A stretch of DNA of 64,000 nt, from NCBI RefSeq assembly GCF_000025705.1, contig NC_013959.1:62001-126000 (forward strand). Direction: 5' to 3'. The stretch is from Sideroxydans lithotrophicus ES-1. Its GTDB lineage: Bacteria > Pseudomonadota > Gammaproteobacteria > Burkholderiales > Gallionellaceae. The position numbers and the translations under genes are program-made. Below, one piece after another: positions 1-64,000 of this stretch (the stretch's first letter is position 1; every line of letters starts with the position of its first letter). Below the pieces are notes generated by a model. The model was not told the origin of the DNA and did no database searches. It worked only from the letters and a program-made list of their open reading frames with translations.

Positions 1-528
1 GACGTGGCCCATGCCGAGCGGGAAGTCGAACGGCTCGTCGCGGTCGCGCGAGCTGTCGAACTTGGTGCCCTTGTTCTCCGGCGCATTCTTGTCGAACAGC
101 CAGCCAGTGTAATGCACCGTCACATGCTGCCCGGCCTGCGCCTCTGCGCCTTCGCCGACCCTGGTGTCCACCATGTCGGTCTTGATCACCTTGAGCAGCT
201 TTACGTCAAACACCAGCGTCGCATTCGGCGGAATCACGCCGCCCGCGCCGCGCGGGCCGTAGCCCATCTCCGGCGGGATCACCAGCGTGCGCTCGCCGCC
301 CTCCTTCATGCCCTGCACGCCCTGGTCCCAGCCCTTGATGACGCGTCCGCCGCCGAGAGGGAAGTCGAACGGCTCGTTGCGGTCGAGCGAGCTGTCGAAC
401 TTCTTGCCCTTGTTGTCGGGCGCGTTCGCGTCGAAGAGCCAGCCGGTGTAATGCACGATGACGGTCTGTCCGGCTTGCGCTTCAGAGCCTTCGCCCAGTT
501 TGGTGTCGGTTTTGATGAGGGTGGTCAC
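1..528 (-). CDS. FKBP-type peptidyl-prolyl isomerase, tandem domains (partial)
   Basis: Reads from a GTG at 528 to the left edge without a stop, so the C-terminus is outside the window. The 176 visible residues hold two successive FKBP repeats: each has the VHYTGWLFD strand, a KFDSS turn, and a DEPFDFPLG or NEPFDFPLG segment, and repeat 1 continues through [16 protein letters not shown] and [17 protein letters not shown]. FKBPs catalyse prolyl cis-trans isomerisation. No signal peptide is seen, so it is probably cytosolic. The GTG overlaps the stop of the upstream HTH/GIY-YIG gene in a GTGA arrangement, with AAGGAAA just before it, which suggests translational coupling. No in-frame ATG occurs early enough to give an intact first domain, which supports the GTG start. 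The tandem arrangement is unusual among bacterial FKBPs, which are usually single-domain. Confidence 0.85.
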
Positions 529-1268
529 TTTGTTTTCCTTTTAACGGGTCGAGTTTGTTTCTTGGCGGGTTTTGAAACACTTGCTTTTTTCTTGTTAGAG
601 GCTTTTCCAAATTTTTCCATTTTGGAATTTAAAAGGTCATTGGGAAATACACGAACCAGCAGTGCCTCAAGATCATCAATCATTCCATCTGCAACTTCAT
701 AGGCGCTAAAGTATGCCGCCAAATCATGCAATTTCAGATTCTTGTCGTGAGGTTGCTTGTTCTTTTCGACAGCGGGATTGAAAGTCGTGTCATTCACAGG
801 GTGTCGCACAAGAGTAATAACTTGGGCGCTACGAGTTCGATTAAATGCGTTATGCAACTCTTTCCAGAGGTTTTGTTTTTTTGTTTGTCCTGCATATAAC
901 GCCTTGCCTCGTGTGTCATAGAAAATGTAAAGGCCTTTTGAATTTTCAAGGACCTTTTTTAAGCCATTTTCGTGTTGCCTCGCTTCTTTTCCTGTTTCAA
1001 AGATCTCCATCTTGCCTGCATTCCCAACCTCCACTGTGCTAATGGGAAAAAACTCAACAATGGGCTTAATAGCCAAATGGTGAGCCTCTTTTTTTGAAGC
1101 CGCTTTTGCCTTAACTATTGCGTTAGTAATTTGCAGCGGAGAAAGCGTTTTCTGACTCCTCCACGCCACAAGGGCAGGTTGGGTCATACCCAAATATGCA
1201 GCCAGTTTTTGGTCTGTTGAAATACCAACCTTGTTTTTTATTGCATCAAGTAATTCGGATGCCTTCAT
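525..1268 (-). CDS. HTH plus GIY-YIG-like domain protein
   Basis: 247 residues. The N-terminus (about 5-55) resembles phage CI-type helix-turn-helix domains ([20 protein letters not shown]). Residues 111-215 look like a GIY-YIG nuclease fold: GLY at 112-114, YAG at 125-127, a candidate catalytic Glu201 in DDLEALL, and an LN pair ending at Asn214. The expected Arg after the YIG strand is not obvious ([10 protein letters not shown]), so activity is uncertain. The tail is Lys-rich ([22 protein letters not shown] region) and could bind nucleic acid. The gene is visibly more AT-rich than metH and the FKBP gene. It starts 24 bases after the metH stop with CGGAG before the ATG, and its TGA overlaps the FKBP start. 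Function unknown; horizontal acquisition is an inference from base composition. Confidence 0.7.
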
Positions 1269-1292
1269 GAGTACTCCGTTTTTATCCAGAAC

Positions 1293-4200
1293 CTAGTAGC
1301 TCAGTACCGGCGCCAGCCACTTCTCCGCCTCTTCCACCGTCCAGCTCTTGCGCTTGGCATAATCCGCAACCTGATCCTTGTCCACCTTGCCGGTGGCAAA
1401 ATACTGCGCCTGCGGGTGCGAGAAATAGAAGCCGCTCACGGCTGCGGTGGGCAGCATCGCAAAGCTCTCGGTGATGGTGATGCCGGCGTTCTGCGGCGCC
1501 TGCAGCAATTCGAACAAGGGGCCTTTCTCGGTGTGCTCGGGGCACGCGGGATAGCCGGGTGCGGGGCGGATGCCGCGGTATTTCTCGGCGATGATGTCTT
1601 CGTTGCCCAGTTGTTCGTCCGCGGCATAGCCCCAGAATTCGCGGCGCACGCGCAGGTGCAGGTGCTCTGCAAACGCCTCTGCAAGGCGATCTGCGAGGGA
1701 TTTCAGCATGATCGCATTATAGTCGTCGTTCTGCTTCTCGAACTCGGCCACGCGCGCATCGATGCCGATGCCGGTGGTGACGGCGAAGGCGCCGATATAA
1801 TCCTTGACCTTGCTCTCTTTCGGCGCGATGTAATCGGCCAGACAGTAATTCGGGATGTCGTCCGGCTTCTTCGTCTGCTGGCGCAGGTTGTGCCAGGTCA
1901 TCGCGATCTTGTTGCGCTTGTCGTCGGTGTAGATTTCGATGTCGTCGCTGTTCACGGTGTTGGCTGGGAACAGGCCGAACACGGCATTCGCGGTGAGCCA
2001 TTTTTCCTTGACGATCTTCTTCAGCATTGCCTGAGCGTCGGCGAACAGTTTGCGCGCTTCGCTACCCACCACTTCGTCCTGCAGGATCTTGGGGTAGCGC
2101 CCTGCCAGTTCCCAAGCCTGGAAGAACGGAGTCCAATCGATGAAGTCGACGAGGATGTCGAGCGGGTAATTTTCGAGCTTCTGCACGCCAAGCAATTTGG
2201 GCTTGGGCGGCGTGTACTTCTTCCAGTCGGTCTTCACGCCATGCGCGCGTGCCTCGGCCAGCGTGACATAACTGGCCTTGCCCTTCTTGCCTTCGTGCTG
2301 CTCGCGCGCCGCAGCATAGTCGGCCTTGATCTCCGCCACATAGTCGTCGCGTAGCGTACTGCTCAGCAGGTTGCTGCACACGCCGACGGCGCGCGAGGCG
2401 TCGTTGACGTACACCGTGGTGCCGCTCGGGTAGTTGGGTTCGATCTTCACCGCGGTATGCACGCGCGAGGTGGTCGCACCGCCGATCAGCAGCGGAATCC
2501 TGAAGCCCTGGCGTTCCATCTCCTTCGCCACATGCGCCATCTCTTCCAGCGAGGGCGTGATCAAGCCGGAGAGGCCGATCACGTCGGCGTTGTGTTCGCG
2601 CGCAGTGTCGAGGATCTGCTGGCACGGCACCATCACGCCCATGTTCACCACCTCGAAGTTGTTGCACTGCAGCACCACGGTGACGATGTTCTTGCCAATG
2701 TCGTGCACGTCGCCCTTCACCGTCGCCATCACGATTTTGCCCTTGGTGCTGGTGTCGCCCGAGCGCAGCTTCTCTGCCTCAATGAATGGGATCAGGTGCG
2801 CCACGGCCTGCTTCATCACGCGCGCCGATTTCACCACTTGCGGCAGGAACATCTTGCCCGCGCCGAACAGGTCGCCGACCACGTTCATGCCGGTCATCAG
2901 CGGGCCTTCGATGACCTCGACCGGGAACCTGGCCTGCAGGCGCGCTTCTTCGGTGTCTTCGACGATAAAGGTGGTGATGCCGCGCACCAGCGCATGGGTC
3001 AGGCGTTCCTGCACCGTGCCTTTGCGCCATTCCAGGTCTTCTACCTGTTCCTTGCTGCCGCCCTTGACGGAATCAGCCAGCTTGACCAGCTTCTCGCCCG
3101 CGTCGGGATGGCGGTTGAGTACCACGTTTTCCACCGCATCGCGCAGTTCTCTCGGGATCTCCTCGTACACACCGAGCTGACCGGCGTTGACGATGCCCAT
3201 GTTCATGCCGGCCTTGATGGCGTGGTACAGGAACACGGTGTGGATGGCCTCGCGCACGGGGTCGTTGCCGCGGAAGCTGAACGACACGTTGGATACGCCG
3301 CCTGAGATCTTGGCGAACGGCAGGTTCTTTCTGATCCAGGCAGTCGCCTCGATGAAGTCCACCGCGTAGTTGTTGTGTTCCTCTATGCCCGTCGCCACCG
3401 CGAAGATGTTCGGGTCGAAGATGATGTCCTCGGGCGGGAAGCCGACTTTGTCCACCAGGATATCGTAGCTGCGTTTGCAGATCTCGGTCTTGCGTTTATA
3501 GGTGTCGGCCTGGCCCTGCTCGTCGAAGGCCATCACCACCGCAGCCGCGCCGTAGCGGCGCACCAGCGTGGCGTGCCTGATGAAGTTCTCCTCGCCCTCT
3601 TTCAGCGAGATGGAGTTGACGATGGACTTGCCCTGCACGCACTTCAGCCCCGCTTCGATGATGCTCCATTTGGAGGAGTCGATCATCAGCGGCACTTTGG
3701 AGATGTCCGGCTCGGAAGCGATCAGGTTGAGGAATTTCACCATGGTGGCTTCACCGTCCAGCATGGCTTCGTCCATGTTGATGTCGATCACCTGCGCGCC
3801 GGTTTCCACCTGCTGCTTGGCGACTTCCAGTGCTTCGTCGTAGTTACCCTCGAGGATCAGGCGTTTGAACTTGGCCGAGCCGGTGACGTTGGCGCGCTCG
3901 CCGACGTTGACGAACAGCGAGTCGTCGCCGATGTTGAATGGCTCCAGCCCGGACAGGCGGCATTTGTGTTCGATGTCCGGCAGTTTGCGCGGCGGCACAT
4001 CCCGCAGCGCCTCGGCGATGGCCTTGATGTGCGCGGGCGAGGTGCCGCAGCAGCCGCCCGCGATATTGAGAAAACCGCTGGTGGCGAATTCCTTTACCAG
4101 CCTGGCGGTCGTCTCCGGCACTTCGTCGTAGCCGGTCTCGGACAACGGATTGGGCAGGCCGGCATTGGGATGGGCGCTCACATAGCAGCCGGCCACACGC

Positions 4201-5012
4201 GCCAGTTCTTCCACATAGGGGCGCATCAGTTCGGCGCCCAGCGCACAGTTGAGGCCGATGGAAAGGGGCCTGGCATGCGCGAGCGAGTTGTAGAACGCTT
4301 CGGTGGTCTGGCCCGACAGCGTGCGCCCCGAAGCATCGGTGATCGTGCCGGAGATCAAGATGGGAACCCGCACGCCGTGCTGTTCGAAATGGCGTTCGAT
4401 GGCGAACAGCGCTGCCTTGGCGTTCAGCGTGTCGAAGATGGTCTCGACCATCAGCATGTCCGCGCCGCCGTCGAGCAAGCCGCGCACGGCCTCGGCGTAG
4501 CTTTCCACCAGCTGGTCGAACGTGATGTTGCGCGCACCGGGATCGTTCACGTCCGGCGAGATGGAGGCGGTTTTCCCGGTTGGCCCCAGCACGCCGGCGA
4601 CGAAGCGCGGTTTGTCCGCAGTGGAGAATTCGTCGCACAGTCCGCGCGCCAGCTTTGCACCGGCGACGTTCAGTTCGTACGCCAGCCGTTCAAGCTCGTA
4701 GTCCTCCATCGACACCGAGGTGGAATTGAAGGTGCAGGTCTCGAGGATGTCCGCCCCGGCTTCCAGATACTCACGATGGATACCGCCGATGATGTGCGGC
4801 TGGGTAAGCAGCAACAGGTCGTTGCAGCCCTTCAGGTCCACCGGGTGGTCGGCGAAGGTCCTGCGTTCGCCCTGGTAGTTGCCGAACAGCTCGGTGCCGC
4901 GATAGTGCGCCTCGGTCAGCTTGTAGCGCTGGATCATGGTGCCCATAGCCCCGTCCAGGATCAGGATGCGTCGTTGCAGGAGCTGTTCAATGGGGTGTGT
5001 TGCTTGGCTCAT
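1293..5012 (-). CDS. metH: Cobalamin-dependent methionine synthase MetH
   Basis: 1239 residues, about the length of E. coli MetH (1227). Transfers the methyl group from 5-methyltetrahydrofolate to homocysteine through methylcobalamin in the cytosol. Domains in order: homocysteine-binding barrel (about 10-340) with the zinc-ligand cysteines in GLNCALG and GGCCGT (Cys321/322); pterin-binding domain (about 365-630); B12 cap and cobalamin domain (about 660-900) with DVHDIGK, where His770 is the lower axial cobalt ligand; and the AdoMet-binding reactivation domain (about 910-1239) with [15 protein letters not shown]. The full domain set shows a self-reactivating enzyme. Start is the ATG at 5012 ([10 protein letters not shown]). 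It is divergent from the hemerythrin gene. I could not recognise a cobalamin riboswitch in the 150-base upstream gap. Confidence 0.98.
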
Positions 5013-5168
5013 GGTGCGTAAGTCGATAAAAGGTCGCGGATTTTAGCATGTCGGCAATCCCCGCTTGATGCAGCCCGAATTAATCAATACTATTCGTGCG
5101 GTTATTGTATGTCCCGGAAATCAGCCGCATGAAGCAATGTACGACATGCAATCAGGTCAGGAGGATCA

Positions 5169-5624
5169 ATGGCTAAGTTCATATGGACGTCGCAGCTCAA
5201 TGTCGGTATCGAAGTGATCGATCAGCAACACCGCAGGATCGTGGAATACATCAATCAGTTGGACGATGCCCGCTCCAACGGTCATTCGAGGGAAGAGATC
5301 GGCTACTTGATCAACGATCTGGTGGATTACACGATCTCGCATTTCGGCTTCGAGGAAAGTTTGCAGGAAGAGGCGAACTATCCTTTTGCCAAGTCGCATA
5401 AGAAGGTACACGACCTGTTCACTCAGCGCGTGTCCGATTTTCAGGCCAGATACGACAAAGGCGAAGATGTTTCCAAAGGACTGAATAGCCTGCTGGTCAC
5501 CTGGTTGTTCAATCACATCAAGCGCGACGATGCCGATTATGTCGAGGCGGTGAAGGCATACCTGCAGCACCAGAAGGATTTTGTAGAAAACAAAAAAGGG
5601 TTGTTCGCACGCCTGTTCGGTTGA
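5169..5624 (+). CDS. Bacteriohemerythrin
   Basis: 151 residues forming one hemerythrin four-helix bundle that binds O2 at a di-iron site. All expected ligand motifs are present: His in DQQHRRI, HxxxE in HFGFEE, HxxxH in SHKKVH, and HxxxxD in HIKRDD. No signal peptide or fused sensor domain is seen, so it is a stand-alone cytosolic form, perhaps for O2 buffering or delivery in a microaerophile. The start has a near-perfect Shine-Dalgarno sequence (AGGAGG) 6 bases before the ATG. It is divergent from metH, convergent with comM, and probably monocistronic. Confidence 0.95.
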   Translation: MAKFIWTSQLNVGIEVIDQQHRRIVEYINQLDDARSNGHSREEIGYLINDLVDYTISHFGFEESLQEEANYPFAKSHKKVHDLFTQRVSDFQARYDKGEDVSKGLNSLLVTWLFNHIKRDDADYVEAVKAYLQHQKDFVENKKGLFARLFG

Positions 5625-5636
5625 CGAGCAGAATGC

Positions 5637-7127
5637 TTAAAAACTCATGCGCCTGAATTGCACCGCCTCGGCGATGTGCCCGATCTGGATGCTTTCGCTG
5701 CCTGCCAGGTCGGCGATCGTACGTGCCACCTTGAGCACCCGATGATAGGCGCGTGCTGAAAGGTTCAAACGGGCGATGGACTGGCGCAGCAACGCCTCGC
5801 CTTGTGCATCTGGTGCACACCACGTCTCGATCTCGGTGACGGAGAGTTGCGCGTTGGGCTTCCCTTGCCGTGCAAGTTGCCGCTGGCGTGCCGTTTCCGC
5901 CCTTGCCTGTATCGCCATACTGTTTTCGCCATCGGCCTGTCTGAGTAGATCTTCCTGCGGCACGGCAGGCACTTCGATCTGGATATCGATGCGGTCCAGC
6001 AGCGGCCCGGATATCTTGCCGCGATAGCGCGACACCTGATCCGGCGTGCAACGGCACTTGCCGTTGTAGTGGCCAAGATAACCGCACGGGCACGGGTTCA
6101 TGGCTGCGACGAGCTGGAACTGTGCCTTGAAATCGGCACGGCGTGCTGCGCGCGAGATGGTGATGCGTCCGCTTTCCAATGGTTCGCGCAATACTTCCAG
6201 CACGCCGCGGTCGAACTCCGGCAACTCGTCCAGGAACAGCACGCCGTGCATGGCGACGGAGATCTCGCCCGGGCGCGGATTGCTGCCGCCCCCGACTAAT
6301 GCTACAGCGGAGGCCGTATGGTGCGGCGCGCGGTAAGGCCGCCGCTTCCAGTTCTCCACTTCGAACATGCCGCCCAGCGATTGCATGGCCGCGCTCTCCA
6401 GTGCTTCCTGTTGCGTCATCTGCGGCAGGATGCCGGGGAAACGCGCTGCCAGCATGCTCTTGCCCGTGCCGGGCGGGCCGGACATCAACACGCTATGTCC
6501 GCCTGCGGCGGCGATCTCCAGCGCGCGTTTGCACTGCGCTTGGCCTTTCACCTCGCGCATGTCCGGATAATGCGGAAGGACGGCTTGCGTATCGGGGATA
6601 TATCGTTCCAGCGCCTCGCGCCCGGCCAGATGCGCGGCGACTTGCAGCAGCGATTGCGCGGGATAGACTGCGGCATCTTCCACCAGCGCGGCTTCCGCTG
6701 CGTTCACGGCAGGCAGGATGAAAGCGCGGCCCGAGTCCGAGGCGCGGTAGGTCATCGCCAGCGCACCGCGTATCGCGCGCAACTCGCCGGTCAGCGCCAG
6801 TTCGCCGGCATATTCGTACTCGGCCAGCTTGTCGGAAGGTATCTGCCCCGATGCAGCGAGTATGCCCAGCGCGATGGGCAGGTCGAAACGTCCGCTCTCT
6901 TTCGGCAGGTCGGCCGGGGCGAGATTGACGGTGATGCGGCGGCTGGGGAATTCGAACTGGCAGTTTTGCAAAGCGGCGCGCACGCGGTCTTTGCTCTCTT
7001 TCACCTCGGCTTCGGGCAGGCCGACGATGGTGAAGTTGGGCAGGCCGTTGGCGAGATGAACCTCGACGGTGACCAGCGCGGCATCCATGCCCGCAAGGCC
7101 GCGACTGTAGAGTACAGCCAGCCCCAT
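5637..7127 (-). CDS. comM: YifB/ComM family AAA+ ATPase (Mg-chelatase-like)
   Basis: 496 residues, the normal length for YifB/ComM. The N-terminal ChlI-like segment (about 1-165, GLAVLYSRGLAGMDAALVTVE) is followed by a Mg-chelatase-type AAA+ core with Walker A GPPGTGKS, Walker B LFLDELPEF and an arginine-rich REPLESGRI segment. The C-terminal domain carries ARAYHRVLKVARTIADL. In naturally transformable bacteria ComM is a hexameric helicase that promotes branch migration during DNA integration; that role is assumed here. The conserved cysteines of the CPCGYLGH insertion are present. ubiK starts just upstream with 6 bases between them, so the two are probably cotranscribed. Confidence 0.93.
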   Translation of the reverse strand: MGLAVLYSRGLAGMDAALVTVEVHLANGLPNFTIVGLPEAEVKESKDRVRAALQNCQFEFPSRRITVNLAPADLPKESGRFDLPIALGILAASGQIPSDKLAEYEYAGELALTGELRAIRGALAMTYRASDSGRAFILPAVNAAEAALVEDAAVYPAQSLLQVAAHLAGREALERYIPDTQAVLPHYPDMREVKGQAQCKRALEIAAAGGHSVLMSGPPGTGKSMLAARFPGILPQMTQQEALESAAMQSLGGMFEVENWKRRPYRAPHHTASAVALVGGGSNPRPGEISVAMHGVLFLDELPEFDRGVLEVLREPLESGRITISRAARRADFKAQFQLVAAMNPCPCGYLGHYNGKCRCTPDQVSRYRGKISGPLLDRIDIQIEVPAVPQEDLLRQADGENSMAIQARAETARQRQLARQGKPNAQLSVTEIETWCAPDAQGEALLRQSIARLNLSARAYHRVLKVARTIADLAGSESIQIGHIAEAVQFRRMSF

Positions 7128-7133
7128 GGCGGG

Positions 7134-7346
7134 TTATTTTGTCGTTTCCAGGGCGGCGATGCGTGCTTCCAGTTTCTCCAGGCGCTGTGCCAGTACGTCG
7201 TATTCTTCGCGCGTGACCAGATCGAGCCTGGAGAAGCCTTGCGCCAGCAAGGCGCGGGCATTCTTTTCGAAATCCCTGGCCGGGCTGTTGGCAACGGCCT
7301 CGTTCAATTTGGACGACATCTCTTCAAAGAATTTGGTGTTCAGCAT
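7134..7346 (-). CDS. ubiK: UbiK-like accessory factor (BMFP/YqiC family)
   Basis: 70 residues from the ATG at 7346 (MLNTKFFEEM). Family features: an N-terminal amphipathic segment, LVTREEYDVLAQRL in the middle, and a C-terminal coiled coil (LEKLEARIAALETTK). In Enterobacteria UbiK helps assemble the UbiJ-containing ubiquinone biosynthesis complex under oxic conditions. A longer reading frame reaches upstream to 7430 but has no family similarity, so the shorter start is used. It sits directly before comM on the same strand and divergent from the porin-glnK-amtB unit. Confidence 0.88.
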   Translation of the reverse strand: MLNTKFFEEMSSKLNEAVANSPARDFEKNARALLAQGFSRLDLVTREEYDVLAQRLEKLEARIAALETTK

Positions 7347-7394
7347 GATGAATGACCCTGTGATGGATAGGGCGCTAGTGTAGCAAATTACGGG

Positions 7395-7441
7395 TGCACC
7401 GCCCGGGTGCGCCGCACCGTTTTTGTGCATGAACTTGGTGC
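7395..7441 (+). promoter_or_regulatory. Array of NtrC-like GCAC-N7-GTGC sites
   Basis: Three overlapping dyads fit the NtrC operator pattern TGCAC-N7-GTGCA: 7395-7411 (TGCAC, 7-base spacer, GTGCG), 7414-7429 (GCAC, spacer, GTGCA), and a weaker one at 7426-7441 (TGCAT, spacer, GTGC). They lie 65-110 bases upstream of the sigma54 promoter at 7506, a normal enhancer distance. Seen directly; binding by NtrC is inferred from the downstream glnK-amtB genes. Confidence 0.7.
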
Positions 7442-7505
7442 GCCTGAGCTTCCTGAATAATTGCCATCATGGCGCAAACCGAGTATCGGCGCGGTTTTCG
7501 GTAAT

Positions 7506-7521
7506 TGGCACAGTTTCTGCT
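7506..7521 (+). promoter_or_regulatory. Sigma54 (-24/-12) promoter for porin-glnK-amtB
   Basis: TGGCACAGTTTCTGCT has the invariant GG (7507-7508) and GC (7519-7520) separated by exactly 10 bases and a full TGGCAC -24 element. Expected transcription start is near 7532, about 45 bases before the porin ATG. With the NtrC-like dyads upstream this indicates nitrogen-starvation control. Confidence 0.8.
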
Positions 7522-7577
7522 GTAACAAATGCGTGGATACTGTCATCCCACTTAATCACTTAACGAAAGGAAACACC

Positions 7578-8363
7578 ATGCTTAAGAAAAAACTGCTTGT
7601 CGCTGCTCTGGCCTCTTCTTTCGCGTTGCCGGTATTGGCAGCGGATGCTCCGTACACTGTCGCCAGCAACATCGGCATCGTAACTGACTATATCTTCCGC
7701 GGCATCACGCAAAACGTGGCCAAGCCTGCAGTGCAAGGCGGGATCGATCTTACGCTGAGCAATGGATTCTATGCAGGTGTATGGGGTTCCAACGTGGGCT
7801 GGATCACCGGTAGCGGTGCTACAGGCAATGCCAGCCTGGAAATGGATACCTACGGCGGATACAGAGGCGCGTTCGCAACTGACTATTCCTACGATGTGGG
7901 CCTGATCCGTTACAACTACCTGGGCGACTACACACCACCTGCAGGTTATGCAAAAGCCGATACCGCTGAGGCATATGGTTCCATCGGCTACAAATGGATC
8001 TCGGCCAAGTATTCCTACGCTTTGGGCGATTTCCTGACCGTTCCCAATGCAAAAGGCACCAGCTACATCGAAGTGAACGCGAACTACGCGGTTGGCGACA
8101 GCGGCTTCACCTTGCTGGCTCATTATGGCAAGCAAAAGTACAAAGGTTCTTCTGCTGACGCACTGGTCGCTGCTGGATTTGATCCTTCCTACTCCGATTA
8201 CAAAGTGGGCGTGACCAAGGATTTCAGCGGATATGTATTGGGTGTGGCTTACACCAACACCAACGCCAAGTCCGGCGGCTACTACACCTACACCAGCGGA
8301 AATGGCGTGACGAAGGACTGGGGCAAGAGCGCTGTTGCAGTGTCATTGACTCACTCGTTCTAA
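7578..8363 (+). CDS. TorF-family putative porin (Gcw_chp family)
   Basis: 261 residues from the ATG at 7578, preceded by GAAAGGA. A Sec signal peptide of about 22 residues ends in PVLA/AD. The mature part matches the Gcw_chp outer-membrane family: SNIGIVTDYIFRGITQN near the start, alternating aromatic beta strands, and a terminal aromatic residue (SLTHSF) typical of beta-barrels. The longer frame beginning at 7461 adds a region that overlaps the sigma54 promoter and is rejected. It lies 51 bases before glnK, behind the same sigma54 promoter, which suggests that it lets small nitrogen compounds across the outer membrane. The substrate is unknown. Confidence 0.88.
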   Translation: MLKKKLLVAALASSFALPVLAADAPYTVASNIGIVTDYIFRGITQNVAKPAVQGGIDLTLSNGFYAGVWGSNVGWITGSGATGNASLEMDTYGGYRGAFATDYSYDVGLIRYNYLGDYTPPAGYAKADTAEAYGSIGYKWISAKYSYALGDFLTVPNAKGTSYIEVNANYAVGDSGFTLLAHYGKQKYKGSSADALVAAGFDPSYSDYKVGVTKDFSGYVLGVAYTNTNAKSGGYYTYTSGNGVTKDWGKSAVAVSLTHSF

Positions 8364-8753
<390 letters not shown>

Positions 8754-8764
8754 GGAGCGATGAG

Positions 8765-10267
8765 ATGAAAAAACTATTTGCGCTTTTCGCCTTGCTGGCC
8801 ATGCTGTGCGGCCTGACAGGCGCGGCCTATGCTGACGAGGCTGCTCCGGCATCCGCGGCCGCTACAACAGCAGCTCCAGCAGCTGCCCCTGCTGCCGATG
8901 CCCCTGCCGCTGCGCCGAAATGCGGCGACAAAGGCTTCGATTGCAACAAAGGCGACGTCGCGTGGATGATGACTTCCACCGCATTCGTGCTGCTGATGAC
9001 AGTTCCCGGCTTGGCATTGTTCTACGCCGGTATGGTGCGCAGGAAGAACTCGCTGTCGACAGTCATGCAAAGCTTCGCGATCTTCTGCGTCGTTGCGGTG
9101 CTCTGGGTGATTTACGGTTACAGCGGCGCATTTACTGCCGGACACGAGGGCAGTGCGCTGGCACCGTTCATCGGCTCGCTCGACAAGCTGTTCATGTCTG
9201 GTGACGATCCGACGACTGCCGTTGCAGCCACATTCAGCAAGGGACAGTACATACCTGACTTTGTATTTTGCATGTTCCAGCTGACCTTTGCTGCCATCAC
9301 TGTTGCACTGATCACTGGCGGATTCGCAGAACGCTTCAAGTTCTCGTCGATGATCATCTTCTGCATCCTGTGGTTCACCTTCTCCTACCTGCCGATTGCT
9401 CACATGGTGTGGTACTGGGATGGTCCCGATGCGTATACTGACGCCAAGGCGGCCGAAGTCGCCACCAGCCATGCCGGCTTCCTGTTCCAGAAAGGTGCGA
9501 TCGACTTCGCTGGCGGCACTGTGGTACACATCAATGCCGGTATCGCAGCGCTGGTTGCGGCTCTGATGCTTGGCCCACGCAAAGGCTACGGTAAGGTTCC
9601 AATGGCACCTCACAGCCTGATGATGACCGCAATCGGTACTGGCATGCTGTGGATGGGATGGTTCGGTTTCAACGCAGGTTCTGCGCTGGAAGCTAGCGGC
9701 TCGGCTGGTTTGGCGTTCTTCAATACCTTGTTCGGAACTGCTGTCGCGGGTGTCACCTGGACACTGGTCGAGTGGATCGTCAAAGGCAAGCCAAGCCTGC
9801 TGGGTATCTGTTCCGGTATCGTTGCTGGCCTGGTAGCCATCACTCCTGCAGCAGGTTTCGTAGGCGTGGGCGGTGCGATGATCATCTGTGCAGCCGCAGC
9901 TGTGATCTGCTTCTTCGCTGTAACGGTACTCAAGGCAAAACTGAAGTATGACGATGCACTTGATGCATTCGGCGTGCACTGCGTCGGCGGTATCATCGGT
10001 GCCCTCGGTACCGGCATCTTCGTGAATCCTGCTCTCGGCGGTACTGGCGTTTGGGACTATGTAGCCAACAAGGTCGGTGATTTCGACGCTACGGCACAGT
10101 TCGTTTCGCAAATGTGGGCTGTCGGTACTTCGCTGGTCTGGTCCGCTTTCGTTGCCTTCGTGATCCTGCTGATCCTGAAGCATACGATCGGTATCCGTGC
10201 AAGTGACGAAGCTCAGGAAGAGGGTCTGGATCTGGCCGATCATGGCGAGAATGCATACAACCTCTAA
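8765..10267 (+). CDS. amtB: Ammonium transporter AmtB
   Basis: 500 residues. A signal peptide (MKKLFALFALLAMLCGLTGAAYA) is followed by an unusually Ala/Pro-rich segment (about 24-52) and a short cysteine-bearing stretch (CGDKGFDC) before the first membrane helix. The channel core is complete: TVPGLALFYAGMVRRKN in the first helix region, the pore histidines in GGTVVHINAG and DAFGVHCVGG, and about eleven membrane segments. Conducts ammonium/ammonia across the inner membrane and is blocked by GlnK at high nitrogen. The long periplasmic Ala/Pro linker lengthens it beyond E. coli AmtB (about 428 residues). It ends the sigma54 unit; a strong terminator follows. Confidence 0.97.
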   Translation: MKKLFALFALLAMLCGLTGAAYADEAAPASAAATTAAPAAAPAADAPAAAPKCGDKGFDCNKGDVAWMMTSTAFVLLMTVPGLALFYAGMVRRKNSLSTVMQSFAIFCVVAVLWVIYGYSGAFTAGHEGSALAPFIGSLDKLFMSGDDPTTAVAATFSKGQYIPDFVFCMFQLTFAAITVALITGGFAERFKFSSMIIFCILWFTFSYLPIAHMVWYWDGPDAYTDAKAAEVATSHAGFLFQKGAIDFAGGTVVHINAGIAALVAALMLGPRKGYGKVPMAPHSLMMTAIGTGMLWMGWFGFNAGSALEASGSAGLAFFNTLFGTAVAGVTWTLVEWIVKGKPSLLGICSGIVAGLVAITPAAGFVGVGGAMIICAAAAVICFFAVTVLKAKLKYDDALDAFGVHCVGGIIGALGTGIFVNPALGGTGVWDYVANKVGDFDATAQFVSQMWAVGTSLVWSAFVAFVILLILKHTIGIRASDEAQEEGLDLADHGENAYNL

Positions 10268-10290
10268 GCAACACTCAAGTTAAGCATATA

Positions 10291-10316
10291 AAAAGGGCAT
10301 CTTCGGATGCCCTTTT
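10291..10316 (+). terminator. Rho-independent terminator after amtB
   Basis: AAAAGGGCATC and GATGCCCTTTT form an 11-bp stem closed by a TTCG tetraloop and ending in a T-run. Symmetric A/T ends could let it work in both directions. Confidence 0.9.
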
Positions 10317-10349
10317 CAATGGAACGATCAATACAAACAGGGAACCATC

Positions 10350-10625
10350 ATGCCGGGCGAAATGGAAATAATGTTTTCTTTGGCGGGACGCATGCACGTG
10401 TTGTTGCGGCGAGAGATCAATCGCATCATCGATGTCGAGTGGATGTGCATCGATGCAGGATATGCAAAGGAGGTGATAAAACTGGCACGCAGTGCCGAAG
10501 CCGATGAATTGCACAAACTGGCTGACCGGATCGAGGCGGTGCATCCGCTATTGCCGCGCATCGAGTTTCCCGAGGAGCACGTGCCTGTGATGGTCGAATC
10601 GAAATATCTGAAAACCCTGCGCTAA
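10350..10625 (+). CDS. Hypothetical protein, 91 residues
   Basis: Not recognised. Starts at an ATG with AGGGA 7 bases upstream. The sequence is mostly helical and has no membrane segment or signal peptide. There are two short charged stretches (LLRREINRI, ADELHKLADRIEAVHP) and two closely spaced hydrophobic residues around MCIDAGYAKEVI. Its stop overlaps the convergent end of the GGDEF/EAL gene by 4 bases. It follows the amtB terminator, so it probably has its own promoter. Confidence 0.6.
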   Translation: MPGEMEIMFSLAGRMHVLLRREINRIIDVEWMCIDAGYAKEVIKLARSAEADELHKLADRIEAVHPLLPRIEFPEEHVPVMVESKYLKTLR

Positions 10626-12772
10626 TTCTTCAGACAGGAATCGCTGAGCAGTTTTCCAAAAGTATCCATATGCAGGGGCTTGCTGAAATGGTAGCCCTGC
10701 ATCTCATCGCAGCCGATGCCGAGCAGGAACGCCTTTTGGTAGGCTGTTTCCACTCCTTCGGCGATGACTTTCATGTTCAGGCTATGCCCTAGCGCAACGA
10801 TCGCTTTGAGGATGGCGATATTGCTGGGTTCCGCTTCCAGGTTGCTGACGAACACCTGGTCAATCTTGAGACGATCGACAGGGAAGTCCTTGAGGTAGGC
10901 CATACTGGAATAGCCGGTACCGAAGTCATCGATCGCAAGACCTACTCCCAGGTTCTTCAACTCTTGCAGAGTCTTGATGAAGCTGCCCGTGTCATGCACC
11001 AGGCTGCTTTCGGTGATCTCAAGTTCCAGACAGGCCGGGTTCAGTCCGCTGTTCAGCAAGGCGGAACGGACCATGCTCACCAGATCCGATTGACGGAACT
11101 GGCGCGGCGATACGTTGACTGCGATCGGCAGTTCACGGCCATAAAGACGGTTCAACTTGACGGCCTGGCGGCAGGCTTCGTGCAGCACCCATAGCCCGAT
11201 GTCTTCGATCAGCCCGGTCTCTTCCGCGATCGGGATGAAGCTCGCAGGAGAGATCATGCTTTCCCCCGCAGGTTGCCAGCGGATAAGAGCTTCCGCACCG
11301 CAGATAGCTCCACTGACAAGGGCGAGCTTGGGCTGATAATGCAGCAGGAACTCCTCGTTCTCCAGTGCCAGTCGCAGGCGATATTCCAGGTCCAGTCGTT
11401 CCATCAGGCGCTGATTCAGTTCGTCCGTATAGAACTGGAAATTGTTTCGACCGGATTGTTTCGATTTGTACATGGCTGAATCGGCGTACTTGAGCAGGGT
11501 CGTGGTATCCCGTGCATCGTCGGGATAGATGCTGATGCCGATGCTGCAGGAGACGACGAAATCCCTGTCCTCGATCGTGCATGGACCGGCTACGGACGAG
11601 AGTACCCGCTGCATGGATTCGGAAATATCTTCGATCTTGTGCAAGCCGGTCAGCAACAGCACAAACTCGTCGCCGCCCAGACGCACGACGGTATCGGATT
11701 CGCGTACGCAAGAAGCAAGGCGTGCTGCCATGATCTTCAACAACTCGTCACCGGCGTGGTGTCCCATGCTGTCGTTGATCAGCTTGAATTGATCCAGATC
11801 GACGAAAGCGACTGCCAGCTTGCTGGTGTAACGGTCTGCGATGCCGATGTATTGCTGCAGGCGGTCCGCCAGCAATGTCCGGTTGGGCAATCCGGTCAAG
11901 GCATCATGCGTGGCCTGGTATTCGATCTGCTGCTCGTAGTTCTTGCGCTCGGTGATATCTTCAACCGTGCCTTCGTAAAAAAGCAGTTTGCCATCGCGGT
12001 CTTTGACTTCGTGTGCGTTCTCCGAGATCCAGATGATCTCGCCGCCTTTGCGGTATACCTGAGCCTCGAAATTGCTTACCTGGCCATGCACGTTCATCAG
12101 CGTGATGAACTCCTGCCGCTTGTCCGGGTCGACATACAGCTGCTGCTGTATATCTGAGATGCTACACACCAGGTCAACTGCCGACTCATAGCCGTATATC
12201 CTGGCCAGTGCCGGATTGAAGTTGAGATAGTGTCCGTCCGGGGTAGTCTGGTAAATCCCTTCCAGGGCATTCTCGAATATCGAGCGGTAACGCTCCTCGG
12301 CATCGCGGGCGGCGACTTCGCTCAGCTTGCGCTGGGTGACGTCCTGCATGAAGCCTTCGATCGCCTCGACTTCGCCATTGTCGTCATACAGGGGACAGCC
12401 GCGTTCGGATACCCATCTGGTGCGGCCGTCTGCATGGATGATGCGGTACTCGACTGCAAAACGTTTGCCATTGGAGATCGCATCTCCGATCGCCTTGTTC
12501 ACCGGTTCGCGGTCTTCCGGAATGGTGATCGCCTCCAGGCAGATCTCCGAGGACACGAATGCCTGGGCGTCGTATCCGGTCAATTGTTTGCAACCATCCC
12601 CAACGAACACCATCGTCCAGTCGGCATCGTAGAGACAGCAATACACCATGCCATCCAGATTGTTCAGCAGCGCCTTGAGCATACGCTCGCTGTTTTCGAG
12701 CTTGGCCTGCAGGCTGGGATTGATATACATGCGACTGGCGGCGATCTGCAAAAGCCCAGGTTGCCCGATCAA
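10622..12772 (-). CDS. PAS-PAS-GGDEF-EAL cyclic-di-GMP signalling protein
   Basis: 716 residues, apparently cytosolic. Two PAS domains (about 30-150 and 165-280, the first with a typical PAC tail [10 protein letters not shown]) precede a GGDEF domain with the intact [11 protein letters not shown] motif (about 290-450) and an EAL domain beginning EALIRW (about 460-710) with DDFGTGYSS and KIDQVFV. Both catalytic motifs look intact, so it may make and/or degrade c-di-GMP. The frame opens with TTG at 12772, which overlaps the MCP stop (TTGA). An internal ATG at 12730 (MYINPSLQ) is an alternative start but lacks a ribosome site, so coupling from the MCP gene is favoured. The pair suggests a sensory unit joining chemotaxis to c-di-GMP. 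Confidence 0.9.
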
Positions 12773-14943
12773 GGTGTGGAACCGCCGGCATATTGGCGTC
12801 CATGCATCTGGGAGACCTGGAACTGACCTGAAAGCTGCTGCAAGCGCAGCGAAGTCTGCCTTGCCCGGGCAACACTGAAATTGAGTTCGTCGAGTGCGCC
12901 ACGCATCGACTCGGTGACTTTGGCTATGCCCTGCACATCCTTGCCATAACGGTGGGCGCTATCGGCGATGCCTTGTATCAGGCTGAACATGCGCTCCAGT
13001 ATCTCCTGCATGCCGGTGTTATCGGATGCGGCGGCTTCGGCCAGACGCAAACCCTCCTCCATTCCGGCAGAACCGCTTTCCATTATCTGCACTGCCTCGC
13101 GCGCCTGATTCTGGACGGTACCGATCATCATTCTGATCTCCTGTGTGGCGGCAGCCGTACGTTCGGCAAGTTTGCGCACCTCGTCGGCAACGACCGAGAA
13201 GCCCCGGCCAGCCTCCCCGGCACGCGCTGCTTCGATCGCGGCATTCAGGGCCAGCAGATTGGTCTGGTCGGCGATGGCAGTGATCACCATGACGATCTTG
13301 CCGATCTCCTCGGTGCTGGCGCTGAGCCGCTTGATGGTTTGCGAGGACTGATCTATCGAACCGCGTATGCCTTGGGTTCGAAGTTGTACCAGCTTGAATT
13401 GCTGCTGCGAATTGTCTACGGCAAGCTGCATGGCAGCGCGTATCTCTGACGTAGTGTGCGTAGCAGTATCTATGTCGGCCATTTGCCGCTGCAGCGACAG
13501 CAGGATCTCCTGTATCGCAGCCAATACCTGGTGGACTGCCACGGTCGCTTCCTGATTGCGATCCATCATGTTTTGATGGTTCTCGTCGATCTCTCCGGTG
13601 GCGTGTATGACGCGGCTTACAGTGCCGTCGAGCGTGTCGATGAAACTGTTCACCCACTGCGACATGATCGCTGGCTCATCCACGGTTGCATGACTGCGTT
13701 CCATGCGTTGGGACAGGTTGCCGCCTCCTTCCGCCAGTACCCGGATCATGCGCGCCATGAGCCGCAGGCGCTCAGTCATCGGCTTGAGGCCGATCCGATA
13801 AAACAGCAGCGCACCCATTCCCGACAGAGCCAGGTTGAGCAATGCAGTCCAGGAAGCATCGAGCCGCAGCAGCTCGCTGGTGCCGAAGGTGATCAGCCAG
13901 GTCATGGACAGCAGCGCAAGGCTGGTGCGCATCATCAGAAAATTGACCGACCTGAAGCGGTTCGCCTCTTCAAGATCCGCTTCGCACATCATGCCCCAGG
14001 TATCGGGGGAGCCTGGCATCTGGAAAGTCACCCCCTTGCCTATGACCGGGATGTGGCGGTAATCGGAGTATCCTGGATAAGTCACGAAGAGGTTCTCGCC
14101 GTGCGCAATGGTCTCGCGCACGCCCGGATGCAGCCGCATCGTTGCGGGATCGTTGAATACCAGCTCGAGTTCGGTATGGCTCCTGATCTTTACGATGCCG
14201 AATTCCGTGTGTATGCCTTGCTTGAGGTTATCCCCGAGGCTGAATGTACTGTCCTCGAAGCGCGACCGGGAAAGTGCCGTTCCGGGCTGAATACCAGGGT
14301 CTGCAACCGATTTCACCATGAACAGGTAATTGTCCCCGGAGTCCACGAATATGTGGCCAGCCTCGCGCTGGATCAGATCGCCCAGCACATCGTTCGGCAC
14401 GCGGCCGCACAGATAGCCGGCGACCTTGCCATCCAGATCGAGCGGCAGATAGAACATCACCGTCACGGCATCGTGGAATTTGGAACAGGAGGGCCCGACC
14501 GCCTGCGTCACCGGATCGATATAGGGGCCATATAGGAAGCGCTTATTTGGCGCGGTCTGCAATGCGGGCGGAATCTTGCCAGATGCACCCGAACGCGAGA
14601 CAAGGCTGGAGGAGATCACTCGGCCATCTGTGCCCGCGATGAATATCTCCGAAAAGTCCGGCGCCCTCTCCAGCAGGCTTTGCATCAGGGCCGCGGTAGG
14701 GGCGGGCAATTCGCGACGCACTTCATCCGCCATTCCTTCAAGCAACGCCCATTGGTGATTCGCCCAGTTGATCAGGGTCTGGACGCGAGTGCTCGCGATG
14801 CTTTCAAAGGTCTGCTCCAGGATCGGGTAGCGGCGACGGTTGATGAAAGTCGCCCAGCGCATCGCAAATTTTCCCGTGGGCCCAAACCAGGGCAGCCAAC
14901 GCTTCTCTTGCGGAGACAGATTCATCAATTCACTTTTCAACAT
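12769..14943 (-). CDS. Methyl-accepting chemotaxis protein
   Basis: 724 residues from the ATG at 14943 ([10 protein letters not shown]), preceded by AGGA. The N-terminal part (about 1-325) has no typical leading membrane helix but contains a Cache-like sensing region ([19 protein letters not shown]). Two adjacent hydrophobic segments follow ([18 protein letters not shown] and [19 protein letters not shown]), then a HAMP-like stretch and the MCP signalling domain. The hairpin tip is very conserved: [20 protein letters not shown] followed by [18 protein letters not shown]. It controls CheA through CheW. The ligand is unknown. A longer frame to 14997 adds 18 residues without support. The stop overlaps the start of the GGDEF/EAL gene. 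Confidence 0.9.
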
Positions 14944-15195
14944 GGGGTCAATTCCTGAATGGGGGACACGAATACAGGAGCAAGCTTTGGGCCACATCGG
15001 CTATCGCGGCGCACTGCGCATTGACAGGAGGGCGCAGTGATTTCTGCCCAAGAAGTGTGCACATCATCGCAATGGCGCACCAAAAACCATGCATATACTT
15101 CATCGCGCCGGGAGCGCGCGGTGTGAACAAGGTCGCACGGAACGATCGATGTGTCGAGGACATGGGAGGCGCGGCAAATGCCGGCCGGAAAAGAA

Positions 15196-15217
15196 CAGGG
15201 CATCCGAAGATGCCCTG
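15196..15217 (-). terminator. Terminator of the PEBP-family gene
   Basis: On the minus strand a 9-bp stem CAGGGCATC / GATGCCCTG closes a TTCG loop and is followed by TTCTTTTCC. The 18-base core is the same as in the amtB terminator. The remainder of the 296-base gap 14944-15239 shows nothing else that I can support. Confidence 0.75.
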
Positions 15218-15239
15218 GTGTCAAATCAGAAAAACGCGA

Positions 15240-15782
15240 TCAGCGGGAATAGGTCGTCGTCATCTTGGCCAGACCGATCCTGTTGCCCAGGATGTTGTAC
15301 CCGATCAGTGCAGCACTGGCGTCTTCAGGCACGTTGATCTTTTCCACCTTCAGCGCATAGACGGTGAAGATGTAATGATGCGGTCTGTCGCCTGCCGGAG
15401 GACAGGCACCGCCGAAATTGCGCTCGCCGTAATCGTTGCGCCCCTGCTTTGCGCCGGCAGGCAATGAGGACTGGCTCATGATTCCGCCGGGCAAGCTGGT
15501 CGTGGTTGCAGGAATGTTGTACACGATCCAGTGCCACCAGCCGCTTCCGGTGGGTGCATTCGGATCGTAGACCGTGATGGCGAAACTGCGCGTGCCGGCC
15601 GGGGCGTCCTTCCATTCCAGCGCCGGTGAAAGATTGTCACCGGCGCAGCCGAATCCTTTGTATTCCTGCGCCTTGGTCATCGGATGGCCATTCTTCACGT
15701 CCGGATCAGGGCTGGTCAATTCGAACGCCGTTGCGTTGCCCGCAAGCAATGCGGCAACTGCAAACCACAGTACTCTTTTCAT
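15240..15782 (-). CDS. YbhB/YbcL-family PEBP-like protein, secreted
   Basis: 180 residues. A Sec signal peptide (MKRVLWFAVAALLAGNATA) is followed by a phosphatidylethanolamine-binding-protein fold as in YbhB/YbcL: SPALEWKDAPAGTRSFAITVYDPNAP, GWWHWIVYNIP, then GACPPAGDRPHHYIFTVYAL. The family's small ligand pocket (D-P, H, PP-GDxPH) is visible. The role in bacteria is unclear. It is probably periplasmic. It lies between the MCP and purU genes without an obvious functional link and ends in its own terminator. Confidence 0.9.
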   Translation of the reverse strand: MKRVLWFAVAALLAGNATAFELTSPDPDVKNGHPMTKAQEYKGFGCAGDNLSPALEWKDAPAGTRSFAITVYDPNAPTGSGWWHWIVYNIPATTTSLPGGIMSQSSLPAGAKQGRNDYGERNFGGACPPAGDRPHHYIFTVYALKVEKINVPEDASAALIGYNILGNRIGLAKMTTTYSR

Positions 15783-15823
15783 GTATCTCCTCCTTCTGTA
15801 TGACGGTTAAAAATCCGGTTGAA

Positions 15824-16678
15824 TCAGCGGAACACGATGGTCTTGTTGCCGCACACCAGCACGCGGTCTTCCACATGGTAGCGCAAGCCGCGTGACAATA
15901 CGGTCTTCTCGATGTCGCGGCCGTAGCGCACCAGATCGTCCACCGTGTCGCCGTGGTCGATGCGCACCGTATCCTGTTCGATGATCGGCCCGGCATCCAG
16001 CTCTTCGGTTACATAGTGGCAGGTGGCACCGATGAGTTTGACGCCACGCAGATAGGCCTGGTGATACGGCTTGGCGCCGACGAAGGAAGGCAGGAAACTG
16101 TGATGGATGTTGATCACCCGTCCCGGGAAACGCCGACAAAGCGCAGGCGGCAGGATCTGCATGAAGCGGGCGAGCACCATGCAATCACCGCGATATTGCT
16201 CAAACCGGGCGGCGATCAGTTCGAAGGCGGCCGCCTTGTCCTGCATGTCGATATGGACAAACGGAATGCCGTGCCATTCGACGAAACTGCGCAGATCCTC
16301 GTGATTGGAGATCACACAGGGAATGTCCACTTGCAATTCCCCGCTGCGCCAGCGGTGCAGCAGGTCGTTCAGGCAATGATCCTGTTTGCTCACCAGTATG
16401 ACCAGACGCTTCTTCTGTGCAGAATCGGCTAATTGCCAATCCATGCCGAACTCCTGCGCCAGCGGGGCAAAGCGATGGCGAAACTCGTTCGCATCGAACG
16501 GCAAGGAATCGGCCCGTATCTCCTGACGCATGAAGAAGCGGCTTGCTTCCTGCTCGGTGTGATAACTCGCCTCGACTATGAATCCGCCATGTTGTGCGAT
16601 GAAGCCGCTCACTGCCGCGATGATGCCTGCGCGGTCGGGGCAGGAAATGGTCAGGGTGTAGCGATGAGTGCTGCTCAT
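15824..16678 (-). CDS. purU: Formyltetrahydrofolate deformylase PurU
   Basis: 284 residues from the ATG at 16678 (MSSTHRYTLT), with GAGG 9 bases upstream; the TTG at 16693 is less likely. The N-terminal ACT domain (about 5-85, CPDRAGIIAAVSGFI) is followed by the formyltransferase-like catalytic domain with HHSFLPSF and the GATCHYVTEELDAGPIIEQD signature (Asp-Gly/Glu-Asp active-site region). It hydrolyses 10-formyl-THF to formate and THF, balancing one-carbon and purine pools. The start and length match the family. Confidence 0.95.
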   Translation of the reverse strand: MSSTHRYTLTISCPDRAGIIAAVSGFIAQHGGFIVEASYHTEQEASRFFMRQEIRADSLPFDANEFRHRFAPLAQEFGMDWQLADSAQKKRLVILVSKQDHCLNDLLHRWRSGELQVDIPCVISNHEDLRSFVEWHGIPFVHIDMQDKAAAFELIAARFEQYRGDCMVLARFMQILPPALCRRFPGRVINIHHSFLPSFVGAKPYHQAYLRGVKLIGATCHYVTEELDAGPIIEQDTVRIDHGDTVDDLVRYGRDIEKTVLSRGLRYHVEDRVLVCGNKTIVFR

Positions 16679-16877
16679 GCGGATGATCCTCAAATACAGT
16701 CAGCAGATTCTAACGGATAATGTCGCAAGACTTGTGACATGTGTTCTGCACCTGGGGAATTATTGTTGGACTGGGCAGTCGATAACATTCGGTAACCGGC
16801 TCATGCCACTGTCCGATCGTCCCGGCATGCCGATGACCATGAGATCCGCAAGACACCAACCAAAGGAAGAGGCCAAT

Positions 16878-17150
16878 ATGTTTACGCTCCCCACCATGTG
16901 GAACCTGATTATCTCCACAGCAGTATTTTTCATCGCCGCCTGGTATATCCATCGTTATCTGGATGAGAATGGGGTTCCCAAGGGTATGACCAGAGGCATA
17001 CTGGTATTCACCCTTGCCTCGCTGGTGTCATGGGCCGCAGGAGAGGCGGTGGACTGGACTCAGGAAAAGATCGAAGGTCCGCAACAGACGGCCAAGACTA
17101 CGGACGATCTGCAGCAGCTGATGAAAACCATCGGTCAGGTACAACAATGA
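16878..17150 (+). CDS. Small inner-membrane protein, 90 residues
   Basis: Not recognised. From the ATG at 16878 (AAGGAAGAGG upstream) it encodes two likely membrane segments, IISTAVFFIAAWYIHRYL and GILVFTLASLVSWAAGEAV, joined by a short loop, and a polar Gln-rich C-terminal helix (QQTAKTTDDLQQLMKTIGQVQQ region). The longer frame from 16668 overlaps purU antisense and has no ribosome site near its start. It is probably a stand-alone gene, divergent from purU. Confidence 0.7.
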   Translation: MFTLPTMWNLIISTAVFFIAAWYIHRYLDENGVPKGMTRGILVFTLASLVSWAAGEAVDWTQEKIEGPQQTAKTTDDLQQLMKTIGQVQQ

Positions 17151-17335
17151 AATGTTGTTGCAGGCATCGTTATAGACAGGATGTTTGAATGGTTGACGAT
17201 GTGCCTGGCAAGCTGCAACCGTCATCATGTGGAGCCAAGCGTTGGTCGAAACCAGTCCTGATCGAAAACCTCACCACAGCCCTTCGGGCAGATGACGCAG
17301 GGCTCTTGCAGGACTGGCAGTTAGAGCAGGATGGT

Positions 17336-17419
17336 TTAATTCTTGCCAGTCAGCAGCACTGTCAATGCCAGAATAAAGAATGGCGAAAATACAAACATGA
17401 GTACCAATCCACTTTCCAT
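17336..17419 (-). CDS. Candidate 27-residue membrane peptide
   Basis: A short frame from the ATG at 17419 to the TAA at 17336 encodes a peptide with one strongly hydrophobic helix (MFVFSPFFILALTVLLTG) and a Lys-Asn end. AAAGGGGAG lies 7 bases upstream, a strong ribosome site in an otherwise empty 555-base gap. An 8-bp dyad (17456-17480) sits just upstream. Similar single-helix microproteins are often accessory subunits of membrane complexes, but no partner is visible here. Support comes only from the start signal and hydrophobicity. Confidence 0.45.
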   Translation of the reverse strand: MESGLVLMFVFSPFFILALTVLLTGKN

Positions 17420-17455
17420 AGTTCGACTCCCCTTTGGTTGTTGATGTTTTACTTG

Positions 17456-17480
17456 CGATGAAAGTAAAGTAATTTCATCG
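17456..17480. promoter_or_regulatory. Inverted repeat upstream of the 27-residue ORF
   Basis: CGATGAAA and TTTCATCG are perfect 8-bp arms with a 9-base AT-rich spacer, 37 bases upstream of the microprotein ATG on the minus strand. It could be an operator. No T-run makes it an obvious terminator. Confidence 0.35.
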
Positions 17481-17705
17481 GGAATTATCTTACCTTGCGC
17501 AAAATTTTTTTGGAACCCAAAAAAGCTCTCAATCCCCAGTATCTGTAAGGTTTATGAGGGATTTTGCATCACGGATTTTTGACAATCGGAGATCCGATCC
17601 ATGCAAGATAGGGTTGTGGATTTGACCCGGTGGAGTCGGAATGAGTGGATGGGCGATATTCAATCCAGGTGCGAACCACAGAATCGACCGATTCAGGCGC
17701 GCCTG

Positions 17706-18467
17706 TCAGCTTTTGCGATGGAGATTCCTGCCGGCCTTTGCAGGCGACTCTTGCAACTTGACTTGATCAAGGCGAACGAAAGTGAAACCCGCTTTGAGCA
17801 AATAGGCCAGTCCGACAGAAAGCCCTTTGGCCGAGTCGGATGCCGGTTTGTTCATGTGGGCGATGATGACGTCGCCAGCTTTTACCCGCGCAAGACGTTT
17901 TTCTATGGTGCGTTGTTTCGAAGTCGCACCATCATCGGCATTCACGGAAAAGCCGGCGATCTTGTAACCCAGCTTGTCTATCTCCGAAATTGCCTGGGCA
18001 TCGTACTCGGCAGTGGCGCTCCTGTACCAATGCGGCGCGATCCCGGTTGCCTTTTCAACAGCCTTCCCGCCTTCGATGACTTCGCGTCGGAGATGGACGA
18101 CATCGGGTTCGCCGGGAATTCCGTAGACGCTCTTGCCGGCACCGATAACCGCCGGGATATGTTTTTCTCCATGATTTTCGACGTCGAACAGATCCAGATG
18201 TGCCTTGATCACGGAAAGGCCGAGCGGATTCCTGTTCAGCCATTTTTTGGTGGCGAAGATCGTTGCCGGGATGCGGTTCTTGATCAGGAAATCGATCATG
18301 TTGCTGTCGAACTTGCCGGAACATGCGTCCAGAGTCAGGGCGATCTTTTTGCCGGGCTCCGCCTGCAGTGCCAGCTGATCATGGATCTCTACGGGGCGCA
18401 GCTCAACCCCTCCCGAATGAGGTGCAAAAGCGAGCGCCAAAATGGCTATGGGCAACAGTTTCATCAT
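17706..18467 (-). CDS. Polysaccharide deacetylase-like protein, secreted
   Basis: 253 residues from the ATG at 18467. A signal peptide (MMKLLPIAILALAFAPHSGG) precedes a NodB-type fold. The usual TFDDG motif appears as LTLDACSGKFD, keeping the first Asp, and the zinc-binding HxxxH is present as ENHGEKHIPA. The PHWYRSATAEYD and DVIIAHMNKP segments match later NodB motifs. This 'LTLDAC' variant is seen in a subgroup of the family, but its substrate is not known to me. A frame extending to 18623 has no signal peptide at its start and is rejected. Divergent from mipA. Confidence 0.82.
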   Translation of the reverse strand: MMKLLPIAILALAFAPHSGGVELRPVEIHDQLALQAEPGKKIALTLDACSGKFDSNMIDFLIKNRIPATIFATKKWLNRNPLGLSVIKAHLDLFDVENHGEKHIPAVIGAGKSVYGIPGEPDVVHLRREVIEGGKAVEKATGIAPHWYRSATAEYDAQAISEIDKLGYKIAGFSVNADDGATSKQRTIEKRLARVKAGDVIIAHMNKPASDSAKGLSVGLAYLLKAGFTFVRLDQVKLQESPAKAGRNLHRKS

Positions 18468-18560
18468 GAGTTGTGTATCCGCAGAAATCGTTCCTGAACC
18501 GATGCCTTGTTGAAGACAGACGACCTGAAGTGGCCGGCTTATTTCTTGCATCATCGGCGG

Positions 18561-18624
18561 GTTGGTCTCTGACCAGTATTTAGATAGTATGCCGGTTCGT
18601 TCGGATTCCGACCAGTAGACCAAC
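18561..18624. promoter_or_regulatory. Candidate operator region between deacetylase and MipA genes
   Basis: GTTGGTCT (18561-18568) and AGACCAAC (18617-18624) are inverted. GACCAGTA occurs as a direct repeat at 18571 and 18610. The cluster ends 19 bases before the mipA ATG, a position suited to a regulator binding the divergent promoters. The regulator is unknown. Confidence 0.35.
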
Positions 18625-18643
18625 TACATGACAGAAAGTTTGC

Positions 18644-19465
18644 ATGAGAATAGCTATCCTGATTCTGGCCGCACTGGCTTCCCGCTATGCATTTGGCGCA
18701 GACATCGACACTCAGCCCATACCCGATCTGCCACTCAGCAATTCCCCATCGGGTCCTGCGATCGCCAAGGCCGAACCAGCTGGCAAGTGGCGTTTTTCCC
18801 TGGGCGGTGGGGCAAGCTATGCCCCAAGCTATGAAGGTGCAGCGAAAGACCGTCTGCGCTTCGTGCCGCTTCTGGAGGCCAGCTATAACGACGGTCATTT
18901 CTTTATCAGCGCGTTGCGGGGCGTCGGCTACAATTTTTCCGAAGAGAAAGACATGCAATACGGTGTGCGCCTGGCATTGAGCCATCGTCGCAAACAAAGC
19001 GCAGATCCGCACCTGAATGGCATGGGCGATATTGGATTTACGCCCGAAGCCGGTCTGTTCCTGAACCGGCGTTTCGCTCCCTGGTACGTTTCCAGCGGCA
19101 TAACGACAGGCAATCATGGCTCCCATGCCGAACTGGGAGGTGGCATCGCCTTCCCATTGTCTGCCTCCGACCGGGTTCGTTTCGGCATCAACCTCAACTG
19201 GGGCGATGCCAGGTATAGCCAGACCTACTTCGGCGTGACCGCGGCCCAGGCAGCGGCTTCCAACAATGTGCTCACTGCCTACAACGCCAGTTCTGGCATC
19301 AAGGATTACGCCCTGACAGCCAACTGGCTGCATAACTACGACAAGGCATGGTTCAGCAATGCCGGCCTGTCATACAAATGGCTGTCCGGTTCAGCGCGAC
19401 TGAGTCCGCTGACACAGCGCAGCGCTGCAGGCAGCATGAATTTCCTGGTGGGATACCGTTTTTGA
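18644..19465 (+). CDS. MipA/OmpV family outer membrane protein
   Basis: 273 residues. A signal peptide (MRIAILILAALASRYAFG) is followed by a short Pro-rich linker and a beta-barrel with family features: GGGASYAPSYEGAAKDRLRFVPLLEASY, the LNWGDARYSQTYFGVT strand, and the terminal VGYRF aromatic signature. MipA in E. coli interacts with murein synthases and hydrolases; OmpV-type proteins also affect antibiotic uptake. A hairpin (TGTTCCA/TGGAACA) at 19487-19504 could end the transcript but has no T-run. The following 170 bases show nothing supportable. Confidence 0.92.
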   Translation: MRIAILILAALASRYAFGADIDTQPIPDLPLSNSPSGPAIAKAEPAGKWRFSLGGGASYAPSYEGAAKDRLRFVPLLEASYNDGHFFISALRGVGYNFSEEKDMQYGVRLALSHRRKQSADPHLNGMGDIGFTPEAGLFLNRRFAPWYVSSGITTGNHGSHAELGGGIAFPLSASDRVRFGINLNWGDARYSQTYFGVTAAQAAASNNVLTAYNASSGIKDYALTANWLHNYDKAWFSNAGLSYKWLSGSARLSPLTQRSAAGSMNFLVGYRF

Positions 19466-19679
19466 GTGGGTCAAACATAGTGCTTTTGTTCCATTTGTGG
19501 AACAGCCTATCCCGGATTGCCACCTTTATCTTTTCAGGTGAGCTGCCTAACATGCAGACACTTTCTTTTCACCGAGTCACGAATTGAAAATTGGGGCAGC
19601 GCCACTCCGCTGCACACGAAGACAGTGCTCTGACGCCTGGAAGTAGCGTTGGAGACTGTGCCGCAACAGAGGAATAACC

Positions 19680-19925
19680 ATGACTGAAAACAAAGCCCGC
19701 ATTGCCCAGAAATCACCGTACGCCGTCGACGTCGAGGCCGGCAAGAGCTATTGGTATTGCACCTGCGGCAAGAGCGCCGGACAACCATTCTGCGATGGCA
19801 GCCACAAGGGGTCCGAGTTTGCGCCCAGGGAGTTCAAGGCAGAGAAATCTGAAACTGTCTATTTCTGCGGCTGCAAACACAGCGGCAACGGAATGACCTG
19901 CGACGGTAGCCACCAGAAGCTGTAA
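19680..19925 (+). CDS. CDGSH-type iron-sulfur protein
   Basis: 81 residues with two CDGSH motifs in tandem: CTCGKSAGQPFCDGSH and CGCKHSGNGMTCDGSH, each providing three Cys and one His for a [2Fe-2S] cluster. Such two-motif proteins are found in bacteria as small soluble redox or cluster-transfer proteins; the partner is unknown. GAGGA precedes the ATG. A GC-rich hairpin follows the stop at once. Confidence 0.93.
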   Translation: MTENKARIAQKSPYAVDVEAGKSYWYCTCGKSAGQPFCDGSHKGSEFAPREFKAEKSETVYFCGCKHSGNGMTCDGSHQKL

Positions 19926-19934
19926 TCGCAAATG

Positions 19935-19957
19935 GGGGCAGCGACTATCGCTGCCCC
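19935..19957 (+). terminator. GC-rich hairpin after the CDGSH gene
   Basis: GGGGCAGCGA / TCGCTGCCCC form a perfect 10-bp stem with a CTA loop, 10 bases after the stop. No T-run follows, so termination may be Rho-assisted. Confidence 0.6.
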
Positions 19958-20035
19958 AGCAGCAGCAAGAAGATTCCTCAAGCACAGTAACCCGGGTGAA
20001 ACGCGAATAGTATTCGCCCAGCTTTAGTGCATTCA

Positions 20036-20052
20036 CGCACGAAACGGGTGCA
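20036..20052 (+). promoter_or_regulatory. NtrC-like site of the guanidine operon
   Basis: GCAC (20037-20040), 7-base spacer, GTGC (20048-20051), then A: the same dyad geometry as the sites before glnK. It lies about 75 bases upstream of the sigma54 promoter, roughly 100 bases before the expected start of transcription. Confidence 0.65.
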
Positions 20053-20116
20053 CCACAACACTGATGTCCTGTGCAAGCAAACCCCGCATCCAGCACACAA
20101 CACTGATTCAATACAT

Positions 20117-20132
20117 TGGCACGATTGCTGCT
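20117..20132 (+). promoter_or_regulatory. Sigma54 promoter of the guanidine operon
   Basis: TGGCACGATTGCTGCT matches the -24/-12 consensus with GG at 20118-20119 and GC at 20130-20131, ten bases apart. Transcription would begin near 20142, about 35 bases before the riboswitch. Confidence 0.82.
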
Positions 20133-20177
20133 AAAATCTGACCGAGGGTGCCGGTCTGACAGATCGGCCACTTACAG

Positions 20178-20320
20178 ATGAACTAGGGTTCCGGCAGTCG
20201 ATCAATACAACTGCGTCTGGTCCAAGAGTTCTCGGTCTTGTTGCATTTAACAAGACTCCACGGAGGGATAAAAGCCCGGGAGGTTGTGCCAATTCGATTG
20301 GTACCCTTCCGGGCTATTTC
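20178..20320 (+). ncRNA. Guanidine-I riboswitch (ykkC-yxkD class)
   Basis: The conserved blocks of the class occur in order: CTAGGGTTCCG at 20183, CTGGTCCAAGAG at about 20217, and ACGGAGGGATAAAAGCCCGG at 20260-20279. A peripheral stem GTCTTGTT/AACAAGAC (20235-20256) lies between them. The last conserved block pairs with CCTTCCGGGC (about 20304-20313) around an inner TGCCAAT/ATTGGTA helix, giving a terminator-like stem followed by ATTTCATTT. Known switches of this class bind guanidinium and turn on downstream genes. Here it controls the guanidine-degrading genes that follow. Confidence 0.93.
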
Positions 20321-20337
20321 ATTTAAGGAGTCGCGTT

Positions 20338-20517
20338 ATGTCGCCAGAAAATTCATTTGCCAGGTTTGCCGAGGCAAGCAATACCCAACATGTTATTTAT
20401 CGTGTGCGAAACGGAAAAGGTGATCTGACCGGATTCGAAGATCGCCGCTGCACCCCACACGGACGTCCGGGATCCATCGGGCTGCAGGGACATTCGCAAC
20501 TGAAAACAAGACAGTAA
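20338..20517 (+). CDS. Candidate 59-residue leader ORF after the riboswitch
   Basis: An ATG at 20338 with AAGGAG 7 bases upstream opens a 59-residue frame (MSPENSFARFAEASN...) that stops 11 bases before the first deiminase gene. It has no membrane segment and no family that I recognise. It is basic and Gly/Arg-rich toward the end. The ribosome site sits just after the riboswitch stem, so translation would be switch-dependent. It may be a real small gene or a leader that couples translation to the next one. Confidence 0.4.
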   Translation: MSPENSFARFAEASNTQHVIYRVRNGKGDLTGFEDRRCTPHGRPGSIGLQGHSQLKTRQ

Positions 20518-20528
20518 GGAAGAAGACA

Positions 20529-21257
20529 ATGACCGAACCGATATCCAAACAGCACTTGTTGTGGGAAGAGACGATCCCCGGTGGGGCACACTGGTCCTTC
20601 CAGATGAAACGCGGTACCGCATTGCGCATCACGGACATAGCAGGCGGGGCCAACCTGGCAACGTTGCTCTACAACCAGGAAGAGAAGCTGGAACGCTACA
20701 ACATGGCCGATACGCTGAAGGCGCAGCATACCGCGCACCTGAGCAAAGGTTTCGTCTGTTATTCCGACATGGGGCGCGTGCTGGCCTCGATCATCGACGA
20801 CAGCTGCGGCTGGCACGACACGATCTGCGGCATGGGCAATGCGGCACTGGTGGAAAGGAAGTACGGCAATGCCGATTACCAGCAGTACCGCAACGACATG
20901 CACCGCAATGCGCGCGACAGCATGCTGATCGAATTGGGCAAGTGGGGATTGGGCAAGCGCGACATCGTTCCCAACATCAATTTCTTCAGCAAGGTGAATG
21001 CCGACGAAACCGGCGCGCTGCATTATCAGGCTGAACATTCCAGGGCAGGCGACTTCATCGAGCTGCGTTTCGAGATGAATGTGCTTGTTGTCGTATCGGC
21101 TAGCCAGCATCCGCTCGATCCCAATCCCGAATACGCCCCCAGGCCGGTATTGCTGCAGGCATGGCGCTGCGGTGCGCCAGACGAGAACGATTACTGCCGC
21201 AACTTCCGCCCGGAGAATGCGCGCGGCTTCTACAACACCGAACTGTTGTTCCGCTGA
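20529..21257 (+). CDS. Carboxyguanidine deiminase subunit (UAAP2/DUF1989 family)
   Basis: 242 residues, matching the larger 'urea carboxylase-associated' protein family (DUF1989). Visible family features: IPGGAHWSFQMKRGTALRI, an ADTLKAQHTAHL segment, the metal-site motif DSCGWHDTICG, and NARDSMLIELGKWG...NINFFSKV. In work on guanidine degradation these proteins were shown to form the CgdAB carboxyguanidine deiminase, which converts carboxyguanidine to allophanate and ammonia. AAGGAAG lies before the ATG. The paralogous second subunit follows 15 bases later. I do not assign A or B. Confidence 0.9.
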   Translation: MTEPISKQHLLWEETIPGGAHWSFQMKRGTALRITDIAGGANLATLLYNQEEKLERYNMADTLKAQHTAHLSKGFVCYSDMGRVLASIIDDSCGWHDTICGMGNAALVERKYGNADYQQYRNDMHRNARDSMLIELGKWGLGKRDIVPNINFFSKVNADETGALHYQAEHSRAGDFIELRFEMNVLVVVSASQHPLDPNPEYAPRPVLLQAWRCGAPDENDYCRNFRPENARGFYNTELLFR

Positions 21258-21272
21258 ACGCAGGAGAGAACG

Positions 21273-21920
21273 ATGAGCATCATTGAAAGCAATCTGCAAT
21301 CCCAACAAGCGAGCTACGATCTCGTACTGCCTGCCGGCGAATCCTGGCTGCATGAGGTCAAGCGCGGTCAGGTGTTCCGCATCCTCGACCTGGAAGGCAA
21401 TCAGGCCGTCGATACGCTGTTCTATAACGCGCACGATCCGGAAGAACGCTACAGCGCGGTGGACACGATCCGCGAGCAGAACAATCTGTACCTGACTGCC
21501 GGCACACGCCTGCTGTCGACCGAAGGCAACGTGCTGATGACCATCGTTGCCGATACCTGCGGCCGACATGACACGCTGGGGGGTGCCTGTGCGGCAGAGA
21601 GCAACTCGGTGCGCTATGCCATCGACAAGAAATTCATGCACAGCTGCCGCGACAGTTTCCTGCATGCGCTCGGTCATTGTGATTGCGGCATGGACAAACG
21701 CGACCTTACCGCCAATGTGAACTTTTTCATGAACGTGCCGGTGACGCCAGAGGGCGAGCTGACCTTCGCCGACGGCATCTCTGCGTCCGGCAAGTATGTG
21801 GAGATGCGCGCCGAGATGGATGTGATGGTGCTGATCTCGAACTGTCCCCAGCTGAACAACCCGTGCAACGCCTACAACCCGACGCCGGTGCAGCTGCTGA
21901 TCTGGGATGCAGTCGCTTAA
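21273..21920 (+). CDS. Carboxyguanidine deiminase second subunit (UAAP1/DUF1989 family)
   Basis: 215 residues, paralogous to the preceding gene. It shares the DUF1989 layout: [35 protein letters not shown], the metal-site motif [22 protein letters not shown], and [10 protein letters not shown]. It forms the heteromeric Cgd enzyme with the upstream protein. Together they release the first ammonia from carboxyguanidine. AGGAGAG precedes the ATG. A 71-base gap separates it from the carboxylase gene. Confidence 0.9.
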
Positions 21921-21991
21921 TAGAACCGCGCATCCGGACGGCCGGATGCCTGACCAACACGCAGGACGACCTGCAACACAGGTGAAGAACC

Positions 21992-24900
21992 ATGTTCGAT
22001 AAAGTCTTGATAGCCAATCGCGGTGCGATCGCCTGCCGCATCATCCGCACCCTGAACAAGATGGGTGTCCGTTCCGTGGCGGTTTACTCCGAGGCAGATG
22101 CGCGCTCGTTGCATGTGCAGTTGGCGGATGAAGCCGTGTGCATCGGTGCTGCCGCAGCGGCAGACAGCTATCTGCGCGGCGAGCGTATCCTCGAAGTTGC
22201 CCGCAGTACGGGTGCCCAGGCCATCCATCCCGGGTATGGCTTTCTATCCGAGAACGCTGCGTTTGCCGAGCAGTGCGCAGAGGCGGGTGTGGTATTCATC
22301 GGCCCCACGCCGGATCAAATGCGCCGTTTCGGTCTCAAGCACACCGCGCGTGAAATAGCCGAAAAGAATGGTGTGCCCTTGCTACCCGGCAGCGGACTGC
22401 TGGTTGATGCCGGTCATGCGCACGCCGAGGCCTCACGCATCGGCTATCCGGTGATGATCAAGAGTACCGCAGGTGGCGGCGGCATCGGCATGCGTCTGTG
22501 CTGGAGCGCGGACGAACTGAACGAGGCGTTCCAGTCGGTAGAACGTCTCGCGCGCGCCAACTTCAAGGATGCCGGCATCTATCTGGAGAAATACGTCGAG
22601 CAGGCGCGCCACATCGAGGTGCAATTGTTCGGCGACGGCAAGGGTACCGTGATCGCACTGGGTGAGCGCGACTGCTCGGTGCAGCGCCGCAACCAGAAAG
22701 TGATCGAAGAGACGCCCGCACCCAACATCACACCCGAGGTCAGACAGCATCTGCTGGAGACTGCCGTGCGCCTGGGCAAGGCCGTGGGTTACCAATCCGC
22801 AGGCACGGTGGAGTTCGTGTTCGATGCACTCAGCGGCGAATTCTATTTCCTCGAAGTGAACACGCGGCTGCAAGTCGAACACGGGGTCACCGAAGAAGTC
22901 ACCGGTGTCGATCTGGTCGAATGGATGGTGCTGCAGGCCGCGGGTGAATTACATGCGCTGGATACCGTGCAGGTCAAACCCAAGGGCGCATCGATCCAGG
23001 TGCGCCTGTACGCGGAAGACCCCAACAAGAACTTCCAGCCATCCAGCGGCGTGCTGACTGGCGTCGAATTCTCTGCCGACGCGCGCAACGAGACTTGGGT
23101 GGAGCGTGGCAGCGACATCCCGCCCTACTACGATCCGATGATCGCCAAGATCATCGTCAAGGCGATGAATCGGGAAGCGGCACTGGAAAAGATGCGCGAT
23201 GCGTTGGCCGACACGCGAGTGGATGGAATCGAGACCAATCTGGAATACCTGCGCCAGATCGTGTTTGACCGCGTATTTGCCGAAGGCCGCCAGACGACGC
23301 GCTACCTGAACGGTTTCCATTACCGGCCGAACACCATCGACGTGCTGGAACCCGGCGTGCAAAGCACCATACAGGATTATCCCGGCCGCCTCGGTTACTG
23401 GAATATCGGCGTGCCTCCATCGGGGCCGATGGATGCATTGGCGTTCCGGCTGGGCAACCAGCTGCTGGGCAATGCCGAAGATGCGGCAGGACTGGAACTG
23501 ACCGTTTCCGGCCCGACGCTGAAATTCAATCGCGACACGGCCATCGCACTGACCGGCGCCGCGATGAAGGCCGAACTGGATGGCAAGCCGCTGAAGTTCT
23601 GGCGCAGTCATGAGGTCAAGGCTGGCAGCGTGTTGCGCCTCGGCGCAGTGCAGGGCGGCGGATGCCGTACTTATCTTGCCGTCGCGGGCGGCTTCGATGT
23701 GCCGGATTACCTCGGCAGCAAATCCACCTTCACGCTGGGTCTGTTCGGCGGTCACGGCGGGCGCACGTTGCGTACCGGCGACGTGCTGCACCTTGGGGTC
23801 GAATCCGCACCCCGCGCGCACCGTGCATTGCCGTCAAACCTGATCCCTGCGTACAGCAAGGAATGGGAGATCGGCGTGTTGTATGGTCCGCACGGCGCGC
23901 CGGATTTCTTCACGCCATCCGACATCCAGACTTTTTTTTCCACCGAATGGGAAGTGCATTACAACTCCAGCCGCACCGGTGTCCGCCTGATCGGCCCCAA
24001 GCCGGAATGGGCGCGGCAGGATGGCGGCGAGGCCGGGCTGCATCCCTCCAACATCCATGACAATGCCTATGCGATCGGTGCGGTGGACTTCACCGGCGAC
24101 ATGCCGGTCATCCTCGGCCCGGATGGCCCCAGCCTCGGCGGGTTCGTGTGTCCGGTGACTATCGCCCATGGCGAATTGTGGAAGATGGGCCAGTTGCGGC
24201 CGGGCGACACGGTGCATTTTCGCTGGATGTCGCTGGAGCAGGCGAATCATCTGGAGCAATTGCAAGACCGGACCATCTCCGCTTTGAGTTTGCCGCAGAC
24301 GCAACCCGCATTTCCCGCTGCCAGAACGATGGGCAGTCCCGTTGTCCACAGCATTCCTGCCAAAGGTGAACAGGTACAGGTCGTGTATCGCCAGTCGGGC
24401 GACCGCAACCTGCTGATCGAATATGGCCCGCTGGTGCTCGACATCAATTTGCGTTTCCGCGTGCATGCGCTGATGCAGTGGGTACAGCAGGCGATGCACG
24501 AGGGCAAGCTGAAAGGCATCCTCGACCTGACCCCCGGCATCCGTTCGTTGCAGATCCATTTCGACAGCCGCGTGTTGTCGCGCGAGGACCTGGTGAAGCA
24601 ACTCATCAAGGCGGAAAAGAAACTGCCGCCTATCGCAGACATGGAGGTGCCGACACGCATCGTGCATCTGCCGCTGTCGTGGGACGACCCTTCTACAAAA
24701 CTGGCGATCGAAAAATACATGCAATCGGTGCGTAAGGATGCGCCCTGGTGTCCGAGCAATATTGAATTCATCCGCCGCATCAACGGCATTGCCGACATCG
24801 AGCAGGTGAAGCGCATCGTGTTCGACGCGAGCTATCTGGTGCTGGGTCTGGGCGATGTCTACCTCGGTGCACCGGTGGCGACACCGCTCGATCCGCGCCA

Positions 24901-25615
24901 CCGCCTGGTCACTACCAAATACAACCCGGCGCGCACCTGGACGCCGGAGAACGCGGTCGGCATCGGCGGTGCCTATATGTGCGTGTACGGCATGGAAGGT
25001 CCCGGCGGCTACCAGTTCGTCGGACGCACGGTGCAAATGTGGAACCGCTACAAGCAGACGCAAGATTTCGAGCAGGGCAAGCCATGGTTGCTGCGCTTTT
25101 TCGACCAGATACGCTTCTATCCCGTGTCGGAACAGGAGCTGCTCAAGATGCGCGAGGACTTCGTGGCCGGACGCTTCCAGCTCAAGATCGAGGAAACCAC
25201 CTTCAGCCTGAAGGAATACAACCTGTACCTGGAAACCAACGACAAAGAGATCAGCGCATTCCGCAACACGCAGCGTGCTGCATTTGCTGCAGAACGCGAG
25301 ATGTGGAAAGCCAACGGCCAAGCGGAGTACGCCACGGACAACATGGTGGCGGAAGCCGGAACCGACAGTGAACTTGACCTGCCGCCCGGCAGCCGCGCCG
25401 TCGCCGCCCATGTGGCCGGCAATGTATGGGCGATTCCGGCCGAGGTCGGCAGCAAGGTCAAGGCGGGCGATACGCTGGTGGTCATCGAATCGATGAAGAT
25501 GGAGATCGCCGTGGTCGCGCCGTGTGACGGCGAAATCATCCAGTTGAACTGTCGCATCGGCGGCCAGGTCTCGGCCGGACAGGACCTGCTGGTCATTCAA
25601 GGCGAGGTGAGTTGA
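21992..25615 (+). CDS. Guanidine carboxylase (urea carboxylase-type)
   Basis: 1207 residues, the usual length for bacterial 'urea carboxylases'. Biotin carboxylase domain (about 1-450: [15 protein letters not shown], the glycine loop [26 protein letters not shown]), a KipA-like carboxyltransferase part (about 465-780: [23 protein letters not shown]), a KipI-like part (about 790-1000), and a C-terminal biotinyl domain with the biotin Lys in ESMKME. ATP-dependent carboxylation of guanidine (or, less efficiently, urea). The guanidine assignment rests on the upstream guanidine-I riboswitch and both Cgd subunits; sequence alone cannot exclude urea. Product would be carboxyguanidine. Confidence 0.92.
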
Positions 25616-25630
25616 GATGAACCCAAATTA

Positions 25631-25783
25631 TCCATTAGCCCGTCATTCCGGCGAAGGCCGGAATCCAGCGATCAAGACGAGCTGCGAAGCAGACAAAACC
25701 CATGATGCTGTCCCACTTACGGGGGATTTGTTAATCACCTGGATTCCGGCCTTCGCCTGAATGACGGCTTTATTTCTAATGGA
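25631..25783. repeat. MITE/REP-like element with 28-bp inverted repeats
   Basis: Arms at 25641-25668 and 25739-25766 are complementary with a single mismatch and are extended outward by TCCATTAG (25631-25638) and CTAATGGA (25776-25783). The CGTCATTCCGGCGAAGGCCG type arm resembles REP-like repeats scattered between genes in many proteobacteria. It fills most of the 177-base gap between the carboxylase and atzF. As RNA it would fold into a long hairpin, so it may affect mRNA stability or distal gene expression in the operon. Confidence 0.8.
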
Positions 25784-25792
25784 CAATCCGCG

Positions 25793-27553
25793 ATGAAACC
25801 TGATCTGAACATTGCAACCTTGCGCAGCCGTTATCTGGCAGGCGAAATTCATCCGCGCGACGTGATGCGGGACATCGTCTCCCTCATTGGCGACGATCCG
25901 CATCACGTCTGGATCTATCGCCTGCCGCTGGAAGAGATAGAAAAATATGTTTCGGCCCTGCTGGACAAAAATCCGCTGGAGCTGCCGCTCTATGGCATTC
26001 CGTTCGCCATCAAGGACAACATCGATCTGGCCGGCGCGCCGACCACGGCGGGCTGTCCCGAGTACGCCTATCATCCGCAACACCATGCCACTGTGGTGCG
26101 CGAGCTGATCAATGCCGGCGCCATCCCGATCGGCAAGACCAATCTCGACCAGTTCGCCACCGGTCTGAACGGCACACGTTCACCGTATGGCGCATGCCGC
26201 AATGCCTTCGATCCCGAGTACATCTCCGGCGGTTCCAGCTCCGGCTCGGCAGTGGCGGTCGCGCTGGGATATGCCAGTTTCAGTCTGGGTACCGACACGG
26301 CCGGTTCCGGTCGCGTGCCGGCCGCGTTCAACAATCTGGTCGGGGTCAAGCCCACGCGCGGCTGGCTTTCCACGCGCGGCGTGGTGCCGGCCTGTCGCTC
26401 GCTGGACTGCGTTTCCATCTTTGCGCTGAACACGGCGGATGCCGCCACCGTACTGTCGGTCGCGACCGCACTGGACGAACTGGACGCCTATTCGCGTCAG
26501 GCGCTCACGCATGGACTCGATTTCGGGCGCACGGCAACCTTCCGCTTTGGTGTACCGCGTGAGGATCAATTGCAGTTCTTCGGCAATCAGGATGCGGCGG
26601 AATTGTTCCGGAAAAGTTGTGCCGCATTGGAGGCGATCGGCGGGCAGAAAGTGGAGATCAATTTCCTGCCGTTCCTGAAAGCGGCCCGTTTGCTGTACGA
26701 AGGCCCGTGGGTCGCAGAACGTTACGCGGCCATTCGCGAAATCTTCGATGCACATTCCGATGCGATCAACCCCGTGGTGCGCGAGATCATCGCCGGGGCA
26801 AAGAAATTTTCTGCCACCGACACGTTTGAAGGCATGTACAAACTGGAAGCGCTGCGCGGAGAAGCGGCATTGGTGTGGGGCAAGATCGATTGCCTGGTGA
26901 CACCCACCGCCGGCACAATTTATCGCATCGCCGAGATGGAAGCCGACCCGATCAAGCTGAATGCGAACCTGGGCTATTACACCAACTTCATGAACCTGCT
27001 GGATTGCGCGGCGGTCGCCGTGCCCGCCGGTTTCCAGCAGGACGGCCTGCCGTTCGGCATCACGCTGGCCGCACCCGCGCATCAGGATGTGCCGCTGCTG
27101 CATCTGGCCGCGCGCTTCTGCAACGATGACCTGGCTGACGTGCAGGTGCCTGAAGCGCAAGGCGGTCGTGTGCGTGTCGCGGTATGCGGTGCGCACCTCG
27201 CAGGCTTGCCGCTCAATCACCAGCTCACCAGTCGCGGTGCGCATCTGGTCGCACGCACGCACAGCAGCCCGGATTACAAATTCTATGCCCTGCCCGGCGG
27301 CCCGCCGTACCGGCCCGGCATGGTGCGCGTGGCGCAGGGAGGCAGCGCCATCGAGATGGAAGTTTGGGAAATGGCCGCGCGCGAGTTCGGCTCGTTCGTC
27401 GCCGGCATACCCGCACCGCTCGGCATTGGCACGCTGACGCTGGCGGATGGTTCATCCGTGCTGGGTTTTGTGTGCGAACAATATGCGGTGCAAGACGCGG
27501 AAGACATCTCCCGCTTTGGCGGCTGGCGCGCCTACCTGAAACAAAAAGCCTGA
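25793..27553 (+). CDS. atzF: Allophanate hydrolase
   Basis: 586 residues. The N-terminal amidase-signature domain carries Lys74 (AIKDNID), the serine-rich GGSSSGSA loop (146-152) and Ser172 (TDTAGSGRVPAAF) of the Ser-cisSer-Lys triad. The C-terminal domain (about 450-586) matches the small second domain of AtzF-type enzymes, with YALPGGPPYRPGM. It hydrolyses allophanate to two CO2 and two ammonia, the last step of the guanidine (or urea carboxylase) route. Length and order agree with an intact enzyme. It is separated from the carboxylase gene by the REP-like element but is co-oriented. Confidence 0.95.
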   Translation: MKPDLNIATLRSRYLAGEIHPRDVMRDIVSLIGDDPHHVWIYRLPLEEIEKYVSALLDKNPLELPLYGIPFAIKDNIDLAGAPTTAGCPEYAYHPQHHATVVRELINAGAIPIGKTNLDQFATGLNGTRSPYGACRNAFDPEYISGGSSSGSAVAVALGYASFSLGTDTAGSGRVPAAFNNLVGVKPTRGWLSTRGVVPACRSLDCVSIFALNTADAATVLSVATALDELDAYSRQALTHGLDFGRTATFRFGVPREDQLQFFGNQDAAELFRKSCAALEAIGGQKVEINFLPFLKAARLLYEGPWVAERYAAIREIFDAHSDAINPVVREIIAGAKKFSATDTFEGMYKLEALRGEAALVWGKIDCLVTPTAGTIYRIAEMEADPIKLNANLGYYTNFMNLLDCAAVAVPAGFQQDGLPFGITLAAPAHQDVPLLHLAARFCNDDLADVQVPEAQGGRVRVAVCGAHLAGLPLNHQLTSRGAHLVARTHSSPDYKFYALPGGPPYRPGMVRVAQGGSAIEMEVWEMAAREFGSFVAGIPAPLGIGTLTLADGSSVLGFVCEQYAVQDAEDISRFGGWRAYLKQKA

Positions 27554-27558
27554 GCACC

Positions 27559-28431
27559 ATGGAACTGCAACTATTCAAGACGCTGTGGGGACACAGCGGT
27601 TCGATGGATGAGGCCGCCGATCAGGCCGTCGCAGCAGGCTTTGCCGGACTTGAAGGCAATGCCGATATACCGCAGGCGCGGCGCGATGAATTGCAATCCG
27701 CATTGCAGACACGAGGCCTGCGTTACATACAGGAGATCGTGACGGCAGGCGGCTATGTACCGCGACGTGATGTCTCGGTGGAAGAGCATGTCGCCGATGT
27801 CGAGCGTCAGCTGCAGCTTGGACAGTCACTGGCACCGCAATGGGTGACCATCATCGGCGGTTGCGATGCGTGGTCGCTGGAACAAAGTGTGCGGTTTTTC
27901 AGCGAGGCACAGGAAGTCGCTGCACGCATGAACATCGCATGCAGCTTCGAGACCCACCGCAGCCGTTCCCTGTTCAATCCGTGGACTACGCTGACCATTC
28001 TGCAACGAATGCCGGAATTGAAACTCACTTGCGATTTCAGTCACTGGGTGGTGGTGATGGAACGCCAACTGGATGCCGACTGGGATGTGGTAACTGAAGT
28101 TGCGCGCCATGCCCATCATATTCATGCCCGTGTCGGTTATGACCAGGGGCCGCAAGTGCCCCATCCGGCCGCACCGGAATACGCCGGTGCACTGGCATCG
28201 CACCAGCGCTATTGGGAAGCGATCTGGTCGGCGCAACGCGACAAGGGGAATTTCGTTACCACCATGACTCCCGAGTTCGGTCCGGATGGCTATTTGCATT
28301 GCGCACCCTTCACACAACAACCCGTTGCCGATCTGTGGGAAATCAATGCATGGATGGGGCAGACCGAGCGCGAACATTTCCAGGCATGGTGCAATCACGC
28401 CCAATCATCCCCAACAAAATGTTCGGGCTAA
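27559..28431 (+). CDS. Sugar phosphate isomerase/epimerase-like TIM-barrel protein
   Basis: 290 residues from the ATG at 27559, 5 bases after atzF. It has the AP-endonuclease-2/xylose-isomerase-like barrel pattern: FAGLEGNADIP near the start, LRYIQEIVTAGGY, ACSFETHRSRSLFNPW, LTCDFSHWVVV, and HIHARVGYDQGPQVP, which offer His, Asp and Glu side chains for a metal site. The substrate is unknown. Its place in the guanidine operon, tightly spaced to atzF and overlapping the next gene, suggests a role in handling a guanidino compound or its carbon part, but this is inference only. Confidence 0.78.
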   Translation: MELQLFKTLWGHSGSMDEAADQAVAAGFAGLEGNADIPQARRDELQSALQTRGLRYIQEIVTAGGYVPRRDVSVEEHVADVERQLQLGQSLAPQWVTIIGGCDAWSLEQSVRFFSEAQEVAARMNIACSFETHRSRSLFNPWTTLTILQRMPELKLTCDFSHWVVVMERQLDADWDVVTEVARHAHHIHARVGYDQGPQVPHPAAPEYAGALASHQRYWEAIWSAQRDKGNFVTTMTPEFGPDGYLHCAPFTQQPVADLWEINAWMGQTEREHFQAWCNHAQSSPTKCSG

Positions 28432-29303
28432 GCTTGCAGCCGCAGCAGAAGGCGGTCTCGGCCTTGCTGGTGGGCTCGATCTTCTGGGGGCTGTTCTGGT
28501 GGCCGCTCAAATCGCTGGGCCTGGTCGGCATCCACGGCAGCATCGTGCAGGTTTACGCATTCGGTCTATCGGTGCTGTTGATGCTGCCGTTCGTGTGGCG
28601 CAATCTCGCGCAATTGCGCGGACAGATCGGTTTGATCCTGATCATTGCCGCACTCGGCGGATGGGCGACGGCGGCGTTGGCTACTTCGCTGGCGGCAGGC
28701 AGCGTGGTGCGCGTCATGTTGCTGTTTTACCTGGCACCGGTATGGACGATTCTTGCGGCAAGAATATTTCTGGGCGAAGCCTTTACCCGCCTGCGGTTCC
28801 TGGCGCTGGGAATCGCGCTGGCAGGATTGGCCGCGACACTGGGAGGCCCGGAAATATTTACCACACCGCTGTCGGCAATCGACCTGTTGGCGCTGTCGTC
28901 CGGGCTGGCCTTTGCCTGCAACAATGTCGCTGTGCGGTTTGGCCATGGCTTACCCGACACGGTGCGCGCAATCGCCATCAATGCCGGTTGCGCCGTGCTT
29001 TCGCTCGGCTTCCTGTATTGGGATGAGGCCCCCATGCTGACATTGACGGCGAAACAAGTCGGCATATTGTCCGCATTCAGTTTGCTGTGGGTGGTGCCCG
29101 GTACCCTTGCGACTTTTTACGGTGTCGCGCGTCTGGATGCCGGAAAGGCAGCCATCCTACTGTTGGCCGAACTGGTGGTGGCAGTGTTCTCCGCCGTATT
29201 GATCGGGGGAGAACACCTTTCGGCGCAAGAAATCGTTGGCGGAATTCTCATACTCTCGGCAGCGGTGATCGAAGCACGATCCGAAACCGCGGCAGTTAAA
29301 TGA
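28419..29303 (+). CDS. EamA/DMT-family transporter
   Basis: 294 residues from the ATG at 28419, overlapping the preceding stop by 13 bases. About ten hydrophobic helices in two EamA repeats (ALLVGSIFWGLFWWPL at the start, LLFYLAPVWTILAARIFLGE and LLLAELVVAVFSAVLIGGE at the repeat ends). Members export or import small metabolites such as amino acids. Guanidine-I regulons more often contain small SMR-type exporters, so a ten-helix DMT protein here may move guanidine or a related compound. It is the last gene before the AT-rich island. Confidence 0.85.
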   Translation: MFGLSLQPQQKAVSALLVGSIFWGLFWWPLKSLGLVGIHGSIVQVYAFGLSVLLMLPFVWRNLAQLRGQIGLILIIAALGGWATAALATSLAAGSVVRVMLLFYLAPVWTILAARIFLGEAFTRLRFLALGIALAGLAATLGGPEIFTTPLSAIDLLALSSGLAFACNNVAVRFGHGLPDTVRAIAINAGCAVLSLGFLYWDEAPMLTLTAKQVGILSAFSLLWVVPGTLATFYGVARLDAGKAAILLLAELVVAVFSAVLIGGEHLSAQEIVGGILILSAAVIEARSETAAVK

Positions 29304-29525
29304 CCTCCGGCACAGCACTCACCCTGAACGAGGGAGGGAATAATGCTGCGGAATCCCGACGTTGGTTTATATGTACTAACCCGGACTTCATCTGACACAT
29401 GTGGTCTGATGTTCGGCCAAAGCGGTCATCGAGAGCCAAGGTGAATTACTTCCGCTTTCGATATATTGTGGATCTTCAAATTTCCCCCAAACTACAGTGA
29501 ACAAGAGCTTGCACCCCGCACATCA

Positions 29526-29577
29526 TTCGCTAATAGCGAAATATATCTTGACATCGGCGAATATTATTTGCTAGTAT
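29526..29577 (+). promoter_or_regulatory. Retron promoter with overlapping dyad operators
   Basis: TTGACA (29548-29553), an 18-base spacer and TAGTAT (29572-29577) with a TGC extension give a strong sigma70 promoter. A perfect dyad TTCGCT-AAT-AGCGAA (29526-29540) abuts the -35 box. A second, imperfect copy, GCGAATATTATTTGC, lies between the -35 and -10 boxes. This layout fits repression by the Xre-type protein encoded downstream. Confidence 0.65.
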
Positions 29578-29583
29578 GCGCAC

Positions 29584-29860
29584 GTGGTAAAGAGATAATC
29601 TCGTTGCAGTATTGATCCGGCTCATTGGATTGTGGGGCGAAAGCCCTAACATTATCGCGGCTCCCATGCCCACGTAGTCCATCACGTAGCATGCCGACGC
29701 GAGAGACCACTGGCGAGCAGTGGTCTCTTATGTAAAGTAAGGGGAACAACCCGCCGTTTGCTCATCTTTAGTTACAGGCGAGAGTCGTCGCAATAGTGTG
29801 ACGACGTAACTGAAGGAGACAAAACATGCGTCTGAAACCCACCAAACGGCGGGGGTTAGT
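29584..29860 (+). ncRNA. Structured retron leader RNA (msr/msd candidate)
   Basis: The RNA starting near 29584 would be highly folded. Helices seen: GATAAT/ATTATC (29594-29656) enclosing GGGC-GAAA-GCCC; an imperfect long hairpin at 29655-29702 (TCGCG/CGCGA, GGC/GCC, ATGC/GCAT, ACGT/ACGT); an 11-bp perfect stem at 29702-29728 with a GCGAG loop; AGTTAC/GTAACT plus GTCGTC/GACGAC at about 29771-29811; and a long-range CGCCGTTTG/CAAACGGCG pairing (about 29752-29852). Position directly before a retron reverse transcriptase operon suggests that it contains msr-msd, but I cannot fix the a1/a2 ends or the branching G. The last part overlaps the 46-residue ORF. No other gene is seen in 29304-29525. Confidence 0.55.
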
Positions 29861-29966
29861 AGCTAGGTTTGTATCCGTGCTTCTGCGGCCACAGACTATA
29901 CGGATTGCCGTATTGGTTCTGCGTCTTGTGGCTTTGATAGCACGGATTATTGACCGGGTTATCTAA
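29826..29966 (+). CDS. 46-residue cationic hydrophobic peptide
   Basis: ATG at 29826 with GAAGGAG 7 bases upstream; stop at 29964-29966. The peptide has eleven Arg/Lys and one Asp, with hydrophobic runs (LVARFVSVLL, IRIAVLVLRLVALIARIIDRVI) that form amphipathic or membrane-inserting helices. This is the character of small membrane-active toxins. It lies between the retron leader RNA and the HTH gene, 33 bases before the latter, and its 5' end is inside predicted RNA helices that could hide the start. Not recognised as a known family; a toxin role is inferred. Confidence 0.6.
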   Translation: MRLKPTKRRGLVARFVSVLLRPQTIRIAVLVLRLVALIARIIDRVI

Positions 29967-29999
29967 CCCCCTTCTTTTCTTATTTCATAGAGGTAAAAA

Positions 30000-30302
30000 A
30001 TGCTTAATCGTGCGCTTAAGCTACTGAGGACTTTCCATCAATTGTCACAAGTTGAATTGGCAAGGCGTTTAGAAATATCAAATTCCTACCTGAGCGAACT
30101 TGAGACTGGAGCCAAGACACCAAGCGTGGAGATATTAGAGCAGTATTCAGTTGTTTTTAAACTCCCAGCATCTTCGATATTGCTGTTTTCAGAACAGCTT
30201 GAGAGTACATCACTTGGTAATAAGTTAAAGATCAAAGCAGCGGATAAGGTATTAAAGTTGCTGGAGTGGGTGGCTGAAAAAGAGGCCATCGTGAATGACT
30301 AA
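30000..30302 (+). CDS. Xre-family HTH regulator of the retron operon
   Basis: 100 residues. A classical HTH_3 domain covers about 5-60 (RTFHQLSQVELARRLEISNSYLSELETG). The rest is helical without a known domain. AGAGG precedes the ATG. The end overlaps the reverse transcriptase start by 8 bases, so the two proteins are probably made together. The dyads over the promoter upstream are good candidates for its binding sites. HTH proteins are among the accessory proteins described in retron systems. Confidence 0.88.
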   Translation: MLNRALKLLRTFHQLSQVELARRLEISNSYLSELETGAKTPSVEILEQYSVVFKLPASSILLFSEQLESTSLGNKLKIKAADKVLKLLEWVAEKEAIVND

Positions 30303-31173
30303 AAGAATTCAGTACTCTGTTAATCAGTCCCCGTTTTATCGGTTGAACTCAAAACGAAAGTTAGCAGAGTTGCTTGGATTTGAAATGGCAGATTTCGCCA
30401 AACTTGTTGATGACTCAAATTATCATCTCTTTCTAAATAAACAGGGAAGAGAAATCCAGCATCCAATAAAAGAACTTGATCCTGTCCATAGTCGAATTGC
30501 AAAGCTCTTAGCAAGACTAGATCTCCCTGGCTACCTCCACTCACGCAAGGGGCGTTCCTATGTTTCAAATGCAGCCGCACACAAGTCTGATGTGCCTTTA
30601 ATCAAAACAGATATTTCGAAGTTCTATCCCAGCACATCCTTCAGTTCCGTATTCAATTTATTTCGCGAAAGTTTCGATTGCTCTCCTGATGTGGCGTGGC
30701 ACCTCGCGCGCCTCTGTTGCTATAAGGGCATACACCTTCCGACTGGTAGTTATTTGAGCGGGATAATCGCCTTTCTTGCACACAGATCTATGTTTGACGA
30801 AATCTTCGAACTCTCTCGTCGTGCAGGTTGCACCATGACCTGTTACGTTGATGACATTGTTTTGTCAGGGAGCAAGGCAACGAAGAAATTGCTTTATGAG
30901 GTCCGAGGAATCATTGCTCGACATGGGTTGGCAGCAAAGTGTGAAAAGTCAAAAACATTTCCTGCGAATAAGCCCAAAATCGTGACCGGGGTAGTGATTC
31001 GTACCGATGGCCTTGCTGTCCCCAATAATCGTCTGAAAGATGCCCGACGGGTTCGTGATCTGATCATGAAAACAAGTGACTTGAGAGAAAGGGATCGGCT
31101 GCGTTTGTCCCTTAAGGGAAAGTTGCAGGCAGCAAAACAAATTCACGCCTTTTGTCTGGCCAAGGAAGAATAG
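30295..31173 (+). CDS. Retron reverse transcriptase
   Basis: 292 residues. Retron hallmarks are present: NAxxH at 92-96 (NAAAH), the LIKTDISKFYPS motif with Asp106, the YVDD catalytic motif at 184-187, and VTG at 230-232. The usual LPQGxxTSP motif appears as LPTGSYLSG, a variant. It is short, with no fused effector domain. Such enzymes prime on their own noncoding RNA and make msDNA, and many retrons are anti-phage systems. Start ATG overlaps the HTH gene. The gene is more AT-rich than the flanking operons. Confidence 0.93.
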   Translation: MTKRIQYSVNQSPFYRLNSKRKLAELLGFEMADFAKLVDDSNYHLFLNKQGREIQHPIKELDPVHSRIAKLLARLDLPGYLHSRKGRSYVSNAAAHKSDVPLIKTDISKFYPSTSFSSVFNLFRESFDCSPDVAWHLARLCCYKGIHLPTGSYLSGIIAFLAHRSMFDEIFELSRRAGCTMTCYVDDIVLSGSKATKKLLYEVRGIIARHGLAAKCEKSKTFPANKPKIVTGVVIRTDGLAVPNNRLKDARRVRDLIMKTSDLRERDRLRLSLKGKLQAAKQIHAFCLAKEE

Positions 31174-31268
31174 GCGGTAATTTAGGTTGGTTGGCTAGCA
31201 GCGGTTATTTCACCGGACTGTCGCGAAATTGCGCCAAGCATTCGTCAAATTAAAGCGGAGTTGTGGAC

Positions 31269-32402
31269 ATGGAATTTGACGTAAACGACATGCGACAGAT
31301 TATGGTCGACGCTTTCCAACTTCGCCGCACCGATGATAAATTTACGTTCTACTACGACGAGACTAACAACATCCGCAAATTCTATTTAACGGACGATGGT
31401 ACGAACGTTTCGGAACATAATAATTTTGTCTTGGGCGGCATCGTCCTGTCGGAGGGGCAACCCCTTCCTGATATTTATACTCTTCGCTCCAAACTGGGGA
31501 TGCAGAGCAGCGCTCCCGAAATCAAGTTCGCTCATGTCGCCAAGGGAAACTTCGAACAAGTTCTGACCTCCAAAAGGTTGGAAATCTTCCTGTTTTGGAT
31601 CCTAGAACATGGTATTTCGATCCATTATTCCAGCGTCAACATCATCTACTGGGCCATCATCGACATAATCGATTCCATCTTGGCCGATGACATGTTCGAG
31701 CACTACCGGCCACACCACCAGCTCATGAAAAATGAACTGTATAGGCTGGTCAACCTCGACAAGCCGACGTTCTTGGCATTGATGAAGCAGCATCGCTACC
31801 CAGACATCCGGCGTGGCGAGACGGCCAATTTCATTGCCGATGTCGACACGTACCTCGATGCCCATAGTCCTAAGGATGACAACCTTCCGTCGCTCATGCT
31901 TAAGGCCTTGATTGAAAAATCAGCATCTTTACCTGAACTCGCTTTCTTGGTCGACGAAGAGGCGGATATGCTCATCGAAAGCTTCCAAGGCTTCTACACG
32001 CGCCCAATCATGCTTTTCAAAAACGCCCTCCACATCTTTGACCGCGAAATCCAAATTGAAAGAAGTTTGAACGGTGCCAAGTTCAGGGATGGTTCACAAC
32101 ACGTCAATTTTTCATTTTCTGATTCAAAAAGCGAGCCAGGCATCCAAATCGCCGACGTGGTGACTGGATTCCTTGGGAAATATCAAAGCTTCGTGGAGGA
32201 GCATTCGCTGCAGGAGCTCATGAAGCGGAAAAACTCATGGAATGAAATTCAAACTGCCAATTTTAACTTGCTGCGCCGATTGATCGACCTTTCGGACGAG
32301 GTCAGCAATGCATTCATTCATCGCACGACGGCGATGGATACCGAATGGAAGGATGAAGCATTCATGCATGATCGTCCGCCGATGCCTCATTTACTGCGTT
32401 GA
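31269..32402 (+). CDS. DUF3800 protein, retron accessory candidate
   Basis: 377 residues from the ATG at 31269 with GGAG 8 bases upstream; the GTG at 31263 is too close to that site. DUF3800 features: FTFYYDETNN near residue 25, an LVDEEADML segment mid-protein, and SKSEPGIQIADVVTGFLGKY near 295. The acidic residues recall an RNase H-like fold, but nuclease activity is an inference. It lies 95 bases after the reverse transcriptase on the same strand. DUF3800 proteins have been reported as retron-associated effectors, so it is a likely third part of the system. Confidence 0.82.
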   Translation: MEFDVNDMRQIMVDAFQLRRTDDKFTFYYDETNNIRKFYLTDDGTNVSEHNNFVLGGIVLSEGQPLPDIYTLRSKLGMQSSAPEIKFAHVAKGNFEQVLTSKRLEIFLFWILEHGISIHYSSVNIIYWAIIDIIDSILADDMFEHYRPHHQLMKNELYRLVNLDKPTFLALMKQHRYPDIRRGETANFIADVDTYLDAHSPKDDNLPSLMLKALIEKSASLPELAFLVDEEADMLIESFQGFYTRPIMLFKNALHIFDREIQIERSLNGAKFRDGSQHVNFSFSDSKSEPGIQIADVVTGFLGKYQSFVEEHSLQELMKRKNSWNEIQTANFNLLRRLIDLSDEVSNAFIHRTTAMDTEWKDEAFMHDRPPMPHLLR

Positions 32403-32621
32403 TATTGCTTAGACCGTTTCAAACTATAGCGCCAAATAGCCAGACGACTAGATTGGTGCGCTCCGCAACCATCAATGGTCTGCTTTGCTGCACATCACAA
32501 TCTTTTCGCGCCGCAGCATTAGAAGTCCGCTCAGGCCGAGAAGTAGACCTAGCCAGCAATTCGGCTATATCAGCTAAATCTTCTCACGTTGGAATCCGTC
32601 AGCTTAGCTGACCAAAGCAGA

Positions 32622-32673
32622 TATCAACGTTTGAGATCAAGTCGCGCGTCGCGCCTGCAGCGAATGGTTAGAC
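32622..32673 (-). repeat. Integron attC-like site
   Basis: Read on the minus strand, six bases after the stop of the following gene, it begins GTCTAACCATTCGC and ends CTCAAACGTTGAT around a GC-rich dyad (GGCGCG/CGCGC). This matches the RYYYAAC...CAAACGTTRR layout of attC sites and strongly recalls the ends of the aadA cassette site. The R' end is imperfect. No integrase is in the window. The rest of 32403-32678 shows only a GTCAGC/GCTGAC hairpin. Confidence 0.45.
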
Positions 32674-32678
32674 GCCCC

Positions 32679-33245
32679 TCACAATGCATTGCCGACCATT
32701 ACATACCTATTTAGCAGGCTATCCCGCATGACCGCTAGCTCATCAAGTGCCTCTATCTTTGAGTGACCCGTTTCGTAGTTTCTAGGATCAAGATAGAGGA
32801 ACGACTTCTTTTCATGCGGCATCTCAACCTCAATGTGCAAAGGAGTCCTATGCCGGTGGGCCACCTGATTCCTGTAAAGGATAGCCCGGTAAATATAAGC
32901 CGACTCTGTATAAGGATCTGTCGGGAATGGATCCCTTCTCGGATCAACGACCATTTCACGAACCATCGAATATATTGAATCATCGGCCCCGAGTGATTTG
33001 AAGACTTGGCCGATTGAAACCTTTTCTGGATCGTGCTTCAGGCCACGCTTCTCATTAATAAGCAACGCAAGAACTTCTCTAGCACCTACCAGATGAAAGA
33101 AAAATTCTTGCATTAGTTGTAGTCGCAGTCCGATCCGGTCTCTTGCCAAGTTGGCGCCCATCACTCCTTTTAAGTCCTCCAAGCGCCACGATGCGAACCT
33201 TACCCGTAGACCAACTTCATCAAATGTTATTGGGACTTCTGCCAC
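32679..33245 (-). CDS. HEPN-like protein in a cassette-like gene
   Basis: 188 residues from a GTG at 33245 with GGAG 7 bases upstream; a TTG at 33266 is an alternative. The protein is mostly helical and contains YRNQVAHRH, which fits the Rx4H motif of HEPN ribonuclease domains. No other domain is recognised. The gene ends just before an attC-like sequence, as integron cassette genes do. It is convergent with the DUF3800 gene. A toxin or RNA-cleaving role is possible but unproven. The 248 bases upstream (33246-33493) show no supportable gene. Confidence 0.6.
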   Translation of the reverse strand: MAEVPITFDEVGLRVRFASWRLEDLKGVMGANLARDRIGLRLQLMQEFFFHLVGAREVLALLINEKRGLKHDPEKVSIGQVFKSLGADDSIYSMVREMVVDPRRDPFPTDPYTESAYIYRAILYRNQVAHRHRTPLHIEVEMPHEKKSFLYLDPRNYETGHSKIEALDELAVMRDSLLNRYVMVGNAL

Positions 33246-33493
33246 GCTTGAACTCCAGGGCGTCAAACAGTTATTAGACGGACACGCCGGTGCCTGTCCG
33301 TATATGCATATTAGTACGGGCGGGCGGAAATGTCTGCTACTGGGCGTGAAGCGGTCCTTTCAGAACGTGTTGCTAGATGTCTCTAATGGCCGATCAGCAG
33401 TCAACGACTGACTGATCATCAGTACCAAAGGTGCCGGAGTCGATTTCTTTTAAGCTCCATCAAAAACAATTTCACTCCGGTAGCGGTCATATG

Positions 33494-33889
33494 TTAGGCG
33501 GCGATAAAACCCGGCAAATGAGAAGCCTTTATGTCGAAGGTTGCCGTCGATCGACATCCCAGACGTCGGTTTTTTGCGCAGATCAGGCAATCAGCAAAGC
33601 CGGCAGTTGTATCTTTCCACATGAAAAGAGCCTCCTCAATGGCCGGCTCATCTTCAAATTGAATATCGGTTGCATTCAGTAAGCCGGAAATAGCTTCGAT
33701 GATCTGGCTTTTAGGTACGGCATATCGGCTACGTAACACCCATTCAGTTTCCATGAGAACCATTTGGTTTACGAAAACGCTGCGACCAGCTGCAACTTCC
33801 CGCCTGATCAGCTTGCGAGCCTTTTCGAACTGGGCTTCGTCGTCCCGAACCAAAAAGCGAACGAGGACGTTAGTGTCAATTCCAAGCAT
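33494..33889 (-). CDS. vapC: VapC-type PIN-domain toxin
   Basis: 131 residues with a complete PIN-domain acidic set: Asp5 (GIDTNVLVRFL), Glu47 (LMETEWVL), Asp100 (GFADCLI) and Asp119 (FDIKA). These RNases cleave specific RNAs when the antitoxin is lost. The ATG overlaps the antitoxin stop (TAATG). The end GCCTAAC at the stop codon also resembles the start of an attC site, though no matching far end is seen. Confidence 0.92.
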   Translation of the reverse strand: MLGIDTNVLVRFLVRDDEAQFEKARKLIRREVAAGRSVFVNQMVLMETEWVLRSRYAVPKSQIIEAISGLLNATDIQFEDEPAIEEALFMWKDTTAGFADCLICAKNRRLGCRSTATFDIKASHLPGFIAA

Positions 33890-34107
33890 TAGCGTGACAA
33901 TTGCTCTACAGGAACAGGCTTCCGCCCCTTCTTGTGCAGCATGCCAGCCAGATCGGCAGCGCTCTTGCTTTTCACTCGCATGACGACGGTAGAATCAGGC
34001 ATCAACGTGAAGGTCATTCGGTCTCCAGCCTTCATGTGAAGGCTATCCCGGATTTCCTTTGGAATTGTCGTTTGCCCCTTGCTGGTAAGTGTTGCATCGG
34101 TTGTCAT
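33889..34107 (-). CDS. vapB: AbrB/SpoVT-type antitoxin (VapB-like)
   Basis: 72 residues with an N-terminal AbrB/MazE swapped-hairpin DNA-binding domain (ATLTSKGQTTIPKEIRDSL) and a C-terminal tail that would bind the PIN toxin. AAGGAG precedes the ATG. It is the first gene of the pair and likely represses it through the dyad upstream. Confidence 0.92.
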   Translation of the reverse strand: MTTDATLTSKGQTTIPKEIRDSLHMKAGDRMTFTLMPDSTVVMRVKSKSAADLAGMLHKKGRKPVPVEQLSR

Positions 34108-34122
34108 CTCAAGCTCCTTGTA

Positions 34123-34151
34123 ATCCTTACATATCGCATTCTAGTAAGGAT
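34123..34151 (-). promoter_or_regulatory. Operator of the VapBC-like pair
   Basis: Perfect inverted repeat ATCCTTAC-N13-GTAAGGAT, 16 bases upstream of the antitoxin ATG and over its probable -10 region. It fits autoregulation by the AbrB-type antitoxin. The remainder of 34152-34400 shows no gene that I can support. Confidence 0.65.
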
Positions 34152-34415
34152 GATATAAAAACGCAATGTGCGGATCGGCAGGACTTGGGGGACGTCGAAG
34201 CGTATTGGGCACAGCTTTAGCTTGGTGAACTGACACAGGCGCTCAGAGATGCCTACCCAAACGTCCATGAGAACGGTACAAGTTTGAAATGCACTGCTTT
34301 TGGTGCGTCCGGCGTTCCATGTTGGTGCAATTGTGCGGCGCGCAGTTGCAACCGCCAATCAAGATATTCCCTGCAAACTCCATTTAAACAAGGCTAAAGC
34401 ATCGAGGCGGAGCTT

Positions 34416-34431
34416 TGGCATTGTTGTTGCT
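34416..34431 (+). promoter_or_regulatory. Sigma54 promoter of the ABC/creatininase/GS operon
   Basis: TGGCATTGTTGTTGCT has GG (34417-34418) and GC (34429-34430) exactly ten bases apart and a TTGCT -12 element. The expected start is near 34442. A GCAC/GTGC dyad upstream (34292-34307) has an 8-base spacer in place of 7, so NtrC binding is less clear than for the other two sigma54 promoters. Confidence 0.72.
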
Positions 34432-34495
34432 CTATATTCCATGAATATTACGAATATTCACTTTAGTAATACCTTCGACCAATATGGAGACGACC

Positions 34496-35494
34496 ATGAA
34501 TGTAAATAAACTCGGTAAGACAATGAAGCACTGGATGGCGGGTGTGCTGGTATCGATTGCGGCCATTTGTTCCATTCCTGCGCACGCAGCCCAGCCGCTG
34601 ACCATAGGTTATAGCGACTGGCCAGGTTGGGTGGCATGGCAAGTGGCAATCGAAAAAGGCTGGCTCAAGGAAGCGGGCGTCGACGCGAAATTTCAATGGT
34701 TCGACTATTCGGCATCCATGGATGCATTTGCTGCCGGCAAGATTGATTCGGTATTGATGACCAACGGCGATACGCTGGTAACGGGCTCGGGTGGCGGCAA
34801 GGGCATCATGATGCTGATCACCGACTATTCCAATGGCAACGACATGATCGTGGCCAAGCCCGGCATCAAATCGCTGACCGATCTGAAAGGCAAAAAAGTG
34901 TCCGTGGAACCGGGCCTGGTTGAGCATCTGCTGTTGCTGAATGGCCTGAAGAAACTCGGCATGAAAGAGTCCGATGTCACACTGGTAAATGCCAAGACGA
35001 ATGAAATGCCGCAAATGCTGGCCTCTGCCGACATCTCGGCCGTGGGTGCCTGGCAACCTGTCTCCGGTCAGGCGATGGCTGCAATGCCTGGCTCCAAGCC
35101 AATTTACACCTCGGCCGACGAACCCGGCCTGATCTATGACGTACTGGCAGTCAACCCCGCCAGCCTGAAGTCGCGTCGTGCCGATTGGGCAAAAGTGGTC
35201 AAGGTATGGGGTCGTGTCGTCAAATACATCAACGATCCAAAGACTCAGCCCGACGCAGTCAAGATCATGTCTGCTCGTGTGGGTCTGACACCGGAAGCTT
35301 ATCTGCCATTGCTCAAGGGTACCAAGCTGCTGAATCTGAGCGAAGGCAAGAAGGCCATGGTCAAGGGCACCGGTTTCAATTCCCTGTACGGTTCGTCGGA
35401 GATTGCAAACAAATTCAATGTGGCCAACGACGTCTACAAGACTTCGCAAGACGTGGATAGCTACATCGACCCATCTTTTTATCACGCTAAATAA
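34496..35494 (+). CDS. NitT/TauT-type ABC transporter, substrate-binding protein
   Basis: 332 residues from the ATG at 34496, with GGAG 6 bases upstream. A signal peptide (about 1-31, ending PAHA/AQ) precedes a type-2 periplasmic binding fold: [58 protein letters not shown], and LADAxAVGAWQP-like segments. Family members bind nitrate, sulfonates or small organic nitrogen/sulfur compounds. ABC genes of this kind also occur in guanidine-I regulons, and the sigma54 promoter and neighbours suggest a nitrogen substrate, perhaps guanidine or a derivative. Confidence 0.88.
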
Positions 35495-35509
35495 TCGGGG
35501 ATCACAGTG

Positions 35510-36487
35510 ATGTTCGGCACAAGAATGAGTGATGTTTCGCAATTGCTGACCAGACATATTTGGGCGCGCAAACACGCGTTGCAAGTTGTCGGCTCGTTCT
35601 TGCTGCCGCTATTGCTCTGGTGCGCGGTAAGTTATCTGCCCTTCATCTGGCATCCCAAGATGCTCATCGAAGAGCCGGGCGGTGTCGATTATTTCCGTGC
35701 AGGCATGCTGGTGGACAAAAGTGTCTTCAAGGATGAACTCGCCAATATGCAAACGCAGAAACTTGCGTTGCCGCAGGGAAAGCCGGCCAACCCGATCTAT
35801 CTGCCTGCGCCACATGAAGTGGCCAAGGCTTTTTACACGGCATTTACCAAAGAGCCTGAACAGAAGGACATGCCCTGGTTGCATGAAAGTTTGTGGCACA
35901 GCATCCAGATCATTTTCTGGGGTTTTGTGATCTCTTCAATAATTGGTGTACCGCTGGGCATACTGTCCGGCACCTATTCCACAATGGCTCGATTGAACGA
36001 GCCATTCATCGAATTCTTTCGCTACCTGCCCGCGCCTGCTTTCGGCGCCCTGGCAGTTGCGGTACTCGGCATTTACGATGCGCCGAAGATATCCATCATC
36101 GTGATCGGCACCTTGTTCCAGCAGATCCTGATCGTGGCAAACACCACGCGCAAGCTGGATCCCACCATCGTCGAGGCTGCATTGACCCTGGGAACAAACC
36201 GCCTGCGGATGCTGACCCGCGTGGTGGTGCCGGGGATTCTGCCCGATCTCTATCGTGACCAGCGCATCTTGCTGGGTTGGGCATGGACATACCTGATCGT
36301 GGCAGAGCTGATCGGTACCAGTTCCGGCATCACCTGGTTCATTACGCAACAAGCCCGCTACCAGCATTTCGACAACGTGTACGCCGCCATCATGATGATC
36401 GGCATCATCGGTTTTGGAACGGACATCCTGCTGGGAAAACTGGGACGTCGATTGTTCCCGTGGGACAGAAGCCAGAAGAAAGAATGA
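35510..36487 (+). CDS. NitT/TauT-type ABC transporter, permease
   Basis: 325 residues from the ATG at 35510. A first membrane segment (VVGSFLLPLLLWCAVSYLPFI) is followed by a periplasmic loop of about 100 residues (residues ~45-125) that is longer than usual, then the standard BPD_transp_1 core with five or so helices and the EAA-like cytoplasmic loop (EAALTLGTNRLRMLTRVVVPGILPDLYR). It starts 15 bases after the binding protein and ends 3 bases before the ATPase. Confidence 0.92.
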   Translation: MFGTRMSDVSQLLTRHIWARKHALQVVGSFLLPLLLWCAVSYLPFIWHPKMLIEEPGGVDYFRAGMLVDKSVFKDELANMQTQKLALPQGKPANPIYLPAPHEVAKAFYTAFTKEPEQKDMPWLHESLWHSIQIIFWGFVISSIIGVPLGILSGTYSTMARLNEPFIEFFRYLPAPAFGALAVAVLGIYDAPKISIIVIGTLFQQILIVANTTRKLDPTIVEAALTLGTNRLRMLTRVVVPGILPDLYRDQRILLGWAWTYLIVAELIGTSSGITWFITQQARYQHFDNVYAAIMMIGIIGFGTDILLGKLGRRLFPWDRSQKKE

Positions 36488-36490
36488 GCC

Positions 36491-37396
36491 ATGAAAAATA
36501 GAACATATCTGGAACAATCCGATGCTGTGCGCGCACGCTTCGACACGATCAAGCAGCGCAATGTCATTCTCGAAGCGCGTCATCTGGGCAAGACCTTCGC
36601 TTCTGCACAAGGCGAGGTGGAAGCGCTGCGCGATATCAATTTCAAGATACACCGGCGCGAGATTATTTGCGTGGTCGGGCCTTCTGGCTGCGGAAAATCG
36701 ACCCTGGCCAGGACGCTGGCCGGACTGGAGAAGCAGAGTTCCGGCGAAATGCTGATAGACGGCAAGCCGGTAAACGGCCCGGGTCAGGATCGCGGCATGG
36801 TGTTCCAGGGTTACTCGCTGTTTCCATGGCTGACGGTGAAAAAGAATGTGATGTTCGGCCCGGAAATGAATGGAGCCGGCCGCGACGATGCCGAGCGCGA
36901 CGCGATGCTATGGATCGACCTGGTGGGCCTGAGCAGATTTGCCAACGCATATCCCCATCAGCTCTCAGGCGGCATGCGCCAGCGCGTGGCGATCGCACGT
37001 GCGTTGGTGAACCAGCCGCGCATATTGCTGATGGACGAGCCCTTCGGCGCACTGGATGCGCAGACACGTATCAAGATGCAGACCCACTTGCTGGACATCT
37101 GGCGCAACGTGGATATCACCATCGTGTTCATCACGCACGATCTGGACGAAGCCATTTTCCTGGCCGACCGCATCCTGGTATTGAAGGCACATCCAGGCGA
37201 GGTGCAGGAGATGATCGAAGTGCCGGTCCCGCGTCCCCGCTCCACGGCCCAATTCGGAGGAGCAGAGTTTCGCGCCACCAAGCAGCGTCTGGAAGAGCTG
37301 ATCCATCCGCCTGTACAGCCGGAAGAGAATGAAGACGAGAGCGCGATCAAGCCGCACCTGATCCGCTTCACGCATGTGACCGACAACGTGGAGTAA
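36491..37396 (+). CDS. NitT/TauT-type ABC transporter, ATPase
   Basis: 301 residues with an extra N-terminal stretch of about 25 residues and the full nucleotide-binding set: Walker [13 protein letters not shown]-loop [11 protein letters not shown], signature [15 protein letters not shown], Walker [13 protein letters not shown], and H-loop FITHDLDEA. The C-terminal part (about 245-301) is longer than in plain ATPases and is acidic. It energises the importer formed with the two preceding genes. Five bases separate it from the creatininase-family gene. Confidence 0.95.
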
Positions 37397-37401
37397 GGAA
37401 T

Positions 37402-38172
37402 ATGCGCTGGTCAGAACTAACCTGGTCCGAAATTCCTGCGGCACTGGCTGCAGTGAACCATGCAGCCATCCTGCCGGTGGGCGCCACCGAGCAGCACGGT
37501 CCGCATCTGGGTTGCGGCGTCGACTTCGTGATCGCCGAGGAGCTGTGTCTGGCTGTCTCCGAAAAAACCCGGGTGCCGGTGCTGCCCACGCTGCCCTACG
37601 GCAGTTCACTGGGTCACAGCAAGCGCTGGCCCGGCACCATTTCATTGCAACCCATCACGCTGATCGAGGTGGTCAAACAGATTGGCGACTGGGCGTATCA
37701 CAGCGGCGTACGCCGATTGTTCATCGTGAATGCACATGTCACCAACGTCGCGCCGCTGCGCTGCGCACTGGAGATGCTGCGCGCCGAACACGACGACATG
37801 ATGGTGGCATCCATCGGCAGCGCCACGCTCAGCGACCGGGTGCGCAAGTTTCATTTTGCCGATGCAGCCGACTGGCATGCCAACGATGCCGAGACTTCGC
37901 TGATGCTGGCGATTGCACCTGCCTTGGTGCGCCCCGAGCTGTGTGCCGAGGCAGATGATATGGACCGCACCGGGGGCTGCATTTTTCCGCACCCGGTCAA
38001 CCGCACCAGCCTGAACGGCGTCACCGGCAAACCGAGCCAGGCCAGTGCCGACAAAGGACGCAGCGGTTTCGACTGGATGGTGGAGGACCTGAGCGCGCTG
38101 ATTGCGAAGGGCCTCACCGAAAAGCCGCCGCTGGATTTTGAATACAACTCACATTACGACGATGCCGCCTGA
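37402..38172 (+). CDS. Creatininase-family protein
   Basis: 256 residues. Metal-ligand motifs are visible: Glu30-x-His32 in [10 protein letters not shown], Asp41 (GCGVDF), His112 in VNAHVTN and Glu164 in NDAETSL. The usual NGHGGN motif is changed to NAHVTN, so activity on creatinine itself is doubtful. Family enzymes hydrolyse cyclic or linear amides. The neighbours (ABC importer, glutamine synthetase, a sigma54 promoter) suggest that it releases or prepares nitrogen from the imported compound. Substrate unknown. Confidence 0.85.
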
Positions 38173-38218
38173 GCGGTGCGTCACTGACTTCAACACCAAC
38201 CAACACAAAGGAATTGCA

Positions 38219-39580
38219 ATGAGCACCAACGAGAAGGTCACCAAACTGCAGAAGGAATTATCCGACAAGGGCGTCAAGTACTGCATCGGTGCATATGTCG
38301 ATATTCATGGCGTGCCCAAGGCCAAGGTGGTGCCCATAGATCATCTCGGTCACATGGCCAAAGGTTCGGAGCGCTACACCGGCTATGCGCTGGACGGTCT
38401 CGGCCAGGCGCCCAACGACGACGAGCTGACCTCGGTACCGGATCTCGACAGCGTGATCCAGCTGCCGTGGGAACCGAAGATCGCCTGGATGGCGGCAGAC
38501 AATCATTTCCAGGGCAAGCCTTACCCGCTCAACACGCGCGTGGCGCTGAAGAACCAGATGGCCAAGGCGGCCGAGCTGGGTTACGGCATGAACCTCGGCA
38601 TCGAGTGCGAGATCTTTCTGCTCAAGCAGGATGCAGAGGGCAAGCTGTCGGTGCCGGATGCAGAAGATAAACTGACCAAGCCTTGCTACGACGTGCGCGG
38701 TTTCACCAACAGCTTCAGCTGGCTGGACAAGATGGCTAGCGCCATCAACGGGCTGGGCTGGGACTTGTATTCGTTCGACCATGAAGACGCCAACGGCCAG
38801 TTCGAATTCGATTTCAACTATGCCGATGCGCTCACCACCTGCGACCGGCTGATCTTCTTCCGCTACATGGCCAAGCACTACGCAAAGGAGGAGGGCCTGC
38901 TCGCCACCATGATGCCCAAGCCCTTCGCCGACAAAACGGGGAACGCGGCGCACTTCAACATGTCGCTCTACGACCTGAAGAGCGGCAAGAACCTGTTCGC
39001 CTGCGACCCCAAGGATGACCCGCGCGGGATCGGTTTGACTCCGCTGGGCTACATGTTCATCGGCGGCATACTCAAGCACGGGCGCGCACTGTGTGCGGTG
39101 TTCGCCCCGACGGTCAACAGTTACAAGCGCCTGGTGCGCAGGGGTGCCATGAGTTATTTCACCTGGGCGCCGGTGTTCAATTCCTACGGCTCCAACAACC
39201 GCACCAATTCGGTCCGGGTTCCTTCCGGCGGTGGCCGTTGCGAATCGCGCAATGCCGACGGCGCTGTGAACCCTTATCTGGCTGCGGCGCTGGTGCTGGC
39301 CGCCGGACTGGAAGGAATACGCGAAGGACTCGACCCCGGCAATCCAAACGAAGATAATCTGTACGACATCTCGGAAAGCGAACGCAGCAAGCGCGGCATC
39401 GAATTCCTGCCGCAGACGCTGCAGGAAGCCGTGGCAGCCTTCGCAGCAGACCCGCTGGTCGAGCAGGCGCTGGGCAAAGAGTTGAAGGAAGAGTTCATCC
39501 GCTACAAGACGGAAGAGTGGCAGGCCTATCACCTCACCGTGAGCAAATGGGAAGTGGAGCGTTACAGCTATATGTTCTGA
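38219..39580 (+). CDS. glnT: Glutamine synthetase-family ligase, type III GlnT-like
   Basis: 453 residues from the ATG at 38219 (AAGGA upstream); the frame is open further back but overlaps the previous gene. It has the glutamine synthetase beta-grasp and catalytic core: [33 protein letters not shown], the RRGAMSYF and [35 protein letters not shown] segments. Its length and sequence best fit the GlnT/type III subgroup, which also contains gamma-glutamylmethylamide synthetases. It may therefore join glutamate to ammonia or to an amine. NLYDIS resembles the adenylylation-site segment of type I enzymes. Confidence 0.87.
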
Positions 39581-39590
39581 AAGAGGGGCG

Positions 39591-40100
39591 ATGAAAGCCA
39601 GCAGCCAGAAAAAGATTTCCACATTGGTCAGCCGCGTCAGCATCTCGTTGCCGCCGCCGCTGTTGAACGAGCTCGACAGCATGGTGGAAAGCCGGGGCTA
39701 TGAGAGCCGTTCGCAAGCGATAGGCGAGATGGTGAATTACCAGCTCAGCGAGCACAAACGCACGCTCGGCAACGAGGTGATGGTGGGAACGATCACTTTG
39801 CTCTATGACCGCCTGACCCGCGACTTGCAGAAGAAGCTTGCCGATATGCAGTACAAGCATATCAATGAGGTGATCAGTTCGCTGCACGTCCATCTTACCG
39901 AGGACCAGATGATGGAAGTCATTCTGGTGCAGGGGCCTGCCGCAGAACTGCAGGCGGTCGCGAATGAAATGATCACGCTTCGGGGGATCATCACCGGACG
40001 TTTGCAATTGCTGGCAGCAGTCATTCCGCCTGTGCATCCCTTGTCTGCCAACGAGAACAGGGTATCTTCGCCGCGCAACGCGCGAAAAGCCAAAGGTTGA
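39591..40100 (+). CDS. NikR-like CopG-family regulator with altered metal site
   Basis: 169 residues. Ribbon-helix-helix DNA-binding domain (about 12-55, RVSISLPPPLLNELDSMVESRGYESRSQAIGEM) followed by a NikR-type ACT domain (about 60-150). Aligning LHVHL with E. coli NikR, His87 and His89 are kept (His99, His101), but His76 is Tyr88 and Cys95 is Met107, so two of four high-affinity nickel ligands are missing. It is the last gene of the ABC operon, 10 bases after the synthetase, and probably regulates it in response to another ligand. The C-terminal tail of about 20 residues is basic and extra. Confidence 0.85.
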   Translation: MKASSQKKISTLVSRVSISLPPPLLNELDSMVESRGYESRSQAIGEMVNYQLSEHKRTLGNEVMVGTITLLYDRLTRDLQKKLADMQYKHINEVISSLHVHLTEDQMMEVILVQGPAAELQAVANEMITLRGIITGRLQLLAAVIPPVHPLSANENRVSSPRNARKAKG

Positions 40101-40121
40101 TGAGAGAGAAAGAGGTGGTGT

Positions 40122-40147
40122 GCAGGCCGTTGAATCTGCTGGCCTGC
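40122..40147. terminator. Hairpin between the NikR-like gene and murI
   Basis: GCAGGCC / GGCCTGC with a 12-base loop lies between two convergent genes (39591-40100 and 40149-40955). No T-run on either strand, so efficiency is uncertain. Confidence 0.45.
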
Positions 40148-40148
40148 G

Positions 40149-40955
40149 CTACAGGAACTCGCCGGGAAGTTGCTCTGCGACAACATCTTTCTGCCACAGC
40201 ATCGACATGATGCGCGAAGCTTGTTCGGGATCGCCGCTGGTAAAGAAACGTTCCGAAGCTTCGCCGACGATTCGAGGCGGCAATTCGGCCTTGACGCGAT
40301 GTTGCAAATGGCGCGCGACAGCGGCACCGGTGTCGATCAACGTGATGTTGTCGCCCACTATTTCGCGAATCAGCGGTGCCAGAAACGGGTAGTGGGTGCA
40401 ACCCAGGATCAGGGTGTCCGCCCCTTTTCTGAGCAGCGGCGCCGTATAACGTTCGACCAGCTCGCGCGTGCGGGCACTGTGCAGTTCGCCGCGTTCGACC
40501 TGCTCGACCAGGCCGGGACATCCTTGGGTCTCTATCTTTACTTTCCAGCCGCCGTATTTTTCCAGCAGTGCCGCGAAGCGCGCGCTTTCCAGCGTGCCGA
40601 CGGTTGCCAACACCCCGACCACACGGCTTTGCGTCACAGCGATGGCGGGCTTCACGGCGGGCTCCATGGCCAGGATAGGCATCTTGTTGAATTTGACGCG
40701 CAAGGTGTGCGCGGCGGCGGCGGTGGCGGTGTTGCAGGCGATCACGATGGCCTCCGCGCCCTGGCTGATCAGAAAACGCGTGATCGCCAGCGCGCGTGCC
40801 TCGATGAAAGCGGGCGACTTGTCGCCGTAGGGTACGTGGCCGGAATCGGCGACGTAGATCAGGCGCTCGTGCGGCAGCGTGTGGCGGATGTGCTGCAGGA
40901 CGGACAATCCGCCCACGCCAGAATCGAACACGCCGATCGCCCCCGCAGGTTGCAT
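40149..40955 (-). CDS. murI: Glutamate racemase MurI
   Basis: 268 residues with both catalytic cysteines in their motifs: Cys in IACNTATAAA and Cys in LGCTHYPFL, and the N-terminal FDSGVGGLSVL. It makes D-glutamate for peptidoglycan in the cytosol. It begins 6 bases after the ybiT stop on the same strand. Confidence 0.97.
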   Translation of the reverse strand: MQPAGAIGVFDSGVGGLSVLQHIRHTLPHERLIYVADSGHVPYGDKSPAFIEARALAITRFLISQGAEAIVIACNTATAAAAHTLRVKFNKMPILAMEPAVKPAIAVTQSRVVGVLATVGTLESARFAALLEKYGGWKVKIETQGCPGLVEQVERGELHSARTRELVERYTAPLLRKGADTLILGCTHYPFLAPLIREIVGDNITLIDTGAAVARHLQHRVKAELPPRIVGEASERFFTSGDPEQASRIMSMLWQKDVVAEQLPGEFL

Positions 40956-40961
40956 GATTGA

Positions 40962-42557
40962 TTATTCCGCCATCTGGTCGCGCAGGAATTCTTCGTACGT
41001 GCCGTGGTAGTCGTTCACGCCCTTGGCCGAGATCTCGATGATGCGCGTCGCCAATGACGACACGAACTCGCGGTCATGGCTGACGAACACCAGCGTGCCC
41101 TTGTACAGGTCGAGAGCGGTGTTGAGCGACTCGATGGCTTCCATGTCCATGTGGTTGGTCGGTTCGTCCATCAGCAGTACATTCGGCTTGGCCAGCATGA
41201 GCTTGCCGAACAGCATGCGGCCCTTTTCGCCGCCGGACAGCACTTTCACCTTCTTTTTCACGTCGTCGCCGGAGAACAGCAAGCGGCCCAGCGTGCCGCG
41301 CACCACCTGGTCGTCGTCGGAAGGCCCGCGCCAATCGGTCATCCAGGACATCATGTCTTTGTCTTCGGCGAAATCGGCGGCGTGATCCTGCGCGTAGTAG
41401 CCGAGCTTGGCCTTCTCCGCCCACTTGATGGTGCCGGTGTCGGGCTGCAGATCGCCCGCCAGACAACGCAGCAAGGTCGTTTTACCGATACCGTTGGGGC
41501 CGATGATGGCGACCTTCTCGCCCGCGTCGATGCGGAAGTTGACGTTGGAGAACAGCATGCGGTCGAAACCCTTGGCCATCTTCTGCACTTCCACCGCAAC
41601 GCGGTGCAGCTTCTCGCGCTCGTCGTATTCGAAGCGGATGAACGGATACTGGCGGCTGGAAGGCTTGATGTCCTCGATCTTGATCTTGTCGATCTGGCGC
41701 GCGCGCGAGGTGGCCTGCTTGGCCTTGGAGGCGTTGGCCGAGAAGCGCGCCACGAAAGCCTTCAGTTCGGCGACCTTTTCCTTGGCTTTGGCGTTGTCGG
41801 CGGACTGCTGTTCGCGCGCCTGCGTGGAAGCCAGCATGTAATCGTTGTAGTTGCCCGGATACACGGTGATCTTGCCGTAGTCGAGGTCGGCCATGTGCGT
41901 GCACACGCTGTTCAAGAAATGGCGGTCGTGCGAGATGATGACCATCGTCGAGTTGCGCGCGTTGAGGATATCCTCCAGCCAGCGGATGGTGTTGATGTCC
42001 AGGTTGTTGGTCGGCTCGTCCAGCAGCAGGATGTCCGGATTGGAGAACAGCGCCTGCGCCAGCAGCACGCGCAGTTTGAAACCCGGAGCCACGGCACTCA
42101 TCGGCCCCTGATGCAGTTCGATGGCGATGCCGACGCCAAGCAGCAATTCGCCCGCGCGGGCTTCGGCAGTGTACCCGTCGTATTCGGCGAAGGTCGCTTC
42201 CAGGTCGGCGGCGCGCATGTAGTCTTCTTCCGAAGCATCGGGGTTGGCGTAGATCGCGTCGCGTTCCGACATCGCTTCCCACATCTCGGCATGGCCCATC
42301 ATCACCACATCCAGCACGCGCCTGTCTTCATAAGCGAACTGATCCTGGCGCAATTTGCCCAGGCGCTCGCTCCTGTCCAGCATCACCTCGCCCGAGGTCT
42401 GCTCCAGATCGCCGCCGAGGATCTTCATGAAAGTGGACTTGCCGCAGCCGTTGGCGCCGATGAGGCCGTAGCGGTTGCCGTCGCCGAACTTGACGGAGAC
42501 GTTCTCGAACAACGGCTTGGCGCCGAACTGCATGGTGATATTTGCTGTGGATAACAT
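40962..42557 (-). CDS. ybiT: ABC-F family ATPase YbiT
   Basis: 531 residues, almost the length of E. coli YbiT and closely similar throughout. Two ABC domains: first [16 protein letters not shown] and [11 protein letters not shown]; second [16 protein letters not shown] and [11 protein letters not shown], each with a signature motif. The linker between them (about 240-320) is Lys/Arg-rich ([15 protein letters not shown]). ABC-F proteins act on the ribosome, not in membranes; YbiT is implicated in translation factor function. Co-oriented with murI. Confidence 0.95.
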
Positions 42558-42816
42558 GACACTGCCTTATTTTCGAAGGCGCGCATTCTACCACTGACGG
42601 CGGGGAAGCTGACCTTTGGGTTTATGCCGGGATAAAGTGCGCACGCATCACCAAGCAAAGAATTTGAATCCAATACCTACCATGCGTTCGAAGAGGGAGA
42701 TATGCCTTCAAGCCGGTTTCGCCTTGCTCGACTCAAACGTTGAAGTTAAAGGCACAGGCTTGAAATGCTCCTTGGTTTAAACTGTTGCCTCCCTGAAATC
42801 GAATACCAGCAATCGC

Positions 42817-43521
42817 ATGAATGAAAATATCCCCGGCATCACCCCGCTGATCAAACACGCTGACAATGGCCCTTCAGCGGCAGAGCAAGCCGACCTGAAG
42901 CGCCATCTCGCCGAAAAGCTCCAGCAACTGAGCGCACTGGCAGACACAACTTCGTTGCAGCGCGCACGGCTGCAAATGGACATCGCCGAGCTGCTGAATG
43001 CGCTGGGGCGCAAGCAGGAGGCGTGGGACATCGCGCGCGAGGCATTCTGGATCTCCATGCAGATGGAATCCTGGCAGGACGCGGTGGAGGCGTGCGATGT
43101 GCTGTTCCAGGCCGGGCAGGAAGATTCGATGGCGGCGCTGGGCATGGGGATCTGGCTGGCGGTGACTTTCCCGGTCGATCCGCAAGTGACGGTGGCGATG
43201 CTGATCCATCTGGTGGAGGAGACGCCCGACGCTGCGGAAGCGGGACCGCTGGCGGCAATCGCGGCGCGTTATGTGGTTGACCTGCGCGCCGACGATGACC
43301 GGCACGAAAGCCAGTGTTTCCTCGTCGATAATCTCATCTCCATGGTGGCCAAGCGCCACAGCAACGTGCAGGACCAGGCCGCGATGGATAAATGGCTGGA
43401 CAGGCTGGCATTACGCGATCCGCAGGTGTTCCTGCCGCGCCTGTCGCGTGAGGTGGATGCGATTGTGGGCGGCAAATGGTGGTTCGACCGCGACCAGTTG
43501 CGCAGCAGGCTGCCCGATTGA
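42817..43521 (+). CDS. Conserved hypothetical helical-repeat protein
   Basis: 234 residues. No named domain is recognised. It is almost wholly helical, with repeat-like stretches (RLQMDIAELLNALGRKQEAWDIAREAF, WQDAVEACDVLF) reminiscent of TPR arrays, and a C-terminal domain with GGKWWFDRDQLRSRL. No signal peptide. It lies divergent from ybiT with a 259-base gap in which I see nothing else. The next gene starts 32 bases after its stop. Function unknown. Confidence 0.75.
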   Translation: MNENIPGITPLIKHADNGPSAAEQADLKRHLAEKLQQLSALADTTSLQRARLQMDIAELLNALGRKQEAWDIAREAFWISMQMESWQDAVEACDVLFQAGQEDSMAALGMGIWLAVTFPVDPQVTVAMLIHLVEETPDAAEAGPLAAIAARYVVDLRADDDRHESQCFLVDNLISMVAKRHSNVQDQAAMDKWLDRLALRDPQVFLPRLSREVDAIVGGKWWFDRDQLRSRLPD

Positions 43522-43553
43522 CGGCGCACGCAGGCAACGCTTGATATAACGCC

Positions 43554-44084
43554 ATGTCCGCACCCGTCCTCATTCTCCCCGGCATCGGCAATTCGGGCCC
43601 GCTGCACTGGCAATCCCTGTGGGAACGGGTGCACCCCGAATTCGTGCGCGTGCAACAGCGCGACTGGGACAGGCCGGTTTGCGAGGAGTGGGTGGCAACG
43701 CTGGAAGCCGCCGTGAAGCAGGCCGGACCTCAGGCCATCCTGGTGGCCCACAGCCTCGGCTGTCTGACCGTCGCGCATTGGGCGTCGGGGCCGCACTCAC
43801 CTGCGGCGGCAGCTTTGCTGGTGGCCGTGCCTGACCCGAACGGGCCGAACTGCCCCAAAGGCATAACGGGTTATTCGCTTACGCCAACTCAGCTGTTGCC
43901 CTTCCCTAGCACCGTGGTGATCAGCGCCGATGATCCGTACGGTTCCGCGGAGCATGCAGAGCGTCTGGCGCGAGCCTGGGGAAGCCGTGTCGTTCACATC
44001 GGCGAGTGCGGTCACATCAATGCGGACAGCGGTCTGGGCGAGTGGCGGGAAGGCTACGATCTGCTCGAGCAGCTTCGCGCCTGA
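43554..44084 (+). CDS. RBBP9/YdeN-family alpha/beta hydrolase
   Basis: 176 residues. Nucleophile elbow AHSLGC (Ser), and LPGIGNSGPLHWQSLWE at the start, typical for the small serine hydrolases of this family. The catalytic Asp is likely in SADDPYGS and His in ECGHINADSG. Cytosolic; substrate unknown. It follows the helical-repeat gene closely. Confidence 0.9.
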   Translation: MSAPVLILPGIGNSGPLHWQSLWERVHPEFVRVQQRDWDRPVCEEWVATLEAAVKQAGPQAILVAHSLGCLTVAHWASGPHSPAAAALLVAVPDPNGPNCPKGITGYSLTPTQLLPFPSTVVISADDPYGSAEHAERLARAWGSRVVHIGECGHINADSGLGEWREGYDLLEQLRA

Positions 44085-44281
44085 GTGCGCTTTTCACCCC
44101 GGAGCCCCCTTCCGTATCACATGCATGCTGGCCTGCAAGCCAGTAAATACGGGCATCTTCAGGCGATGTCCCGGTTCGGATTGTGCATTCGCGGTCGCCC
44201 TGAATCCATCGCTGTCGCATGCCCGCGCATGAGGCCGTGCCAATCGGCTAGAATGCCGATATCGTTTTTCGCCGGCACAAC

Positions 44282-45553
44282 ATGGTTCCTCGTTTAACTA
44301 CCGCCCTCAAGGGCCCGCTGCTCGATCTGGAGCAGCGCATCCTCACCGCGCAGCCAACCATAGAACATTGGTTCCGCACGCAATGGCAGGAGCACACGCC
44401 GCCGTTCTATTCCTCCGTGGACCTGCGCAACAGCGGCTTCAAGCTGGCCCCCGTGGATACCAATCTGTTCCCCGGCGGTTTCAACAACCTCAATCCGGAA
44501 TTCATTCCGCTGTGCGTGCATGCCGTGCAAAGCGCGGTAGAAAAGATCTGCCCGGAAGCGCGCGGTTTGCTGCTGGTTCCGGAGAACCACACGCGCAACC
44601 AGTTCTATCTGCAGAACCTGGAACAGCTCGCGCGCATCCTGCGCCAGGCCGGGCTGAATGTGCGCATCGGCTCGCTGTTGCCGGAGATCACGCAGCCCAC
44701 GACGCTGGAGCTGGCTAACGGCGGCTCGATCACGCTGGAGCCGCTGGTGCGCAAGGGCAACCGCCTCGGTGTGGCGGATTTCGATCCCTGCGTGGTGTTG
44801 CTCAACAACGACCTGTCTTCCGGCGCGCCGGACATCCTCAAGGATCTGGAGCAGACCGTGCTGCCGCCGTTGCTGGCCGGCTGGTACAACCGGCGCAAGT
44901 CCGGGCATTTCGCGGCTTACCGTGAGGTGAGCAGGCAATTCGCCGAACTGCTCGGCATCGACCCGTGGATGATCGACCCGTATTTTGCGGTGTGCAACCA
45001 GGTCAATTTCCATGAAAAGGTCGGCGAAGAATGTCTCTCGTCGCAAGTGGATCTTGTCTTGACGCAGATCCGTGCGAAATACGCCGAATACGGTGTGAAG
45101 CAGGACCCGTTCGTGATCGTCAAAGCCGATGCGGGAACCTACGGCATGGGCATCATGACGGTGAAGGACGCAAGCGAGGTGCGCGATCTCAACCGCAAGC
45201 AGCGTAACAAGATGGCCGTGGTCAAGGAAGGGTTGCAGGTCTCGGACGTACTGGTGCAGGAGGGTGTCTATTCTTTCGAAGACCTGAACGAGGCGGTGGC
45301 CGAGCCGGTGGTGTACATGATCGATCGCTATGTGGTCGGCGGTTTCTACCGCGTGCACACGGATCGCGGCGTGGACGAGAATCTCAACGCGCCCGGCATG
45401 CGCTTCTCGCCGCTGGCGTTCGATTCCTGCTGCGCCTTCCCCAATCCCGATTGTGCGCCGGATGACACGCCCAACCGCTTCTATGCCTACGGCGTGGTGG
45501 GCAGGCTTGCGATGCTGGCGGCGTCGGTGGAACTCGAAGAGATGCATCAGTGA
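44282..45553 (+). CDS. gshA: Glutamate-cysteine ligase GshA (proteobacterial type)
   Basis: 423 residues, fitting the GshA type found in betaproteobacteria (not the E. coli GshA fold). Family segments: FKLAPVDTNLFPGGFNNLN, LVPENHTRNQFYLQNLEQLARIL, FVIVKADAGTYGMGIM and VVGRLAMLA. ATP-dependent joining of glutamate and cysteine, the first step of glutathione synthesis. Its stop overlaps the apbE start by 4 bases. The 197 bases before it hold no gene that I can support. Confidence 0.93.
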   Translation: MVPRLTTALKGPLLDLEQRILTAQPTIEHWFRTQWQEHTPPFYSSVDLRNSGFKLAPVDTNLFPGGFNNLNPEFIPLCVHAVQSAVEKICPEARGLLLVPENHTRNQFYLQNLEQLARILRQAGLNVRIGSLLPEITQPTTLELANGGSITLEPLVRKGNRLGVADFDPCVVLLNNDLSSGAPDILKDLEQTVLPPLLAGWYNRRKSGHFAAYREVSRQFAELLGIDPWMIDPYFAVCNQVNFHEKVGEECLSSQVDLVLTQIRAKYAEYGVKQDPFVIVKADAGTYGMGIMTVKDASEVRDLNRKQRNKMAVVKEGLQVSDVLVQEGVYSFEDLNEAVAEPVVYMIDRYVVGGFYRVHTDRGVDENLNAPGMRFSPLAFDSCCAFPNPDCAPDDTPNRFYAYGVVGRLAMLAASVELEEMHQ

Positions 45554-46581
45554 GGTTTTCGTACCTCTTTCTTCTTCTGGCCTTTGCGTTGCTGTTGAGC
45601 GCTTGCGGCAAGGAGCCGCTCTACGAAGAGCAGGCCTATGTCTTCGGCACCCAGGTCGATGTGAGCATCTACGGCGAGGATGAGGCCAAGGCGCGCAAGT
45701 CGGTTGTTCTGGTGATGCATGAGTTCCAGCGTTTGCACGACATGCTGCACGCCTGGAAACCGTCCGAACTGAGCGAGCTGAATACCGCCATCGCGCAGGG
45801 CAAAAGCAGGCAGGTCTCACCCGAGCTTGCCGCGATGTTGCAGGATGCCGCACGAGTCTCTGCCCAATCCGGAGGGTTGTTCGATCCGGCCATCGGCGGA
45901 CTCATACAGGCCTGGGGTTTTCAGGCGGACGATTTCAAGGCGGTGTTGCCCGACGAGAAAAAGGTGGCGGCGCTGGTGAAAGCGAATCCGCAGATGAGCG
46001 ATCTGGTTTTCGACGCCTTGAATGTGAGGAGCAGCAACAGGGCGGTGAAGATCGACCTGGGCGGTTATGCCAAAGGTTATGCGCTGGATCGCGCAGCCGA
46101 CATTCTGAAGCAGCAGGGCATCCACAACGCGCTCATCAACATAGGCGGCAATATCCTGGCTCTGGGCACGCATGGGTCGCGCGCCTGGCGGGTGGGCATC
46201 CAGCATCCCCGCAAGCCAGGTCCGATCGCGACGCTGGAGCTTCACGATGGCGAGGCCATCGGCACTTCAGGCGACTATCAGCGCTACTTCGAGCTTGGCG
46301 GCAAACGTTATTGTCATCTGATCGATCCGCGCACCGGATACCCGGTACAGGGGGTGGAAGCGGTCACCATCCTGACCCACGGTGAGCATGCTGGCTTGCT
46401 ATCCGATGCCTCATCCAAACCGCTTTTCATTTCCGGTGCGCATGGCTGGACAGCCGCTGCTAAGACGATGCACCTGGATGAGGCTCTGCTGATCGATGCG
46501 GAGGGGGTGGTGCACCTTACCGCTTCGATGCAGAAACGGCTAGAATTCACCGACAACAAGACGATACGCGAGGTCGAGTGA
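45550..46581 (+). CDS. apbE: FAD:protein FMN transferase ApbE
   Basis: 343 residues. Lipoprotein signal (LLLAFALLLSACGKEP) with the lipobox Cys, then the ApbE/flavin transferase fold: VDVSIYGEDEAKARK, GGLFDPAIGGLIQAWGF, KIDLGGYAKGYALDRA, NIGGNILALGT. It attaches FMN to periplasmic-side proteins of complexes such as Rnf or Nqr. Start is a GTG overlapping the gshA TGA. A small membrane gene follows with TGATG overlap. Confidence 0.95.
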   Translation: MRFSYLFLLLAFALLLSACGKEPLYEEQAYVFGTQVDVSIYGEDEAKARKSVVLVMHEFQRLHDMLHAWKPSELSELNTAIAQGKSRQVSPELAAMLQDAARVSAQSGGLFDPAIGGLIQAWGFQADDFKAVLPDEKKVAALVKANPQMSDLVFDALNVRSSNRAVKIDLGGYAKGYALDRAADILKQQGIHNALINIGGNILALGTHGSRAWRVGIQHPRKPGPIATLELHDGEAIGTSGDYQRYFELGGKRYCHLIDPRTGYPVQGVEAVTILTHGEHAGLLSDASSKPLFISGAHGWTAAAKTMHLDEALLIDAEGVVHLTASMQKRLEFTDNKTIREVE

Positions 46582-46781
46582 TGGATGCCGATGACCGGTT
46601 GCAGAAGAACATCCGCCGCACTGCGGGATCGCATGCGCTCAGGCGGATCGCGGCCATCGTGGATGAGGAGAACAGAAGCGATGCGGCGACCGCGAATCTG
46701 CTGCGCGGGCTGTTGCGTTACGGCTGGGTGGTTTTGCTGATCATCATCGTTCTGGCAGCATATTTAACAGGAGTGTATTGA
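46581..46781 (+). CDS. Small single-pass membrane protein, 66 residues
   Basis: Not recognised. Start ATG overlaps the apbE TGA (TGATG). The polar, charged N-terminal 40 residues are followed by one membrane segment (YGWVVLLIIIVLAAYLTGVY). In other bacteria small proteins such as NqrM sit beside apbE, but its sequence lacks the cysteines of that family. Translationally coupled to apbE. Confidence 0.78.
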   Translation: MDADDRLQKNIRRTAGSHALRRIAAIVDEENRSDAATANLLRGLLRYGWVVLLIIIVLAAYLTGVY

Positions 46782-47210
46782 TTGGCCGGTATCTTATTGG
46801 TGACCCACAACGGTTTGGGCGATAGCCTGCTCGATTGCGTGCGGCATGTTCTGGGCGATGTACCGCCACATGTAAAAAGTCTTTCGGTGCTGGCGAGCGA
46901 CGACCCGCAACAAAAGGAGGCCGAAGGCAGTGCGCTCATTTCGCAATTGAATGGCGGCGACGGGGTGCTGGTGTTGTCGGACATCTACGGTGCCACACCG
47001 AGCAACATCGCGCGGCGCCTTTGCCTGCAGCCCAATGTGCGTGGCGTGGCGGGCGTGAATCTGCCGATGCTGTTGCGCGTGGCCTGCTGCAAAGGCAAGA
47101 CACTGGAGGACATGGTGCAGCGCGCGATCGAGGGAGGGCGCGAGTGCATCGTTGACATGAATTCGGATATGGAAGGTTTCAATGCAACAGCAGGATGTTC
47201 AGATCATTAA
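46782..47210 (+). CDS. PTS EIIA component, mannose/sorbose type
   Basis: 142 residues starting with TTG at 46782, directly after the previous stop, with AGGAG 8 bases upstream. The phosphorylatable His is in LVTHNGLGD. EIIA-Man fold segments follow (LVLSDIYGATPSNIARR, GVNLPMLLRV). No EIIB or EIIC is present, so it is probably regulatory, as in other betaproteobacteria with incomplete PTS systems. It overlaps ptsH by 29 bases. Confidence 0.9.
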   Translation: MAGILLVTHNGLGDSLLDCVRHVLGDVPPHVKSLSVLASDDPQQKEAEGSALISQLNGGDGVLVLSDIYGATPSNIARRLCLQPNVRGVAGVNLPMLLRVACCKGKTLEDMVQRAIEGGRECIVDMNSDMEGFNATAGCSDH

Positions 47211-47451
47211 CAAACTCGGGCTGCATGCGCGTGCATCAGCCAAACTGACGCAGCTTGCCTCGCAATATCCGTGTGAGGTATGGCTGTCCCGTAACGGACG
47301 GCGCGTGAATGCGAAGAGCATCATGGGGGTGATGATGCTGGCGGCCGCCAAGGGTACGCAAATCAATGTCGAGACCAGCGGCGAACAGGAACAGCTGGCG
47401 ATGAATGCCATCGTTGCATTGATCAATGACTATTTTGGAGAAGGTGAATGA
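47182..47451 (+). CDS. ptsH: HPr phosphocarrier protein
   Basis: 89 residues. His15 in NKLGLHARAS takes phosphate from EI, and the Ser46 region (NAKSIMGVMML) is intact. It overlaps both the EIIA and EI genes (29 and 4 bases). Confidence 0.96.
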   Translation: MQQQDVQIINKLGLHARASAKLTQLASQYPCEVWLSRNGRRVNAKSIMGVMMLAAAKGTQINVETSGEQEQLAMNAIVALINDYFGEGE

Positions 47452-49175
47452 GTTTCACGCTGCACGGTCTCCCGGTTTCCAGCGGCATCGCCATCGGCCA
47501 TGCGCACCTGGTATCGCACACTTCGCTGGAAGTCGCACACTATGTGTTGCCCAAACATCTGGTGGATGAAGAAGTCGCTCGTCTGGATGCTGCGCTGGAC
47601 GCGACGCGCACGGAACTGACCGACCTGCGCAGCTATCGTCCGCAACAGGCAGCTGCGGAGTTCGATGCGTTCCTCGATCTTCATCTGATGATCCTCGGCG
47701 ATGTGCATATCAGCCAGGCCGCACGCGAAATGGTATTGCGCGAGCATTGCAATGCGGAGTGGGCACTGAAGTCCCAGATGGATGAACTGGTCACGCAGTT
47801 CGAGGCCTTCGAGGATGTCTATCTGCGTGAACGCAAGACCGATGTGGTGCAGGTGGTCGAGCGCGTACTCAAGGCCCTGAACGGCGAATCCGGGCATGTC
47901 CCGCCCAGTACCAAGCATGATGTGGAGATGATCCTTGTCGCGCACGATGTCAGTCCGGCTGATCTCATCCAGCTCAAACCGCACCAGTTTTCCGGCATCC
48001 TCACCGATCTGGGTGGCGCGACCTCGCACACGTCCATCGTCGCGCGTAGCCTGAACACGCCTTGCGTGGTCGGCCTGCATCACGCGCGTGAGCTGATCAA
48101 GGATCACGATATGCTCATCGTCGACGGCGAACAGGGCGTGGTGATCGTCGATCCCGACAAGCATCTGCTCGCCGATTACAAGCTGCGCAAAAGCCAATGG
48201 GAGCTGGAAAGACAGAAGCTGAAACGGCTGAAGACCGCCCATGCGGACACGCTGGACGGTACCCATATCGAGCTGCACGCCAACATAGAGATGCCGCACG
48301 ACCTGGCCGATGTGAAGGAGAACGGTGCCACCGGCATAGGGTTGTTCCGCAGCGAATTCCTGTTCCTGAATCGCGACAATCTGCCCGACGAGGAAGAGCA
48401 GTTCAGCGCATACCGCGAAGTGATAGAAGGCATGGAAGGCCTGCCGGTCACCATCCGCACATTCGATCTCGGGGCGGATAAACAGATCAAGGGCGCAGTG
48501 CGCGTCGCGAGCAATCCGGCGCTTGGTTTGCGTGCGATCCGGCTGTGCCTGGCCGAACCGCAATTGTTCCGCACCCAGTTGCGGGCACTGTTGCGCGCTT
48601 CAGCTTACGGCAATCTGAAGATACTCGTGCCGATGCTGTCCGGTATCGCCGAGATCAACCAGACCCTGCAATTCATCGAGGGTGCAAAACACAGTCTGGC
48701 GAACGAAGGCATTGCCTACGATCCCAATGTACAGGTCGGCGGCATGATCGAGATCCCCGCGGCAGCATTGGCGCTCAACGCCTTCATAAAGAAACTGGAT
48801 TTCCTCTCCATTGGCACGAACGACCTGATCCAGTACACGCTGGCCATCGACCGCACCGACGATGAGGTAGCACACCTTTACGACCCGCTGCACCCCGCCG
48901 TGCTGCAATTGCTGGCGCAAGTGATCGGCGGGGCGAACAAGGCCGGAGTCCCGATCTCGGTTTGCGGTGAGATGGCTGGCGAACTGGCTTACACACGCTT
49001 GCTGCTTGGCCTGGGTCTGCGTCAATTCTCCATGCATCCGGCGCAGTTGCTGGGTACCAAGCAGCGTGTGCTGACCACCAGTTTGCCGGAGATGGCGCCG
49101 CTGGTTCAAAAGATCCTGCGAGCCGACGACCCGCTGAAGATACGCGACTTGCTGGATCGGCTGAACGCAGCCTGA
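47448..49175 (+). CDS. ptsI: PTS enzyme I
   Basis: 575 residues, normal EI length. Phospho-His motif GGATSHTSIVARSL; PEP-binding TIM-barrel with NPALGLRAIRL, IEIPAAAL, and the active-site Cys in VCGEMAG. It takes phosphate from PEP to HPr. The operon gshA-apbE-small protein-EIIA-HPr-EI has short or negative spacings throughout. It likely signals metabolic state through EIIA. Confidence 0.97.
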   Translation: MSFTLHGLPVSSGIAIGHAHLVSHTSLEVAHYVLPKHLVDEEVARLDAALDATRTELTDLRSYRPQQAAAEFDAFLDLHLMILGDVHISQAAREMVLREHCNAEWALKSQMDELVTQFEAFEDVYLRERKTDVVQVVERVLKALNGESGHVPPSTKHDVEMILVAHDVSPADLIQLKPHQFSGILTDLGGATSHTSIVARSLNTPCVVGLHHARELIKDHDMLIVDGEQGVVIVDPDKHLLADYKLRKSQWELERQKLKRLKTAHADTLDGTHIELHANIEMPHDLADVKENGATGIGLFRSEFLFLNRDNLPDEEEQFSAYREVIEGMEGLPVTIRTFDLGADKQIKGAVRVASNPALGLRAIRLCLAEPQLFRTQLRALLRASAYGNLKILVPMLSGIAEINQTLQFIEGAKHSLANEGIAYDPNVQVGGMIEIPAAALALNAFIKKLDFLSIGTNDLIQYTLAIDRTDDEVAHLYDPLHPAVLQLLAQVIGGANKAGVPISVCGEMAGELAYTRLLLGLGLRQFSMHPAQLLGTKQRVLTTSLPEMAPLVQKILRADDPLKIRDLLDRLNAA

Positions 49176-49242
49176 TCACTGGATCGATTCGTGCGGGAAG
49201 TGCGCCATATGAAGCCGGTATGAATGCCGGCCGATCGATATT

Positions 49243-49836
49243 TTAATCAGCCAGCAAGGCTTCGACTGCCGCGATATCGGCATGTGTTTCCGGATGGCGG
49301 CTGCCGCTGTGTAGGGAGTTTTCTGGCAAAACGATGATGTGTGTCTGGGTGCCGTACTCGCCGGACAGCGTGTAGCTGGGAACGCTTTTCTCGTGTCCGC
49401 CTATCCGGGCGATCCATTCGCCATCTTCAAATTCGATGTTGTGCTTGAGCAGGAACAGCAGGACGGCCTTTTCGTCGTCGCTGAACAACATCAGGTTGAT
49501 GTCCGAATGCGCACCCGCAGTGCCGCTCAGCACCGAGCCGGTAAGGTAAGGATGGAACGACGCCAACAATCGCATGGTGTCGAGAGCCTCGGTGCGCAAT
49601 TGATACAGGATATCCGGGTGGCTCTCCGGCTGGAAAAGCGTGCGATAACTGTGCAGGGCGTCGTCAACCTCCTGATTGCTGGGCAGGTGCTGAGTGTCCG
49701 AAGCGCCGAGCTGACGTGCTGCTTTGCGTTTAGCGAAGGCGTGGTCGGTGATGCCGTCTTCAGCCATCAGTTTGGCGGCTTGCTGCGCGAGTTGTTCGCG
49801 CATCAGGTCGCGGCGCTGCGGGTGCGGTTTGCTCAT
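49243..49836 (-). CDS. Nucleotidyltransferase-fold-like protein
   Basis: 197 residues from the ATG at 49836 (MSKPHPQRRD). The N-terminal helices are basic (AFAKRKAARQLGAS). A mid-section LTGSVLSGTAGAHSDINLMLFSDD resembles the GS...sDiDl motif of Pol-beta-type nucleotidyltransferases but has Ile-Asn where the catalytic pair usually is D-x-D, so activity is doubtful. Function unknown. It sits 7 bases after the mrcA stop on the same strand. Confidence 0.7.
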   Translation of the reverse strand: MSKPHPQRRDLMREQLAQQAAKLMAEDGITDHAFAKRKAARQLGASDTQHLPSNQEVDDALHSYRTLFQPESHPDILYQLRTEALDTMRLLASFHPYLTGSVLSGTAGAHSDINLMLFSDDEKAVLLFLLKHNIEFEDGEWIARIGGHEKSVPSYTLSGEYGTQTHIIVLPENSLHSGSRHPETHADIAAVEALLAD

Positions 49837-49843
49837 CGGTCTG

Positions 49844-52153
49844 TCAGAAGAGTTGGTCGTTCGTTTCTGCCGGTTTGGCTCCTTCCGGCGGGGCCTCACC
49901 TTGCTCTGCCGGGAGGTTCTCTTCGTAGAAATATTCGGTGCGCGAGCCATTCGGGTCGCGCAGGCCCTTATCGTTGATGCGCGCGGTCACGATATGGTCT
50001 GGAACGGTGTATTCGATCTCGGGCACATCTTTCAGCATCTTGCCCATGTAGCTCATCCAGATAGGCAATGCAGCGCCGCCCCCGGTCTCTTTTTCACCAA
50101 GGCTTTGCGGATTGTCATAACCGATCCAGGTGATTGCGACGAGAGTCGGATGGAAGCCGGCGAACCAGGCATCCATCGAGTCGCTGGTGGTGCCGGTCTT
50201 GCCGGCCAGATCCTGTCTTCCCAGTTCCATGGCGCGCATGGCAGTGCCGTGTTTCACCACATCCTGCATCATGTTGACCATGGTGAATGCATTGCGTACA
50301 TCGATAACCCGTTCTGCGCCCTCGCCAGCAACGACCGGGGCCGCCTGTGCCACGACCTTACCCTGTCCATCCTCGATGCGCTGGATGAAATAGGGCAAGA
50401 CGCGGTAACCGCCGTTCGCAAAGACCGAATATCCACCCAGCAATTGCATGGGTGTGACCGATCCTGCACCCAGCGCCATGGTCAGGAATGGTTTGATCTT
50501 GTCCTTGTCGAATCCGAACTTGGTCACATAGTCTTGTGCATATCCGACACCGATCGCCTGCAGGATGCGGATGGATACGAGGTTCTTGGAACGGATCAAC
50601 CCCTGGCGCATGCTCATCGGGCCATCGAATCCGCCTTCATAGTTCTTCGGCTGCCATAGTTCTTCGCCTGTTTGCGACAGATCGATGACCAGAGGCGCGT
50701 CGTTGATGATGGATGCAGGTGTGAAGCCTTTTTCCAATGCGGCAGAATAAATGAAGGGTTTGAAACTGGATCCGGGTTGCCGCCACGCCTGAGTGACATG
50801 GTTGAATTGATTGTTGTAGAAGTCGAACCCGCCGACCAGGGCATAGATGGCGCCGTCGCGCGGATTGGCCGAAACGAAAGCAGACTCAATCTGGGGCAAT
50901 TGAGTGATCTCCCAGAAATCATTCTCGTTCTTGTACACGCGAATGAGCGAGCCGACACGGATGCGGTGGTTCAAAGCCAGCTTGGTGCCCAAAGTCTGCT
51001 GTGCAAAACGCAATCCTTCCCCGCGAATTTCCACAACCTGTCCGCCTTTGCAATGTACGCGGATGCCTTTGGGATTGATCGATAGCACTACGGCGGGAAT
51101 GATGTCGTCACTGTCCGGGACATCTTCCAGGGCTTCGTCCAGCAGCTCGTCGGTGTTGTTCTTTTTCAGATCGACATAACCTTCCGGCCCGCGATAACCG
51201 TGACGATGGTCGTAATCCATCACACCTTTGCGTACCGCTGCATAAGCGGCCGCCTGATCTTTTACGCGGATGGTGGTGTAAACACTGAACCCTTGGGTAT
51301 AGGCATCTTCCTGATAGCGGTCATACATTTCCTGGCGCACCATTTCAGCCACATAGCCCGCATGCACCGCAAACTCTTGCCGGTGATTCGACTGCTTGGT
51401 CACGATGGGTTCGTTTTCAGCTTGCTCGAACTGCTGGTTGGTGATGTAGCCAAGGTCGTGCATGCGCCGCAGGACATACATCTGGCGAACTTTTGCACGT
51501 TCCGGGTTTACCACCGGATTGAATGTGGCGGGAGCTTTGGGGAGCCCTGCCAGCATCGCCATCTCCGCCAGGCTGAGCTGGTTGAGCGACTTGGCGAAAT
51601 ATATTTGCGCCGCCGAAGCGAAACCGTAGGAGCGTTGCCCCAGATAAATGTGATTGACGTAAAGCTGAAGAATTTCGTCCTTGGTCAGGTTGTGCTCGAT
51701 CTTGAACGAAAGCAGCATTTCATTGAATTTACGCGAAAGAGTCTTTTCCTTGGACAGGAAAAAATTTCGTGCCACCTGCATGGTGATTGTGCTGGCGCCT
51801 TGTCTGACCCCGCCCGAGGTGAAGTTGGAATATGCGGCGCGCAAAACGCCGATGTAGTCCACCCCGCCGTGTTCATAGAAGCGGTCATCCTCAGCCGCGA
51901 GGATGGCCTTCTTCATCATTTCTGGCACATCCTCGATCTTGACCAGTTCGCGGCGTTCTTCGCCGAATTCACCGATCAGCGTACCTTCAGCGCTGAATAC
52001 TCTCAGCGGCATTTTGGGCCGATAGTCGGTCAGTGTTTCCAGGGAGGGCAATGTCGGGTATGTGACTATCGACGCAAAGACGAGCAGCAAAATCGGCAAC
52101 AGCGGCAGGACTAGTACGACAAGGGCAGGGTAAAACCACCAGCGAGAGGTCAT
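49844..52153 (-). CDS. mrcA: Penicillin-binding protein 1A
   Basis: 769 residues from the ATG at 52153 (MTSRWWFYPALVV); TTG at 52159 is an alternative. One N-terminal membrane helix. The glycosyltransferase 51 domain has EDDRFYEHGGVDYIGVLRA and GASTITMQVARN. An OB-like insertion and the transpeptidase domain follow: PGSSFKPF (catalytic Ser-x-x-Lys), SKN, and KTGTTSDSMDAWF. It polymerises and cross-links peptidoglycan in the periplasm. Divergent from pilM, the common genome arrangement. Confidence 0.96.
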   Translation of the reverse strand: MTSRWWFYPALVVLVLPLLPILLLVFASIVTYPTLPSLETLTDYRPKMPLRVFSAEGTLIGEFGEERRELVKIEDVPEMMKKAILAAEDDRFYEHGGVDYIGVLRAAYSNFTSGGVRQGASTITMQVARNFFLSKEKTLSRKFNEMLLSFKIEHNLTKDEILQLYVNHIYLGQRSYGFASAAQIYFAKSLNQLSLAEMAMLAGLPKAPATFNPVVNPERAKVRQMYVLRRMHDLGYITNQQFEQAENEPIVTKQSNHRQEFAVHAGYVAEMVRQEMYDRYQEDAYTQGFSVYTTIRVKDQAAAYAAVRKGVMDYDHRHGYRGPEGYVDLKKNNTDELLDEALEDVPDSDDIIPAVVLSINPKGIRVHCKGGQVVEIRGEGLRFAQQTLGTKLALNHRIRVGSLIRVYKNENDFWEITQLPQIESAFVSANPRDGAIYALVGGFDFYNNQFNHVTQAWRQPGSSFKPFIYSAALEKGFTPASIINDAPLVIDLSQTGEELWQPKNYEGGFDGPMSMRQGLIRSKNLVSIRILQAIGVGYAQDYVTKFGFDKDKIKPFLTMALGAGSVTPMQLLGGYSVFANGGYRVLPYFIQRIEDGQGKVVAQAAPVVAGEGAERVIDVRNAFTMVNMMQDVVKHGTAMRAMELGRQDLAGKTGTTSDSMDAWFAGFHPTLVAITWIGYDNPQSLGEKETGGGAALPIWMSYMGKMLKDVPEIEYTVPDHIVTARINDKGLRDPNGSRTEYFYEENLPAEQGEAPPEGAKPAETNDQLF

Positions 52154-52227
52154 GAGCAAGTGTTCGAGATTTAAATATCGTGAGATTATAACTTCTTGGA
52201 TATGAAAAACGAGCTTGTAAAAAAAAC

Positions 52228-52256
52228 TTTACACCCGCGAGAGTTATTGCTAGGAT
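52228..52256 (+). promoter_or_regulatory. Sigma70 promoter of pilMNOPQ
   Basis: TTTACA and TAGGAT are separated by 17 bases, with a TGC just before the -10 box. It ends 37 bases before the pilM ATG. Confidence 0.7.
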
Positions 52257-52293
52257 TTAAACCACTTTAGTACGGAAAAGCGCTAACCAGTCT

Positions 52294-53394
52294 ATGATCA
52301 AAGGAAATTTTGATATCCCATTAGACTTTCTGAGTACCTCAACGCCGCCCTTGATAGGGGTGGATATCAGTTCGTCCTCAGTCAAGATGGTGGAGCTTAG
52401 TCAGGCTCCCAAAAAGGGTGGCTATATTGTCGAGCGCTATGCCATCGAGCCGCTTCCAGTCGATGCGGTAAGCGACGGCAACATCAATAATCTGGATGCT
52501 GTATCGGATACGGTAAAACGGGCCTGGAAACGCCTGGGGTCGCGAATCAAGAATGTCAGCTTGGCGCTGCCCGCGGCTGCGGTGATCAGCAAGAAGATAT
52601 TGCTCCCCGCCGGTTTGCGTGAAGACGATCTGGAATACCAGGTCGAGAGCGAGGCGAATCAATATATCCCATTCGCGCTGGAAGAGGTGAATCTGGATTT
52701 TCAGGTGATTGGGCCGGCACCAAACAATCCTGATGAAGTGGAAGTTTTGCTTGCGGCATCGCGCAAGGCCAATGTCGAAGACCGGGTTGCCGCAGCACAA
52801 TCTGCCGGGTTAAAGGCCATTGTAGTGGATGTTGAGGCATATGCCTCAGAGGCTGCATTCGACATGATAAGGACCCAACTTCCCGGTGGGGCGGCAGACC
52901 AGTGTGTTGCGCTGGTAGATGTGGGCGCTTACGTTATGAATGTGAATGTACTGCGCAACGGGCAATCGGTATATACACGCGATCAACAGGTAGGCGGCGC
53001 CCAGCTCACGCAACAGATACAAAGTGTATTCGGCTTGTCGGCTGAAGAAGCGGAGTCGGCCAAGCGCAGCGGCGGGCTGCCGGAAAATTACGAAAGCGAC
53101 GTGTTGTCGCCATTCCGTGAAAATATCGCCATGGAAGTATCGCGTGCGCTTCAATTCTTTTTCACATCGACGCAATACAACGAGGTCAACTATGTCGTGC
53201 TAGCCGGCGGTTGCGCTGCGCTTCCGGGTCTGGACGAGGCGGTGGCTACGCGTACGCAAGTAAGCACGCTGGTGGCGAATCCGTTTGAATTGATGACGTT
53301 GTCCAGTCGTGTCAAGCCGCGTCAGCTGCAAATGGATGCACCTGCGCTGATGATTGCATGTGGATTGGCTATGCGGAGGTTCGATCCATCATGA
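52294..53394 (+). CDS. pilM: Type IV pilus inner membrane platform protein PilM
   Basis: 366 residues with an actin-like (FtsA/SHS2) fold: IGVDISSSSVKMVELS at the start, VDVGAYVMNVNVLRNG (phosphate loop), and YVVLAGGCAALPGLDEAV. Cytosolic; binds the N-terminal tail of PilN to link the assembly platform. The stop overlaps the pilN start. Confidence 0.96.
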   Translation: MIKGNFDIPLDFLSTSTPPLIGVDISSSSVKMVELSQAPKKGGYIVERYAIEPLPVDAVSDGNINNLDAVSDTVKRAWKRLGSRIKNVSLALPAAAVISKKILLPAGLREDDLEYQVESEANQYIPFALEEVNLDFQVIGPAPNNPDEVEVLLAASRKANVEDRVAAAQSAGLKAIVVDVEAYASEAAFDMIRTQLPGGAADQCVALVDVGAYVMNVNVLRNGQSVYTRDQQVGGAQLTQQIQSVFGLSAEEAESAKRSGGLPENYESDVLSPFRENIAMEVSRALQFFFTSTQYNEVNYVVLAGGCAALPGLDEAVATRTQVSTLVANPFELMTLSSRVKPRQLQMDAPALMIACGLAMRRFDPS

Positions 53395-53960
53395 TACGTG
53401 TAAACCTTCTGCCGCACCGTGCAGAGAAACGAAAAGCCCGCCAATTACAATTCATTATATTGAGTGTCATTTCGCTGGTTCTTGGGGCGGTGATCGTCGG
53501 ACTCGTGCATGCTGCCATCAGCACGGAGATCGCCTATCAGGAACGCCGCAATACTTTTTTGAAGCAAGAAATATCCCTGCTCGACAAGCAGATCCAGGAG
53601 ATCAGAAAGCTGCGCGAGCAAACCCAGGCATTGCTGGCCCGGAAGACTGTGGTTGAAAATCTGCAAAGCACCCGTTCAGATGTGGTTCACTTGCTCGATC
53701 AGATGCTGCGAATCCTGCCGGATGGCGTATATCTGAAAAGCCTCAAGCAAACAGGATACAGGATCAGCCTGGTTGGATATGCGCAGTCGAGCGCTCGAGT
53801 CTCTACGCTGATGCGGTCGATCGAGGACTCGCCGTGGCTCGATTCGCCCACGTTGATAGAAGTGCATGCAACGACCGTTGGAGGCACGCGCCTGAGCGAG
53901 TTTTCCCTCAACTTTAACCTGACCAAGCAAGCGGCTCCGGCTGCGGGCGGGAAAGGTTAA
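53391..53960 (+). CDS. pilN: Type IV pilus protein PilN
   Basis: 189 residues from the ATG at 53391. The conserved N-terminal tail IRVNLLPHR binds PilM. One membrane helix (FIILSVISLVLGAVIVGLVHAA) and a coiled-coil periplasmic region follow. The longer frame back to 53358 overlaps pilM and is rejected. Confidence 0.95.
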   Translation: MIRVNLLPHRAEKRKARQLQFIILSVISLVLGAVIVGLVHAAISTEIAYQERRNTFLKQEISLLDKQIQEIRKLREQTQALLARKTVVENLQSTRSDVVHLLDQMLRILPDGVYLKSLKQTGYRISLVGYAQSSARVSTLMRSIEDSPWLDSPTLIEVHATTVGGTRLSEFSLNFNLTKQAAPAAGGKG

Positions 53961-53969
53961 GGAGGAAAC

Positions 53970-54596
53970 ATGAATATCATCGAAGAACTCAAGAACATCG
54001 ATCCCAAAACACCGGGAAGCTGGCCGTGGCTGATCAAGATATTGGCTTTCGTCGCAATGTTTGTCGTTATAGTTGCTGCAGGTGCGGTATTCGACTGGCA
54101 GGATGAATGGGCGAACCTGCAGTCTTCCAGACAAGAAGAGCAAAAACTGCGGGACACTTTCCTTGCGAAAAAGCGCGAAGCAATCAACCTTGATATCATC
54201 AAGAAGCAATTGATCGATACCCAGCAATCTTTCGGGGCTTTGCTTAAACAACTGCCGAGCAAATCCGAAATGGATGCATTGCTGACTGATATCAATCAGG
54301 CTGGTTTGGGGCGCGGGCTGCAATTTGATTTATTCAGGCCGGGACCGGAAGTGGCGACCGGGGTGTTTACCGAGCAACCGATCACGATCAAGGTGACCGG
54401 CAACTACGATGACTTGGGAAAGTTTGCCAGCGACATCTCGCAGTTGCCACGTATTGTCACGTTGAATGACATCAGCGTGAATCCAACGTCTGGCGGCGTA
54501 CTGTCATTGGATGCTACGGCAAAGACTTATCGTTATCTGGACGAAGATGAGTTGGCAGCACAAAAACGCACCGCCAAGGCTGGAGCCAGAAAATGA
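53970..54596 (+). CDS. pilO: Type IV pilus protein PilO
   Basis: 208 residues. Cytosolic start, one membrane helix (ILAFVAMFVVIVAAGAVF), a coiled coil, and a periplasmic ferredoxin-like domain (RGLQFDLFRPGPEV...ITIKVTGNYDDLGKF). It pairs with PilN. GGAGG precedes the ATG. The stop overlaps pilP. Confidence 0.95.
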   Translation: MNIIEELKNIDPKTPGSWPWLIKILAFVAMFVVIVAAGAVFDWQDEWANLQSSRQEEQKLRDTFLAKKREAINLDIIKKQLIDTQQSFGALLKQLPSKSEMDALLTDINQAGLGRGLQFDLFRPGPEVATGVFTEQPITIKVTGNYDDLGKFASDISQLPRIVTLNDISVNPTSGGVLSLDATAKTYRYLDEDELAAQKRTAKAGARK

Positions 54597-55111
54597 AGAT
54601 CTCGCGATTTATATATACTTTTCTGATTTCCGTGACGCTGGCTGGTTGCGGCGGGGAAGAATTTCAGGATCTGCGCGATTTCGTGAAGAACGCCGGGGCG
54701 GATATGCGCGGTAAGGTTGCGCCACCGCCAGACATAAAGCCGTATGAGCCTTTTACCTATGATAACGACACGAATTTGCCGGACCCATTCAAGCCGCGCA
54801 AGCAGAATGCAAGAAGTTCGGGTCATGGCGGACTGAATCAACCCAATTTGAATCGCCCCAAGGAAGAGTTGGAAGACTTCCCGTTGGAGAGTCTCAAAAT
54901 GGTTGGCTATCTATCCCAGAAGGGGGTAGGCCAAGCGGTGATACGGTCTGCGGAAGGCAAGATCTATCGCGTAAAAGTAGGGAATTACATCGGGTTAAAC
55001 TTCGGGCAGGTCACTTCGGTGACAGAAACAGAAGTGAAAATCAAAGAGATGGTGCAAGACAGTGTTGGCGACTGGTCGGAACGTGAAAGCAGTCTGGAAC
55101 TGGTTGAGTGA
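54593..55111 (+). CDS. pilP: Type IV pilus lipoprotein PilP
   Basis: 172 residues. Lipoprotein signal (FLISVTLAGCGGEE) and the C-terminal PilP domain (LESLKMVGYLSQKGVGQAVIRS...YRVKVGNYIGLNFGQV). It links the PilNO complex to the PilQ secretin. Confidence 0.95.
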   Translation: MKISRFIYTFLISVTLAGCGGEEFQDLRDFVKNAGADMRGKVAPPPDIKPYEPFTYDNDTNLPDPFKPRKQNARSSGHGGLNQPNLNRPKEELEDFPLESLKMVGYLSQKGVGQAVIRSAEGKIYRVKVGNYIGLNFGQVTSVTETEVKIKEMVQDSVGDWSERESSLELVE

Positions 55112-55127
55112 TTAGGAGTATAAATTT

Positions 55128-57194
55128 ATGAAACAATTTCGTAATCCGGTTCTTGGGGCCATTCGTTTGATGGCGGCAACTCTTTTCTTGGGCGTATCCG
55201 TTGCACATGCACAGGACGCAACGAGTGCCGATTCCTTGAATAGTATCCAGTCCATCGCCGCAAACAACGAACCTGGCGGCAAGGTGGTAATTACCGTGGC
55301 ATTGAAAAGCGCACCGGCAGGTCAGCCTGCAGCGTTCGCAATCAACACGCCTCCGCGCATCGTATTCGATTTTCCCAATACAGAAAACGGAATGGGGAAA
55401 TCGACGCAGGAGTTCGGCGAAGGGGACTTGCGCAGCGCCAACATAGTTCAAGCAGGAAACCGCACGCGTTTGGTGGTAAACCTGGCCCAGATGCTGGGTT
55501 ATGAATCGCGAGTGGACGGTAATAACCTCCTGATCACCTTGCAACGTAAAGAGGCCGGCAATGTGGCTGCGCCAGCTCATTTTGCAGAGATGAAGTCTGG
55601 CGTGCAGCAGAAACACAGTTTGCGGGATATCGACTTCCATCGGGGAAAAAACGGTGAAGGACGCGTGCAGATAGACCTGTCGGATACGGATATTGGCATC
55701 GATATCAAACAACAAGGCAGATTGCTTTTGGTTGATTTCCTGCATACAAGTCTGCCGCGCAATCTGCAACGCAAGCTGGATGTGACGGACTTCGGCACGC
55801 CAGTACAGCTGGTAGATGCATACGCTCAGGGGGAGAATGTGCACCTGTCGATCGAACCCAAAGGCGACTGGGAATACTCAGCCTATCAAGCTGATAATAA
55901 ATTCATCATAGATGTTAAAACGGTAGTAGAAGACCCGAACAAGCTGGTGAAGGGCAATCAGCCGGGCTATGCGGGAGAAAAACTCACGCTGAATTTCCAG
56001 AATATCTCGACACGCGAGGCGTTGAGCGTGATAGCCGACTTCACTGGATTGAACATGGTGATCAGCGATACCGTTTCCGGTAATCTGACATTGCGATTGA
56101 AGGATGTTCCATGGGATCAGGCGCTTGACATCATCCTGCAGAGCAAGGGGCTGGATATGCGGAAGAACGGCAATGTGATCCAGGTTGCGCCGCGTGAAGA
56201 AATCGCCAGCAAGGAGAAGCTCGATTTTGCATCACGACAGGAAATCGGCGATCTGGAGCCGCTGCGCACGGAAAGTTTCCAGCTAAGCTATGCCAAAGCG
56301 CTTGATATAGCTAATCTGTTAAAGAATAAGGATACCGGCTTGCTTTCGAAGCGTGGCTCTTCGGTATCCGATCTGCGTACCAACACTCTGTTCGTGCAGG
56401 ATACTCCGACGCGACTTGAGGAGGTGCGGACTTTCGTTAAGCAACTTGATGTTCCTGTGCGGCAGGTGATGATAGAGGCGCGTTTCGTTGAGGCGGGAGA
56501 GACTTTCAACCAGACATTGGGCGGTCGATTGAGTTACACCGGTCCCGGTTCTACCGTTGCAGGTGGAGGATTTGCAGGGCCAGCAGGAAACAGGGCGGCC
56601 TTGTCTACGACTTCGCTTTTGCCCGGAGCCGGTTCGGTAACTGGCGGTATGACGCTGAATCTGTTTAATGCGGCGGCTACCAAGGTGCTGACTTTGGAGC
56701 TGAATGCGTCGGAACTTGATGGTACGACAAAAAATATTGCCAGCCCTCGTGTGGTCACGGGCGACAAGACACCGGCAACTATTGAATCCGGCGTCGAGGT
56801 GCCTTATTTGCAGGCGACCAGCAGCGGGGCGACCAGCGTTGCCTTCAAGAAGGCGGTGTTGGGGCTGACAGTTACACCGCAGATCACGCCGGACGATCAC
56901 GTCGGCATGAAACTCAGTGTCAGCCAGGACACGGTTGGAAACATTTATTCCGGGGTGCCCAGCATCAATACCAAAAAGGTCGACACCCAGGTGCTGGTTG
57001 ACAACGGTGGTACGGTAGTAATTGGTGGTGTCTATACTCAAGATGCAACGGACTCGAAAGAACAAATCCCGCTGCTTGGTGATATTCCGATACTCGGCTG
57101 GCTGTTCAAAACAGACACGATTGTAAAAGCCAAGAAGGAACTGCTGGTGTTCATCACGCCCAAGATAGTCAAAGAATCCATGGGGATGAACTAA
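55128..57194 (+). CDS. pilQ: Type IV pilus secretin PilQ
   Basis: 688 residues. Signal peptide (about 1-28, ending AHAQ), two AMIN-type domains (about 35-260), a secretin/TonB short N-terminal domain (KLTLNFQNISTREALSVIADFTGLN), an N1-type domain, and the secretin core with VGDKTPATIESGVEVPY-like and GDIPILGWLFKT segments. It forms the outer-membrane pilus pore and is also used in DNA uptake. The ComM gene in this window and these genes point to natural transformation potential. A terminator follows. Confidence 0.96.
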   Translation: MKQFRNPVLGAIRLMAATLFLGVSVAHAQDATSADSLNSIQSIAANNEPGGKVVITVALKSAPAGQPAAFAINTPPRIVFDFPNTENGMGKSTQEFGEGDLRSANIVQAGNRTRLVVNLAQMLGYESRVDGNNLLITLQRKEAGNVAAPAHFAEMKSGVQQKHSLRDIDFHRGKNGEGRVQIDLSDTDIGIDIKQQGRLLLVDFLHTSLPRNLQRKLDVTDFGTPVQLVDAYAQGENVHLSIEPKGDWEYSAYQADNKFIIDVKTVVEDPNKLVKGNQPGYAGEKLTLNFQNISTREALSVIADFTGLNMVISDTVSGNLTLRLKDVPWDQALDIILQSKGLDMRKNGNVIQVAPREEIASKEKLDFASRQEIGDLEPLRTESFQLSYAKALDIANLLKNKDTGLLSKRGSSVSDLRTNTLFVQDTPTRLEEVRTFVKQLDVPVRQVMIEARFVEAGETFNQTLGGRLSYTGPGSTVAGGGFAGPAGNRAALSTTSLLPGAGSVTGGMTLNLFNAAATKVLTLELNASELDGTTKNIASPRVVTGDKTPATIESGVEVPYLQATSSGATSVAFKKAVLGLTVTPQITPDDHVGMKLSVSQDTVGNIYSGVPSINTKKVDTQVLVDNGGTVVIGGVYTQDATDSKEQIPLLGDIPILGWLFKTDTIVKAKKELLVFITPKIVKESMGMN

Positions 57195-57213
57195 AAGCTG
57201 AATGTTCACAGGG

Positions 57214-57238
57214 AAAAGCCCGGCGTTGCCGGGCTTTT
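57214..57238 (+). terminator. Rho-independent terminator after pilQ
   Basis: AAAAGCCCGGC / GCCGGGCTTTT (11 bp) with a GTT loop and a following T-run. Confidence 0.93.
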
Positions 57239-57284
57239 CTTTTTGGCGAAAGCGCCAAACCGAGTTTTCGATACAATCACGAGT

Positions 57285-58925
57285 ATGAATAGTACAACCG
57301 ACAAGCGAACCTGCAACATCATCCTGGTCGGAATGATGGGTGCGGGCAAAACCACAGTAGGAAAGTTGCTTGCCAAGCAACTTGGCAAGACCTTCATCGA
57401 CAGCGACGAAGAGATCCAGCGACGAACCGGCGTGACTATCCCGCATATATTCGATGTCGAGGGAGAGGCCGGATTTCGTGTTCGGGAGAGCGGCGTCATC
57501 CAGGAATTGCTCAAGCAGGACGACATCGTATTGGCAACAGGCGGCGGAGCGATACTCAGTGCTCAGAATCGCCCCCTAATGAAGCAGAATGGTGTGGTGG
57601 TGTACCTGAAAAGCAGCGTGCATGATTTATGGCAGCGCACACGCCATGACCATAATCGACCGTTGCTGCAAACGAGCAATCCCCGCGCCAAGCTGCAAGA
57701 ACTGCATGATCAGCGCGATCCCCTGTACACCGAGACCGCGGATATAATCATCCACACAGGAAAGCAAAGTGTGCAGATACTGCTGGAACGCCTACAGCAT
57801 AAACTTGAAGAACTGAAACAAATGACCGGAAGTGAAAAGATGATACAGACTCTGCACGTGGGATTGGCAGAGCGCAGCTATCCAATCCATATAGGAAGCA
57901 GCTTGCTCAGCCGCGCAGATTTACTGATGGCGCATATCCCGCAAAAGCGCGCTGTCGTTATAAGCAATACCACTGTTGCACCTTTGTATATGCAGCAACT
58001 GGTAGAGAGCCTTAAGTCCATCGGCGTGCAATCGCAAACCATTATCCTTCCGGATGGGGAGCAATACAAAAACGGCGAATCCCTGAATACGATCTACGAT
58101 GCACTCCTGTCGGCACACAGCGAGCGCAGCACACCGCTGATCGCGCTGGGAGGAGGGGTCATCGGGGATATCACCGGATATGCCGCAGCGACCTACCTGC
58201 GTGGCGTTCCATTCATCCAGATACCCACTACCGTGTTGTCACAGGTGGATTCCTCTGTGGGCGGAAAAACCGGCATCAATCACCCGCTCGGCAAGAACAT
58301 GATCGGAGCATTCTATCAACCGCTGGTGGTGCTGGCAGATACCTTCACGCTCGATACTCTTCCAGACAAGGAGCTGCGTGCGGGGATCGCCGAAGTCATC
58401 AAATACGGACTGATCCGCGATTTGCCCTTCCTCGAATGGCTGGAAGCCAATATCGAAAAGCTTCTGGCTCGCGATACGGCGGCACTGCAATATGCAATAA
58501 GCCGCAGTTGCCAGAACAAGGCCGAGGTAGTTGGTGCCGATGAACGCGAAAGCGGCGAACGTGCCCTGCTGAATCTGGGGCACACCTTCGGCCACGCCAT
58601 TGAGAATGGGATGGGGTACGGAGTCTGGCTGCATGGCGAGGCTGTGGCCGCCGGCACGATCATGGCTGCCGACTTGTCCCATCGCATGGGATGGTTGGGG
58701 GCGGACGAGGTGGCGCGGGTGCGCAAACTATTTGAGCGCACAGGGCTGCCCGTAGCTGGACCAAAGCTTGGTGCGGAGAAATATCAGCAGCTGATGGGGC
58801 TGGATAAAAAAGTATCCAATGGCAAGATACGATTCGTATTGCTGAAATCACTAGGAAACGCCGTGATTACCGGCGACGTGCCGCAAACGCTATTGGCCCA
58901 GACGATCGAGGCTTGCAGTGCCTGA
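57285..58925 (+). CDS. aroKB: Shikimate kinase / 3-dehydroquinate synthase fusion
   Basis: 546 residues from the ATG at 57285. Residues 1-180 are shikimate kinase: Walker [12 protein letters not shown], shikimate-binding [11 protein letters not shown] and GGGAIL, and [10 protein letters not shown]. Residues 186-546 are dehydroquinate synthase: [47 protein letters not shown] and [12 protein letters not shown] (metal ligands). There is no stop between them; the link is [14 protein letters not shown]. An internal ATG at 57840 with GGAAG nearby could also give free AroB. Two non-consecutive steps of the shikimate pathway in one chain. Confidence 0.9.
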
Positions 58926-60042
58926 ACTGCAGCTCGCCTCCTACGCAGTCGGCGTCAGCGCACACGGCAGAAAGATCGCCGAACCGGCTCCGCCCGGGCG
59001 CAGCGAGTTCCAGCGGGACCGGGATCGCATCATCCACTCCGGCGCGTTCCGCCGCCTTGAGTACAAGACGCAGGTCTTTGTGAACCATGAAGGCGACCTG
59101 TTCCGTACCCGCCTCACTCACAGCATCGAGGTCGCGCAGATCGCCCGTTCCATCGCGCGGCGCATGGCGCTGAATGAAGACCTGGTTGAAGCAATATCGC
59201 TGGCGCATGACCTGGGCCACACTCCCTTCGGTCATGCGGGGCAGGAAGCCTTGAATGTCTGCATGAAGGACCACGGCGGCTTCGAACACAATTTGCAATC
59301 CTTGCGCGTCGTGGATGTGCTGGAAGAACGCTATGCGGCCTTCGACGGCCTGAATCTGTGCTTCGAGACGCGCGAAGGGATCCTGAAGCACTGCTCCATG
59401 CAACATGCCGCCCAATTGGGCGAAGTGGGCAAAAGATTCATAAACGACAAACGTCCATCGCTGGAAGCGCAGGTAGCCAACCTGGCCGATGAGATCGCAT
59501 ATAACAACCATGATGTGGATGACGGCCTGCGCTCAGGCCTGCTGACACTGGACCAGCTGGCGTCGGTACGCTTGTTCGCCCAGCACCTGAACGAGGTGCG
59601 CATAGCCTATCCGGCTCTGGCCGAACGCCGTGTGGTACACGAAACAGTCCGTCGCATGATCAATGCCCTGGTCACCGACCTGATCACGCAGACCGAACTC
59701 AATATCCGTGCGCACGCCCCCTTGGTAATTGACGATGTGCGCAGTGCGCCGCCGATAGCGGCATTCAGCCCCGAGATGCACGAACTCAACCGCGAACTCA
59801 AGGCCTTCCTGCGCACCCATTTATACCGGCATTACCGCGTCATGCGCATGACTGCCAAGGCGCGCCGCATCATCGAAGATCTCTTCGGCATTTTTATGGA
59901 AGACCCCAGATTATTGCCGCCGCAATTCAATCCGCAAACAGATTCCGAGCGTCCCCGGGCAGTAGCGGATTACATAGCCGGAATGACCGATCGTTACGCG
60001 ATACGGGAGCACCGCCGCATCTTTGCCATAGAAGAAATCTAA
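58918..60042 (+). CDS. dgt: dGTP triphosphohydrolase-like protein
   Basis: 374 residues from a GTG at 58918 (GAGG 6 bases upstream), overlapping the previous stop by 8 bases. HD-domain motifs: [16 protein letters not shown] (His), [14 protein letters not shown] (HD pair), [16 protein letters not shown]. The family removes triphosphate from dNTPs. The [25 protein letters not shown] segment is typical of the shorter dGTPase-like group. Confidence 0.94.
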
Positions 60043-60107
60043 CAGTCGGTTGCCCAATACCCCCGGATTAAGGTAGCATTCCCGCCCTTTCGCAAAAATT
60101 TTTGGAA

Positions 60108-60123
60108 GGCGGCTAATGCCGCC
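60108..60123 (+). promoter_or_regulatory. Hairpin over an upstream ATG of gltB
   Basis: GGCGGC / GCCGCC with a TAAT loop spans the ATG at 60116, an alternative start for gltB. It would hide that start and its GGAAGG site and favour the GTG at 60155. Confidence 0.4.
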
Positions 60124-60154
60124 GATTTGTCGGATGATCGAGTTGAGGAGCAAG

Positions 60155-64000
<3,846 letters not shown>

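Follow-up and report, generated by a model that had tools for sequence, protein, structure and literature searches.

Retrons as a class pair a reverse transcriptase (RT) with an effector (available part of PMC12948488), and in type-VI retrons the RT is associated with DNA-binding and small auxiliary proteins (available part of PMC8541194, citing Mestre 2020). Short hypothetical proteins 5' of the helix-turn-helix (HTH) gene have been noted in Klebsiella phage ST147-VIM1phi7.1 and in P2_2H1, both of which are among the phages compared below (same part of PMC8541194); there the small ORF is only "auxiliary" or hypothetical, and nothing is said of an effector role, of a pseudoknot in the RNA or of an operator. 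We found no functional study of a type-VI retron (i.e. of toxicity, translation or defence) in the open-access literature, most subscription papers lying outside the search; the available parts of PMC12548924, PMC9122126, PMC13405049, PMC12948488, PMC8934634 and PMC10264812 hold nothing on type-VI function, and that of PMC13249269 mentions 'retron VI' once. The small type-VI proteins are already known in print, and the locus of Sideroxydans lithotrophicus ES-1 described here is a further member, sharing with other type-VI retrons, which occur in P2-like and Mu-like prophages and on plasmids, an HTH_VI protein, an RT_VI protein, an upstream non-coding RNA (ncRNA) and a small upstream ORF.

Type IV retrons (Ec48) encode a hydrophobic membrane effector beside the RT and ncRNA, as ES-1 does a hydrophobic candidate, although the Ec48 effector is a larger, two-transmembrane protein; we know of no overlap between an effector ORF of the Ec48 type and the retron RNA structure. 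Type I toxins, e.g. TisB, Hok and TimP, are small membrane peptides, hydrophobic and in many cases cationic, whose translation starts are occluded and which are controlled by antisense RNA, whereas control of the ES-1 peptide would fall to the retron RNA, the HTH protein and the RT; no sequence match between this peptide and a known type I toxin family was found in Pfam, NCBIfam, PADLOC or PHROG. In the type IX retron Kva2 a DNA-binding helical protein, the RT and msDNA hold a toxin, the toxin being a HEPN RNase and the DNA-binding protein a winged helix that binds msDNA (available part of PMC13405049), whereas the HTH protein of the ES-1 type has a conserved candidate operator in the genome. 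DRT2 combines a reverse transcriptase, a pseudoknotted RNA and a toxic product, the toxic gene being assembled by reverse transcription (available part of PMC12039810); the ES-1 ORF, in contrast, is already encoded in the genome.

The ES-1 features are given below by their positions in the window, i.e. the whole 64,000-nucleotide stretch of DNA that was analysed.

29526..29540, no strand assigned: palindromic candidate operator TTCGCT-AAT-AGCGAA, conserved 5' of the promoter, likely site of HTH autoregulation
29548..29577, + strand: sigma-70-like promoter TTGACA-18 nt-TAGTAT, a sequence match
29588..29593, + strand: a1 (TAAAGA), 5' end of the ncRNA, from own- versus cross-locus pairing and helix 1 (3 of 5 pairs changed on both sides)
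29616..29646, + strand: msr, adjacent stem-loops SL1 (29616-29629) and SL2 (29634-29646), helices 2 and 3
29701..29729, + strand: msd hairpin (GAGAGACCACTGGCGAGCAGTGGTCTCTT), helix 4 (6 of 11 pairs changed on both sides)
29750..29760, + strand: P1 5' arm (CCCGCCGTTTG), msd 3' end, pairing with 29843-29853
29765..29770, + strand: a2 (TCTTTA), 3' end of the canonical ncRNA, pairing with a1
29766..29815, + strand: P2, bulged hairpin ending in the Shine-Dalgarno (SD) sequence, from folds of 37 loci and RNAalifold, helices 6 and 7
29812..29818, + strand: SD sequence GAAGGAG, 7 nt 5' of the peptide ATG, partly within P2
29826..29966, + strand: peptide ORF, ATG start, 46 aa, cationic with a hydrophobic C-terminal half, conserved in relatives, proposed effector
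29843..29853, + strand: P1 3' arm (CAAACGGCGGG), within peptide codons 6-10, pairing with 29750-29760
30000..30302, + strand: Xre-type HTH protein (HTH_VI), from PADLOC and Pfam HTH_3
30295..31173, + strand: retron reverse transcriptase (RT_VI), from PADLOC and RT motifs
31263..32402, + strand: DUF3800 protein (PADLOC PDC-S51), an optional neighbour, the next gene varying or missing in relatives

The protein encoded at 30000..30302 (+) matches PADLOC HTH_VI (PDLC02926, E 1.9e-33) and, as an Xre-type protein, Pfam HTH_3, whilst that encoded at 30295..31173 (+) matches PADLOC RT_VI (PDLC02952, E 1e-81), with RT_III-A second best at 2.3e-35; the two profile matches therefore identify a type-VI retron, composed of HTH protein, RT, retron RNA and a small cationic peptide. 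The HTH_VI gene lies directly 5' of the RT_VI gene and its end overlaps the RT start, and the RT contains NAAAH at residue 92, YVDD at 184 and VTG at 230, corresponding to NAXXH, YXDD and VTG, which we take to be the hallmark motif set of retron RTs. The locus thus presents RT_VI, HTH_VI, the RT motifs, an ncRNA with msr, msd, a1 and a2, and a small auxiliary ORF, i.e. the feature set of type VI. Assignment to type VII (RT-DUF3800) was ruled out, as the RT reaches 272.3 bits with RT_VI but 70.2 with VII-A1, and as the DUF3800 protein here is the product of a separate gene, unfused to the RT. Elsewhere in the same genome, a second, distant RT match (L002, 1973270-1973641) reaches E 1.5e-6 to RT_VI.

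The peptide ORF (29826-29966, +; product MRLKPTKRRGLVARFVSVLLRPQTIRIAVLVLRLVALIARIIDRVI) was found as the sequence-only reading had described it, i.e. as 46 codons preceded by GAAGGAG and encoding eleven basic residues and a hydrophobic run; there is a single acidic residue, the net charge is +10, and the most hydrophobic 18-residue window (mean Kyte-Doolittle 2.34) falls in the C-terminal half. The coordinates likewise bear out its proposed siting 3' of the leader RNA and 5' of the HTH gene (30000-30302), which the RT gene follows. Searches of Pfam, NCBIfam, PADLOC and PHROG, where such short peptides are poorly covered, and of a plasmid collection returned nothing for the ES-1 peptide, and a profile of the peptide family matched no solved structure in the PDB; its relative in a Klebsiella phage (L071) falls into two PHROGs, with function unassigned in both. 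The expectation that ORF callers would miss such a peptide proved right in part only, as relatives are annotated in 12 of 20 annotated phage or plasmid regions (in one of them with a longer start) and in 5 of 5 from E. coli. The annotated 130-aa protein gp41 of NC_049386.1 (L070, 1256-1648) probably begins too early, within the retron RNA; relatives point instead to a start at 1493 and a product of 51 aa.

Relatives of the HTH-RT pair were drawn from a genome collection, GTDB genomes, phages and plasmids, giving 37 loci: the ES-1 window, 35 with clear tblastn matches to both HTH and RT, and L075, with the RT only. These are part of what exists, 14 of 40 listed plasmid records having been used (79 matched, 29 of them Burkholderia) and no Burkholderia or Staphylococcus plasmid being among the 37; from phages, 7 of 17 records were used, the remainder being duplicates, near-copies and one 1,927-base record. 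L042-L059 and L061-L066 were left out of the counts, and L001, L012, L067 and L095 are the ES-1 window itself. L083 closely duplicates L080, as L086 does L077; L083 and L086 were therefore dropped from the permutation tests, but kept in the ORF, composition, fixed-rule, operator and start-opening counts.

A comparable cationic ORF occupies the same place in all 37 loci (ES-1 included), which come from alpha-, beta- and gammaproteobacteria, from P2-like and Mu-like phages, and from one plasmid of cyanobacterial origin. It encodes 46-86 aa on the same strand, just 5' of the HTH gene (in L075, of the RT gene), the choice where a locus offered several ORFs or starts being made by matching spacing, SD and composition. 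The longest peptide, of 86 aa, is that of L068, a locus at first taken to be without one; the frame is present but runs into the HTH start. The sequence-only reading had staked its proposal on conservation of the frame in related retron loci, and in this respect it is upheld. A fixed rule, set only after the peptides had been inspected (ATG, SD, 40-75 aa, end 25-70 nt before the HTH gene, charge of at least +2, hydrophobic C-terminal half), was passed by 35 of the 36 type-VI loci with an HTH, by 10 of 3841 random anchors placed within the same loci, and by 0 of 25 other HTH loci, a control weaker than it looks because the anchor is a profile match, possibly off the true gene start. With ATG, SD and length alone, the corresponding values are 35/36, 42/3841 and 0/25. 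These 25 controls are L013-L037, among which L013-L017 score HTH_VI (E 2.2e-28 to 9.5e-22) and have distant RTs.

Net charge is positive in every one of the 37 peptides, ranging from +2 (L070 and L071, where hydrophobicity is also modest) to +15 (L075), and the N-terminal half is more net-charged than the C-terminal half in all except L089 (36/37). Betaproteobacterial, alphaproteobacterial and cyanobacterial members have in common a C-terminal pattern in which [RKN]PxT leads into a hydrophobic stretch interrupted at intervals by basic residues; PxT is missing from the gammaproteobacterial phage members L070-L074. The hydrophobic half is kept in character, with zero invariant residues in 29 aligned members. 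L075 itself, an unverified 4,592-base record of Salmonella phage S.Kent 1-2-1, combines a type-VI-like RT with a very basic peptide of 75 aa; an HTH gene was not found there by tblastn.

Substitutions were compared among six distinct E. coli/Klebsiella sequences (L094 being identical to L070 in the peptide). Pairs with pS >0.2 give pN/pS of 0.27-0.53 at constant ORF length (e.g. L070/L093, pS 0.73 and pN 0.29; L071/L091, pS 0.37 and pN 0.10), whilst close pairs are noisy and show no purifying selection (L070/L090, 7 nonsynonymous changes against 0 synonymous); in most pairs the stronger constraint is on the HTH, whilst in pairs with L093 HTH and peptide are about equally constrained. Homologues of two of the peptides occur at retron loci only (9/9 phage records and 3/3 plasmid records). 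The P2-type locus was matched in 99 of 5426 complete E. coli genomes, 98 of them covering at least 80% of the query, and scans of viral contigs with the RT and with the HTH returned no relatives. Since distant relatives have a similar peptide at the corresponding position, the ES-1 ORF is very probably a conserved protein-coding part of the type-VI retron.

Upstream of the ORF, a six-locus alignment (ES-1 and L003-L007) supports a structured leader, 31 of 54 hand-drawn pairs being changed on both sides; none of 500 shuffles reaches this value, and slid structures give 3-13, a comparison in which drawing the structure by hand from L005 somewhat favours it. The a1 of ES-1 itself is out of register, and its SL1 poorly aligned, in this alignment. 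Of the 18 pairs in helices 6 and 7, which form P2, 13 are changed on both sides, and an automatic consensus of the 3' part recovered both P1 and P2, one or more sequences showing two-sided changes at 19 of its 34 pairs; folds further upstream include L071 in part and leave out L072-L073. For a1/a2, a broad-window comparison of own-locus with cross-locus pairing was negative (own 17.01, cross 17.03), whereas an anchored window, picked after that failure, gave 13.5 against 12.1 over 33 loci (permutation 32/20000), L008 and L088 having no msr by the rule used and being left out. Because of the negative broad-window result, the a1/a2 assignment rests on the anchored test together with the six-locus covariation. 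Rfam returned two matches only, both far below gathering scores.

P1 was at first taken for the retron a1/a2 stem, an assignment dropped once upstream folds revealed msr and a1/a2 5' of it. Over 35 loci the two P1 arms pair better within their own locus than across loci (22.2 against 15.9; permutation 0/20000), in test windows set after the arms had been seen, and 21 of the 35 loci individually exceed the 95th percentile; with the discovery loci and the betaproteobacterial clade removed, the permutation result is again 0/20000 over 26 loci, 15 of which lie above. Among the six E. coli/Klebsiella sequences, the P1 3' arm has 0 of 9 variable sites, whereas 77 of the 144 remaining ORF sites vary. 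When 62 sources were scanned with a covariance model derived from six betaproteobacterial sequences, there were 12 matches at E <=1, namely the six builders, L068, L039, L009 and L088 (E <0.01), L077 (0.19) and an off-target match in L071; the case for P1 across phyla therefore rests on the own-versus-cross test. On this pairing evidence we consider the P1 helix to be real, and no earlier report of it was found in the literature searched.

The order a1, P1 5' arm, a2, P1 3' arm means that the two helices cross, and would form a pseudoknot if both were present together. By the usual retron logic the RT begins copying next to a2, so that the P1 5' arm is expected to be copied first. Taken together, the pairings indicate that the leader RNA is one composite structure, in which msr, msd and a1/a2 are followed by P1-P2, extending through the peptide SD and its early codons.

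The sequence-only reading had placed the ORF start within helices of the leader, and the start region does lie inside conserved, covarying RNA helices. It had further suggested that RNA structure keeps the peptide silent, for which the folding calculations offer qualified support. Opening the interval -16..+5 costs a mean of 10.0 kcal/mol at the peptide start, the mean for the HTH start being 7.7 and that for shuffled flanks 7.4, and is costlier at the peptide in 30 of 36 loci; the values for -16..+20 are 12.7 and 11.9 (higher in 23/36), and for -20..+35 they are 22.2 and 17.3 (higher in 30/36). The predicted effect is modest and is reversed in the E. coli/Klebsiella phage loci L070 and L071, where the peptide start is the easier to open (5.6-5.7, against 12.6-12.8 at the HTH). 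Concealment of the start codon by P1 is made less likely by these calculations, since removal of the P1 5' arm barely alters opening of the two shorter intervals (10.0 to 9.9 for -16..+5 and 12.7 to 12.5 for -16..+20), although it has some effect on the longest (22.2 to 19.9 for -20..+35); in many folds P2 covers part of the SD, as judged by eye and uncounted. The leader RNA may thus silence the peptide in part, the calculated occlusion of its start region being modest.

A second level of control is suggested 5' of the promoter. The palindrome TTCGCT-N3-AGCGAA is found, with <=3 mismatches, in the interval -420..-200 of 33 of the 37 loci, compared with 0.08 expected per interval, and in 25 of these 33 the best -35 candidate starts 20-24 nt after the operator start. 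It is missing from this interval in L011, L070, L071 and L075, the first three of which have an HTH. From the promoter match, the ES-1 transcript would be expected to start at about 29584, just 5' of a1. The operator stands beside the promoter, and the HTH protein is therefore probably an autoregulator in most loci; in pointing to a transcription factor, the operator weakens the case for the HTH as a protein antitoxin.

Apart from the HTH protein and the RT, only the peptide recurs throughout the loci examined, and because retrons carry effectors we consider it moderately probable that the peptide is the toxic, membrane-acting effector of the type-VI retron. In our proposal its production would be kept low by action of the HTH protein on the operator and by structure in the leader RNA. 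Such peptide as is made would be neutralised by the HTH-RT-msDNA complex, perhaps through binding of its basic head to msDNA, a step suggested by analogy with other retrons; phage damage to msDNA or RT would then free the peptide, and growth would stop. The basic head and hydrophobic helix would damage the inner membrane, a mode that we infer from composition and that is less obvious for L070 and L071, with their charge of +2 and modest hydrophobicity. A further observation against a peptide effector is that in some loci a TIR, DUF4062 or DUF3800 gene close behind the RT could fill this role there. The proposal provides a concrete effector candidate for type-VI retrons, together with an RNA map (a1/a2, msr, msd, P1 and P2) and an operator; should the peptide prove toxic, peptides would join the kinds of effector used by retrons.

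The peptide might be a non-toxic cofactor instead, serving the RT-msDNA particle as a subunit that binds nucleic acid or anchors it to the membrane, with its basic head binding ncRNA or msDNA and its hydrophobic helix packing on RT or HTH or tethering the particle to the membrane. We regard this as possible but rather unlikely. The charge asymmetry seen in 36 of 37 members and the confinement of homologues of two peptides to RT loci are what would be expected of such a subunit; a hydrophobic half without an invariant residue in 29 aligned members would, however, be unusual for a docking surface, and were the peptide a cofactor only, loci without a downstream gene would be left without an effector.

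A more specific elaboration of the effector proposal, which we think unlikely, is that reverse transcription licenses the toxin: because the P1 5' arm is paired with toxin codons, forming a pseudoknot with the a1/a2 primer helix, copying it into msDNA would break this pairing and expose the toxin message. Were this so, the toxin would be translated only from transcripts that had already yielded antitoxin msDNA, the msDNA 5' end would match the toxin codons in sequence, and cDNA synthesis would itself be the switch for effector translation. Coupling of copying to translation through P1 would be an unusual way to order antitoxin and toxin.

It is improbable that the effector is instead the downstream gene, with the peptide as an accessory. 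The DUF3800 gene of ES-1, which matches PADLOC PDC-S51, shares the strand of the RT and begins 89 nt beyond it, and TIR (ThsB-like) genes lie 19, 79 and 19 nt after the RT in L077, L084 and L086, respectively, but the gene at this position differs between loci, being DUF4062 in L087, an SNF2 helicase in L003 and a phage baseplate gene in L072. Moreover, 13 of the 37 loci have no same-strand ORF of at least 100 aa starting within 300 nt after the RT, a count that includes L008 and L011, where the DNA ends after the RT, and L009, where it is short. DUF3800 is probably not the common effector; the varying genes after the RT are possibly optional second effectors.

That the ORF is a regulatory leader peptide, the translation of which remodels P1 and controls reverse transcription or HTH/RT expression whilst the product is inert, we hold to be very improbable: P1 does pair ORF codons with the msd 3' end, and its arm is invariant in the six E. 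coli/Klebsiella sequences, but diverged pairs indicate protein-level selection on the whole ORF, and the hydrophobic C-terminal half recurs across phyla, whereas leader peptides rarely conserve a long C-terminus. A chance ORF within a structured leader, as its shortness and the want of library and plasmid matches to the ES-1 peptide might suggest, is scarcely credible given its presence in 37/37 loci, the control values of 0/25 and 10/3841, and the substitution pattern.

Near the retron, at 33494-34107 on the - strand, the window also encodes a PIN-domain protein and a MazE/PrlF-like antitoxin, which together form an ordinary-looking toxin-antitoxin pair.
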